DNA from: Flavobacteriaceae bacterium
Lineage (GTDB): Bacteria; Bacteroidota; Bacteroidia; Flavobacteriales; Flavobacteriaceae
DNA length: 46,528 bases
Reading direction: 5' to 3'
NCBI GenBank assembly: GCA_016780345.1
Contig: JADHLZ010000010.1
Span: 1-46,528, forward strand
Positions 1 through 46,528 of the stretch are shown here, piece by piece. Position 1 is the first letter of the stretch. Every line of letters begins with the position of its first letter. The notes below the pieces were generated by a model, which had not been told where the DNA came from, did no database searches, and saw only the letters and a list, made by a program, of their open reading frames with translations. The position numbers and the translations under genes were made by a program.

Positions 1-117
1 TAAGTAATGTTTAGGCAGTTTTCAGTCAGAACATTGTCGAAAATTAATTGAAAACTAAATCTGTAGAAAGCTATTTTGTCGCTTGTTTGGACGAGGGTTC
101 GATTCCCTCCGACTCCA
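1..117 (+). ncRNA. ssrA: tmRNA (ssrA), 3' part only
   Basis: This is the 3' end of transfer-messenger RNA, which rescues stalled ribosomes. The tRNA-like part is clear: a T-stem GAGGG at 93-97 pairs with CCCTC at 105-109 around a TTCGATT loop, followed by seven acceptor bases (110-116) and discriminator A117. Upstream, the segment around 56-92 (TGTAGAAAG then GTTTGGACG) matches the conserved 3' domain of bacterial tmRNA. GTTTTC at 18-23 can pair with GAAAAC at 50-55 as part of a pseudoknot. The 5' part, including the peptide tag, lies outside the window. The bases after the discriminator are CTA, so the terminal CCA is not encoded and must be added by the Cca enzyme. Confidence 0.9.
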
Positions 118-155
118 CTATTTTAAAACTAAACCAACATAGTGGGATTTTCTTA
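115..155 (+). terminator. candidate terminator of tmRNA
   Basis: CCACTAT at 115-121 pairs with ATAGTGG at 139-145 and is followed by a T-rich stretch (GATTTTCTT). The left arm overlaps the mature tmRNA 3' end. The stem is 7 bp with a long loop, so it is a moderate candidate. Confidence 0.5.
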
Positions 156-201
156 TTTGTAAAAATTAGAAAAAAGATTTTTTTCATATCAAATGTTTCA
201 T

Positions 202-1356
202 TCAGAAAACATTGAACAAACGTTTTAATACTGCTGACAAAAAAATAGTTTTTGAAAAACTTAACATAATTTTAAACTCTTCAATAAAATTAGATTTGTT
301 ATCCAAGAATCTAAATATGGTTTTAGAATTATTTTTTTTAAACATATCTGAAAATAATTTTTTTCCAAGATGATTTTTATAAAAAAGGACATCCAAAAAA
401 ATTAAATCGTAAAACCAAAACCTGTCTTTTGAAATAAATTTATCAAAGCTTCTATGACTTTTCAAAAACTCAACAATTCTAGTAGTTTGCTTATCAATGT
501 TCTTAAAAGTGTATCCAGTACTGGGCTTACTCCATCCTCCTGCAGAACCAATATTTAAAATGTTTTCTGAATTTTTGTTAAAAAAAGGGAAGCATGTCAT
601 GGGTATTTTACCAGATTCTTTCGAAATGATTTTATACTGATTAATATTTAAAGAGTTTAAATATTTATTTATTGCAGCTTCATATTTATTAGATTCCAAT
701 AACCTTTTAGAAAACAAAGTATATTCAACTAAAGCTTCATTTTTTGAAAATGGAAGTATATACATGAACTGTGTTAATTGATCTTGATTGATTGAAAAAT
801 CCATAAATGTTGCTTTTTCTGGATTGAAACTTTCATTATCAGTTTTTATAACCCAACCTTCAAAATGTTGAATTAATAAAGGATACTTGGTTTGAGCTTT
901 TACCTCGTCCCAATCAATTATACTATTGAAAACTTTGGAACAAGTAAAAGTATTATTTGAAGTTTTTACATTACAATATTTTTTATTATCAGTAAAATTT
1001 AAGACATTGGAATTTAACACTTCAATATTTTTGTTATTTTTTATAATTGAATTTGAATAATTATAAAATTCAGAACTAGACAACATCTTGTAAGTAAGCG
1101 ATCCTAAATCTAGAGTCTTATTAAAGTCATCGCTATTAAAAAAAACATTATCCCATTTACATGTAATAATTCCGTCCCATACTGTGTTCTTATTATCCCA
1201 AAAACACAAAGTTCTGTCGTTTTTAGTTTTTGGAAAATCTGGATCAATTATGAGAATTGATTTATTTGATTCACTAAAGTCTTGACTTAATTTAACAGAT
1301 AATAACAATCCAGAAATTCCTCCTCCACATATTATATAATCGTAGTCTGTTTTCAT
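202..1356 (-). CDS. crtY: lycopene beta-cyclase
   Basis: 384-residue flavoprotein that cyclises both ends of lycopene to give beta-carotene, the retinal precursor. The N-terminus has the FAD/NAD-binding Rossmann motif GGGISG at residues 11-16. A GSAGGWSKPSTGYTF segment in the second half matches the conserved G-x-x-x-G...P-S/T-T-G-Y block of CrtY-type cyclases. It lies 100 nt downstream of proteorhodopsin on the same strand, but a strong terminator separates them, so it is probably transcribed separately or by read-through. The ATG at 1356 directly precedes the Rossmann strand, so the start is well placed. The length is normal for the bacterial CrtY family. Being next to proteorhodopsin and blh makes a retinal-supply role very likely. 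Confidence 0.93.
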   Translation of the reverse strand: MKTDYDYIICGGGISGLLLSVKLSQDFSESNKSILIIDPDFPKTKNDRTLCFWDNKNTVWDGIITCKWDNVFFNSDDFNKTLDLGSLTYKMLSSSEFYNYSNSIIKNNKNIEVLNSNVLNFTDNKKYCNVKTSNNTFTCSKVFNSIIDWDEVKAQTKYPLLIQHFEGWVIKTDNESFNPEKATFMDFSINQDQLTQFMYILPFSKNEALVEYTLFSKRLLESNKYEAAINKYLNSLNINQYKIISKESGKIPMTCFPFFNKNSENILNIGSAGGWSKPSTGYTFKNIDKQTTRIVEFLKSHRSFDKFISKDRFWFYDLIFLDVLFYKNHLGKKLFSDMFKKNNSKTIFRFLDNKSNFIEEFKIMLSFSKTIFLSAVLKRLFNVF

Positions 1357-1407
1357 CTCATTTTTAAAGATAATTATAATTTAAGATCCTAATCATATTT
1401 ATTCAAT

Positions 1408-1436
1408 AAAAAAAGCCGCTAAAAGCGGCTTTTTTT
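1408..1436 (-). terminator. rho-independent terminator after proteorhodopsin (symmetrical)
   Basis: AGCCGCT (1414-1420) and AGCGGCT (1424-1430) form a perfect stem with a 3-nt loop, flanked by an A-run on one side and a T-run on the other. It would work in both directions. Reading leftward it ends the proteorhodopsin transcript 20 nt after the stop codon. Confidence 0.9.
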
Positions 1437-1455
1437 ACTAATAATAATTTTATTA

Positions 1456-2184
1456 TTATTTTGAAACAGCTAGGTTATAAACAACTAGACCAAAACCAAT
1501 CTTGTTAATTGAGTCACCTATGTTGTAAACTAAGTCAATGTTTTCAGCTGCAACCCAGCTAGACATAAACTCATACCACATTCCGTCTCCAGTTCCAATC
1601 ATGTAACCAATTGGGTAAATAGCCCAACCAATAATTACAAAATTAACTAACATTTTATGCGCTGACAAAACTGAGCCTCCTGCTTTTTCAGCTAGTTTTG
1701 CAAGCTCACCCCACTTGATAAGGTACACAATGTAGAAATAAGCAAGACCAGAAAGACCACCCCAAATAGCAGCATCACCTAGTCCAGCCTCACCAACATA
1801 ACCTGTTAAAAGCATAGCTACAGAAGCCCAAATTAAAAGCCTCAGGTGTTTAGTAGTAGCGCCAGCAGCTTTTAGAATTAGATAGAATTCAACACACATT
1901 AATGGTACTGTTAAAATCCAATCTACATATCTAAAAATAGTCGTACTTTCACCACCAGCATGAGCATCTCTCATGTACATGTAGTGAACGGCAGCAATAA
2001 AAGTAATTAAACCAGAAACTAAAATAGAAGATCTCCATTTCGAGTCAACTGCATTTAAATTTAGGAAGAAAAAGACAGATGCTGCCATCATTGCCATTGT
2101 TCCTATCCAAAAAGTGATTCCAACTAAATCGTCTCCAGCTGGCACATCACCAAAAAAATAAAAAGTGTTTAAAAATAATTCCAT
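1456..2184 (-). CDS. proteorhodopsin, green-type light-driven proton pump
   Basis: Seven-helix retinal protein of 242 residues that exports protons in light. In helix C, D88, T92 and E99 correspond to the proton acceptor D97, T101 and donor E108 of the reference green proteorhodopsin, giving the DTE proton-pump motif. H67 matches the histidine that pairs with the acceptor. K228 in the last helix (SINKIGFG) is the retinal Schiff-base lysine. The tuning position (reference residue 105) is M96, typical of flavobacterial green-absorbing forms. The open frame extends to a TTG at 2217, but ATG 2184 gives the usual N-terminus MELFLNTF and is preferred. It is divergent from blh (93 nt apart) and ends in a strong terminator. 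Confidence 0.97.
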   Translation of the reverse strand: MELFLNTFYFFGDVPAGDDLVGITFWIGTMAMMAASVFFFLNLNAVDSKWRSSILVSGLITFIAAVHYMYMRDAHAGGESTTIFRYVDWILTVPLMCVEFYLILKAAGATTKHLRLLIWASVAMLLTGYVGEAGLGDAAIWGGLSGLAYFYIVYLIKWGELAKLAEKAGGSVLSAHKMLVNFVIIGWAIYPIGYMIGTGDGMWYEFMSSWVAAENIDLVYNIGDSINKIGFGLVVYNLAVSK

Positions 2185-2214
2185 AATATTATAATTTATT
2201 ATTTTGTTTAAAAC

Positions 2215-2222
2215 CAAATATA
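2215..2222 (-). promoter_or_regulatory. candidate -7 box for proteorhodopsin
   Basis: TATATTTG on the minus strand matches the Bacteroidetes -7 consensus TAnnTTTG. It lies 30 nt before the proposed ATG. No clear TTTG -33 element was found at the usual 19-21 nt spacing, so support is partial. If real, transcription would start after the upstream TTG codon, which supports the ATG at 2184. Confidence 0.45.
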
Positions 2223-2277
2223 TAAAAAAACTTTTGACATTTACTACATTTATATTAACAAAAGAACTTGAAACCTG

Positions 2278-3162
2278 ATGAATTCATATTATTTTAACCA
2301 TATTTCTTCAATGTTAATAATTTTTGGGACAGTTTTTTGCCTAATATTATATTCCATAGTTTCAAAAAATTTTATTGATTTAATAGCAATTTCCGGAATA
2401 TTATCAGTCGGGATTGTTCATGGAGCTAATGATTTGTTACTAATTAACAAAACTTTTAACAGTAATAGAAGTACATTTTTTCAGTTTTTTCTGTATCTAA
2501 TTCTAGTAATACTTTTTTTTATTTTTTTTTACAACGTTCCATCTTTAGCACTGTTAATCTTTGTGATATTAAGCTCATTTCATTTCGGAGAACATCAATG
2601 GACTTTATTTGAAAAAAACGACAATTACTTTATTAAATTTTTCTATTTCAATTATGGTCTATTAATTTTCTCTATATTATTTTATTTCAACTTCACTGAA
2701 GTAGTTCTTATTATTAAAGACATAACAGAACAAAATATCAACATTACTTTTTTTAAAAACTTACTTTTTTTTTCATCACTAACTACATTATCATTTTCTG
2801 TTGTGTTATATAAACATTTAAAAAATCAATTGTTAATACAATTATTTTTTATAACATTTTTTCTTTTTTCAGTATATATAACAGATTTACTACTATCCTT
2901 TGCAATTTACTTTGTTTTATGGCATAGCCTCCCCTCTATTTTAGAACAAACCAAATTTCTTTTTGGAAATTCAAATAAAACTCAATTAAAGATTTATTTA
3001 AAAAAAGCTTTACTATATTGGATAATTTCAATTTTTGGACTTGTAGTTACCTATTATATTTTTAAGGATAGTCAATCTCAACTTTTAAGTATATTTTTTT
3101 CTTTTTTAGCAGCTATAACTTTTCCTCATACTTTTGTAATTTCTAAAATAAAAAAGCCCTAA
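2278..3162 (+). CDS. blh: beta-carotene 15,15'-dioxygenase, Brp/Blh family
   Basis: 294-residue integral membrane protein that cleaves beta-carotene into two molecules of retinal. It has multiple hydrophobic helices and the four histidine motifs expected to bind iron in this family: HGAND (H48), FHFGE (H102), LWHSLPS (H216) and PHTF (H284). It is divergent from proteorhodopsin, the normal partner. The ATG at 2278 begins just before the first membrane helix. The protein is extremely Phe/Leu/Ile-rich, consistent with base composition and membrane location. The stop codon lies inside the left half of the downstream hairpin. Confidence 0.93.
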   Translation: MNSYYFNHISSMLIIFGTVFCLILYSIVSKNFIDLIAISGILSVGIVHGANDLLLINKTFNSNRSTFFQFFLYLILVILFFIFFYNVPSLALLIFVILSSFHFGEHQWTLFEKNDNYFIKFFYFNYGLLIFSILFYFNFTEVVLIIKDITEQNINITFFKNLLFFSSLTTLSFSVVLYKHLKNQLLIQLFFITFFLFSVYITDLLLSFAIYFVLWHSLPSILEQTKFLFGNSNKTQLKIYLKKALLYWIISIFGLVVTYYIFKDSQSQLLSIFFSFLAAITFPHTFVISKIKKP

Positions 3163-3176
3163 TAAATAAGGCTTTT
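3153..3176 (+). terminator. terminator overlapping the blh stop codon
   Basis: AAAGCC (3153-3158) pairs with GGCTTT (3170-3175), with an A-run on the left and TTTT after the stem. The hairpin includes the blh TAA and separates blh from the convergent gene at 3198. Confidence 0.7.
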
Positions 3177-3197
3177 AATTTAATAAAGTAATTTAAT

Positions 3198-3539
3198 TTA
3201 AGATTTTTTTCTATTAGCTATAAAACTTTTTACAAAGAAAACCATAGCTATTATTCCGGAAGTTATCATAGCAACGACTCTAAGAACACCAACATTATCG
3301 CCCCTACCAATCGCACCATTTAAAGGCATAAAAAGTCCTAAAAGACAAATTAATGTAGCAAGCACAGCTATATGCGCTATAACTTTATTTTCTTTTTTAA
3401 GACCTGGAGAGCAAAAAAGTAATAACGATCCAAAGATTACAGGAATTATTGCGGTACCAGAAGAACTTTCAAAATATCCCCATAACCCAACAATTATTAG
3501 AATCATTGAGTTTAAAATATTTGCTTTATATGAGTTCAT
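3198..3539 (-). CDS. small four-helix membrane protein, function unknown
   Basis: I do not recognise this 113-residue protein. It is almost entirely hydrophobic, with about four predicted membrane helices (near residues 8-26, 30-45, 53-72 and 85-104), a short charged loop after the second helix (LKKENK) and a basic C-terminus (NRKKS), suggesting a cytoplasmic tail. The layout resembles small TMEM14-like or DUF-type proteins, but that is only a resemblance in shape. It stands alone, convergent with blh and 41 nt downstream of the AAA+ gene on the same strand. A TACTTTTG box at 3563-3570 suggests its own promoter inside that spacer. Confidence 0.75.
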   Translation of the reverse strand: MNSYKANILNSMILIIVGLWGYFESSSGTAIIPVIFGSLLLFCSPGLKKENKVIAHIAVLATLICLLGLFMPLNGAIGRGDNVGVLRVVAMITSGIIAMVFFVKSFIANRKKS

Positions 3540-3562
3540 GTTTATAATTTAAAATTAATATT

Positions 3563-3570
3563 CAAAAGTA
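3563..3570 (-). promoter_or_regulatory. candidate -7 box for the small membrane protein
   Basis: TACTTTTG on the minus strand matches TAnnTTTG and lies 23 nt before the ATG at 3539. No TTTG was seen at -33. Confidence 0.35.
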
Positions 3571-3579
3571 AACATTAAA

Positions 3580-5034
3580 TTATAATCTATTAATATAATC
3601 AGAAAAAGAATCACTAAAAGATAGTCCTCTTGAGGTTCTGGTAATATTTATTTTTTTAAATGCTGACAAACCCCAAAGCAAAAATTCACACATGAAATTT
3701 TCATCTTTATTTTCAAGATTTGGAATTTCTTTTTTTACAAAGTTTTTTAAAACTATTATAGTTTTGAATGTATCATTGTAAGCTTTATTATCGAGATTTT
3801 CATCAATAAAAAACTCTTTGTTTTTAAACCATTCAGTTATTTCTTTGTAAGGGTCATCTTCATCTTGTTTTGTTAATTTTTTAATTTTTGGAAAGAAATC
3901 ATTAAAAAACGTTTTTATTGATTCTAAAATTAAAAACCTTGACACCTCCACTGAGCCCTCTTGTTCTCCCTCATACACAAGCTCTATTTTTCCGTTAATT
4001 GCTGATATTACTGCATTAAAATCTGACATACGAAGACTAGTTTCTGACTCTCCATTGATCAACATTCTTCTTTTTGCTGAACTAATTAAATTCTCAAAAG
4101 CAGAAATTGACAACCTTGCACTTACTCCACTTTTTGAATCAACATAAATACTTTCTCTTGCTTCAAAGCTTATTTGTTCAATAATATTTTTTGCAATTTC
4201 AGGAACATAAATTTTTTCAGAATTATAAGAGTTTGATTCTTGATGTGTTATTTTTTTTGCAACTTCTATTGTTTTAGGGTAATGAGTCATAATTTGAGAG
4301 CCAATTCTATCCTTTAGTGGAGTAACAATACTTCCTCTATTGGTGTAATCCTCAGGATTTGCAGTAAACAATATCTGTAAAGTCACAGGCAATCTTAATT
4401 TAAAGCCTCTAATTTGAATTTCTTTTTCTTGAAGAATAGAAAAAAGAGAGACTTGAATTCTAGCTTGTAAATCTGGAAGTTCATTTAATACAAAAATACA
4501 ACGATTGGCTCTTGGGATCATACCAAAGTGAATAACTCTTGGGTCAGAATAAGGCAACTTCAAAGTTGCCGCCTTTATTGGATCAATATCGCCAATTAAA
4601 TCAGCAACAGTGACATCAGGAGTTGCAAGCTTTTCAAAAAATCTTTCACTTTGATGAACCCAACTAATTGGAGTTTTATCTCCCATTTCATGAATTTTAT
4701 TTTTAGCAAAATGAGATATAGGATTAAAAGGATCATCATTAATTTCAGAACCACTTACTATAGGCATCCATTCGTCTAATAAATTGACAAGCTGCCTTGC
4801 TAATTTTGTTTTAGCCTGACCTCTCAATCCTAATAAATTAATATTATGTCTAGACAAAACAGCTCTCTCAAGATCTGGAATAACAGAATCTTCATAACCA
4901 TGAATATCTTTAAAGCTGGAAACTCCATTTGATAGATTCTTTTGTAAATTAAAAATCATTTCATCTTTGATATCTTTTGAAACATATCCTGAATCTTTTA
5001 ATTCTTTAATTGTATTTATTTCATTTATTTTCAT
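3580..5034 (-). CDS. MoxR/ChlI-like AAA+ ATPase
   Basis: 484-residue AAA+ ATPase of the MoxR/magnesium-chelatase I-like group. Walker A is GLRGQAKT (about residues 69-76), Walker B FVLNE (181-185), and a sensor/arginine-finger region reads FTANPEDYTNRGS followed by LKDRIGSQ. About 180 C-terminal residues beyond the AAA core are less conserved. The open frame continues to 5079, which would overlap the upstream VWA gene by 38 nt. ATG 5034 begins MKINEINTIKEL, a typical start for this family, and removes the overlap. Known family members work with VWA proteins to remodel or activate client enzymes. The client here is unknown, and chlorophyll synthesis is not implied. Confidence 0.88.
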   Translation of the reverse strand: MKINEINTIKELKDSGYVSKDIKDEMIFNLQKNLSNGVSSFKDIHGYEDSVIPDLERAVLSRHNINLLGLRGQAKTKLARQLVNLLDEWMPIVSGSEINDDPFNPISHFAKNKIHEMGDKTPISWVHQSERFFEKLATPDVTVADLIGDIDPIKAATLKLPYSDPRVIHFGMIPRANRCIFVLNELPDLQARIQVSLFSILQEKEIQIRGFKLRLPVTLQILFTANPEDYTNRGSIVTPLKDRIGSQIMTHYPKTIEVAKKITHQESNSYNSEKIYVPEIAKNIIEQISFEARESIYVDSKSGVSARLSISAFENLISSAKRRMLINGESETSLRMSDFNAVISAINGKIELVYEGEQEGSVEVSRFLILESIKTFFNDFFPKIKKLTKQDEDDPYKEITEWFKNKEFFIDENLDNKAYNDTFKTIIVLKNFVKKEIPNLENKDENFMCEFLLWGLSAFKKINITRTSRGLSFSDSFSDYINRL

Positions 5035-5041
5035 AAAAAAA

Positions 5042-6160
5042 TTATAATCGTTTTTTTCTATTTGTTTCATAATCTTCAAAAATCATCTCTCCCAACCCTT
5101 TTAGTCCTGTGTAAAAGGCCTTTCCTTTGTTAGCTTTTGTAAACTCCTGAACAAATCTTTTAAGATATGGATCATCAGCTATCATAAATGTAGTAATTGG
5201 GATATTTAATCTTCTAGCTTGCTGAGCCATATTGTAGCATTTATCTAAGATATACGAATCAAGACCGTTACTATTTTTATAATAGGATCCATCCTTTAGT
5301 TTCAAACAGCTTGGTTTTCCATCAGTTATCATAAAAATCTGTTTATTAGAATTTCTATTTCTTCTAAGAATATCCACTGCCAACTCTAAACCAGCAACTG
5401 TATTTGTATGATATGGACCAACATTTAAGTAAGGAAGTTCTTTAATTGAAATTGGACGAGCATCGTTTCCAAATACTATAATATCAAGTTTATCTTTTGG
5501 GTACCTTGTTGTTATAAATTCTGATAACGCCATGGCCACTTTCTTAGCTGGTGTGATCCTATCCTCTCCATATAATATCATGCTATGACTTATATCAATC
5601 ATTAAAACGGTACTCATTTGAGCTTGATAATATTGATCGTTGATCATTAAATCTTCTTTTGATAAACTAAAATCATCTAATCCGCCCTTAATATGTGCAT
5701 TCTTTATACTTTCGGTAACCGCTATTTTTTCTATTGAATCACCAAATTCGTATTTCTTTAAGTCGCCTGCATCACTTAAACCACTTCCAGAATATTTTGT
5801 ACTGTGATTACCATTTCCAATTTTCTTGATTTTTCCAAAAATCTGCTTTAGAGCATGTTGCCTTAAAAGCATCTCAGTTTTTGCTGTAATTCCAAGTCCC
5901 TGATCATTTTTCTTTTGATCAAATTCATTTTTTATATATCCCCTTTTTAATAAATCTTCAATAAAATCTTCAATTGAATAATCATCTGATGTAAGAACAT
6001 ACTCACTATCCAGTTCCTTTAACCAATTAATCGCCTCATCAAAATCTCCAGATGTATATGTAATTAATTCTTTAAATACTTCAAAGAGTTTTTCAAATGG
6101 TGTTGTTGTTTTGGGAATGTAATTAGTAAATAAAAACCCAGATTCTTTAATAGAACTCAT
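5042..6160 (-). CDS. VWA-domain protein, partner of the MoxR-like ATPase
   Basis: 372-residue protein with a C-terminal von Willebrand A domain. The metal-ion-dependent adhesion site is visible: D189-x-S191-x-S193 in MIDISHS, a threonine near 252-254, and D280 in MITDGK. The N-terminal 180 residues are charged and helical with no recognised enzyme motif. There is no signal peptide or membrane helix, so it is probably cytoplasmic. Its stop is 7 nt from the start of the AAA+ gene, so the two are very likely co-transcribed and act together, as in ChlD/ChlI, RavA/ViaA and other MoxR-VWA systems. No nearby gene is an obvious client. Confidence 0.87.
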   Translation of the reverse strand: MSSIKESGFLFTNYIPKTTTPFEKLFEVFKELITYTSGDFDEAINWLKELDSEYVLTSDDYSIEDFIEDLLKRGYIKNEFDQKKNDQGLGITAKTEMLLRQHALKQIFGKIKKIGNGNHSTKYSGSGLSDAGDLKKYEFGDSIEKIAVTESIKNAHIKGGLDDFSLSKEDLMINDQYYQAQMSTVLMIDISHSMILYGEDRITPAKKVAMALSEFITTRYPKDKLDIIVFGNDARPISIKELPYLNVGPYHTNTVAGLELAVDILRRNRNSNKQIFMITDGKPSCLKLKDGSYYKNSNGLDSYILDKCYNMAQQARRLNIPITTFMIADDPYLKRFVQEFTKANKGKAFYTGLKGLGEMIFEDYETNRKKRL

Positions 6161-6170
6161 TAAATAGATA

Positions 6171-6575
6171 TTATAATTTTAAAGAGGTGTGATCACTAAA
6201 AATATATCAATCACCTTTATTTCTCCAAACTAAAGTAAAGTGACCATATGAATCCTCAATGGATCTCCTCAAATGATATTCTCCAATTAGAAAAGCTAAA
6301 TTATTTTTAAATTTTCTATTTTTTTAACACTAAAAGTCAACTCTCCCATAATTTGAACATTAGGATAAGATTTTCGATATCTTTCTAATGTATTTTTCTA
6401 ACCATAAACTGGCCCAATACTTCCAGAAAAAACCAATTCCTCAGATTTTATATAACCTTCCATAAATAAATCTACTTCGCCATTATTCCAAGAAATCTCC
6501 TGAAATTTTAAAAACTTTCATTATAAACAAATAATCTTTTAGAGAAAGTTTCTCTTGAGATAAAGTTTTAAATTA
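6171..6575 (-). pseudogene. decayed DUF4440 / NTF2-like (SnoaL-type) gene
   Basis: This otherwise empty 440-bp gap translates on the minus strand into a clear DUF4440-type protein broken by three lesions. From the 5' side it reads SWNNGEVDLFMEGY, then a TAG (6398-6400) where the family has Trp (Y-G-[W]-x-N-T-L). Next comes a 1-nt loss in an A-run near 6301-6310. Then HFTLVWRNKGD is followed by a TGA (6207-6209), again at a family Trp, before YIFSDHTS and a final TAA at 6171. The 5' end also shifts frame near 6510, and no start codon survives. Both nonsense changes are single-base TGG mutations, so the decay looks recent. The 5' boundary is approximate. Confidence 0.8.
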
Positions 6576-6603
6576 AAAAATTAAAAGTGAGTAAAATACA
6601 CTT

Positions 6604-6828
6604 TTATTTACCATTTTGAATTGGATCAGTATCTGGCATTAATTTATTTAAAATGAAATATACTGGACAAAACTTTGTAATGGGGCTGATTAATTGTAAA
6701 GCACCAACTGCTACTGCAATGTATAAAAAATCTAAATTTCCAGAATTTAGTGTTAGTCCAACACTAATTAAATAAAGAACTCCACATATTGCATCATGAG
6801 CTCTAACTTTTTGAACATTTTTTTCCAT
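6604..6828 (-). CDS. DUF2892 small membrane protein
   Basis: 74-residue protein with two membrane helices (about 13-30 and 33-50) followed by a conserved CPVY motif near residues 54-57. This matches the DUF2892 family, also seen as the membrane part of YgaP-like rhodaneses. Family members often sit beside TetR or ArsR regulators and sulfur or redox genes, but the function is unknown. Here it lies 69 nt downstream of the secreted-protein gene on the same strand and may share its promoter and TetR-type control. The short length is normal for the family. Confidence 0.8.
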   Translation of the reverse strand: MEKNVQKVRAHDAICGVLYLISVGLTLNSGNLDFLYIAVAVGALQLISPITKFCPVYFILNKLMPDTDPIQNGK

Positions 6829-6897
6829 AATTATTGTTTTAAAAATTTAAATTAAATGAAATTATTAAGTTAATTAATTGTTTATTAAATATAGATA

Positions 6898-7707
6898 TTA
6901 TTGAGCTATAGTAAAAGTTTTTGTTTCATCTCCATTAACTGACCAAGTACTACCCAAATAAGTAACGATTTCATCATTATGTTCTCCTCCAATATCCCAC
7001 ATTCTTTTTTGTTTTTCAGACATAGGACCAAAATTTTCCAAGTTTCTATGATTTTTAACAAATGATTCCCATGATTTATACCAAAAAGCAGCTTGAAAAG
7101 TATATGAACTTCCACTGTAATGTCCCGTTGGAACAATAGCAAGTGTCTCACCAAGTTCAATTGCAGGCTGTCTAGTAATCTCATTCCAAAGAGAAATGTA
7201 TTCAGATCTATCGGACCAACGTGGATTACTTTTATTGAAAACAACTATATGTTTTTTTGAAAAATCAAAATCTCCATCAGTTATGTAAAATTGATTTGGA
7301 AAGGCTACTCTTAGTTCATCCGTATGATTTTCTAAAAATAAACCAAAGTATAATCTCCACTCATCTTTCAACATTTTTTTTTCATCATATGAAATATCCA
7401 TATTGTCAATGTTTTTATTAACCTCTTGAGCAAAATCAGTAGAGCTTGCTTGAGAAATAGAGTTTTCATAAACTTCAATTATCTTAAAAGTAAAGTTGCT
7501 TCCGTAGGTGTGTGAAAACAACCAAGAGGAGTTCATCTTATTTTCTTGAGAACCTAAGAAATAAATATCAGTAAACTTTTTATGCATTTTTACAAATTCA
7601 GATGCTTTAGATCTTGGAACATCTAAATAGTAAAAGGAATGAATTTCTTGAGAATTTAAACTTTTCGCAAAAAATATTAAAATTAGGATGAATATTGTTT
7701 TTTTCAT
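6898..7707 (-). CDS. secreted protein of unknown function
   Basis: 269 residues with a typical signal peptide (MKKTIFILILIFFAKS, cleavage probably near residue 20). The mature part is soluble. Two regions of similar layout (about 22-110 and 150-240) have alternating strands and Trp-rich helices. The second includes WSDRSEYISLWNE and WYKSWESFVKNHR, resembling the dimeric alpha-beta-barrel (NIPSNAP/EthD-like) fold. That fold is an inference from pattern only, and no catalytic motif is seen. The gene is divergent from the TetR gene, and an 18-bp palindrome lies about 31 nt upstream of its ATG, so it is the likely main target of that regulator. DUF2892 follows on the same strand. Confidence 0.8.
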   Translation of the reverse strand: MKKTIFILILIFFAKSLNSQEIHSFYYLDVPRSKASEFVKMHKKFTDIYFLGSQENKMNSSWLFSHTYGSNFTFKIIEVYENSISQASSTDFAQEVNKNIDNMDISYDEKKMLKDEWRLYFGLFLENHTDELRVAFPNQFYITDGDFDFSKKHIVVFNKSNPRWSDRSEYISLWNEITRQPAIELGETLAIVPTGHYSGSSYTFQAAFWYKSWESFVKNHRNLENFGPMSEKQKRMWDIGGEHNDEIVTYLGSTWSVNGDETKTFTIAQ

Positions 7708-7738
7708 TTATTCTTATTTTGTTTAAATATATAAAAAC

Positions 7739-7756
7739 ACATACTAATAAGTATGT
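7739..7756. promoter_or_regulatory. 18-bp palindrome, probable TetR-family operator
   Basis: ACATACT and AGTATGT are perfect inverted repeats around a 4-nt centre (AATA). They lie in the TetR/secreted-protein divergent spacer, 31 nt from the secreted-protein ATG and 124 nt from the TetR start. The half-site resembles known TetR/AcrR-family operators in size and symmetry. It sits where a repressor would cover the promoter of the minus-strand gene: a TATATTTA box lies between it and the ATG. Confidence 0.6.
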
Positions 7757-7835
7757 AAAAAAATAAAATTTTATTAAAAAACAATTTTAAAGTATTAATT
7801 TTTAAATAATATACATTAAATTCTTATTAAATTGT

Positions 7836-7843
7836 TAAATTTG
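7836..7843 (+). promoter_or_regulatory. candidate -7 box for the TetR gene
   Basis: TAAATTTG matches TAnnTTTG and lies 37 nt before the TTG start at 7881. No matching -33 box was found. Confidence 0.35.
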
Positions 7844-7880
7844 TAAAAAATCAACCGAAGAGATTATTAAAATAAAAAAA

Positions 7881-8486
7881 TTGAAACAAGATTTAAAATC
7901 TAAAGAAACACAAAATATTATTTTAAACGCATCTTTTGATTTGTTTTATAAAAATGGATACAGTGCTACCAGTATACCTGATGTAATGAAAAAAACCTCA
8001 TTATCAAAAGGAGCATTTTATCATCACTTTAAAAACAAGCATGAAATTGGAGTTAGAGTAATAGATGAAATCATAAAAAAAAGAATTTTTGATGGATTTA
8101 TTAACCCCTTAAGAAACACTGATAAAAACATCCCTGAATTGTTGCTTTACGTTTTTAATGATAGAATTAGAAATTTTTCTGAAAAAGAAAATTCTTTAGG
8201 ATGTCCCGCAATTAATTTAATTGGTGAGATTGGATATACAGAACAAGAGTTTAGAATTATTCTCAGATCTTTAATTGAAGATTGGAGAAAAGCCATAATT
8301 AATGCTGTTAATATAGGAAAATCAAGAAATGAAATTAAAAATAACATTAACCCATCCTCTGTTGCAACCACTTTAATTTGTGCTTATGAAGGTGTAAGAA
8401 GTTTAAGAAAGATTTATGATGATGATAAAGTTTATGATGAATATATTGAATCCATCGCTATATTCATTAAAAACTTAAGTGTTTAG
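7881..8486 (+). CDS. TetR/AcrR-family transcriptional regulator
   Basis: 201-residue one-component repressor. The N-terminal helix-turn-helix covers about residues 10-56, with the recognition-helix motif LSKGAFYHHFKNKHE near 34-48, characteristic of TetR proteins. The C-terminal all-helical part is the ligand-binding and dimer domain, and its ligand is not predictable. The start is TTG 7881: no ATG lies upstream in frame, and the next Met is inside the DNA-binding domain. It is divergent from the secreted-protein/DUF2892 genes and convergent with the sulfatase. The palindrome at 7739-7756 is a plausible binding site. Local control of the left-hand genes is inferred from this arrangement. Confidence 0.92.
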   Translation: MKQDLKSKETQNIILNASFDLFYKNGYSATSIPDVMKKTSLSKGAFYHHFKNKHEIGVRVIDEIIKKRIFDGFINPLRNTDKNIPELLLYVFNDRIRNFSEKENSLGCPAINLIGEIGYTEQEFRIILRSLIEDWRKAIINAVNIGKSRNEIKNNINPSSVATTLICAYEGVRSLRKIYDDDKVYDEYIESIAIFIKNLSV

Positions 8487-8498
8487 ACTAAACTAAAT

Positions 8499-10106
8499 TC
8501 ACCCATTTATAAACTTTTTATCTAATTCTTTAGAATCTTTATATTTTTTTCTTAAATCGTATAGTTCTTTAGTCAATTTTTTTACTATTTCTTTGTACTT
8601 TGGATCATAATAGACATTTTTCATTTCCTTAGGATCTTTTTTTCTATCATATAGCTCCCATTCATCAACATCGTAATAGAAATGAACTAATTTGAAATCT
8701 TTATTTACAATTCCATAATGTCTTTTAACCATATGAACTGATGGATATTCATAATAATGGTAATAAACTGACGTTCTTGTCCATTTATGATTCTCTGATT
8801 CAAGAAGAGGAATTAGGCTTTCACCTTGCATATCTTTAGGAACTTTAATCATAGCAGCTTCTAAAAAAGTTTGAGCATAATCCAAATTTTGAACCATCTC
8901 ATCATTAGTGATTCCAGCTTTAATTTTATTGGGCCACCTTATCATTAAAGGAGTCTTAAATGACTCATCATAAATAAACCTCTTATCAAACCACCCATGC
9001 TCTCCTAAATAAAAACCCTGATCTGATGTATAAACTACTATCGTATTTTCAGAAAGATTATTTTGATCAAGATAGTCTAAAACTCTACCAACATTATCAT
9101 CAACAGAAGATATGGTGGCTAAATAATCTTGCATGTACCTTTGAAATTTCCATCTCATTTTTTCTTTATCAGACATTGTAGGCCAGTTTTCCTTAAAATC
9201 TTTATTGATCTTATCCAATGTTACATTATACTTTTTTTTTTGATCTTCATTAGCTCTATTAAATGGACCCATAAAACCATTTGGACCCGGCCGAACTACA
9301 GATTCATCTCTTAAATATTTTATCTCTGGTTTTACCTCACCCATACTTTCTAAAGTTTGAGGTCTAACCTTGCTATCGTGCATGTATTGCATATGTGTCA
9401 AAATATTCATTTCTGCTGTTCTTGCTGCAGTCCCACGGCCCATATAATCATCAAAAAGAGTTTCTGGTTCTGGAAACTCTTTTTTGTAAAACTCAGCAAA
9501 TTTTTCTGGACTTGGCCACCAAGGTCTATGCGGGGCTTTATGCAAATACATCATCATAAACGGTTTACTTTTATCTCTTTTTTTATCAAGCCAATTAATA
9601 GTTAAATCTGTGATAATGTCTGTTACATATCCAGTTATTATAGTATCTTTTTCTTTTCCTATAAATTTTGGATTAATGTAATTTCCCTGACCCGGAAGAA
9701 TTAAAAAATCATCAACTCCTTTTGGATTATTACCAAAATGTAATTTACCAAACATAGCCGTTTGATAACCTGCTTTTTGAAATAATTGAGGAAAGGTAAC
9801 TTGTGTTGTATCAAAAGGTTTTCCATTGTCAATTTTACCATTTATATGACTGTGTTTTCCAGTTAATATAACAGCTCTTGAGGGAGCACATATCGAATTT
9901 GTAACAGATGCATTTGTAAAAAGAATACCTTCATTGGCTATTCTATCAATATTAGGCGTTTGAATTAATCTTTGATCGTACGCGCTTATAGCTTGATACG
10001 CATGATCATCAGACATTATAAATAATATATTGGGTCTTTTAGTATTTTCTAATTTGGAACAACTAAAATAAAAAAACAATAAAAGAAGGAGATAAAAATG
10101 TTTCAT
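8499..10106 (-). CDS. sulfatase lipoprotein (type I, formylglycine-dependent)
   Basis: 535-residue family S1 sulfatase that hydrolyses sulfate esters, most likely on sulfated polysaccharides in a marine setting. A lipoprotein signal ends at C16 (FYFS-C), placing it in the periplasm or on the outer membrane. Metal ligands D33 and D34 are in the MSDDH motif. The signature C73-A-P-S-R is the cysteine oxidised to formylglycine by anSME or FGE. A later block (TSDQGFYLGEHGWFDKR) carries the conserved D-Q/N-G and GEHG...K residues. No maturase, glycosidase or SusCD pair is nearby, so it is not part of a visible polysaccharide locus. The substrate cannot be assigned from sequence alone. Confidence 0.93.
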   Translation of the reverse strand: MKHFYLLLLLFFYFSCSKLENTKRPNILFIMSDDHAYQAISAYDQRLIQTPNIDRIANEGILFTNASVTNSICAPSRAVILTGKHSHINGKIDNGKPFDTTQVTFPQLFQKAGYQTAMFGKLHFGNNPKGVDDFLILPGQGNYINPKFIGKEKDTIITGYVTDIITDLTINWLDKKRDKSKPFMMMYLHKAPHRPWWPSPEKFAEFYKKEFPEPETLFDDYMGRGTAARTAEMNILTHMQYMHDSKVRPQTLESMGEVKPEIKYLRDESVVRPGPNGFMGPFNRANEDQKKKYNVTLDKINKDFKENWPTMSDKEKMRWKFQRYMQDYLATISSVDDNVGRVLDYLDQNNLSENTIVVYTSDQGFYLGEHGWFDKRFIYDESFKTPLMIRWPNKIKAGITNDEMVQNLDYAQTFLEAAMIKVPKDMQGESLIPLLESENHKWTRTSVYYHYYEYPSVHMVKRHYGIVNKDFKLVHFYYDVDEWELYDRKKDPKEMKNVYYDPKYKEIVKKLTKELYDLRKKYKDSKELDKKFING

Positions 10107-10171
10107 TTATGAGTATTTGCTTATTCAATTTTATTTAAAAAAAATTAACTTTTTATAACACTGATAAATAA

Positions 10172-11740
10172 TTAAGATGCTATATTCACAGCTCTAGTTT
10201 CTCTAATAACGGTAACTTTTACTTGTCCTGGATAGGTCATATCTGTTTGTATCTTTTGAGAAATTTCAAATGATAATTTAGCTGCATGATCATCTGAAAT
10301 TTTATCGCTTTGTACCATGACCCTTAATTCTTTTCCAGCTTGAATAGCATAAGCTTTATCCACGCCTTTGAAAGAATAGGCTATATCTTCCATTTCTTTT
10401 AATCGCTGTATATAACTGTCTAAAACCTGTCTTCTTGCTCCAGGTCTAGCTCCTGAAATAGCATCACATACTTGAACAATTGGAGAAATTAAATTATTCA
10501 TTTCTATTTCATCGTGATGAGCACCTATTGCATTACAAACGTCAGGTTTTTCCCCATATTTTTCAGCCCATTGCATCCCTAGTAACGCATGAGGAGTTTC
10601 TGTTTCTTCTTCAGGAACTTTTCCAATATCGTGAAGAAGTCCAGCTCTTTTAGCTAATTTGGGGTTTAACCCAAGCTCAGATGACATGATACCACATAGT
10701 TTAGCAACTTCTCTTGAATGTTGCAATAAATTTTGACCATATGATGATCTGTATTTCATTCTTCCAACAGCTTTGATTAATACAGGATTTAATCCATGTA
10801 TTCCAAGATCTATAACAGTTCTTTTACCTACCTCAATAATTTCATTCTCAATTTCATTTTTAGTCTTTTTTACAACTTCTTCAATTCTAGCAGGATGGAT
10901 TCTTCCATCAGTAACTAATTTATGTAATGATAATCTAGCCACTTCTCTTCTTACGGAATCAAAACATGATAAAATAATTGCTTCGGGTGTATCATCAACA
11001 ATAATTTCAACTCCAGTAGCGGATTCTATTGCCCTAATATTTCTTCCTTCACGACCAATAATTCTTCCTTTTACATCATCAGATTCAATATTAAAAACGG
11101 AAACACAATTGTCAATTGCTTCCTCAGTTCCAACTCTTTGAATTGTGCTAATTACAATTTTTTTAGCCTCCTGTCTAGCTGAAATTTTTGCATCCTCAAT
11201 AATATTTTGAGTTAACTCAAGAGCTTCTGTCTTAGCCTCTGATTTTAATGATTCTACTAATTCTTTTTTTGCAGCTAAAGCAGACATACCAGAAAGTTTT
11301 TCTAATCTTTCAACTTGTTCTTTATGTAGCTTATCTAATTGTTGGTTTTTCTTTTCTAGTACATCTAACTTCTTATCAAAAGAAGAAATTTTATCATTTA
11401 AAATTTGATTGTTTTTTTTATTTCTAGAGAGCTCATTTGAAACCTCAGATTCTTTATCCTTAATTCTTTTTTGAACTTCTGAAAGGTCTTTTTCTTTATT
11501 TAAGATATGCTTTTCATGTTCAGATTTTAATTCAAGAAACTTTTCTTTTGCCTGAAAAATTTTATCTTTTTTAATATTTTCACCCTCTATATTTGCTGAT
11601 TTTAAAATATTATCAGCTTCCTTTCTTGCATTTTCAATAGATTTATTAATAGAAGATTTTTCTAAAAGCTTTGAAATAATAAAACCACCCGCTAATCCTA
11701 AAACAATTAGAACTATATTTTGTATTGTAAAAAATTCCAT
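10172..11740 (-). CDS. rny: ribonuclease Y
   Basis: Membrane-anchored endoribonuclease that starts mRNA decay. Its 522 residues show the classic order: an N-terminal membrane helix (about 5-23), a long coiled coil (about 30-190), a KH RNA-binding domain ([15 protein letters not shown] near 210-225) and an HD phosphohydrolase domain with HSREV and LLHDIGK. The frame opens at a GTG (11746), but ATG 11740 gives MEFFTIQN and is preferred. It follows zapB-like, zapA and 6S RNA in one direction, an order I regard as typical of this phylum. The T-run of the 6S RNA terminator lies about 20 nt upstream, so rny depends on read-through or a nearby promoter. Confidence 0.96.
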
Positions 11741-11760
11741 AATCACTGTTTTTTAGTTTT

Positions 11761-11925
11761 AAAAAAAAAGCCTACATCTTGAATTTTGTATAAACTCTAT
11801 TACTAAAAAGTTTAGGGCTAACTAACTGATCAAGGATCCTTAAATAGGCTTGCTTTAGCAGACTAGACTCACCCTTTTTAAAAAATTCTTGTTGAGTTTA
11901 TCAAAAAAAGTTGATGCAGGCAGTA
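11761..11925 (-). ncRNA. ssrS: 6S RNA (Bacteroidetes type)
   Basis: The spacer between zapA and rny folds, on the minus strand, as a long imperfect hairpin. A 9-bp closing stem pairs minus-strand GCCTGCATC (11913-11921) with GATGTAGGC (11770-11778). A second 8-bp stem pairs ATAAACTC (11894-11901) with GAGTTTAT (11790-11797). A third, AAAAAGGG with CCC...CTTTTT, is followed by a large unpaired central region near 11825-11868. A run of U residues follows the closing stem and acts as a terminator. Size (about 160 nt), shape and position next to zapA fit 6S RNA, which binds RNA polymerase holoenzyme and acts as a promoter mimic. The exact 5' end is uncertain. Confidence 0.78.
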
Positions 11926-11946
11926 ATATTTATTTAAATGAACGTT

Positions 11947-12231
11947 CTAAAGATCAAAAAATTCTTGTAAAGATTCATTCATCTTTTTAATTCTTTTATT
12001 GACCTCCTCATTAGTTTTAGCTTCAGAAATAGTTTCTTGTTCAGATTGAGTGGCAAGTTGAAGAGCACACATTGCTAAGACATCTTGCTTATCTTTCACT
12101 GCGTAATTTTCTTCAAAATGTTTAATCATTATATCAATTTTTTTTGATGCTAGTCTTAATCCCTCTTCTTGTTCTACTGGAACATTCAAAGGATAAACTC
12201 TATTTGCTATTGTTAATTTAATTTTTTGCAT
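11947..12231 (-). CDS. zapA: cell division protein ZapA
   Basis: 94-residue ZapA, which bundles FtsZ protofilaments at the division ring. The N-terminal beta-rich half (KIKLTIANRVYPLNV) and the long C-terminal helix (from about residue 70, charged and coiled-coil-like) match the family, as does EEGLRLASKKID. The open frame reaches TTG 12234, but ATG 12231 directly follows and is preferred. The gene is 9 nt from the upstream coiled-coil gene and is followed by 6S RNA. Length is normal. Confidence 0.93.
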   Translation of the reverse strand: MQKIKLTIANRVYPLNVPVEQEEGLRLASKKIDIMIKHFEENYAVKDKQDVLAMCALQLATQSEQETISEAKTNEEVNKRIKKMNESLQEFFDL

Positions 12232-12240
12232 CAAATTTAT

Positions 12241-12528
12241 TTATGAACTCAAACTTAATATACATTTATCCAACTCTTTAATTAGATTATTAATCTTTAG
12301 CCTAGTTAACGATTTATCATTACTACCCAAGAAAGTATTTGCAATTTTTAACGAATTGTATTTCTGCTTTAATTCCTTCAATTCATTTTGTTGCTTTATT
12401 AATATTTGATCTTTTGATTGCAATTGTTCTGCAAATTGAAAATTTTCTTTTTTTAGTCTCTTAATTAAAGTTTTTAATTTAGAAATATTAGATTCTAAAA
12501 GAGCAATATTTTCAATCGATTCAGACAT
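12241..12528 (-). CDS. short coiled-coil protein, ZapB-like
   Basis: 95-residue protein, almost entirely a predicted coiled coil from about residue 8 to 70 (leucine heptads in LLESNISKLKTLIKRLKKEN). A conserved-looking tail reads LKINNLIKELDKCI. It has no signal or membrane segment. It lies 9 nt upstream of zapA, so the two are surely co-transcribed, and a division role as a ZapB-like or ZapA-partner protein is inferred from size, coiled coil and position. Coiled coils align easily, so homology to E. coli ZapB is not shown. Confidence 0.75.
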   Translation of the reverse strand: MSESIENIALLESNISKLKTLIKRLKKENFQFAEQLQSKDQILIKQQNELKELKQKYNSLKIANTFLGSNDKSLTRLKINNLIKELDKCILSLSS

Positions 12529-12548
12529 TAACTTAATACTATCTATCT

Positions 12549-12580
12549 CAAATTTAAGATTACTATGTCTCTAAAACAAA
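12549..12580 (-). promoter_or_regulatory. promoter of the zapB-like/zapA/6S/rny group
   Basis: Reading the minus strand, TTTG (12580-12577), a 20-nt spacer and TAAATTTG (12556-12549) give a full match to the Bacteroidetes -33/-7 consensus. The -7 box ends 20 nt before the zapB-like ATG at 12528. This is the best promoter match in the window. Confidence 0.65.
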
Positions 12581-12666
12581 TAAGTAGAAAAATTTGTTTA
12601 TTTAAATTTAAAAATAATTGGGATAAATTGGGATTCTTAAAGGGATAAATATTATTTTTAGAAAAA

Positions 12667-14337
12667 ATGAAAAAAATATTTTTATTCTTTTTTCTGTTTA
12701 CAATAAACATAAATTCTCAATCCAAATTTCCATCTGATTACTTTTCAAATCCACTTGATTCTGATTTAATTTTAAATGGAACTTTTGGCGAATTAAGGTC
12801 AAGCCATTTTCATTCGGGAATTGACTTTAAAACAAAGTTTAAAGAGGGTTTAAAAGTTTACAGCTCTGCGGATGGGTACGTGAGTAGAATTAGTATTAAG
12901 CATGAAGGCTTTGGTAAAGCTTTATACATAAATCATCCTAATGGCTATACTACAGTTTATGCGCACCTTAAAAATTTTAATAAAGAAATTGAAGATTACA
13001 TAAAGGCTTTACAGTATAGCAAAAAATCTTATCAAATCGAACATTATTTAAAAAAAAACGAATTAAAAGTATTTAAGAATCAAGTAATTGGTAATTCAGG
13101 AAATACAGGTTCATCTTTTGGACCACATCTACATTTTGAAATAAGAAAAACCAGTAACCAAAAAGCATTAAACCCAAAACTTTTTAAATTCAAAATAAAA
13201 GATACAAGAAATCCTAATATTAATTCAGTATTTGTCTACAAATTTGACAGTTTAAATAATAGGTCAAAACCATATGAAATAAAATTAAAAAATATAAACG
13301 ATTCTATAATTATAGCTGATGAAATCAGTTTGGATGGACGATTCGCTTTTGGTATTGCTGGTTTTGATAGGCAAGATATGGCAATGAATAAAAATGGTAT
13401 TTATAAATTTTCTTCATTTTTTAATGAAAATAAAAATCTAGAGTTCAAATTCGATTCATTTTTCTTTGAAGAATCAATTAAAATAAAAACATTAATTGAC
13501 TATGAATTTTATGTCAAAACCAAAAAAAAAATAGTTAAACTATTTAAAGATTATGGAAACAACTTGAGTTTTTATAATTCTAACAGTTCTGGAATAATTG
13601 ATATCATAAATCCAATAAATGAATATAAAATAGAAGTTTCAGATTTTGATGGAAATAAAACTGTAATTATTGTACCTATAAAAAAAGGGAAATCAAATTA
13701 CTTTTTCAATTTTGAGGATGAAACTTTTGAATCAAATACAGAAATTAAAAACAATAAAGATTATAATCTAAGTTTTAAAAATTCAGAAATTAAAATTTCA
13801 AAAAATACATTTTTGCAAGACATTGGCCTTAAATTAGAAGTGTTTGAAGATTCAATAAAAATCTTAAATCCATATTTACCTGTTTTTAAAAACCTCATGA
13901 TTAGTTTATTAAATAAAAATCCAAAAAAAGGAGATTACTTAGCTATCAAAGATTTTGATGGAAACGAATCTTTTGCCTCAAGAGCACTTGATAATAATAA
14001 TTATCACACTGTTAAAACTAAATCGTTGGGAACTTACTTTATTAAAAACGATAGTGTTTCTCCAGAAATTAGACTTCATAATTTTAAAAACAAGGATTGG
14101 ATTACAAATAAAAAAATAATAAGAATAAAAATTTTTGATGAAGATTCAGGAATAAAAAAATACGATGTAAAAATAAACGATAAATGGATGCTTTTTGAAT
14201 ACGAATACAAAAAAAATGAGTTGTTTTATATTTTTGATTCCTATTTTGAAAATAAAACACAGAATCTAATTGAAGTGACGGTTGAAGACATGTCTGGAAA
14301 TAAAAGCACAAAAAAATATACTTTTTTTAAAAACTAA
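12667..14337 (+). CDS. M23-family (LytM-like) metallopeptidase
   Basis: 556-residue secreted peptidase, probably cutting peptidoglycan cross-links. An N-terminal signal peptide (about residues 1-18, ending INSQS) is followed directly by the M23 domain (about 25-165). Zinc and catalytic residues are present: H49 and D53 in HSGIDF, H100 in YAHL, and H154-x-H156 in GPHLHFEI. A long C-terminal region (about 190-556) is beta-rich, with several DxDGN/S-type turns, probably binding modules. It is larger than stand-alone LytM domains, as is common in Bacteroidetes. Its stop overlaps the convergent cysteine desulfurase by 4 nt. With an intact zinc site it should be an active enzyme rather than a degenerate activator such as EnvC. 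Confidence 0.92.
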   Translation: MKKIFLFFFLFTININSQSKFPSDYFSNPLDSDLILNGTFGELRSSHFHSGIDFKTKFKEGLKVYSSADGYVSRISIKHEGFGKALYINHPNGYTTVYAHLKNFNKEIEDYIKALQYSKKSYQIEHYLKKNELKVFKNQVIGNSGNTGSSFGPHLHFEIRKTSNQKALNPKLFKFKIKDTRNPNINSVFVYKFDSLNNRSKPYEIKLKNINDSIIIADEISLDGRFAFGIAGFDRQDMAMNKNGIYKFSSFFNENKNLEFKFDSFFFEESIKIKTLIDYEFYVKTKKKIVKLFKDYGNNLSFYNSNSSGIIDIINPINEYKIEVSDFDGNKTVIIVPIKKGKSNYFFNFEDETFESNTEIKNNKDYNLSFKNSEIKISKNTFLQDIGLKLEVFEDSIKILNPYLPVFKNLMISLLNKNPKKGDYLAIKDFDGNESFASRALDNNNYHTVKTKSLGTYFIKNDSVSPEIRLHNFKNKDWITNKKIIRIKIFDEDSGIKKYDVKINDKWMLFEYEYKKNELFYIFDSYFENKTQNLIEVTVEDMSGNKSTKKYTFFKN

Positions 14338-15485
14338 TTAGAGTTAACAAATTCTTTTAAAGCAGAAACAACCTCAATTATTTCCTCGTGTTTATTGTAT
14401 TTTGAAAATGAAAACCTTAAAGAAGGTTTTTTTAAATCGTCAATTGATAAAATTGAATTAAGAACGTGAGAACCTTGATTAGTTCCTGATTGACATGCAC
14501 TTCCTCTTGAGCATGAAATTCCTTTTATATCCAGATTAAATTCAAGTAATATTGATCGATCTTCATTTACTGGCAGGCATACATTTAAAATTGAAAAAGA
14601 ACTATTAATATTATCATCACAAGATCCATTAAATTTAATTCCTGGTATTGATTTTTTTATAGATTTTATAAAATTTAGTTTAAGATTTAAAATATGTTTA
14701 TTATTTGCATCTAAATTTGAATATGAGTTTTCAAATGCTGTTTGCATTCCAACTATATTATGTACCGATTCAGTCCCTGCTCTCATACCTCTTTCCTGAT
14801 TTCCTCCAATTATAAATGGATTTAAATTAAGTTTTTTATTAATATAAACAAAACCAATACCTTTTGGACCATGAAATTTATGAGCTGAACCAACAATAAA
14901 ATCTATATTCAGATCAGAAAGATTGAACTTATATTTTCCAATTGATTGCACTGTATCAGAGTGAAATAGTGAATTGAATTTTTTACAAAGATTTCCAACT
15001 TTCTCTAAATCTAAAATTGATCCTATCTCATTGTTAATATGCATTAATGATACTAAGGATTTTCTCTTACAATTTTCTAAAATGTTTTCTAAATGATCGT
15101 AATCAATCAATCCATTTTCTAAAATATCTACATATACGATTTCAATTGATTCAGTCTCTTTTAAAAAATCAACAACATTTAAAACAGCTTTATGTTCAAT
15201 TTTTGAGGTAACGATTGTTTTAACATCAAGGTCTCTAACAGCTGAAATTAAAACCATATTATCAGATTCTGTTCCACAGGAAGTAAAATATATTTCAGAT
15301 GCAGAAACATTAAATTCATTAGCAATTGTTTTTCTGGCTTTTTCGATTAAAGTTCTAGAAGACCTACCATGGCTGTGGGTTGAATTAGGGTTGCCATAAT
15401 TTTCTATCATAACCTTTTGCATTTGATCAATGACTACTGAATCAATTTTGGTTGTAGCAGCGTTATCAAAATAAATTTTATTCAT
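14334..15485 (-). CDS. cysteine desulfurase, NifS/IscS class
   Basis: 383-residue PLP enzyme that takes sulfur from cysteine for Fe-S clusters or tRNA thiolation. H98 (KIEHKAV) and the PLP lysine K203 (SAHKFHGPKG) are present. The catalytic cysteine is most likely C331 in SRGSACQSG, with C325 nearby. The layout is that of NifS/IscS, not SufS. No iscU, iscR or suf genes are adjacent; MnmA (43416-44606), which needs sulfur for 2-thiouridine, is elsewhere in the window and could be a recipient. It sits 2 nt downstream of the ornithine aminotransferase gene, so the pair is co-transcribed. The exact physiological partner is not determined. Confidence 0.93.
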   Translation of the reverse strand: MNKIYFDNAATTKIDSVVIDQMQKVMIENYGNPNSTHSHGRSSRTLIEKARKTIANEFNVSASEIYFTSCGTESDNMVLISAVRDLDVKTIVTSKIEHKAVLNVVDFLKETESIEIVYVDILENGLIDYDHLENILENCKRKSLVSLMHINNEIGSILDLEKVGNLCKKFNSLFHSDTVQSIGKYKFNLSDLNIDFIVGSAHKFHGPKGIGFVYINKKLNLNPFIIGGNQERGMRAGTESVHNIVGMQTAFENSYSNLDANNKHILNLKLNFIKSIKKSIPGIKFNGSCDDNINSSFSILNVCLPVNEDRSILLEFNLDIKGISCSRGSACQSGTNQGSHVLNSILSIDDLKKPSLRFSFSKYNKHEEIIEVVSALKEFVNSN

Positions 15486-15487
15486 TA

Positions 15488-16720
15488 TTAATATTCAAAA
15501 ATTTTCAAAGTAGATATAATTATTTTTATAGCTTTATTCATTTGGGTTTTATTTATTATTAAAGGAGGAGCAAATCTAATAATATTTTCATGTGTTGGTT
15601 TAGCTAATAAACCATTTTCTTTTAATTTAAGACATATTTTCCATGCTGTATCACTATCTTGACTGTCGTTAATTACAATAGCATTCAATAGACCTTTACC
15701 GCGTACCAAATTAACGATCTTGCTTGTTTCTATATATTTATTTAATTCTTTTCTAAATAGATTACCCATAAGTAAAGAGTTTTCACACAAATTTTCATCA
15801 CGAATTACCTTCAGAGCAGCTATGGCTACTTTACATCCCAATGGATTGCCTCCATATGTTGAACCGTGTTCTCCGGGCTTTATAGTTAACATTATTTCGT
15901 TTGATGACAAAACAGCTGAAACTGGATATACACCACCTGAAAGAGCTTTACCTAAAATTAAAATATCTGGTTTAAAACCATAATGGTCACAGCAAATCAT
16001 TTTTCCGGTTCTAGCAATTCCAGTTTGAACCTCATCGGCAATAAATAATACATTATTTTTTTTACACAAATCAAATGCTTTTTTCAAATAAGAATCATCA
16101 GGAACAACAACACCTGCTTCACCTTGGATTGGTTCAACCATAAATGCAGCAACATTTTGATCTTTTAAAGATTTTTTTAGTGCATCAATATCATTATAAG
16201 GTATAATTTCATATCCAGGCATGAAAGGTCCAAAATTTGTTGTACTAGTGGGGTCATTAGACGATGAAATTGCAGCCAAAGTTCTTCCCCAAAAATTTCC
16301 AGTAACAAAAATAATTTTTGCTTTATTTTTTGAAACTCCTTTAACTTCATAAGCCCACTTTCTAGCAAGCTTAACAGCTGTTTCACCACCTTCAACTCCA
16401 GTGTTCATTGGCAAAACTCGATCGTAACCAAAAAAATCAGTAATAAATTTTTCATACTCGCCTAATATATTATTGTAAAAAGCTCTGGATGTTAATGTAA
16501 GTTTTATTGATTGGTCCTTAAGGGCTTTTATTATACTTGGGTGACAATGACCTTGATTAACAGCTGAATAAGCTGAAAGAAAATCAAAATATTTTTTATC
16601 ATTAACATCCCACAAATAAATACCCTTGCCCTCTCTAAGAACAACTGGAAGAGGATGATAATTATGAGCTCCATATTTATCTTCTAGATTTATATAAAAA
16701 CTTGAACTGTCTTTTAACAC
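15488..16720 (-). CDS. rocD: ornithine aminotransferase
   Basis: 410-residue class III PLP aminotransferase that converts ornithine and 2-oxoglutarate to glutamate semialdehyde and glutamate, linking arginine to proline metabolism. The N-terminal block ([18 protein letters not shown]) and the [17 protein letters not shown] segment are diagnostic of RocD. The PLP lysine is K258 ([10 protein letters not shown]), and the DEVQTG aspartate is D229. The start is GTG 16720, as no closer ATG preserves the conserved N-terminus. It is divergent from the SpoU methyltransferase and upstream of the cysteine desulfurase. Confidence 0.93.
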
Positions 16721-16799
16721 AAAAATTTAATTTAAAACAAACCTAAACAATTATACAATTAAATTATTATTTTATTTTTACGGCTAAACAAATACTATT

Positions 16800-17597
16800 T
16801 TGAAACATATTTCAAGTAAAAATAATCCTATTTATAAAAAAATATATAAGCTTTCAAACAATAGTAGACATAGAAAAACAACTAACTCGTTTATTATTGA
16901 GGGTGCGCGTTACATTGGATTAGCATTTGAAAATAATTATAAGTTTTTAGAAGTTATTGTATGTACTGAACTTTTGTCAAGTGAGGGTTATAAAGAAATC
17001 CTTAAAAAATTAAAAAATATTAATTCTTATGATTTTTCTGAAAATTTATTCAATTCATTAATTTATAAAAAAAAAAGCGATAGCATATTAGCTATAATTG
17101 AAGGAAAAGAACATTCTTTAAACAATTTCAAACTCTCAAAAAAGCCTTATATTTTGGTAGCAGAATCTATAGAAAAACCTGGAAATATCGGTGCTCTATT
17201 AAGAACAGTTGACGCTGCAGCAATGGATGGTTTGATTATTGCTTCCCCCAAAACAGAACTTTACAATCCAAATACAATTAGATCCAGTTTGGGAAGTGTT
17301 ATGACAACTCAAATTGCCATGGATTCATCTAAAAATGTTATTAATTTTTTAAAAAAAAATAAAATTAAAATTTATTCAACATTTGTTAAAAAAAGCATTA
17401 ATTACACCAATGTAAACTATTTAAAAAGTGTCGCAATTGTAGTAGGTAAGGAATCATCAACTCTTAGTGAAGTTTGGAGAGATCAATCCGATGAACTCAT
17501 TAAAATTCCTATGAATGGAAAAATGGATTCATTAAATTTATCAGTATGTGCAGCAATAGTTATATTTGAAGGCTTAAAACAAAGAAATGGAAATTAA
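16800..17597 (+). CDS. TrmH/SpoU-family RNA 2'-O-methyltransferase
   Basis: 265-residue SPOUT methyltransferase that uses S-adenosylmethionine to methylate a ribose in rRNA or tRNA. An N-terminal L30e-like substrate domain (about 1-100) precedes the knotted catalytic domain. Its three motifs are present: EKPGNIGALLRTVDA, VVGKESSTLS and IPMNGKMDSLNLSVC. The start is TTG 16800 with the conserved-type N-terminus KHISSKNNPIYKK. Whether it is an RlmB-type 23S enzyme or a TsnR-like relative is not clear. It overlaps the following protease gene by 11 nt. Confidence 0.9.
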   Translation: MKHISSKNNPIYKKIYKLSNNSRHRKTTNSFIIEGARYIGLAFENNYKFLEVIVCTELLSSEGYKEILKKLKNINSYDFSENLFNSLIYKKKSDSILAIIEGKEHSLNNFKLSKKPYILVAESIEKPGNIGALLRTVDAAAMDGLIIASPKTELYNPNTIRSSLGSVMTTQIAMDSSKNVINFLKKNKIKIYSTFVKKSINYTNVNYLKSVAIVVGKESSTLSEVWRDQSDELIKIPMNGKMDSLNLSVCAAIVIFEGLKQRNGN

Positions 17598-18822
17598 TGC
17601 TAATTATCTTTTTTACATCTTAATTGGAATAATTTTTTTAAATTTTCTTAAAGATTCTTTCTTGGATTATTTAAATTCCAAATACTTTGACAAAAAGCCT
17701 CCAAAAAATTTAGAGAATCTTTTTGATAAAGACAAATATTTAAAATCTCAACACTACAAAAAGACTCAATACAATTTCAATAGATTTACAAGTTTATTTG
17801 GAGTTTCAATTGTTTTACTTTTTTTCTTTTTTGATGGATTTAAATTTCTTGATGAATTTTGCAGGTCAAATTTTGAGACTGAAATTGTTATAAGTTTAAG
17901 TTTTTTTGGATTAATTTTTTTATTAAATGATTTAGTTAACCTTCCATTTTCAATATATAATACATTTGTTATTGAAGAAAAGTTTGGTTTTAACAAAACG
18001 ACAATAAAAACATTTTTTTTTGATAAAATAAAATCATGGATTATAACAATACTTTTTGGAGGCGGAATTTTAAGTTTTATACTATTTCAATTTGAAACTA
18101 TGGGAAAAGATTTTTGGTTAATTGCTTGGTTATTTATTTCATTAATAACTATACTAATCAATGGGTTTTACGCACAGATAATTGTTCCATTATTTAATAA
18201 ACAAACTAAACTTGAAGAAGGAAATCTTAAAAATGATATTAAATTTTACTCAAAAAAAGTTGGTTTTGATTTGAAAAACATTTTTGTAATTGATGGTTCC
18301 AAACGTTCAACTAAAGCCAATGCTTATTTTTCTGGATTTGGAAAACAAAAAAGAGTAACTTTATATGATACTCTAATAAATAAATTAAGTAATGAACAAA
18401 TTGTGGCTGTTATTGCCCATGAAGTTGGACATTATAAAAAAAATCATATAATATTTAATTTAACATTTTCAATTATTCAGACAGGTATTATGCTATATAT
18501 TCTATCATTACTAATTTACATGCCTGTTTTTTCAGAAGCACTTGGAATAGATAATCATAGTTTTCATATAGGTCTTATTGTATTTTCAATTTTGTACACT
18601 CCAATTTCAGAACTTTTTTCAATAGTTTTTAATATTTTTTCAAGAAAATTTGAATTTCAAGCTGATAGTTTTGCAAGTGAAACTTATAGTTCTAATTTTT
18701 TGATTGAAGCATTAAAAATACTTTCTAAAGATAATTTAAGTAATTTAACACCTCACCCCAAATATGTTTGGTGGCACTATTCTCATCCTACTCTGTCTGA
18801 TCGAATTAACCGTTTACAATAA
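17587..18822 (+). CDS. M48-family zinc metalloprotease (Ste24/CAAX protease type)
   Basis: 411-residue membrane protease. It has several hydrophobic helices, an IAHEVGHYKKNH zinc motif (HExxH, near residues 279-283) between membrane segments, and a second zinc-ligand region EFQADSFA. These match the Ste24/HtpX-related M48A group. Bacteria rarely prenylate proteins, so a role in membrane protein quality control is more likely than CAAX cleavage, though this is inference. It starts within the 3' end of the methyltransferase gene (11-nt overlap), so translational coupling is likely. The next gene, relA, begins 29 nt on. Confidence 0.92.
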   Translation: MEINANYLFYILIGIIFLNFLKDSFLDYLNSKYFDKKPPKNLENLFDKDKYLKSQHYKKTQYNFNRFTSLFGVSIVLLFFFFDGFKFLDEFCRSNFETEIVISLSFFGLIFLLNDLVNLPFSIYNTFVIEEKFGFNKTTIKTFFFDKIKSWIITILFGGGILSFILFQFETMGKDFWLIAWLFISLITILINGFYAQIIVPLFNKQTKLEEGNLKNDIKFYSKKVGFDLKNIFVIDGSKRSTKANAYFSGFGKQKRVTLYDTLINKLSNEQIVAVIAHEVGHYKKNHIIFNLTFSIIQTGIMLYILSLLIYMPVFSEALGIDNHSFHIGLIVFSILYTPISELFSIVFNIFSRKFEFQADSFASETYSSNFLIEALKILSKDNLSNLTPHPKYVWWHYSHPTLSDRINRLQ

Positions 18823-18851
18823 TTAGATTTTTTTGGTTATTTTTAATAATA

Positions 18852-21050
18852 ATGATAGTCGATTCAGTAAAGGAAAACAGCTTAATAGCTAAAGAATATA
18901 AAGAACTATTAAAAATTAGCTATCAGTCACTTTCAAATGATGACAGAAAACTAATAAGATTAGCATTTAATACATCTGTTGATGCTCATAAAAATCAAAG
19001 AAGAAAATCTGGAGAACCCTATGTATTCCATCCAATTGCAGTTGCTAAAATAGTTGCATCAAAAATTGGATTAGATTCTACATGTATTGCATCTGCACTT
19101 CTTCATGATGTCATTGAAGATTCCGATTACGATGAAAAAAAAATCAAAGAAATCTTTGGAAATAAAATATGCAAAATTGTTGTAGGACTTACTAAAATTT
19201 CAAAATTATCAAAAGAAGAAAATATTTCTTTTCAAGCGGAAAATTTTAGAAAAATGATTTTGACTTTAAATGATGATGTAAGAGTTATTTTAATAAAAAT
19301 AGCTGACAGACTTCATAACATGCAAACTTTGGATTCTATGTCTAATGAAAAACAAATAAAAATTGCTTCAGAGACATTATACATATATGCTCCTATAGCT
19401 CATAGAATTGGTTTATATGAATTAAAATCCGAGTTAGAAGATCTTGGTTTAAAGTATACAGAACCTGAAATGTTTAATGACATAAAAAATAAAATTGAAC
19501 AAAGCAAGGAGGAACAAGATAAGTATATAAAAAATTTTTCAAGAAGAATATCCGAAAAATTAAGAAAAGAAAATCTTAAGTTTAAAATTAACGGAAGACC
19601 AAAATCTGTTTATTCGATAAGAGACAAAATTGTAAATAAAAACATTTCTTTTGAAGAAATTTACGACAAATTTGCTATAAGAATTATTTATCAATCTAAA
19701 AGTCAAACTGAAAAATTTTTGGCTTGGAAAATTTATTCCATAATAACAGATTATTACACTCCTAACCCTTTAAGACTTCGTGATTGGATCACATCACCAA
19801 GATCAAATGGTTATGAGGCTCTTCATATTACGGTTGTTGGTCCAGGTTCAAAATGGGTTGAGGTTCAAATCAGATCTGAAAGAATGCACGAAATTGCAGA
19901 AAAAGGTTATGCAGCTCATTACATTTACAAGAAAGGAAATCAAAATGAAAATGGACTGGAAGAATGGTTAAATAGACTTCAAGAAGTGTTAGAAGATACT
20001 GATTCCAATGCGTTAGATTTTGTAGAAGATTTTAAATTAAATCTATACTCAAACGAAATATTTGTCTTTACGCCTAAAGGTGAATTAATATCACTATCCA
20101 AAGGTTCCACTGCCCTAGATTTTGCATTTAGCATTCATACTGGATTAGGTTTAAAGACTAGAGGAGTTAAAGTTAATGGTAAAATGGTTCCTTTAAGCCA
20201 TCAACTTAAAAGTGGAGATCAAATCGAAATCATTAAATCGGAAAATACTAAACCATCTTCAAATTGGCTAGACTATGTAAAAACTTCTAGAGCAAAATCT
20301 AAAATTAGAGCTGCATTAAAAGAAGATAAAAAGATTTTAGCAGAAGAGGGAAAAGAGATTTTAAGAAGAAAATTAAAACAATTAAAAATTAAATTTAATG
20401 ATAAAACAATAAATGATTTAGGAACTTTTCTTAAATTTAAAACTAGTCTAGACCTTTTCTACAAAGTTGGTATTGGAAAAGTTGACAATACTGAACTCAA
20501 AAAATTTGCCAATTACAATAATAGATTGATAAATTTTTTTAGAAAAAGAATTTCAAGACAACAAAAGAATTTAGATCATTCTGAAAATGAAGTAATTAGT
20601 AATTATGATCAAATTGTTTTTGGCAATGACGAAGAAAAATTAGATTACACATTAGCTAAATGTTGTAATCCAATTCCAGGAGATGATGTTTTTGGATTTG
20701 TAACTATAAATGAAGGAATTAAAATTCATAAAAAAAACTGTTCGAATGCGTTAGGTCTACAATCAAAATTTGCTTACCGAATTTTAAAATCAAAATGGAT
20801 TGACTCAACAGTACAAGAATATATCTCAACAATTAAAATCTCTGGTATTGACAATCTTGGAATTGTAAATCAAATAACAAAATTGATTTCAAACACATTG
20901 AATATTAATATAAAAAAAATAAATTTTGAAACTGTTGATAATATCTTTAAAGGTCAGATCACCCTACAAGTAAAAACAAAAAATATTCTTGAAGATTTAA
21001 TTAAAAGATTGAAAAAAATGAATGGCATTGAAAAGGTTGTAAGAGAATAG
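18852..21050 (+). CDS. relA: bifunctional (p)ppGpp synthetase/hydrolase
   Basis: 732-residue long RelA/SpoT homologue controlling the stringent response. Domains in order: an HD hydrolase (about 40-200) with H60, H85-D86 (LLHDVIED) and ADRLHN near 151-156; a synthetase (about 230-360) with GRPKS and NGYEALH; TGS (about 400-465); a conserved-cysteine domain (KCCNPIPGD); and a C-terminal ACT domain (about 655-732). Intact HD residues and an intact synthetase core suggest both activities. It precedes the fur-like and purA genes, an order common in Flavobacteriia. The symbol follows phylum usage; rel or spoT would be equally valid. Confidence 0.95.
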   Translation: MIVDSVKENSLIAKEYKELLKISYQSLSNDDRKLIRLAFNTSVDAHKNQRRKSGEPYVFHPIAVAKIVASKIGLDSTCIASALLHDVIEDSDYDEKKIKEIFGNKICKIVVGLTKISKLSKEENISFQAENFRKMILTLNDDVRVILIKIADRLHNMQTLDSMSNEKQIKIASETLYIYAPIAHRIGLYELKSELEDLGLKYTEPEMFNDIKNKIEQSKEEQDKYIKNFSRRISEKLRKENLKFKINGRPKSVYSIRDKIVNKNISFEEIYDKFAIRIIYQSKSQTEKFLAWKIYSIITDYYTPNPLRLRDWITSPRSNGYEALHITVVGPGSKWVEVQIRSERMHEIAEKGYAAHYIYKKGNQNENGLEEWLNRLQEVLEDTDSNALDFVEDFKLNLYSNEIFVFTPKGELISLSKGSTALDFAFSIHTGLGLKTRGVKVNGKMVPLSHQLKSGDQIEIIKSENTKPSSNWLDYVKTSRAKSKIRAALKEDKKILAEEGKEILRRKLKQLKIKFNDKTINDLGTFLKFKTSLDLFYKVGIGKVDNTELKKFANYNNRLINFFRKRISRQQKNLDHSENEVISNYDQIVFGNDEEKLDYTLAKCCNPIPGDDVFGFVTINEGIKIHKKNCSNALGLQSKFAYRILKSKWIDSTVQEYISTIKISGIDNLGIVNQITKLISNTLNINIKKINFETVDNIFKGQITLQVKTKNILEDLIKRLKKMNGIEKVVRE

Positions 21051-21070
21051 TTTATCAATAAATTTTAAAC

Positions 21071-21078
21071 TAGTTTTG
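21071..21078 (+). promoter_or_regulatory. candidate -7 box for the fur-like gene
   Basis: TAGTTTTG matches TAnnTTTG and ends 5 nt before the ATG at 21084. If used, the transcript would have almost no leader. There is no good -33 element. Confidence 0.4.
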
Positions 21079-21083
21079 TAAGC

Positions 21084-21524
21084 ATGAGTAGTGAAAAAAA
21101 TCAAAAAATAGTAAAGGATGTATTTACAAAGTTTCTTGATTATAAAAATCATAGAAAAACTCCTGAAAGATATGCAATTTTAAAAGAGATTTACGATTCT
21201 GAAGAACATTTTGATATTGAATCATTATATGTTAAAATGAAAAACAAAAATTACAGAGTAAGTAGAGCAACTCTTTACAATACAATTGATCTTCTTATTG
21301 AATGCAAACTTGTAAGAAAACATCAATTTGGATCTAATCAATCTCACTATGAGAAATCTTATTTTGACCATCAACATGACCACTTAATCCTTACAGATTC
21401 GGGAGAAGTTATTGAATTTTGTGATCCAAGAATTCAGACAATAAAGAAAAGTATAGAAGAAATTTTTGGTGTAAAAATTAATAATCACTCACTTTATTTT
21501 TATGGTGAAAAATTAAAAAAATAA
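21084..21524 (+). CDS. Fur-family transcriptional regulator
   Basis: 146-residue ferric-uptake-regulator family protein. A winged helix covers about residues 15-85 ([14 protein letters not shown] and [13 protein letters not shown]). The metal site region FDHQHDHLI follows, with a C-terminal dimer domain ending in HSLYFYG. The usual CxxC structural-zinc pair after HDHLI is absent: the sequence reads [10 protein letters not shown]. The protein is therefore a zinc-cysteine-free member, and Fur, PerR or Zur function cannot be told apart. It sits 33 nt after relA and 4 nt before purA, so it may be read with purA. Confidence 0.9.
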
Positions 21525-21528
21525 TTTT

Positions 21529-22800
21529 ATGAAAGTTGATTTATTACTAGGTCTTCAGTGGGGAGATGAGGGAAAGGGAAAAATTGTTGATGTTTTAACT
21601 AAAAACTATGACATAATAGCTAGATTTCAGGGAGGACCTAACGCTGGACATACATTAGAATTTAATGGAATAAAACATGTTTTACATACTATTCCATCTG
21701 GAATTTTTCATAAAAAATCAATAAATCTAATTGGAAATGGTGTTGTAATTGATCCTGTAATTTTTCAAAAAGAAATTGAAAAGCTTGAACCTTATAATAT
21801 TGATTTTTCAAAATCTTTATTAATTTCAAGAAAAGCTCATATTATTTTACCTACTCATAGATTATTAGACGCAGCATCTGAATTTTCAAAAGGTAAATCT
21901 AAAATTGGTTCTACCCTTAAAGGAATTGGACCAACATATATGGACAAAACAGGGAGAAATGGAATAAGAATAGGTGATATAGAATTACCTGATTGGATGA
22001 AGAAATACCGTAAACTAGCTAACAAACATGAGTCAATGATAAAAAACTACAGTATTGACTTACAATATAATTTAAATGAACTTGAAGAAGAATTTTTTAA
22101 TGCTATTGAAAAATTAAAAAGTATTCCATTTATTGATAGTGAGAATTATATTTTTAATCAATTAGATAATAACAAAAGTGTTTTGGCCGAAGGAGCACAA
22201 GGTTCTTTATTAGATATAGACTTTGGAACTTATCCATATGTGACTTCTTCAAATACTACCGCTGCCGGAGCTTGTACAGGTCTAGGTATTCCACCTAATA
22301 AAATAAAAGATGTTTTTGGAATTTTTAAAGCTTACACTACTAGAGTTGGAAGCGGACCATTTCCAACAGAATTATTTGATGAAACTGCAGAAATAATAAG
22401 TAGAGTTGGAAATGAATTTGGTGCAACAACAGGTAGGCCTCGAAGATGTGGGTGGCTTGATTTGGTTGCATTAAAATATGCAATCAAAATTAATGGCGTA
22501 ACTAAATTGATGATGATGAAAGGTGATGTACTCTCAGGATTTAAAAAAATCAAGGTTTGTACTTCATACGATTATAATGGAAATATTATCAATCATTATC
22601 CATTTTCATTAGAAACAAATAAAATAAAGCCAATTTACAGTGAATTTCCAGGATGGGATGAGGACATCAGCAAATTAAATGAAGAAAAAGATTTTCCCAT
22701 TACATTTATGAACTATATTTCATATTTGGAAAAGGAATTAAAGATTCCTATTGCTATCATTTCTGTAGGTCCAGATAGAAAACAAACTATAATCCGTTAA
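21529..22800 (+). CDS. purA: adenylosuccinate synthetase
   Basis: 423-residue GTP-dependent enzyme that joins IMP and aspartate, the first committed step to AMP. The N-terminal signature GLQWGDEGKGK (residues 8-18) holds the catalytic Asp13. The IMP-binding block GPTYMDKTGRNGIR and the C-terminal GATTGRPRRCGW and VGPDRKQTI segments are intact. Length is normal. It begins 4 nt after the fur-like gene and is followed within 6 nt by the OstA-like gene, so it lies in a run of co-directional genes. Confidence 0.97.
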   Translation: MKVDLLLGLQWGDEGKGKIVDVLTKNYDIIARFQGGPNAGHTLEFNGIKHVLHTIPSGIFHKKSINLIGNGVVIDPVIFQKEIEKLEPYNIDFSKSLLISRKAHIILPTHRLLDAASEFSKGKSKIGSTLKGIGPTYMDKTGRNGIRIGDIELPDWMKKYRKLANKHESMIKNYSIDLQYNLNELEEEFFNAIEKLKSIPFIDSENYIFNQLDNNKSVLAEGAQGSLLDIDFGTYPYVTSSNTTAAGACTGLGIPPNKIKDVFGIFKAYTTRVGSGPFPTELFDETAEIISRVGNEFGATTGRPRRCGWLDLVALKYAIKINGVTKLMMMKGDVLSGFKKIKVCTSYDYNGNIINHYPFSLETNKIKPIYSEFPGWDEDISKLNEEKDFPITFMNYISYLEKELKIPIAIISVGPDRKQTIIR

Positions 22801-22806
22801 TTAAGT

Positions 22807-24381
22807 TTGAAAATTAGAATTTCAATATTTTTTATATTACTTATTAATATTGTTTTATCACAAGACAAAAAAGTTATTCAAATAATAGAGGCTGGTTCAT
22901 TTGATAGAAATGAAAATAAATTTCCTGGAGCAAATATCTTAAAAAAGGATAATAGCATTAGAGTTCATCTATTACACGATGGTATGGATGTTTGGTCTGA
23001 TTATGCTTTATTTTATAAAAAAAACAACTCATTTAAGGCTAGAGGAAATGTTGTTGTAAAGCAAGGGGATAGTATTGAATTATTAAGTAATAATTTAGAT
23101 TATGATGGCAATACAAGAAAAATCGTTGCTAAAGAAAATGTAGTATTTAATAATCAAAAAAACAGCTTAACAACTCAAATTTTATATCATGACAGAAATC
23201 TTAAAGAAATATATTTTGAAAATGGAGGAACTATAAAAGATTCTACAAATACAATAAAAAGTATGGAAGGAAAATACTATATGGATTCTTCAAAATATAG
23301 TTTTAATAAAAGTGTAAATGTTTACAGTGAAAGTTACATTATAAACTCAGAAAAACTTGATTACTACAGCGATACAGAAAACACTTATTTTTTTGGGCCG
23401 ACTGTCATTAATGGAAGTGATTATACGATATTTTGTGAAAAAGGATTTTATAATACTAAAAATAAAAATGGATATTTTGTAAAAAAATCTAAAATACTTT
23501 ATGATAACAGAATAATTAAAGGAGATAGTTTAATATTCGATGATATCAAACAATATGCATCTGGCATTAAAAATGTTTCAATTAATGACACTATTAATAA
23601 AACTTTAATTAAAGGTGACTTTGGAGAGCTTTTTAAAGCATCTGATTCAGCAATGATTACTCAGAATCCTTATGCTATTAAAATTTTTCAAAGAGATTCT
23701 TTATTCATAAAAGCAGATTCTCTTTTTGCTGTTGGACCTGAAAATAATAGAATAGTTAAAGGTAGGTTTAATGTAAAATTTATAAAATCCAATATTTCTG
23801 GAAAATCTGATCAATTCATAATAAACCAAAACAATGGTTTAATAAGACTTTTAAGAAATATTTTATCCAAAAAAGAAGAACAAATTTTAACTAGTAAAGA
23901 AATTTCAAAAAAAAATCCAATTATTTGGAACGGAAATAGTCAAATGACTGGAGACGAAATTCAATTCATTAGAAATAAAAAAACAAACGAAATAGATTCC
24001 TTAAAAATTTTGAACAATGCTTTTATAATTGAACAAGATAGTTTAGGGACCAATAGTTTTAACCAAGTAAAAGGGATTGATTTATTTGGAAAATTTGAAC
24101 AAAATGAATTAAAAAAACTAAAGATCGTTCAAAATACTGAAATGCTTTATTATTTATATGAGGATGAAACTAATGAACTTATTGGTATTGACAAAGCTAT
24201 TTGCAGTTCAATCGAAATGATTATTGAAGAAAATCAAATTGATGAAATTATTTTTTACACTAATCCTGAGGGAAAAGTCTATCCTGAAAAAGAGCTAGAA
24301 ATTAATGAAAAAATATTGAAAGGATTTAATTGGAGAATTGAAGAAAAAATAAAAAACAAATTTGAAATAATTAACAATTAA
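22807..24381 (+). CDS. OstA/LptA-like LPS-transport protein
   Basis: 524-residue periplasmic protein with an N-terminal signal peptide (about 1-18, LLINIVLSQ). Repeated beta-strand units typical of the OstA/LptA beta-jellyroll follow (for example KARGNVVVKQGDSIELLSNNLDYDG near residues 77-101). Such proteins shield lipid A during transport to the outer membrane, and Bacteroidetes carry these larger OstA-like forms. It lacks the large barrel domain of LptD, so it is not LptD. The start is TTG 22807, chosen because it immediately precedes the signal peptide. It lies 6 nt after purA and 1 nt before the aminotransferase gene. Confidence 0.85.
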   Translation: MKIRISIFFILLINIVLSQDKKVIQIIEAGSFDRNENKFPGANILKKDNSIRVHLLHDGMDVWSDYALFYKKNNSFKARGNVVVKQGDSIELLSNNLDYDGNTRKIVAKENVVFNNQKNSLTTQILYHDRNLKEIYFENGGTIKDSTNTIKSMEGKYYMDSSKYSFNKSVNVYSESYIINSEKLDYYSDTENTYFFGPTVINGSDYTIFCEKGFYNTKNKNGYFVKKSKILYDNRIIKGDSLIFDDIKQYASGIKNVSINDTINKTLIKGDFGELFKASDSAMITQNPYAIKIFQRDSLFIKADSLFAVGPENNRIVKGRFNVKFIKSNISGKSDQFIINQNNGLIRLLRNILSKKEEQILTSKEISKKNPIIWNGNSQMTGDEIQFIRNKKTNEIDSLKILNNAFIIEQDSLGTNSFNQVKGIDLFGKFEQNELKKLKIVQNTEMLYYLYEDETNELIGIDKAICSSIEMIIEENQIDEIIFYTNPEGKVYPEKELEINEKILKGFNWRIEEKIKNKFEIINN

Positions 24382-24382
24382 G

Positions 24383-25558
24383 TTGAAAAATGATTTTTTG
24401 AAATATCAAGCCCAAACGACTAACAATCCAGTCGGTCTTCAGATTTCAAGAGCTAAGGGTTCCTACATTTATGACACTGACAACAAAAAATATTTGGACT
24501 TTGTTGCAGGTGTATCAGCATGTAACCTTGGTCATAATAATAAAACAATTAAAAAAGCCATTAAAAAACAAATTGATCTTTATTGGCATGTAATGGTTTA
24601 TGGAGAATTTATCCAAAAACCAACAGTTGATTTATGCAAGTTAATTGCAAAAAATTTACCAGATCCATTAATAAAAACTTATATAACAAATTCTGGAACA
24701 GAAGCTATGGAAGCTGCTATGAAATTAGCTAAAAGGGTAACAGGAAGAAGTGAATTGATTGCTGCAAAGAATGGTTATCATGGAAATACTCAAGGATCAA
24801 TGAGTATTATGGGCTATGAAGATAGAAAAAGAGCATATAGACCACTAATTCCAAATATTAAATTTTTGGAATTTAATAATGAGTTTGATCTAACAATGAT
24901 TACTAATAAAACTGCTGGAGTTATATTAGAAACCATTCAAGGAGGCGCAGGTTTTATTCTTCCTAAATTAACATATTTAAAAAAAATTAAAGATCGCTGT
25001 AAAGAGGTGGGAGCTCTTCTAATATTGGATGAAATTCAGCCAGGAATAGGAAGAACAGGTAAACTTTTTGCATTTGAACATTACAACATTGTTCCTGATA
25101 TTTTAGTCTATGGAAAAGGACTAGGGGGTGGATTTCCAATAGGCGCTATGTCAACAAGCTATGAATATATGAAATTATTTAAAACTAACCCAATCCTTGG
25201 GCATATTACTACTTTTGGTGGTCACCCTGTCATTGCTACTGCTGCTTTAAGTAATTTAAAAGAAACTTTATCCTCTGGAATTATGTTAGAAATAGATGAA
25301 AAAGAAAAACTATTTAGATCACTATTAAAACATCGTTTAATTTCTGAAATCCGAGGAAAAGGTCTAATGTTAGCCATTATTTTAAAAAACTCAAATTTAA
25401 CAAAGGAATTAGTTAAACAATGTTTAGATAAAGGTTTAATTTTATTTTTTTTATTATTTGAACCTAAAGCTGTTAGAATTACCCCTCCTTTAACCATAAG
25501 TAAAACAGAAATTATTAAAGGCTGTAAAATCATAATTAACGTATTAAATTGTCTCTAA
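24383..25558 (+). CDS. class III (acetylornithine/aspartate-type) aminotransferase
   Basis: 391-residue PLP enzyme of the class III family. It has the entry block DTDNKKYLDFVAGVSACNLGH, NSGTEAMEAAMKLA for cofactor binding, LDEIQPGIGRTG with the PLP aspartate, and the Schiff-base lysine K245 in LVYGKGLGGG. Family members include acetylornithine, ornithine, GABA and lysine aminotransferases, and the substrate cannot be fixed from sequence. It is distinct from the RocD gene in the window. The start is TTG 24383, 1 nt after the ostA-like stop, indicating translational coupling. Confidence 0.9.
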   Translation: MKNDFLKYQAQTTNNPVGLQISRAKGSYIYDTDNKKYLDFVAGVSACNLGHNNKTIKKAIKKQIDLYWHVMVYGEFIQKPTVDLCKLIAKNLPDPLIKTYITNSGTEAMEAAMKLAKRVTGRSELIAAKNGYHGNTQGSMSIMGYEDRKRAYRPLIPNIKFLEFNNEFDLTMITNKTAGVILETIQGGAGFILPKLTYLKKIKDRCKEVGALLILDEIQPGIGRTGKLFAFEHYNIVPDILVYGKGLGGGFPIGAMSTSYEYMKLFKTNPILGHITTFGGHPVIATAALSNLKETLSSGIMLEIDEKEKLFRSLLKHRLISEIRGKGLMLAIILKNSNLTKELVKQCLDKGLILFFLLFEPKAVRITPPLTISKTEIIKGCKIIINVLNCL

Positions 25559-25635
25559 ATTCTGTTCATTAATTTGTTAAAAAGAATTAATTTAATATTA
25601 ATACTATAATCAATTCTAACAATATCTTTACATAA

Positions 25636-27021
25636 GTGAAAGAAGATTCTCAAAGTTTCTATTCAAATTCAATTCTGAAATTTGAATCAATGTTAAAAAG
25701 TAATAAGTTTTTATTTTTTGATGTTGATGAATTTGAATCAATAATAATTTACTATCTCGAGTCGGGAGATACATCGCTATCAAATAAAGCACTTAAAATG
25801 GCTCTAAGACAGTATCCTAATAACTCCTCTATTTTACTTTTAAAAGTTGAGGTTTTAATTTTAGAGAATAAAATAAAAGAAGCTGAGAAAATAATTGATC
25901 AGCTTTACAAAATAGAAGAAAATAATTCAGAAATTATTATTCAAAAAGCTAGAATTTTTTCAAAGAATAAAAATCATCTTAAATCTATAAATCTTTTAAA
26001 AAAAATTAATAAAGACTGTGAATTTTATTATGATTCGTTAATTATGATTGGAAAAGAATATTTATTCATTGATGAATTTAACGAGGCAAAGAAAAAATTT
26101 AAAGAATATTTAGATGATTTTGAGTTAGACTATTCTGTTTTTAATAACTTAATTTATTGTTTTGATAATATTGGAGATACTGATGAAACTATTAACTATT
26201 TGAATATATTTTTAGAAAAAAACCCATACTCTGAACTAGGATGGCATGAACTTGGTAAGCAATATTTAAAAAAAGGGCTATTAAAAGAATCGTTGACTGC
26301 TTTTGATTTCGCAATTATTTCAGATGATTCATTTGTTGGAGCATACTTGGAAATGGGTAAGGTTTTTGAAAAACTTAATAAGATTAATAATGCTATTGAA
26401 CAATATAAAATTGTTTCAGAAATTGACCATCCAAATTCTTTTGCACTTTACAGAATTGCCTGCTGTCATAATAAATTAGGAAATATAGATTTAGCTATTT
26501 CGTACTACAAAAAAACAATTGAAGAAGATCCAGTTCATGATAAAGCTTGGATGTCATTATCTACAATTTATTATAAACAAAATGAATTTTTATTGTCCAA
26601 GGAAAACCTAATAAAGGCTCTAGAAATCGATTCTGAAAATATCAAATATTGGGAACTTTATTCAAAAATTAATTTAAAACTTGGAGAATATGATGAGGTA
26701 GAAATTTCCTGTAGAGAAATTATTTCTCAAGGAGAATTAAATCTTAGTACAATAATTTTTTTAACTAAAACTATTTTAGAACTTCCTGAAATAACTTCAC
26801 TTTCTGAAGAAATATTAAAGAGAATGGATAATTTACCTCAAACCTATTCTGGAGAAATTAAATACTTATCTTATGTGATCTTGTTTAATTCCAAAAATAT
26901 ACAGAAAGCTAATATTTATTTAAAAGAAGCATATATACAGAATCCAGCAGCATACGATTATTTTAGAGACATTTTTCCAACCATACCTCAACTTCATGTG
27001 TTTAAAAACATGAATGCTTAG
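25636..27021 (+). CDS. tetratricopeptide-repeat protein
   Basis: 461-residue protein made largely of TPR helices. Repeats with the W/L-G-Y-A/F-P pattern are clear at about residues 200-345, for example ELGWHELGKQYLKKGLLKESLTAF and CHNKLGNIDLAISYYKKTIEEDP. No signal peptide or catalytic domain is visible, so it is probably a cytoplasmic scaffold or assembly protein with unknown partners. The start is GTG 25636. A TATCTTTA sequence (25623-25630) close to the -7 consensus lies just upstream. It precedes the DUF368 pair by 35 nt. Confidence 0.88.
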   Translation: MKEDSQSFYSNSILKFESMLKSNKFLFFDVDEFESIIIYYLESGDTSLSNKALKMALRQYPNNSSILLLKVEVLILENKIKEAEKIIDQLYKIEENNSEIIIQKARIFSKNKNHLKSINLLKKINKDCEFYYDSLIMIGKEYLFIDEFNEAKKKFKEYLDDFELDYSVFNNLIYCFDNIGDTDETINYLNIFLEKNPYSELGWHELGKQYLKKGLLKESLTAFDFAIISDDSFVGAYLEMGKVFEKLNKINNAIEQYKIVSEIDHPNSFALYRIACCHNKLGNIDLAISYYKKTIEEDPVHDKAWMSLSTIYYKQNEFLLSKENLIKALEIDSENIKYWELYSKINLKLGEYDEVEISCREIISQGELNLSTIIFLTKTILELPEITSLSEEILKRMDNLPQTYSGEIKYLSYVILFNSKNIQKANIYLKEAYIQNPAAYDYFRDIFPTIPQLHVFKNMNA

Positions 27022-27056
27022 TTAATAATAAATCTATTTATCTTATTTTTAAAACA

Positions 27057-28007
27057 ATGAAAAATTATAGTTTTTCAAAATTTAATATTTTTCTTAAAGG
27101 AATGTTAATGGGAATAGCTGATATTGTACCTGGCGTTTCTGGTGGAACAATAGCAATTATAACAGGCATTTACAAAGAGTTTTTAAATACTTTAAACAAG
27201 CTTGATATTAGAATTTTTTCAAATCTAAAATCAAAAGGGTTAAAATTTATATGGAAATCATATAACCTTGGTTTTTTGTTTTCTCTAATTCTTGGAATTA
27301 TGACTAGCATAATCATTTTGAGCAATTTTATTCTGTTAATTATTAAAATTCATCCAATAGCACTTTGGTCATTGTTTTTTGGATTTATTTTAGGTAGTAT
27401 CATATTTCTTTTAAAAGAAACTGATAAATTGAATTTCAAAAATTCAAAATTTATAATTCCATCACAATTGTATCTTCTATTTCTTGGAATTTTTATGGCA
27501 ATATATGTCCAAACAATTAAACCGAACGAAGTTGATATTAATTTTGTATACTTATTTTTTTGTGGAATGATAAGTATTACAGCTATGCTTCTGCCAGGAA
27601 TATCAGGAGCATATATTTTAGTTTTACTTGGTGCTTATGAAACGATGCTTAATACATTTAAAGAAGTTTTAAAATTTAATACTGACTATTTTACAAACTT
27701 TATTTCATTTGTTTTTGGAGCTTTAATTAGCGTAAAATTATTTTCAAAATTTTTGTCTTGGTCTTATGAAAACCATAAAAACAATACTTTATATGGACTA
27801 ATTGGTTTTATGATCGGATCTCTTCCTTCACTTTGGCCATGGAAAAAAAATCTTGAAAAAGTAGATTCAATTATTGAAAATTTATACATACCTAATAATT
27901 ATTTCAATAATTCTGAATTTACTCAAGGTTTAATATTTTTTTCTATAGGGTTTTTAATAGTTTTATGCTTAGAATTTTATTCGAAAAAAAATGCAATCAA
28001 AAAATAA
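27057..28007 (+). CDS. DUF368 membrane transporter (PopT-like), copy 1
   Basis: 316-residue polytopic membrane protein of the DUF368 family. The hallmark motif ADIVPGVSGGTIAIITGIY lies near residues 21-39, with an inverted-repeat-like partner LLPGISGAYILVLLG near 178-192. Both are re-entrant-type glycine motifs. Published work on DUF368 proteins (PopT) assigns them to recycling undecaprenyl phosphate across the membrane for peptidoglycan and other wall polymers. That role is transferred from the family. It overlaps copy 2 by 17 nt. Confidence 0.9.
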   Translation: MKNYSFSKFNIFLKGMLMGIADIVPGVSGGTIAIITGIYKEFLNTLNKLDIRIFSNLKSKGLKFIWKSYNLGFLFSLILGIMTSIIILSNFILLIIKIHPIALWSLFFGFILGSIIFLLKETDKLNFKNSKFIIPSQLYLLFLGIFMAIYVQTIKPNEVDINFVYLFFCGMISITAMLLPGISGAYILVLLGAYETMLNTFKEVLKFNTDYFTNFISFVFGALISVKLFSKFLSWSYENHKNNTLYGLIGFMIGSLPSLWPWKKNLEKVDSIIENLYIPNNYFNNSEFTQGLIFFSIGFLIVLCLEFYSKKNAIKK

Positions 28008-28911
28008 ATCGTTTTACATTATTCTGTTTTTTAAGAGTCTTTTGATGGGAACAGTGAATAAACTACCTGGTATTTCTGGTGGTTTAGTAGCATTATTGAC
28101 AGGATTTTATATTGACATGATTAACTCTTTAAAAAAATTAAATCTTAAATTTTTAAAATTATTATTACAATTAAAATTTAACGATCTCGACAAAGGATTT
28201 AATATATATTTTTTACTTGTCATATTTGTTGGAATATTAGTTAGTTATTTTACAACATCTCAACTTCTTGATTTTTTATTTGTAAAGTTTGAAATACAAG
28301 TTTGGTCAACATTTTTTGGAATGATTTTAGCTTCAAATATTATCCTTGTGAAGGATAATAGAAAATGGAATATAAATTCATTTTTATCAATTTTTTTCGG
28401 GCTAATAATTGGAATACTAATAAGTATATCTGAACCACTTTCTGAAAACAAAAATCTTTTATATGTCTTTTTCTGTGGATTTGTAAGTATTTGCGGCATG
28501 ATAATTCCAGGGCTTTCGGGATCTTACTTACTGATTATTTTAGGAAATTTTAAATTGTTATTAGTAGATTCAGTTAATGCAGTATATAATTCTTTTTTCA
28601 TTTTACTTGGATTGGGATCTAATCTTAAACATGATATTGAATTGTTAAATATTTCCATAATGTTTGCTTTAGGATCTATAACAGGTCTATTAATATTATC
28701 GAGAATACTTAGCTATTTGATACTTAACTTTAATAAAACAATTAATCAGATAATCATTGGTTTTGTAACTGGATCTCTATTTATTGTTTGGCCATGGAAT
28801 TATACTAATGAAAACTTTGAATTTAATGTTCAAAACTTAGTGAACTTTTTGTGGATGTTTTTTGGTTTATTTATAGTTTTATTTTTTGAAAGATATGCCA
28901 GAAAAAAATAG
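27991..28911 (+). CDS. DUF368 membrane transporter (PopT-like), copy 2
   Basis: 306-residue paralogue of the upstream gene with the same topology. Motif one reads VNKLPGISGGLVALLTGFY (near 23-41) and motif two IIPGLSGSYLLIILG. The first motif differs from copy 1 (VNKL for ADIV, L for T), so the two copies may differ in substrate or act as a pair. It begins inside copy 1 and its end overlaps aroE by 17 nt. Tight coupling suggests the two proteins are made in similar amounts, and a heterodimer is possible but unproven. Confidence 0.9.
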   Translation: MQSKNKSFYIILFFKSLLMGTVNKLPGISGGLVALLTGFYIDMINSLKKLNLKFLKLLLQLKFNDLDKGFNIYFLLVIFVGILVSYFTTSQLLDFLFVKFEIQVWSTFFGMILASNIILVKDNRKWNINSFLSIFFGLIIGILISISEPLSENKNLLYVFFCGFVSICGMIIPGLSGSYLLIILGNFKLLLVDSVNAVYNSFFILLGLGSNLKHDIELLNISIMFALGSITGLLILSRILSYLILNFNKTINQIIIGFVTGSLFIVWPWNYTNENFEFNVQNLVNFLWMFFGLFIVLFFERYARKK

Positions 28912-29635
28912 ATATTACGGCTTAATAGGAAAAAAAATTGATTATTCATTTTCTAAATCATATTTTAAAGAAAAATTTAAAAGAGAAAATTTAAATCATT
29001 GTTTTTATGATAACTATGATCTCGAATCAATAAATGTCTTTTTAAAAATAATTAAAGAAAATGAGATTAGTGGACTTAATGTCACAATTCCTTACAAAGA
29101 AAGTATAATCAATTATTTAGATGATCTGGATCCTTCAGCTAAATCAATTGGTGCCGTAAATACAATAAAAATTGAAAATAAAAATTTTTTAAAAGGTTAT
29201 AATACTGATTATCTTGGTTTTATTAAATCCCTAAAAGACAATAGTTTTTTTCATAAAAAAGCTCTAATTCTAGGTACGGGTGGAGCATCAAAAGCAATTA
29301 TTTTTGCTTTAAAAAGTTTAAATACAAAAACTACCGTTGTTTCTAGAAAAAGACAAAAAAATTGTATTATTTATAAAGATCTTAATAAAGATATTATTTT
29401 AAAAAATACTTTGATAATTAATTGTACTCCTTTAGGGACATTTCCAAAAATTGATGAATATCCAAAAATACCTTATGAGTATATTACAAAAAAACACGTG
29501 TGTTATGATTTAATATACAATCCTAAAAAGACTAAATTTTTAAAAAAATCAGAAATAAGGGGAGCTTCAATAATTAATGGTTTACAAATGCTAGAAAATC
29601 AAGCCAACGAAAGCTGGAAGATTTGGAATAGTTAA
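28895..29635 (+). CDS. aroE: shikimate dehydrogenase
   Basis: 246-residue NADPH-dependent reductase of the shikimate pathway to aromatic amino acids. Visible motifs are the N-terminal GLIGKKIDYSFS substrate block, NVTIPYKE with the catalytic lysine, GAVNTI, the nucleotide loop LGTGGASKA, and the C-terminal NGLQMLENQA. An earlier in-frame TTG exists (28886), but ATG 28895 gives MPEKNRYYGLIG and fits the family. Its start overlaps the DUF368 copy 2 end by 17 nt, so it is translated as part of that transcript. Confidence 0.93.
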   Translation: MPEKNRYYGLIGKKIDYSFSKSYFKEKFKRENLNHCFYDNYDLESINVFLKIIKENEISGLNVTIPYKESIINYLDDLDPSAKSIGAVNTIKIENKNFLKGYNTDYLGFIKSLKDNSFFHKKALILGTGGASKAIIFALKSLNTKTTVVSRKRQKNCIIYKDLNKDIILKNTLIINCTPLGTFPKIDEYPKIPYEYITKKHVCYDLIYNPKKTKFLKKSEIRGASIINGLQMLENQANESWKIWNS

Positions 29636-29675
29636 AGAAAATTAGCTAACTTGATGTTAGTAAAATTCTTAAGTT

Positions 29676-31073
29676 GTGAACAAATTCAATAAAGATCAAA
29701 ATTTAATTGAAAAAGAGAATTTAATTGAAAAATTAAAGAACTTAATACATGAAGATACTAACATTAGTCACAAGTATAATGAATTTAAAAAAATTCAAAA
29801 CTCATGGTTTAAAATTGGGTCGGTTCCTCGATCTAAAAATGATTTAGTTTGGAATAACTTTCAACATCACATAAAAAATTTTTATGATTATTTACATCTA
29901 AATAGAAAATTTAAAGAAATTGATTTAATTCATAACCTAAAAGAAAAGAAAAAAATTATTCAACTTTCTAAAAAGCTAATAGATTTAAGTGATAAGTTTA
30001 AAACATATAAAGATTTTGAAAGACTTAAAAAGAGATGGAAATTTGAGCTTGGTCCTGTAGGTAATGAAAATGAAGAAAAATTAAATTCAGAGTTTTTCGA
30101 GATCGAAAAAACAATTCTAGAAAGTAGAAAAAATTTTGATAAAAACAAAGAATCTATTTTAGCTGAAAATCATCAAAAAAAATTAAACTTAATTTCTAAA
30201 ATTCATAATTTAACTACGAATGGAACTGAAACTGTAAAGCTATGGCAGAAAAAAATAAATGACTTTGAAAAAATTAAAAAAACTATTGAAAATATAGGGC
30301 CGATTCCTAGAAAATTTAAAAAAACATTTTGGAATGAATATAAAAATAGTGTACATGAATTTTATTCAAAAAAGAAAGAGTTTTTTAAAGAATTAAAAAA
30401 AACATATGCTAATAATATTCAAACACAAAATCATCTCATCGAGGAGGTAGAAAATATTTTAAATAGTGAAGATTTAGAAAAAAATAGATCCCAAATAATT
30501 TCAATTCAAAAAAAGTGGAAACATGTTAAGCCTCTTCCATATAAAATAAATGAGAAAAATTGGAGAATTTTTAAAGAAAAATGTGATCTATTTTTTAAAA
30601 AATTGTCACTAAACAAAGATTTACATTCAAAAAAATTGTTAGAATCCAAAACAAAACAAATTGAATTAATTAAAAAATTAGATGATTTTAAAGGAGAAGA
30701 AAAAGATTTAGAAATTTTAGTTGAAGAGTTTCTTAAGTTTTCAAAAACCAGTTCCGAAAATGAAAATATTTTTTTTAAAAAAATAAAAAAATTATTTATT
30801 GATCTAGGAATAAAAAAATCCGAAATAGAAGACAAAATTTCAGATATTAAATCTAGGTTAATGACCGCCGATCAAAAAAATTTTGAATTAAAGAACATTA
30901 ATAATAAAATAGACAGCCTTAAAAAAGAAGTTTCTCAACAAGAAAATAATCTTTCATTTTTTAATGAAAACTCAAAGGAAAATAAACTACTTAAAACAGT
31001 TCATGATAAAATCAAAAAAAATAAAAATGAATTGGAACTATTGAAAAAACATAAAAACAAATTATTAAAATAG
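29676..31073 (+). CDS. DUF349-repeat protein
   Basis: 465-residue highly charged helical protein carrying DUF349 repeats, each about 70 residues with a W-K-x-I/V-G-P/S-V/I-P-R/K core. Examples are NSWFKIGSVPRSKNDLVWNNF, KRWKFELGPVG, ENIGPIPRKFKKTFWNEYKN and WKHVKPLPYKINEKNW. A C-terminal coiled coil follows (about 395-465). The family is widespread in bacteria with poorly known function; no enzyme motif is present. The start is GTG 29676, 40 nt after aroE. Its stop abuts the convergent mazG stop with no spacer. Confidence 0.88.
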   Translation: MNKFNKDQNLIEKENLIEKLKNLIHEDTNISHKYNEFKKIQNSWFKIGSVPRSKNDLVWNNFQHHIKNFYDYLHLNRKFKEIDLIHNLKEKKKIIQLSKKLIDLSDKFKTYKDFERLKKRWKFELGPVGNENEEKLNSEFFEIEKTILESRKNFDKNKESILAENHQKKLNLISKIHNLTTNGTETVKLWQKKINDFEKIKKTIENIGPIPRKFKKTFWNEYKNSVHEFYSKKKEFFKELKKTYANNIQTQNHLIEEVENILNSEDLEKNRSQIISIQKKWKHVKPLPYKINEKNWRIFKEKCDLFFKKLSLNKDLHSKKLLESKTKQIELIKKLDDFKGEEKDLEILVEEFLKFSKTSSENENIFFKKIKKLFIDLGIKKSEIEDKISDIKSRLMTADQKNFELKNINNKIDSLKKEVSQQENNLSFFNENSKENKLLKTVHDKIKKNKNELELLKKHKNKLLK

Positions 31074-31835
31074 TTATTTAATTTTTTTCCAATATTCCAA
31101 TAACTTAACCTGTTTCAATTCATCAATTTCTATTTTCTCTTTTTTAATTAAGGTCTCCAATCTTGTAAACCTTTCAATAAATTTTTTATTTGCTTTTTCA
31201 AGAGCATTTTCAGAATTTATTCCAAGTAAATTTCCATAATTAACCAAACTAAACATCAAATCTCCGAACTCTTCTTCAATTTCATTAAAACTATTTTTTT
31301 TGATCTCAATATTTAACTCATTAAATTCCTCTTTAATTTTATTTTTAGAATCATTTAATGAATTCCATTTAAATCCTGCCTTTGAAACTTTATCTTGAAT
31401 TCTTTCTGACTTTATTAATGCTGGTAAAGTTTTAGGTACTCCAGAAAGTATACTTTTTTTTCCTTCTCTTAATTTTATTTTTTCCCAGTTTTTTTCAACC
31501 TCTTTTTTTGAAATGATTTTTTTGGTATCGAAAACATGCGGATGTCTGTCTATAAGCTTTTTAATTAAAGTTTCTACGACATCATTAAAATTAAATTTTG
31601 ATTTTTCACTTGCAATTTTAGAATAAAAAACAATGTGCAACAAAAGATCTCCCAACTCATTTTTCATCTCGTTATAATCCTTATCGTTAATAGCATCTAA
31701 AAGTTCATAGGATTCCTCAACAGTTAAAGTTTTTAAACTATCTATTGTTTGCTCTCTGTCCCACGGACACTTTTCTCTTAGTTCGTTCATTATCTCTAAC
31801 AAACGAATGATTGAACTGGTTTCTTTTTTTTTCAC
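31074..31835 (-). CDS. mazG: nucleoside triphosphate pyrophosphohydrolase MazG
   Basis: 253-residue house-cleaning enzyme that hydrolyses NTPs (and possibly ppGpp-related or non-canonical nucleotides) to NMPs. It has two tandem MazG domains. The first contains CPWDREQT and the EESYELLDAI...ELGDLL metal motif (about 18-62). The second contains EEFNELN...EEEFGDLM (about 168-195). The start is a GTG whose bases overlap the def stop (GTGA, 4 nt), so it is coupled to the deformylase. Two full domains make this the large MazG, not the small toxin-linked form. Confidence 0.94.
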   Translation of the reverse strand: MKKKETSSIIRLLEIMNELREKCPWDREQTIDSLKTLTVEESYELLDAINDKDYNEMKNELGDLLLHIVFYSKIASEKSKFNFNDVVETLIKKLIDRHPHVFDTKKIISKKEVEKNWEKIKLREGKKSILSGVPKTLPALIKSERIQDKVSKAGFKWNSLNDSKNKIKEEFNELNIEIKKNSFNEIEEEFGDLMFSLVNYGNLLGINSENALEKANKKFIERFTRLETLIKKEKIEIDELKQVKLLEYWKKIK

Positions 31836-32416
31836 TTTTTTAAATCATAGAATGACATCAAATAATCAGAACTAACTTTACCTTTAGATATGTTGTTTAA
31901 TTTTGTTTTAATTAGTCTTTTTTTAAATGAACTTAACTTATCCGTAAATAAAATTCCTTCAATATGATCGTATTCATGTTGAACTACTCGAGCTCTTAAT
32001 CCATTTAATTTGAGTTTCTTTTTTTTAAAGTTCTCATCAAAGTATTCTATTAAAATTTCATTTTCCCTAACAATATCTTCTCTTATATCAGGAATACTTA
32101 AACACCCTTCATTAAATGTATTTAGTTTTTCAGTTAAGGGTGTTAAAGTTGGATTTATGAAAACTTCTTTAAAATTTGACAAACTATTTTTTTCTTCGAT
32201 ACTTAAATTTTCATCGTTAGAAAATGGTGAGGTATCCACTATAAATAGTCTAATTGAAAGGCCAATTTGAGGTGCTGCTAAACCCACTCCACTAGCAGCA
32301 TACATAGTTTCCCACATATTTTTAATTAATTGATTTAAGTCTTTAAAGTCAGCTAATATGTTATTACATCTTTTTTTTAGAACAGGTGTTCCATATGCTA
32401 CAATTGGTAAAATCAT
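31832..32416 (-). CDS. def: peptide deformylase
   Basis: 194-residue metalloenzyme that removes the formyl group from new proteins. All three motifs are intact: GVGLAAPQIG (43-52), EGCLSIP with Cys105, and QHEYDHIEG with His147, Glu148 and His151. There is a short insertion near residues 64-84 relative to the shortest forms. It is the middle gene of ruvX-def-mazG, joined by 4-nt ATGA/GTGA overlaps on both sides. Confidence 0.97.
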   Translation of the reverse strand: MILPIVAYGTPVLKKRCNNILADFKDLNQLIKNMWETMYAASGVGLAAPQIGLSIRLFIVDTSPFSNDENLSIEEKNSLSNFKEVFINPTLTPLTEKLNTFNEGCLSIPDIREDIVRENEILIEYFDENFKKKKLKLNGLRARVVQHEYDHIEGILFTDKLSSFKKRLIKTKLNNISKGKVSSDYLMSFYDLKK

Positions 32417-32829
32417 TTCTTTAAATTTTCTAAATACGACTGAAGAATTATGGTTGCGCTAATTTTATCAACAAGGGACTTATCTTTCCTCTTTGATTTA
32501 CTTACACCACTTTGAATAATAACTTTTTTTGCCATTAGAGATGTGTATCTTTCATCATATCTTTCAAGACTTACATTTGGAAATTTTTTTTTAAGAACAT
32601 CAATAAATTTTAAAATTTCTTTTTCAACAAATGATGAACTGTAATCCTTTTGTCTTGGCTGTCCAACTACAATAGTTTTAATGTCATTATTTTCAATTAT
32701 TTTTTTTAAAAAAGGAACGATATTTTGACTAGAAACAGTCTCTAAAGCTGAAGCAATTATATTTAAGTCATCTGTAATAGCCACACCCATTCTTTTTAAT
32801 CCGAAATCCAAAGCAACTATTTTAGACAT
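32413..32829 (-). CDS. ruvX: pre-16S rRNA nuclease, YqgF/RuvX family
   Basis: 138-residue RNase H-fold nuclease implicated in 16S rRNA 5'-end maturation. The N-terminal VALDFGLKRMGVAITDD carries the catalytic Asp8. VVGQPRQKDYSSS and RYDERYTSLMAK are the other family motifs. It is the first gene of the ruvX-def-mazG operon and is divergent from dapD. A -7 box ends only 4 nt before its ATG. Confidence 0.95.
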   Translation of the reverse strand: MSKIVALDFGLKRMGVAITDDLNIIASALETVSSQNIVPFLKKIIENNDIKTIVVGQPRQKDYSSSFVEKEILKFIDVLKKKFPNVSLERYDERYTSLMAKKVIIQSGVSKSKRKDKSLVDKISATIILQSYLENLKK

Positions 32830-32833
32830 TTAT

Positions 32834-32841
32834 CAAAGTTA
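32834..32841 (-). promoter_or_regulatory. candidate -7 box for ruvX-def-mazG
   Basis: TAACTTTG on the minus strand matches TAnnTTTG and ends 4 nt before the ruvX ATG, so the mRNA could be leaderless. A TTTA lies 19 nt upstream as a weak -33. Confidence 0.45.
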
Positions 32842-32893
32842 AATGATTAATCATTAAGGTTAAAATTCTTTAAACTATTTATTATTATCAACG

Positions 32894-32901
32894 TATCTTT
32901 G
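32894..32901 (+). promoter_or_regulatory. candidate -7 box for dapD
   Basis: TATCTTTG matches TAnnTTTG and lies 13 nt before the TTG start. A TTTA is found about 21 nt upstream as a weak -33. It shares the divergent spacer with the ruvX promoter. Confidence 0.45.
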
Positions 32902-32914
32902 AAAAAAAAAAGTT

Positions 32915-33721
32915 TTGAAAAAAATTATTGAATCTGCCTGGGATAATCGTTTCCTATTAGAAAAAAAAGAAACAAAAGAAGCAATACTTTCAGTCATTAA
33001 TGATCTTGATAATGGAATAATCAGAGTAGCTGAACCAACTCAAAATGGATGGAAAGTTAACGAATGGATAAAAAAAGCGGTAGTGTTATATTTTCCAATT
33101 CAGGAGATGAAAACAATTGAAGCTGGACCATTTGAGTTCCATGACAAAATTCCACTAAAAAAAGATTATAAGAAAAGAGGAATAAGAGTCGTACCAAACG
33201 CTGTAGCTAGACATGGTTCGTTTATTAGCAATGGAGTTATTTTAATGCCTAGTTATGTAAATATTGGGGCTTACGTTGATAGTGGAACAATGGTTGATAC
33301 TTGGGCAACAGTTGGTAGTTGTGCCCAAATTGGAAAAAATGTTCACTTAAGTGGTGGTGTTGGAATTGGTGGTGTTTTAGAACCTCTACAAGCAGCTCCA
33401 GTTATAATTGAAGACAATGCTTTTATAGGATCTAGATGTATTGTAGTTGAAGGAGTAAAAGTTGGAAAAGAAGCAGTATTGGGGGCGAATGTGGTTTTAA
33501 CTGCATCAACTAAAATTATCGATACAACAGGTGAAAATCCAATAGAAACCAAAGGTGAAGTACCCCCAAGATCAGTAGTCATTCCAGGTTCTTACACCAA
33601 AAAATTTAAAGCTGGAAATTTTCAAGTTCCATGTGCATTGATTATTGGTAAAAGAAAAGAAAGTACTGACAAAAAAACATCGCTTAATGATGCTTTAAGA
33701 GAATATAATGTATCTGCTTAA
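32915..33721 (+). CDS. dapD: tetrahydrodipicolinate N-succinyltransferase
   Basis: 268-residue trimeric acyltransferase of the succinylase branch of lysine/diaminopimelate synthesis. The N-terminus (IIESAWDNRFLL) is diagnostic. The middle and C-terminal part is a left-handed beta-helix of hexapeptide repeats, seen in MPSYVNIGAYVDSGTMVDTWATVG and AFIGSRCIVVEG. The start is TTG 32915, since the conserved N-terminus begins there and no ATG is near. It pairs functionally with lysA (42210) in the same pathway. Confidence 0.96.
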   Translation: MKKIIESAWDNRFLLEKKETKEAILSVINDLDNGIIRVAEPTQNGWKVNEWIKKAVVLYFPIQEMKTIEAGPFEFHDKIPLKKDYKKRGIRVVPNAVARHGSFISNGVILMPSYVNIGAYVDSGTMVDTWATVGSCAQIGKNVHLSGGVGIGGVLEPLQAAPVIIEDNAFIGSRCIVVEGVKVGKEAVLGANVVLTASTKIIDTTGENPIETKGEVPPRSVVIPGSYTKKFKAGNFQVPCALIIGKRKESTDKKTSLNDALREYNVSA

Positions 33722-33726
33722 TTATA

Positions 33727-34269
33727 ATGAATGAAGAAATTTCAAAAGCAATTGAACACCTAAATAATGGAGGAGTCATTTTATATCCATGTGACACCAT
33801 ATGGGGAATGGGTTGTGATGCAACAAATCAAAAAGCAATTGATAAAATTTATGCTATAAAGAAAAGAAAGCCAACTTCTCCTCTTATTTGCTTAATGAGT
33901 GATTTTAAAATGGCAGAAAAATATTTAACAATCTCATCTAAGGTCAAATCCTTTTTAAATACTCAAAAAAGACCAACAACTATAGTTTTTAATAAAGTAA
34001 AAAATATGGAGACTTATAAAAACTCCATTGCAATAAGAATCCCTAATGACCAATTTTGTATTAGCCTGATTTCAAAATTTGGAAAACCTATTACTTCAAC
34101 TTCCGTAAATTTTTCTGGAAAAAATTATCCAGAATTTTTTAAAGACATTGACAATGATATTTTGAAGCAAATTGATTATGCTGTAAATTTAAGAAGGAAT
34201 GAAAAACTTATAAACCCTTCAAAAATCGTAAAAATTAAAAACGATTCTATAATTACATTAAGAGAATAA
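33727..34269 (+). CDS. tsaC: L-threonylcarbamoyladenylate synthase
   Basis: 180-residue YrdC/Sua5-domain enzyme that makes threonylcarbamoyl-AMP for the t6A37 modification of ANN-decoding tRNAs. The motifs GGVILYPCDTIWGMGCDA, KKRKPTSPLICLM and the C-terminal ITSTSVNFSG region are present. It is the short form, without the extra Sua5 domain. It lies 5 nt after dapD and 1 nt before cca, and so joins another tRNA-maturation gene. Confidence 0.93.
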   Translation: MNEEISKAIEHLNNGGVILYPCDTIWGMGCDATNQKAIDKIYAIKKRKPTSPLICLMSDFKMAEKYLTISSKVKSFLNTQKRPTTIVFNKVKNMETYKNSIAIRIPNDQFCISLISKFGKPITSTSVNFSGKNYPEFFKDIDNDILKQIDYAVNLRRNEKLINPSKIVKIKNDSIITLRE

Positions 34270-34270
34270 A

Positions 34271-35701
34271 ATGTTAATTAAAAATATTTCTAATTGTATT
34301 GAAAAAGAAATTTTTAAAGAAATTTCAAATTATTGCGACCAAAACGGATTAGAATCTTATGTTATTGGAGGATATGTTAGAGACCACTTAATTGGAAAAA
34401 CTGATTCTAAAGATATCGATATTCTTGTTGTTGGAAGTGGTATTTCAGCAGCAAAAAATATTGCAAAAAAACTAAAAATTAAAAAAGTAATTGTTTACAA
34501 GAATTTTGGAACAGCTATGTTCAAGTTCAAAAATTTTGAAATTGAATTTGTTGGAACTAGAAAAGAAAGTTATAATAAAAACAGTAGAAATCCAGAGGTT
34601 AAACCCGGAACGTTAATTGATGACTTAAACAGAAGAGATTTTACAATTAACACTATTGGTTTAAGTTTAAATAAAAATTCATGGGGACATGTTTTAGATA
34701 AGTTCAACGGGATACAAGATTTAGAAAATCAAATAATTAAAACTCCATTAGAACCTGAGAAAACATTTTCTGATGATCCATTAAGAATGTTACGAGCTGC
34801 CAGATTTGCTAGTCAACTTAATTTCAAAATTGAGAAAAATTCATTCGATGGAATATGTGTAGAAAAAAGCAGAATCAAAATAGTTTCATCGGAACGTATT
34901 TCTGAAGAATTAAATAAAATTATTCTTTCGAACAAACCCTCAATTGGCTTTAAAATATTAGAGTCAACAGGTATTTTAGAATTAATTCTTCCAGAACTAA
35001 CTAATTTAAAGGGGATAGAAGATATCGAAGGTCAAAAACACAAGGATAATTTTTATCACACTCTGGAGGTTTTAGATAATATAAGTAAGAAGACTGAAGA
35101 TTTATGGCTTAGATGGGCAGCGCTTTTGCATGATATTGGAAAAGCACCTACTAAAAAATTTATTAAAAAAACAGGATGGACATTTCACGGTCATGAGTTA
35201 AAAGGTTCTAAAATGGTTTACAGAATTTTTAAAAGACTAAATATGCCATTAAACTTTAAATTAAAATATGTCCAAAAAATTATTTATTTGAGTTCTAGAC
35301 CAATTATTCTCTCCAATGATAATATAACTGACTCTGCAATAAGAAGATTAATTTACGATACAAATGAAGATTTAGATGATTTATTAATCCTTTGTGAAGC
35401 CGACATAACAACAAAAAATCCCAATAGATTTAAAAAATATTTGAACAATTTTAAAATTGTTAGAGAAAAAATTAAAATCGTTGAAGAAAGAGATTCAATT
35501 CGAAATTTTCAGCCCCCAATTAGTGGTGAAGAAATAATGAATTACTTTAACATTAAACCATCTAAAGAAATTGGAATTATTAAAGAATATATTAAAAATT
35601 CTATTCTTGATGGAAAAATTAAAAATAATCATGAATCGGCAAAGTTATTGATGATTAAAAAAGGTGAATTACTTGGATTAAACAAAAATTCAGTTGAATA
35701 G
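34271..35701 (+). CDS. cca: CCA tRNA nucleotidyltransferase with HD domain
   Basis: 476-residue enzyme that builds or repairs the CCA end of tRNAs and tmRNA. The polymerase head has GGYVRDHL (33-40) and the catalytic aspartates D48 and D50 in KDIDILVVG. RRDFTINTIG and DDPLRMLRAARFASQLNF follow. An HD domain (LLHDIGKAPTKK, about 289-300) suggests added phosphohydrolase activity. The tmRNA at the start of the window does not encode its CCA, so this enzyme is needed for it. Its last 8 nt overlap ctaA. Confidence 0.95.
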   Translation: MLIKNISNCIEKEIFKEISNYCDQNGLESYVIGGYVRDHLIGKTDSKDIDILVVGSGISAAKNIAKKLKIKKVIVYKNFGTAMFKFKNFEIEFVGTRKESYNKNSRNPEVKPGTLIDDLNRRDFTINTIGLSLNKNSWGHVLDKFNGIQDLENQIIKTPLEPEKTFSDDPLRMLRAARFASQLNFKIEKNSFDGICVEKSRIKIVSSERISEELNKIILSNKPSIGFKILESTGILELILPELTNLKGIEDIEGQKHKDNFYHTLEVLDNISKKTEDLWLRWAALLHDIGKAPTKKFIKKTGWTFHGHELKGSKMVYRIFKRLNMPLNFKLKYVQKIIYLSSRPIILSNDNITDSAIRRLIYDTNEDLDDLLILCEADITTKNPNRFKKYLNNFKIVREKIKIVEERDSIRNFQPPISGEEIMNYFNIKPSKEIGIIKEYIKNSILDGKIKNNHESAKLLMIKKGELLGLNKNSVE

Positions 35702-36713
35702 GTTTATTAGAATATCGAAAATAAGTCTGGTTTTAGTGTATCTTGTAATTTTAGCAGGATCACTTGTTAGAATGACTGGAAGCGGAATGGGCTGCCCAGA
35801 CTGGCCCAAATGTTTTGGATTATATATTCCGCCAACTAGTGAAGATCAAGTCAAATGGGCCCCTAAAAAGAATTACTCGAAAGGTATTATTTTAAGAAAA
35901 AATAATGAATTAATTGTCGCTAAAAAAGATTTTGTTTCTGGTGATAAATTTGATTTATCAAATTGGTATCCATATACTAAACACGACTATTCAGATTTTA
36001 ACGCTACTAAAACTTGGATTGAATTTTTAAATCGACTTATTGGAGCTATAGCTGGTTTATTTACCCTTGGAATGTTATTCTTTTCCTTTAAATTATGGAA
36101 AAAAAATAAAAACTATACTTTAATTTCATTTCTCATTATTTTAGGAATGGGGTTCCAAGCTTGGCTAGGAAAATTAGTAGTTGATTCTAACTTAGCACCA
36201 TACAAAATTACAGTTCATATGCTTATGGCTTTGGTTATAGTTTGTTTAATTATTTACTTAATTTTTAAATTCAATTACTCAAATAAAAGACTTTTAGACA
36301 ACCAATTAAAAGTTTTAATATCACTTTCACTTATATTAACTTTAATTCAAATTATAACAGGAACACAAGTTAGAGAATTTGTTGATGTTCAATATGCTAT
36401 ATCACAAAATAAAGAATTATGGTTAATTAAACCTGACTTTAATTTTTATTTTCATCGAACATTTTCATTAACTGTATTTGGTTTAAATATGTATCTTTTG
36501 TATTTAACTTTTAGAAAAAAATATTCATTAAAACCTATTTTATGGATTGGCTTTATAATCTTTTTAGAAATATTATTGGGAACAATAATGTATTACGGAG
36601 ATTTTCCAATTTTTAGCCAGCCAGCGCATTTATTTCTGGCAACAATATTATTTGGTATACAGTTTTACTGGTTTTTGTTTTTTAAATCTAAAAAAACAGG
36701 AAATGATATATAG
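35694..36713 (+). CDS. ctaA: heme A synthase, COX15/CtaA family
   Basis: 339-residue polytopic membrane protein that converts heme O to heme A for cytochrome oxidase. It has about eight membrane helices. The N-terminal VRMTGSGMGCPDWPKCFG block (residues 25-42), with C34 and C40, is a family hallmark. Of the four usual conserved histidines, H175, H254 and H312 are present. The first is replaced by N113 in EFLNRLIG, where most homologues read E-x-x-H-R. The start is TTG 35694, overlapping the cca stop by 8 nt. The next gene starts inside its 3' end. Confidence 0.92.
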   Translation: MNRFIRISKISLVLVYLVILAGSLVRMTGSGMGCPDWPKCFGLYIPPTSEDQVKWAPKKNYSKGIILRKNNELIVAKKDFVSGDKFDLSNWYPYTKHDYSDFNATKTWIEFLNRLIGAIAGLFTLGMLFFSFKLWKKNKNYTLISFLIILGMGFQAWLGKLVVDSNLAPYKITVHMLMALVIVCLIIYLIFKFNYSNKRLLDNQLKVLISLSLILTLIQIITGTQVREFVDVQYAISQNKELWLIKPDFNFYFHRTFSLTVFGLNMYLLYLTFRKKYSLKPILWIGFIIFLEILLGTIMYYGDFPIFSQPAHLFLATILFGIQFYWFLFFKSKKTGNDI

Positions 36714-37176
36714 ATTAAGAATTATTTTGGATAGTGAAGAGGATGTAATTAGAGATCTTGAAATAAAATCTGATTCAAGTTTTGAGGATTTACATTCTGC
36801 AATTGTAAACTCTTTTAATTTTAATGGAAATGAAATGGCATCGTTTTATTTGAGTGACGATACTTGGAGTCAAGGAGAAGAGATTACTTTGGAGTCCTTC
36901 AGAGATGAAAAAGTAATGAAGGATACTAGTCTTAAATCAGTCATAAACGATTCTCAACTAAATTTTATTTATGTTTATGACTTTTTAAAACTTTGGACAT
37001 TTTTTGTTGAAGTTGTAGAAATTTGCGACGAAGATGAATCTTCTATTTATCCTCAAACTATTTTTTCAATCGGAATGATTCCAAAAAATGCACCAAACAA
37101 GACATTTTTAGAGGACAAAAGCAAAGGTGATGATATAGCTAATTATGATGAGGAAGATTTATATAATTACTTTTAA
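36703..37176 (+). CDS. plasmid pRiA4b ORF-3-like protein
   Basis: 157-residue soluble acidic protein. The N-terminal half (MIYRLRIILDS, DSSFEDLHSAIVNSFNF and the FYLSDDTW block) matches the pRiA4b ORF-3 fold, a ubiquitin-like or hydrolase-unrelated domain of unknown function. It is sometimes labelled TnpR/IS1096 passenger, but here it is a chromosomal gene. The C-terminus is very acidic (DIANYDEEDLYNYF). An earlier in-frame start (36652) would lie deep in ctaA; ATG 36703 is preferred and overlaps ctaA by 11 nt. The convergent neighbour overlaps its stop by 4 nt. Confidence 0.85.
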   Translation: MIYRLRIILDSEEDVIRDLEIKSDSSFEDLHSAIVNSFNFNGNEMASFYLSDDTWSQGEEITLESFRDEKVMKDTSLKSVINDSQLNFIYVYDFLKLWTFFVEVVEICDEDESSIYPQTIFSIGMIPKNAPNKTFLEDKSKGDDIANYDEEDLYNYF

Positions 37177-38234
37177 TTTACGCTTAACATTTCATGATTT
37201 TCATAATTTCTTAAAACATAATTAAATGAAGCTTTTAAAACTTCTCCCATACTCATTACTTTCTTAAAGTTATTATCTCTTGTTAGACTATAAATTTGAT
37301 TAGATAGCATTTTTATATTTTCTTTAGATGAAATATTATCAGAAATCATACATTTTAAAATTCTATATATTCTATTTTCTGAACTTAAAATTCGCTTTGC
37401 TATAATTGATCTTTCTTCGATTTTGTACTGATTTAAAGATTTTGGATCTAATTTTTCCTTTACTAATTTCATTATCGGTTTATTTTCACTGAAAAATTGA
37501 GGCCTGTAGACTTTTAAATTTCCTTCATAGCATTGTTGATCAAAATCTATTGCTCTAATTTTATAAACAACTTGATCAAAATCATGAGTTGGTATTATAA
37601 CGTAATTGTAAGATCTCATATCTCCCAACAATCTTATCATACATCTTTCATTAAATTTTACAAACTCCTTAGCTATTTGAGATTTTTCTGAACCGTTACA
37701 ATTGTTAAGATGGTCTTCAAAAAATTCGTCCCCCGGAATACCAACTACGTGCTCCTCAATTAGAGTGTCTCTATTTATTAAAAAGTTTAAATAATAGGGA
37801 GATAATAAATTTTCTAGTTCTAAACCATATACTCTTGATGAATCCGCTTTTTTCACATAGAAGTATGTAAAATTATCATTTAATGTATTTCTAATTTTTA
37901 TTCTAAATGGTTTAGAATTTCCAAAAGTACAATAATCAATTGCATCTATATTTAAAAAATCAATATTAGACTGGCTACCATCGGAATGTAATAAATTATA
38001 AATCTTTTTTAAAGAAAGATCAATATCATGTCTTTCATGTTCTGGATAAAATACTCGTACCCACAACGTATCCTTATCTTTTTTATTGTAAACTACAAAA
38101 GATCCTGAAAATCTTTTTAAATCTTCATAAAAAATTGGAATTTCTAAATTTCGATTATAAAAAGTTAGATAATTATTTAAATCCTTTGTAATAGGAAAAA
38201 AAGGTTTTTTTTTGGACATTAATTTATCAGACAT
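37173..38234 (-). CDS. unrecognised protein with a possible kinase-like fold
   Basis: 353-residue soluble protein of unknown function. It has no signal peptide or membrane helix. Several features resemble a protein-kinase/aminoglycoside-phosphotransferase fold: a basic strand FYVKKADSS (K128/K129) followed by GLELE (E139/E141), a catalytic-loop-like GDMRSYN (D205 to N210, the same spacing as D-x-x-x-x-N in kinases), and IDFDQ (D230-F-D232) in place of DFG. The glycine-rich loop is not obvious, and it could be a pseudokinase or an unrelated fold. It is convergent with the pRiA4b-like gene (4-nt overlap) and divergent from uvrB. This kinase reading is inference. Confidence 0.8.
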   Translation of the reverse strand: MSDKLMSKKKPFFPITKDLNNYLTFYNRNLEIPIFYEDLKRFSGSFVVYNKKDKDTLWVRVFYPEHERHDIDLSLKKIYNLLHSDGSQSNIDFLNIDAIDYCTFGNSKPFRIKIRNTLNDNFTYFYVKKADSSRVYGLELENLLSPYYLNFLINRDTLIEEHVVGIPGDEFFEDHLNNCNGSEKSQIAKEFVKFNERCMIRLLGDMRSYNYVIIPTHDFDQVVYKIRAIDFDQQCYEGNLKVYRPQFFSENKPIMKLVKEKLDPKSLNQYKIEERSIIAKRILSSENRIYRILKCMISDNISSKENIKMLSNQIYSLTRDNNFKKVMSMGEVLKASFNYVLRNYENHEMLSVN

Positions 38235-38289
38235 TCTATAAAATTATAATAATAAAAATAAGAATTATATTCTTAGAGAGTAATTGTTG

Positions 38290-38297
38290 TAAATTTG
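38290..38297 (+). promoter_or_regulatory. candidate -7 box for uvrB
   Basis: TAAATTTG matches TAnnTTTG and ends 13 nt before the TTG start at 38311. No -33 match was found, and no LexA-type SOS box is apparent. Confidence 0.4.
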
Positions 38298-38310
38298 ATA
38301 TTTTATTGAA

Positions 38311-40290
38311 TTGTTTAAATTAGAATCAGAATATAACCCAACTGGTGATCAACCAGATGCTATTAACCAATTGGTTGAGGGTATTAATAAAAATTTAAAA
38401 TTTCAAACATTAAAAGGAGTAACCGGTTCTGGAAAAACATTTACTGTAGCAAACGTTATAGAAAGAGTAAATAAACCTACTCTAGTGCTTGCTCATAACA
38501 AAACTTTAGCAGCACAACTTTATTCTGAATTTAAAGAATATTTTCCCTCAAATTCAGTTGAATATTTTGTTTCATATTATGATTATTATCAACCTGAAGC
38601 TTATCTACCAGTTTCAGGAACATATATTGAAAAAGATTTATCAATAAATGAAAATATTGAAAAATTAAGATTAAGAACAACTTCTTCTTTACTTTCTGGA
38701 AAAAGAGATGTTATAGTTGTTGCTTCTGTTTCTTGTTTATATGGAATAGGAAATCCCGTTGAATTTAAAAAGAACATTATTGAAATAAAACAAAATCAAA
38801 TTATTTCTAGAACTAAATTTTTACATAATCTGGTTCAAAGTTTATACTCAAGAACTACAAATGAACTATTAACTGGATCTTTTAAAGTCACTGGAGATAT
38901 TATTGATATTTTTCCAAGTTATGCTGATCATGCTTTTAAAATTCATTTTTTTGGAGACGAAATAGAATTAATTGAAATATTTGATCCATTAAAAAAAAAT
39001 ATTTTACAATCAATTGATAAACTAAATATTTATCCAGCAAATATGTTTGCAACATCTCCAGATGTTCTTCAAAATGCCTTAAATGAAATAAGATTTGATT
39101 TAAAAAATCAGGTTGATTATTTTAAAGAAATTGGAAAATTCCTTGAAGCAAAACGATTACAAGAACGAACTAATTTTGATCTTGAAATGATACAAGAATT
39201 AGGATATTGCTCTGGAATTGAAAATTACTCTAGATATATTGATGGTAGATTGCCTGGAACCAGACCATTTTGTTTGCTTGATTATTTTCCAGATGATTAC
39301 TTGATGGTTGTTGATGAAAGTCACGTTACACTTTCTCAAGTTCATGCAATGTATGGTGGTGATAGAAGTAGAAAAGAAAATCTTGTTGAATATGGTTTTA
39401 GACTACCAGCTGCTATGGATAACAGACCATTAAAATATGATGAATTTGAATCAATCCAAAATCAAGTTATATATATTAGTGCTACCCCATCAGATTACGA
39501 ACTCAAAAAAACTGAAGGAATAATAACAGAACAAATCATTAGACCTACAGGATTATTAGATCCTATAATAGAAATTCGAAAAAGTAAGAATCAAATAGAT
39601 GATCTGATTAATGAAATTCAGATTAGAGTTGAAAAAGATGAAAGAATTTTAGTTACCACATTAACTAAAAGAATGGCTGAAGAACTAACAAAATTTTTTA
39701 ATAAAATCGAAGTAAGATCTAGATATATTCATAGTGATATTGATACAATAGAGAGAGTAGAAATAATGCAAGGACTTAGAAAAGGATTGTTTGATGTATT
39801 AGTAGGAGTAAACTTATTAAGAGAAGGTTTGGACCTTCCAGAGGTTTCCTTAGTTGCTATTATGGATGCTGATAAAGAAGGGTTTTTGAGAAGCCATAGA
39901 TCATTAACTCAAACAATCGGAAGGGCTGCAAGAAATGTGAATGGAAAAGCAATTTTTTATGCTGATAAGATAACTAAAAGCATAAAAAAAACAATTGATG
40001 AAACAAACTATAGAAGAGAAAAGCAAAAAATTTACAATAAAAAAAATAATATTGTTCCAAGTCCTTTAAAAACTAAAATAAAAGATGTCTTTAGTACAGA
40101 CAATTTTGAGGATAATTTGACAAAAAACAAATCAAATAACAATGAACTTTTTGATATTACTAAACTATCAAAAGAAGAAAAAACCAAAAAAATAAACTTT
40201 TATAAAAAGAAAATGGAAGAAGCTGCAAAATGTTTAGATTTTATCGAGGCCGCAAGATTACGAGATATTATTAAAGATTTAAAAAAATGA
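38311..40290 (+). CDS. uvrB: excinuclease ABC subunit B
   Basis: 659-residue DNA-damage-recognition helicase of nucleotide excision repair. Walker A GVTGSGKT is at 36-43, the damage-probing beta-hairpin YYDYYQPEAY near 90-99, and the DEAD-like DESH motif near 338-341. The helicase C-terminal motif is QTIGRAARN, and a UVR domain at the end (KKMEEAAKCLDFIEAARLRD) contacts UvrC/UvrA. Length is normal. The start is TTG 38311 with the standard N-terminus FKLESEYNPTGDQPDAI. It is followed by a strong hairpin shared with hsp20. Confidence 0.97.
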   Translation: MFKLESEYNPTGDQPDAINQLVEGINKNLKFQTLKGVTGSGKTFTVANVIERVNKPTLVLAHNKTLAAQLYSEFKEYFPSNSVEYFVSYYDYYQPEAYLPVSGTYIEKDLSINENIEKLRLRTTSSLLSGKRDVIVVASVSCLYGIGNPVEFKKNIIEIKQNQIISRTKFLHNLVQSLYSRTTNELLTGSFKVTGDIIDIFPSYADHAFKIHFFGDEIELIEIFDPLKKNILQSIDKLNIYPANMFATSPDVLQNALNEIRFDLKNQVDYFKEIGKFLEAKRLQERTNFDLEMIQELGYCSGIENYSRYIDGRLPGTRPFCLLDYFPDDYLMVVDESHVTLSQVHAMYGGDRSRKENLVEYGFRLPAAMDNRPLKYDEFESIQNQVIYISATPSDYELKKTEGIITEQIIRPTGLLDPIIEIRKSKNQIDDLINEIQIRVEKDERILVTTLTKRMAEELTKFFNKIEVRSRYIHSDIDTIERVEIMQGLRKGLFDVLVGVNLLREGLDLPEVSLVAIMDADKEGFLRSHRSLTQTIGRAARNVNGKAIFYADKITKSIKKTIDETNYRREKQKIYNKKNNIVPSPLKTKIKDVFSTDNFEDNLTKNKSNNNELFDITKLSKEEKTKKINFYKKKMEEAAKCLDFIEAARLRDIIKDLKK

Positions 40291-40319
40291 AGAGAGGATA
40301 ATATTAATTATCCTCTCTT
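40290..40319. terminator. long palindromic terminator between uvrB and hsp20
   Basis: A perfect 13-bp stem (AAGAGAGGATAAT with its complement) encloses a 4-nt loop. The left arm begins on the last base of the uvrB stop. The strongest T-run (CATTTTTTT) follows on the minus strand, so it terminates hsp20 best; the plus side (TTGAATAAAATT) is weaker. Confidence 0.85.
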
Positions 40320-40327
40320 GAATAAAA

Positions 40328-40747
40328 TTATTTTTTAACTGAAATCAATCTCTTTTGCTGAGTATAAAACTCTTTTCTTTTAGGCAAGGTTATAGTTAGC
40401 ATACCGTTTCTATAGTGAGAATCGATTTTATTTAAGTCAATAGACTCCGGAAGATCATAAGATTTACTAAATGAAGAATAATCAAATTCATGTTTAACAT
40501 AGTTATAATCATTACTTATAACTTTTTGATTAGACTTTATTGTTAGCAGTTGGTTATCTAATTCAATTTCAAAGTCTTCATTTGATTTTCCAGGAATTGC
40601 AAATTCCATAATAAAATCTTTATCACTTTCCTTAATGTTTACAGCTGGAAAACTATTATTAATTACAGGTGAAAATCCCCATGTGTCACGAATAAAATCA
40701 TCAAAGACAAATGGTGAAAAATTTTGTTGTTTTCTAATTAAATTCAT
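40328..40747 (-). CDS. Hsp20/alpha-crystallin small heat-shock protein
   Basis: 139-residue ATP-independent chaperone that holds unfolded proteins. A short N-terminal arm (about 1-30) is followed by the alpha-crystallin domain (about 32-130). That domain includes PAVNIKESDKDFIMEFAIPG and the closing YRNGMLTITLPKR with the G-x-L motif. Upstream lies a good promoter match (40770-40801) and downstream a strong terminator, so it is a single-gene unit. No CIRCE-type operator (TTAGCACTC) was seen; heat control is assumed only from the family. Confidence 0.94.
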   Translation of the reverse strand: MNLIRKQQNFSPFVFDDFIRDTWGFSPVINNSFPAVNIKESDKDFIMEFAIPGKSNEDFEIELDNQLLTIKSNQKVISNDYNYVKHEFDYSSFSKSYDLPESIDLNKIDSHYRNGMLTITLPKRKEFYTQQKRLISVKK

Positions 40748-40769
40748 AATGTATTATTTTTAAGTTAAA

Positions 40770-40801
40770 CAAATTTTACAGTATGAAATAGTCAAAACAA
40801 A
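40770..40801 (-). promoter_or_regulatory. promoter of hsp20
   Basis: On the minus strand, TTTG (40801-40798), a 20-nt spacer and AAAATTTG (40777-40770) fit the Bacteroidetes -33/-7 consensus with one mismatch. The box ends 22 nt before the ATG at 40747. Confidence 0.5.
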
Positions 40802-40802
40802 T

Positions 40803-40829
40803 GCCATGTATTAAAATAAGACATTATGG
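40803..40829 (-). terminator. weak terminator candidate after sucC
   Basis: GCCAT (40803-40807) and ATGGC (40825-40829) pair, and ATGT/ACAT inside extends the stem with a bulge. On the minus strand it is followed by ATTTGTTTT. It lies between sucC and the hsp20 promoter. Confidence 0.4.
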
Positions 40830-40867
40830 CGTTTTTTCAATAAAAAATAATGACATTATGTCACTTG

Positions 40868-42058
40868 TTAGTTTAATACATATTGAATTTTGTCAGCAGC
40901 TTCCTGAAATTCAGTTGCACTATAAACTTCAAAATCACAATTATCGATAATTTTTTTAGCCTGCTCTGAATTTGTTCCTTGGAGTCTAACAATAATTGGA
41001 ACACTAATATTATCTAAATTATTACAAGCGTCTACTATCCCTTGAGCTACTCGATCACACCTAACAATACCGCCAAAGATATTTACTAAAATAGCTTTCA
41101 CATTTGGATCTTTTAAAATTAACCTGAATGCAGTTTCAACTCTTTTTGCATCAGCAGTCCCTCCAACATCTAAAAAATTTGCAGGCTCTCCACCAGATTG
41201 CTTAATTAAATCCATAGTTGCCATAGCAAGACCAGCACCATTCACCATGCAACCTACGTTACCATTAAGATCAACATAGTTTAATCCAACCTCTCTAGCC
41301 TCTGTTTCAACTGGATTTTCTTCTTTCAAATCTCTCCAAGACAAATAATCTTTATGTCTGAACAATGCATTGTCATCCAATGTAACTTTAGCATCAACAG
41401 CAAGTATCTTATTGTCTGAGGTTTTCAAAACAGGATTTATTTCAAAAAGAGACGAGTCAGATGAAACATAAGATTTATATAGAAGGGTTATAAACTTGAC
41501 CATTTCTTTAAAAGCCAGTCCAGTTAAACCAAGGTTAAAAGCTATTTTTCTTGCCTGAAAAGGCTGTATCCCAAGTGATGGGTCTATATCTTCATAAAAA
41601 ATCAAATCAGGTGTATTTTCAGCAACTGTTTCAATATCAACACCACCCTCAGTTGAATACATTATCATGTTATTTCCAGTTTTTCTATTTAATAAAATAG
41701 AAATGTAAAATTCGTTTATTTCTGATTCACCAGGATAATAAACATCTTCTGCAATCAATACTTTACTAACCAACTTACCATCTTTGGGAGTTTGAGGAGT
41801 GATAAGCTTCATTCCAAGAATATTAGAAACAACTTCTTTTAAATCAGTTAAATTTTTAGCAAGTTTTACACCACCTCCTTTACCTCTTCCACCTGCATGT
41901 ATCTGAGCTTTAACAACAAACCAACTTGTACCAGTCTTATCAATAAGCTCCTTGGACAAATCATCAACTTGATAAACACTGTCAATAACTACCCCTCTTT
42001 GTGTTCTCACACCATGTTGTTCTAATATTTTTTTTCCCTGATATTCGTGTAAATTCAT
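40868..42058 (-). CDS. sucC: succinyl-CoA synthetase beta subunit (ADP-forming)
   Basis: 396-residue ATP-grasp subunit of the TCA-cycle enzyme that makes ATP/GTP from succinyl-CoA. The family N-terminus MNLHEYQGKKILEQHGV, the nucleotide-binding region VVKAQIHAGGRGKGGGVKLA and the C-terminal GGIVRCDRVAQGI (phosphohistidine-contact region) are intact. The alpha subunit gene sucD is not adjacent, unlike the common sucCD arrangement, and must be elsewhere. The gene stands alone between hsp20 and the divergent lysA. Confidence 0.96.
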   Translation of the reverse strand: MNLHEYQGKKILEQHGVRTQRGVVIDSVYQVDDLSKELIDKTGTSWFVVKAQIHAGGRGKGGGVKLAKNLTDLKEVVSNILGMKLITPQTPKDGKLVSKVLIAEDVYYPGESEINEFYISILLNRKTGNNMIMYSTEGGVDIETVAENTPDLIFYEDIDPSLGIQPFQARKIAFNLGLTGLAFKEMVKFITLLYKSYVSSDSSLFEINPVLKTSDNKILAVDAKVTLDDNALFRHKDYLSWRDLKEENPVETEAREVGLNYVDLNGNVGCMVNGAGLAMATMDLIKQSGGEPANFLDVGGTADAKRVETAFRLILKDPNVKAILVNIFGGIVRCDRVAQGIVDACNNLDNISVPIIVRLQGTNSEQAKKIIDNCDFEVYSATEFQEAADKIQYVLN

Positions 42059-42075
42059 CTTTTTATTTTAAAAAA

Positions 42076-42083
42076 CAAATATA
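42076..42083 (-). promoter_or_regulatory. candidate -7 box for sucC
   Basis: TATATTTG on the minus strand matches TAnnTTTG and ends 17 nt before the ATG. A TTCG lies 20 nt upstream in the -33 position (3 of 4 bases match TTTG). Confidence 0.45.
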
Positions 42084-42197
42084 AGTCATAAGCACAATAA
42101 TAACGAATCGAAAAATTCTAATAATGTTGCATTTACAACAATATGTTTTATTTTTATAATAATATCGTTTTTTTTACCTACAAATAAAATCTTAATT

Positions 42198-42205
42198 TAA
42201 ATTTG
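42198..42205 (+). promoter_or_regulatory. candidate -7 box for lysA
   Basis: TAAATTTG matches TAnnTTTG and ends 4 nt before the lysA ATG, which would then sit at or beside the transcription start. A TTTA about 21 nt upstream is a weak -33. Confidence 0.45.
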
Positions 42206-42209
42206 CCAG

Positions 42210-43415
42210 ATGAAAAATTCTGACTTACTTAAAATTGCAAAAAATTTTGAAACTCCAACATATGTTTACGATGCTTCAAAAATACAATCACAATATTTAA
42301 GATTAACCAACTCATTTAAAACAGTAAAAAATTTACGAATAAATTATGCTGTTAAAGCTTTATCTAATATTTCAGTTTTAAAATACATTAAAAAACTAGG
42401 CGCTGGAATTGATACTGTTTCAATCCAAGAGGTTATTCTTGGCCTAAAGTCTGGATTTAATCCTGAAAAAATAATCTACACCCCAAACGGTGTTTCAATT
42501 CAAGAAATCGAAAAAGTTGCTGAAATGGGCGTAAACATTAATATTGACAACCTAAGTATACTAGAACAATTTGGTAGTCAAAATCCAGATATCCCTATAT
42601 GCATTAGAATTAACCCTCACGTGATGGCAGGCGGAAACAATAAAATTTCAGTTGGCCATATTGATTCAAAATTTGGAATAAGTATTCATCAAATTCCATT
42701 ATTACTTAGAATAATTCAAAACACTAACATCAAAGTAAATGGCATTCACATGCATACAGGAAGTGACATACTAGATATTGAGGTATTTATTCATGCTGCT
42801 GAAATTCTCTTTGAGACTGCATCTAAGTTTAAAGATTTAGAGTTTATAGATTTTGGCAGTGGATTTAAAGTACCATATTTTCCAGGTGACAACGAAACAA
42901 ATATTGAAGAATTAGGTAAAAAATTGTCTAAAAGATTCAATGAATTTTGCTTGGAATATGGCAAGGATTTAACACTTGCTTTTGAACCTGGAAAATTTTT
43001 AGTAAGTGAGGCTGGAAGTTTTTTATGCTCTGTTAATTCAATTAAACAAACCACATCAACGGTATTTGCTCAAGTTGATTCAGGCTTCAACCATTTTGTT
43101 AGACCTATGATGTATGGATCCAATCATGATATAATAAACATTTCAAACCCAAATGATAAAGAACGATTTTATTCTGTAGTAGGATACATATGTGAAACCG
43201 ACACATTTGCTAACAACAAAAGAATTTCAACAATTAGAGAAGGGGATGTTCTTTGCTTTAAAAATGCTGGTGCTTATTGTTTTACAATGGCCAGTAATTA
43301 CAATTCTAGATATAAACCTTCAGAAATTTTATTCTTAAATAACAAGTCTATTGAAATTAGAAAAAGAGAGACAATTGAGGATATTCTTAAAAATCAAATA
43401 GAAATTAATATCTAA
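42210..43415 (+). CDS. lysA: diaminopimelate decarboxylase
   Basis: 401-residue PLP enzyme that decarboxylates meso-diaminopimelate to lysine. The Schiff-base lysine is K49 in NYAVKAL. The motifs HMHTGSDI, DFGSGF and EPGK, and the C-terminal CETDTFA with the catalytic cysteine, are present. Length is normal. It stands alone: divergent from sucC and ending flush with the convergent mnmA stop. It completes the pathway that dapD serves in this window. Confidence 0.95.
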   Translation: MKNSDLLKIAKNFETPTYVYDASKIQSQYLRLTNSFKTVKNLRINYAVKALSNISVLKYIKKLGAGIDTVSIQEVILGLKSGFNPEKIIYTPNGVSIQEIEKVAEMGVNINIDNLSILEQFGSQNPDIPICIRINPHVMAGGNNKISVGHIDSKFGISIHQIPLLLRIIQNTNIKVNGIHMHTGSDILDIEVFIHAAEILFETASKFKDLEFIDFGSGFKVPYFPGDNETNIEELGKKLSKRFNEFCLEYGKDLTLAFEPGKFLVSEAGSFLCSVNSIKQTTSTVFAQVDSGFNHFVRPMMYGSNHDIINISNPNDKERFYSVVGYICETDTFANNKRISTIREGDVLCFKNAGAYCFTMASNYNSRYKPSEILFLNNKSIEIRKRETIEDILKNQIEINI

Positions 43416-44606
43416 CTAGGAAATAACTCCAGATCCAATTAGTTCATCATTTTTGTACCAGGCAACAAATTGACCTTTTGCAATAGCAGATTGAGGATTC
43501 TCAAAAACAAAATACAAACCACTTTTTGTAAATACAAGTTTAGACTTTTGAAGCGGTTGTCTATATCTAATTCTTGCATCAAAAAATTCTGAATTATTAT
43601 ATTCGATATCGTTTCTCACGAAGTGCAAATTGTAATTTGAAACAAATAAAATATTTCTATGTAGACCTGGATGACTTTTTCCTTCACCAACGTAAACAAT
43701 ATTATTTTTAACATCAGTTCCGATTACAAAAAGAGGATCCTTAGTTCCCCCGACAGCCAATCCTTTTCGTTGACCTATCGTAAAAAAATGAGCGCCATTA
43801 TGCTCACCAATAACATCCCCATCATCAATTACATATTTGTAAGGATCAGAAAGCAATTTCAAATTTTCAAAAGACATATCTTTAAAATTAATTTCTCCAT
43901 ACATTTTATTTTCTTTTGATACTTTAACTATTTTACCTTGTTTCACTTTTAACTTTTGTTGTAAAAAATCTGGCAACTTAACTTTCCCTACAAAGCAAAG
44001 ACCCTGAGAATCTTTTTTATCAGCAGTAATTAAGTTCTGTTTTTTAGCAATTTTTCTTACTTCATTTTTTTCTAAATCTCCTATCGGAAATATCACTTTA
44101 GACAACTGTTTTTGAGATAATTGACATAAAAAATAAGATTGATCTTTGCTTGAATCTTTTCCTGAAATCAATTTATATATTATTTTTTTATTTTTTGTTT
44201 CTGAAGAAACTCTACAGTAATGACCAGTAGCTAAATAGTCTGCACCCAATGATTCTGCTATTTTTAAAAAAACATCAAACTTTATCTCCCTATTACACAA
44301 AATGTCAGGATTAGGTGTATTACCATTTTTATATTCTTCAAACATGTAATCAATAATTCTAGCTTGGTATTCTTTACTTAAATCAATAGATTGAAAAGGA
44401 ATAGATAATTTTTCTGCTACAATCATTGCATCGTAACTATCTTCAACCCATGGACACTCATTAGAAATTGTAACTGAATCATCATGCCAGTTTCTCATAA
44501 AAACTCCAAGAACATCATAACCTTCTTTTACAAGTAAGTAAGCGGCAACACTGGAGTCTACTCCACCAGAAAGAGCGACAACAACTCTTTTGTTTTTGTT
44601 GGACAT
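43416..44606 (-). CDS. mnmA: tRNA-specific 2-thiouridylase
   Basis: 396-residue enzyme that thiolates U34 of Lys, Glu and Gln tRNAs. The PP-loop ALSGGVDSS covers residues 11-19. The catalytic cysteines are C104 in [12 protein letters not shown] and C204 in SQGLCFVGK, and the [11 protein letters not shown] block and C-terminal barrel are intact. Sulfur probably comes from a cysteine desulfurase such as the one at 14334. It lies 5 nt downstream of yidC on the same strand and is probably the third gene of pyrG-yidC-mnmA. Confidence 0.96.
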
Positions 44607-44611
44607 TTTAA

Positions 44612-46435
44612 TTATTTTTTTCCCTGAAGTTTTCTTTGCCTTTCTGCTTCATCCATCATTTCTTGCATCTTTCTTTGAAATCTATTTTGCTTTCTAGGTT
44701 TCATTTTGTTTTCCTGTACTTGTAGTCTAATCTTTTCTTCATCAATAATGAAATATTTTATTGAAATCATTATCAATATTGTTAGAATATTAGAAATAAA
44801 ATAATACAAACTAAAAGCACTTGCGTAGTTATTAAAGAAAAAAAGCATCATTACTGGCATTAGATACATTATAAATTTCATATTAGGCATGCCAGGCTGG
44901 GTCGGTTGCATTTGAGCACCTGAAGACATTTTAGTGTAAAAGAAAATAGCAATTGAAGCTAAAATAGGAAGCAAACTTATGTGATCTCCGTAAAAAGGTA
45001 TACTAAAAGGAAGTTCAGCTATCGTATCATATGCAGACAGATCCTCTGCCCATAAAAAAGATTTTCCTCTTAACTGAAAAGCTATTGGAAAAAAACAAAA
45101 CAAAGCATAAAACACAGGAAGTTGCAATAATGCAGGAACACAACCTAGTAAAGGATTTGCACCAGCCTTATTATATAACTTCATGGTTTCTTGTTGTTTT
45201 TTAACCGCATCATTTTTATACTTTTCATTGAGCTCAGTTATTTCTGGTCTTAAAACTTTCATTTTTGCTTGAGATATATAAGTCTTGTAAGTAACAGGTG
45301 ACATTACAATTCTAGTTGCGATTGTCATTAAAATTACAGCAATACCAGCTGAAAAATATTTAACCAAGAAACCAAAAAAAGGAAAATATATAAACCTATT
45401 TATTAGACCGAATATACCCCATCCAAAATATATTGAGTCATAAATTTTGTTATCGTAATTTTTAAGTATATCATAATCGTTAGGGCCGATATACCATTTC
45501 ATCTTTTTGTTAATTTCAGAATTAACAAGACTTATAGGAATTTTTGTAGAATAGTTTTTTGTGAATTCTACGTCTTTTCCTTGATCCTCAAAAAGTTTAG
45601 TAGAACTAAACTTGACATTGTCAACAGGGCCATCAAAAACAAGAATAGAATTAAAAAAATGCTGACCATAAGAAATCCAATTAACTGAATCTTCCTCATC
45701 TTCTGAATCAGAATATGAGCTTAGATAGTTAGTATCATCACCATCATATTGGTAAAGAAGTTGACTGTACCTGTTTTCATAGTCAACACTCTTTGCTTGT
45801 CTGAATGCATCTAAGTTCCAGTTAAGAAAAATATCTGAATCTTTATTAACTAAAGATGATAAACCTGTTGATGAAATTTCATAATCAATCATGTAACCCT
45901 TTTCAGGAATTTTATATTCAAATGAAATTGACTGAAACTCAGAAATTACAAGTTTCATCAATATGGACTTAACTCCTCTGTTTTCAGATTTTTGATATGA
46001 AAAATTATAGTCGCTGGTATTAATTTCATATCCATTTTTTGTTTTAAATTTTAAATTAACATTTTGATTGCCTCTTACTAAGTAAAGGTCCTCACCTTTA
46101 TGATTAACATAATTTTTAAGCTTAATTTCAGAAACAAGACCGCCCTTGGTATCAAATTTAAACACGACGTCTTTATTTTCAATAACTATTATTTCTGAAA
46201 GTTGACTTAACTCTTTTGGATTGATTAAATCATTGTCTGAAATAGCTGAAATCTCTGTAAGATCCATAACAGAATTTTGTTTAGAATCTTGTTTAATATC
46301 TTTGACCGTAATATTATTTTCAGATTGAGAAGTTTTTTCAAGCTCAGGAATAGTTACATTAAACCACCAAAAAATAGCAGCAATAAGTAAAACAAAACCT
46401 ATTATTTGATAAAAATCAATTTTATTTTCTTCCAT
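44612..46435 (-). CDS. yidC: membrane protein insertase YidC
   Basis: 607-residue inner-membrane insertase. An N-terminal anchor helix (about 8-25) is followed by a large periplasmic beta domain (about 50-330) and then the conserved membrane core from about residue 345. The core contains the cytoplasmic helical hairpin ([19 protein letters not shown]), the [22 protein letters not shown] helix region and a final helix before the basic tail ending KLQGKK. This is the long Gram-negative form. The ATG overlaps the pyrG stop region by 14 nt, so it is coupled to pyrG. Confidence 0.96.
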
Positions 46436-46528
46436 TGTCTTCTTTTGATTTTTTATAATTTAAACATGCATTAACAAATGAAACAAAAAGAGGATGTGGA
46501 TTTTCAACAGTACTTTTATATTCTGGAT
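46422..46528 (-). CDS. pyrG: CTP synthase, C-terminal end only (partial)
   Basis: The last bases of the window encode, on the minus strand, the 3' end of pyrG. The fragment begins PEYKSTVENPHPLF, the end of the glutamine-amidotransferase domain of CTP synthase (the usual HPEYKSRP/T...PHPLF ending). It continues through FVNACLNYKKSKED to a TAA at 46422-46424. The rest lies outside the window. Its end overlaps the yidC start by 14 nt. Confidence 0.85.
   Translation of the reverse strand, partial: PEYKSTVENPHPLFVSFVNACLNYKKSKEDNGRK

Follow-up and report, generated by a model that had tools for sequence, protein, structure and literature searches.

A flavobacterial proteorhodopsin with a candidate carotenoid-antenna site in an apparently relocated retinal gene cluster

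INTRODUCTION

Carotenoid-binding relatives of the pump considered here include NM-R1, a zeaxanthin-bound proton pump (PDB 9jou, 9jov), and KR1 of Dokdonia eikasta, a flavobacterial proteorhodopsin that binds lutein and zeaxanthin (PMC12308411). The main mark of the carotenoid site is a glycine, with a tyrosine and polar residues as supports, and the counterpart of Kin4B8 Tyr209 is Asp in KR1 and Glu in EinA29G6 (PMC12308411). The green proteorhodopsin of SAR86 (GPR; 7b03, 8cqc) has Leu at position 105 and no Gly at the antenna position.

In Flavobacteriaceae, the proteorhodopsin (PR) gene and blh are known as a divergent, head-to-head pair (e.g., in Dokdonia; PMC3587595), usually found at the ffh-argS site or at other places, with crtY elsewhere. 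Clusters in which crtY, PR and blh do occur together are present in other Bacteroidota, namely in Sediminibacterium and a Crocinitomicaceae MAG (L116, L113, L064); these represent a separate assembly, with the order PR-crtY-blh and all three genes on the same strand. Conflicts between PR and species trees have already been reported for flavobacteria (PMC4831467).

The window analyzed here is the entire contig C41 (JADHLZ010000010.1; 46,528 nt) of a Flavobacteriaceae draft genome of 1.39 Mb in 46 contigs, which is 78% complete. It combines the head-to-head blh-PR pair with an adjacent crtY gene at a site away from ffh-argS.

GENE CONTENT OF THE LOCUS AND THE CAROTENOID PATHWAY

The first-pass annotation had placed crtY, proteorhodopsin and blh together, and this was borne out: crtY and the pump gene (both on the minus strand) and blh (plus strand) are all located at 202-3162, each scoring above its Pfam threshold. 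Its description of a compact cassette stood in so far as the three genes are adjacent, but blh is divergent from the pump, leaving no common operon, and crtY is situated past the terminator of the pump gene. The crtY gene (202-1356, minus strand) codes for a lycopene cyclase of 384 aa that would catalyze the second-last step to retinal. It exceeds the PF05834 threshold (169.9 bits vs. 23.4) and stays under the NCBIfam TIGR01789 equivalog cut-off (42.2 vs. 215.2 bits), which is why the product is termed CrtY-like and its beta-cyclase role is taken from context. Blh (2278-3162, plus strand; 294 aa) is assigned as a beta-carotene 15,15'-dioxygenase by TIGR03753 (171.6 bits vs. a cut-off of 95.25) and PF15461 (135 bits); its histidines H48, H102 and H284 are found in 82 of 82 relatives, and H216 in nearly all 82.

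On one side, the cluster is flanked by ORF113 and genes for a MoxR-like AAA ATPase and a VWA protein (3198-6160, minus strand). On the other side, the contig begins within a tmRNA gene, whose 3' part (1-120, plus strand) was detected by Rfam (RF00023, 64.5 bits), whereas ARAGORN gave no call for the cut gene; the distance between crtY and the tmRNA is 83 bp. An M28 peptidase gene directly follows crtY in G005, G002 and G004 and is absent at the crtY gene of the window; a search of the window's genome, at 78% completeness, found no close orthologue. Elsewhere, the window carries a 6S-Flavo RNA gene (11792-11897, minus strand; 95.9 bits, above the Rfam gathering score) and, at 27057-28911 (plus strand), two adjacent genes with a slight overlap, whose products (316 and 306 aa) are similar polytopic membrane proteins and which look like a tandem duplication.

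The remaining pathway genes, crtE, crtB and crtI, which the first-pass annotation had left to be sought elsewhere in the genome, were all found, crtE as a crtE-like gene. An operon on contig C37 comprises crtI (NF058655, above cut-off), crtB (PF00494) and a gene for a crtZ-like hydroxylase (PF04116), and a prenyl synthase suited to the crtE role is encoded on C30. Because none of CrtY, CrtB and the prenyl synthase reaches its NCBIfam equivalog cut-off, context was used to assign what exactly each of them makes. Given these genes, the synthesis of both retinal and zeaxanthin appears to be encoded. Contig C31 carries crtD (NF042421, above cut-off) followed by a cruF-like gene (L012:772-2882), so monocyclic carotenoids are probably also made, the pair pointing to products of the myxol or saproxanthin type besides zeaxanthin. 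A second crtI-like match corresponds to this crtD gene, and the two stop codons reported for it fall outside the open 488-aa frame. A 532-aa oxidoreductase on C11 was set aside as a distant crtI relative.

THE PUMP AND ITS CANDIDATE ANTENNA SITE

The pump gene (1456-2184, minus strand) codes for a proteorhodopsin of 242 aa. Its start was placed at the ATG at 2184, and numbering from there puts the Schiff-base lysine at K228; a longer frame in the open-reading-frame list, with a TTG start at 2217, was rejected since this start falls inside the -7 box. A seven-helix, bacteriorhodopsin-like fold is supported by PF01036 (136.2 bits) and by an AlphaFold2 model with a mean pLDDT of 84.8. All proton-transport residues that had been proposed, the DTE motif and K228, are present by alignment as D88, T92 and E99 (equivalents of D97, T101 and E108) and the Schiff-base Lys, together with H67 (equivalent of H75), and these five residues are identical across all 102 pumps compared. 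Protons would thus be moved outward via the acceptor D88, paired with H67, and the donor E99. The methionine expected at the tuning position was confirmed as Met96 (GPR position 105). In flavobacteria, Leu or Met at this site is taken as green (PMC4831467), and green absorption is expected of the pump from Met96 and its family. The proton-pump residues and the fold are shared with GPR, at 41-44% identity. The best reading of the gene, supported by these features, is a proteorhodopsin proton pump with a local retinal supply.

It appears to be the single rhodopsin of the organism, as no second one was found in a search across the genome (78% complete). A plasmid search returned distant rhodopsins only, one of which gave access to the xanthorhodopsin sequences used below. 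In a related genome of few contigs, G015, the PR gene is split over three frames (L040; C3:269448-270175), which could be explained by sequencing errors or, alternatively, by decay of the pump.

Alignment to xanthorhodopsin (XR), Gloeobacter rhodopsin and Kin4B8 revealed that Gly142 of the window pump lies at the place of XR Gly156 and Kin4B8 Gly153, Tyr194 at that of Kin4B8 Tyr204, and Thr198, likewise polar, at that of Kin4B8 Ser208. Gly142 and Tyr194 are invariant in 102 of 102 pumps compared. The best structural match of the model is zeaxanthin-bound NM-R1 (9jou), with a Z score of 29.5, an rmsd of 1.8 over 224 residues and 62% identity, and Foldseek agrees on this match. NM-R1 also shares the DTE motif, the tuning-site Met and the Gly142, Tyr194 and Thr198 positions; the window pump differs from it in a longer 6-7 loop and at the place of Kin4B8 Tyr209, where it has, by direct count, Gly199 with Asp200 adjacent, and NM-R1 has Pro199-Gly200. 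KR1, compared at named residues, has the Tyr, Met and Thr of the carotenoid site in common with the window pump but carries Asp in place of Gly199.

Because Gly142, Tyr194 and Thr198 match, NM-R1 is the closest solved structure and a crtZ-like gene is present, the pump probably carries a zeaxanthin antenna, as judged from alignment and model. Alternatively, it might work as a green proteorhodopsin with retinal alone, the Gly142 slot being unfilled in the cell and zeaxanthin serving merely as a membrane pigment. The replacement of the polar residue of KR1 by Gly199 fits this alternative and might, by analogy, weaken energy transfer, given that the Y209F exchange in Kin4B8 reduces it from about 40% to 18% (PMC12308411); moreover, judging from crtD and cruF, much of the carotenoid may be directed to other products. 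This alternative is nevertheless the less likely one, since all three site residues are kept, the nearest solved relative binds zeaxanthin with a Pro at the variable place, and the genome encodes the crtZ-like enzyme. The zeaxanthin antenna is thus the preferred reading; it was absent from the first-pass annotation, as were the conserved -7 boxes in opposed orientation and the derived relocation, both described below.

PROMOTERS AND TERMINATOR

The pump had been credited with its own -7 box and a near-perfect terminator, and both were recovered. The box, TATATTTG, occupies minus-strand positions 2222-2215, and its placement 36-39 nt ahead of the ATG is kept in 15 of 16 genus genomes, the window included. 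By itself, the box is weak evidence, because a shuffled gap of the same size and composition (93 bp, AT-rich) holds one in about 14% of draws. The terminator (1441-1403, minus strand) is strong, with a folding energy of -22.1 kcal/mol (z -7.4), and its hairpin is conserved with changed bases in relatives, as GCCGC..GCGGC or ACCGC..GCGGT. The terminator rule of a sigma-70 scan, a method that is little informative in AT-rich Bacteroidota DNA, did not detect it, probably since its A/T arms consume the T tail.

On the opposite strand, an opposed -7-like box, TACATTTA, at 2245-2252 may serve blh; the pattern TAnnTTTG occupies this position in 10 of 16 genus genomes. A weak and tentative -7 box of crtY, TATCTTTA, was placed at 1365-1372 (minus strand) from the sequence and an alignment of relatives, which have TATATTTA instead; crtY might use this box of its own or rely on read-through. 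No -33 element could be assigned for these promoters. The kept -7 boxes and the conserved terminator indicate that the pump most likely forms a transcription unit by itself, with blh divergent, a layout that would allow strong expression of the pump with little enzyme.

RELOCATION OF THE CLUSTER AND EXCHANGE OF THE PUMP GENE

Among the 80 nearest named loci, the order Ffh-blh-PR-ArgS was found in 23, of which 21 lie outside the genus, and blh-PR-ArgS in a further nine. Six genus genomes retain PR at this ffh-argS site. In the twelve genus genomes of the derived type, Ffh adjoins ArgS with nothing between them, and in ten of these twelve the blh-PR pair was seen beside ORF113-AAA-VWA; in five genomes, which either are of the old type or lack PR, the ORF113-AAA-VWA place has no blh. 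Across the family, 21 of 28 loci have crtY adjoining a prenyl synthase gene, as do five members of the genus, and the row ZIP-MntR-synthase-TetR is intact, without crtY, in seven genomes including G000. In ten genomes, including that of the window, crtY lies next to PR. A branch of the UvrB tree, and likewise one of the crtY tree, separates these linked genomes from the others, with which a single relocation event fits. Because the old sites were found empty in derived-type genomes, the cluster is, as read from gene order, derived, joined from two old sites (ffh-argS and prenyl synthase) at the MoxR/VWA pair, and, within the genus, its compact layout arose by this relocation and is confined to a single subclade. 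In the genus genomes compared (51-93% complete), no PR was found in G003, G007, G008 and G019, and the ffh-argS site is empty in G008 and G019; this may reflect loss of the pump in some lineages, the incompleteness of the genomes being borne in mind.

The history of the pump gene departs from that of its neighbors. The UvrB tree groups G000, G005 and G002 with G014, G021, G006, G004 and G001 (100/100), and the crtY tree agrees with this grouping where crtY is present (100/100). In the PR tree, G000, G005 and G002 instead group with the old-site genomes and G020 (100/99). A PR tree constrained to keep the UvrB group intact was rejected (AU p = 4e-15), as was one constrained to a four-genome group (AU p = 6e-6); both groups were taken from other trees, and the tests followed inspection of the PR tree. 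The species tree is that of UvrB alone, a thin basis of one gene, which is missing for G013, G017 and G020. In the lineage of the window, the pump gene is mosaic. Its leader and initial ~15-25 codons belong to the local type and the remainder to the type retained in old-site relatives, as expected for recombination inside the gene. Two ancient PR copies followed by differential loss, with no recombination, might also account for the mismatch, and the PR tree alone cannot separate the two histories; this explanation appears improbable, as both complete PR types together were seen in none of the genomes compared and a local leader and first codons joined to a non-local remainder are what recombination predicts. 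Recombination within the pump gene is hence preferred. Since the conflict between PR and species trees had been reported earlier (PMC4831467), the kind of event is known, and the location assigned to the switch and the unchanged frame around it are an added, modestly new detail.

There is only a slim chance that the entire cluster was acquired from outside the genus by lateral transfer, with the old copies lost later. PR transfer among flavobacteria has been reported (PMC4831467) and clusters of the same three genes exist in other Bacteroidota; against such an origin, the cluster crtY is nested with same-genus crtY genes and follows UvrB, blh is likewise closest within the genus, and the outside clusters differ in order and strand. 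An assembly artefact at the contig end, conceivable for a draft contig that begins in tmRNA, is made very unlikely, to the point of being negligible, by the nine other, independent genomes in which crtY adjoins PR, some of them on contigs of 100-500 kb.

DISCUSSION

Taken together, the locus can with high confidence be regarded as a flavobacterial proteorhodopsin photosystem with a proposed antenna, a relocation and a later exchange in place. In the proposed scheme, the lycopene cyclase would supply beta-carotene, which Blh would cleave to retinal, and retinal would bind K228 to drive protons outward via D88 with H67 and via E99. Zeaxanthin made by the crtZ-type hydroxylase would sit in the slot opened by Gly142 and add blue-light harvesting. 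The pump and blh would be read from opposed -7 boxes within the 93-bp gap between them, and the pump transcript would stop at the strong terminator before crtY, yielding much pump and little enzyme. Historically, blh-PR would have left the ffh-argS site and crtY the prenyl-synthase site, to meet beside the MoxR/VWA pair; later, most of the pump gene would have been exchanged in place for the allele type of the old-site relatives.

The chances are about even that these events amount to a stepwise rebuild in a streamlined marine genus, in which relocation was followed by an in-place, within-genus exchange of the pump's coding region, the promoter, the terminator and the retinal enzymes all remaining local, so that a zeaxanthin-antenna pump would change its allele and not its supply. 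The system itself is ordinary, known and complete; the relocation and the in-place exchange are modestly new.

The pump is one more member of a very common marine system. With the Gly slot present in 102 of 102 pumps compared, it is probable that such flavobacterial pumps use zeaxanthin to capture blue light, in addition to the green light taken up by retinal. The history of the retinal cluster is readable, as both old sites were found empty, and the pump gene has seemingly been swapped inside a fixed frame, which would mean that allele and supply evolve apart.
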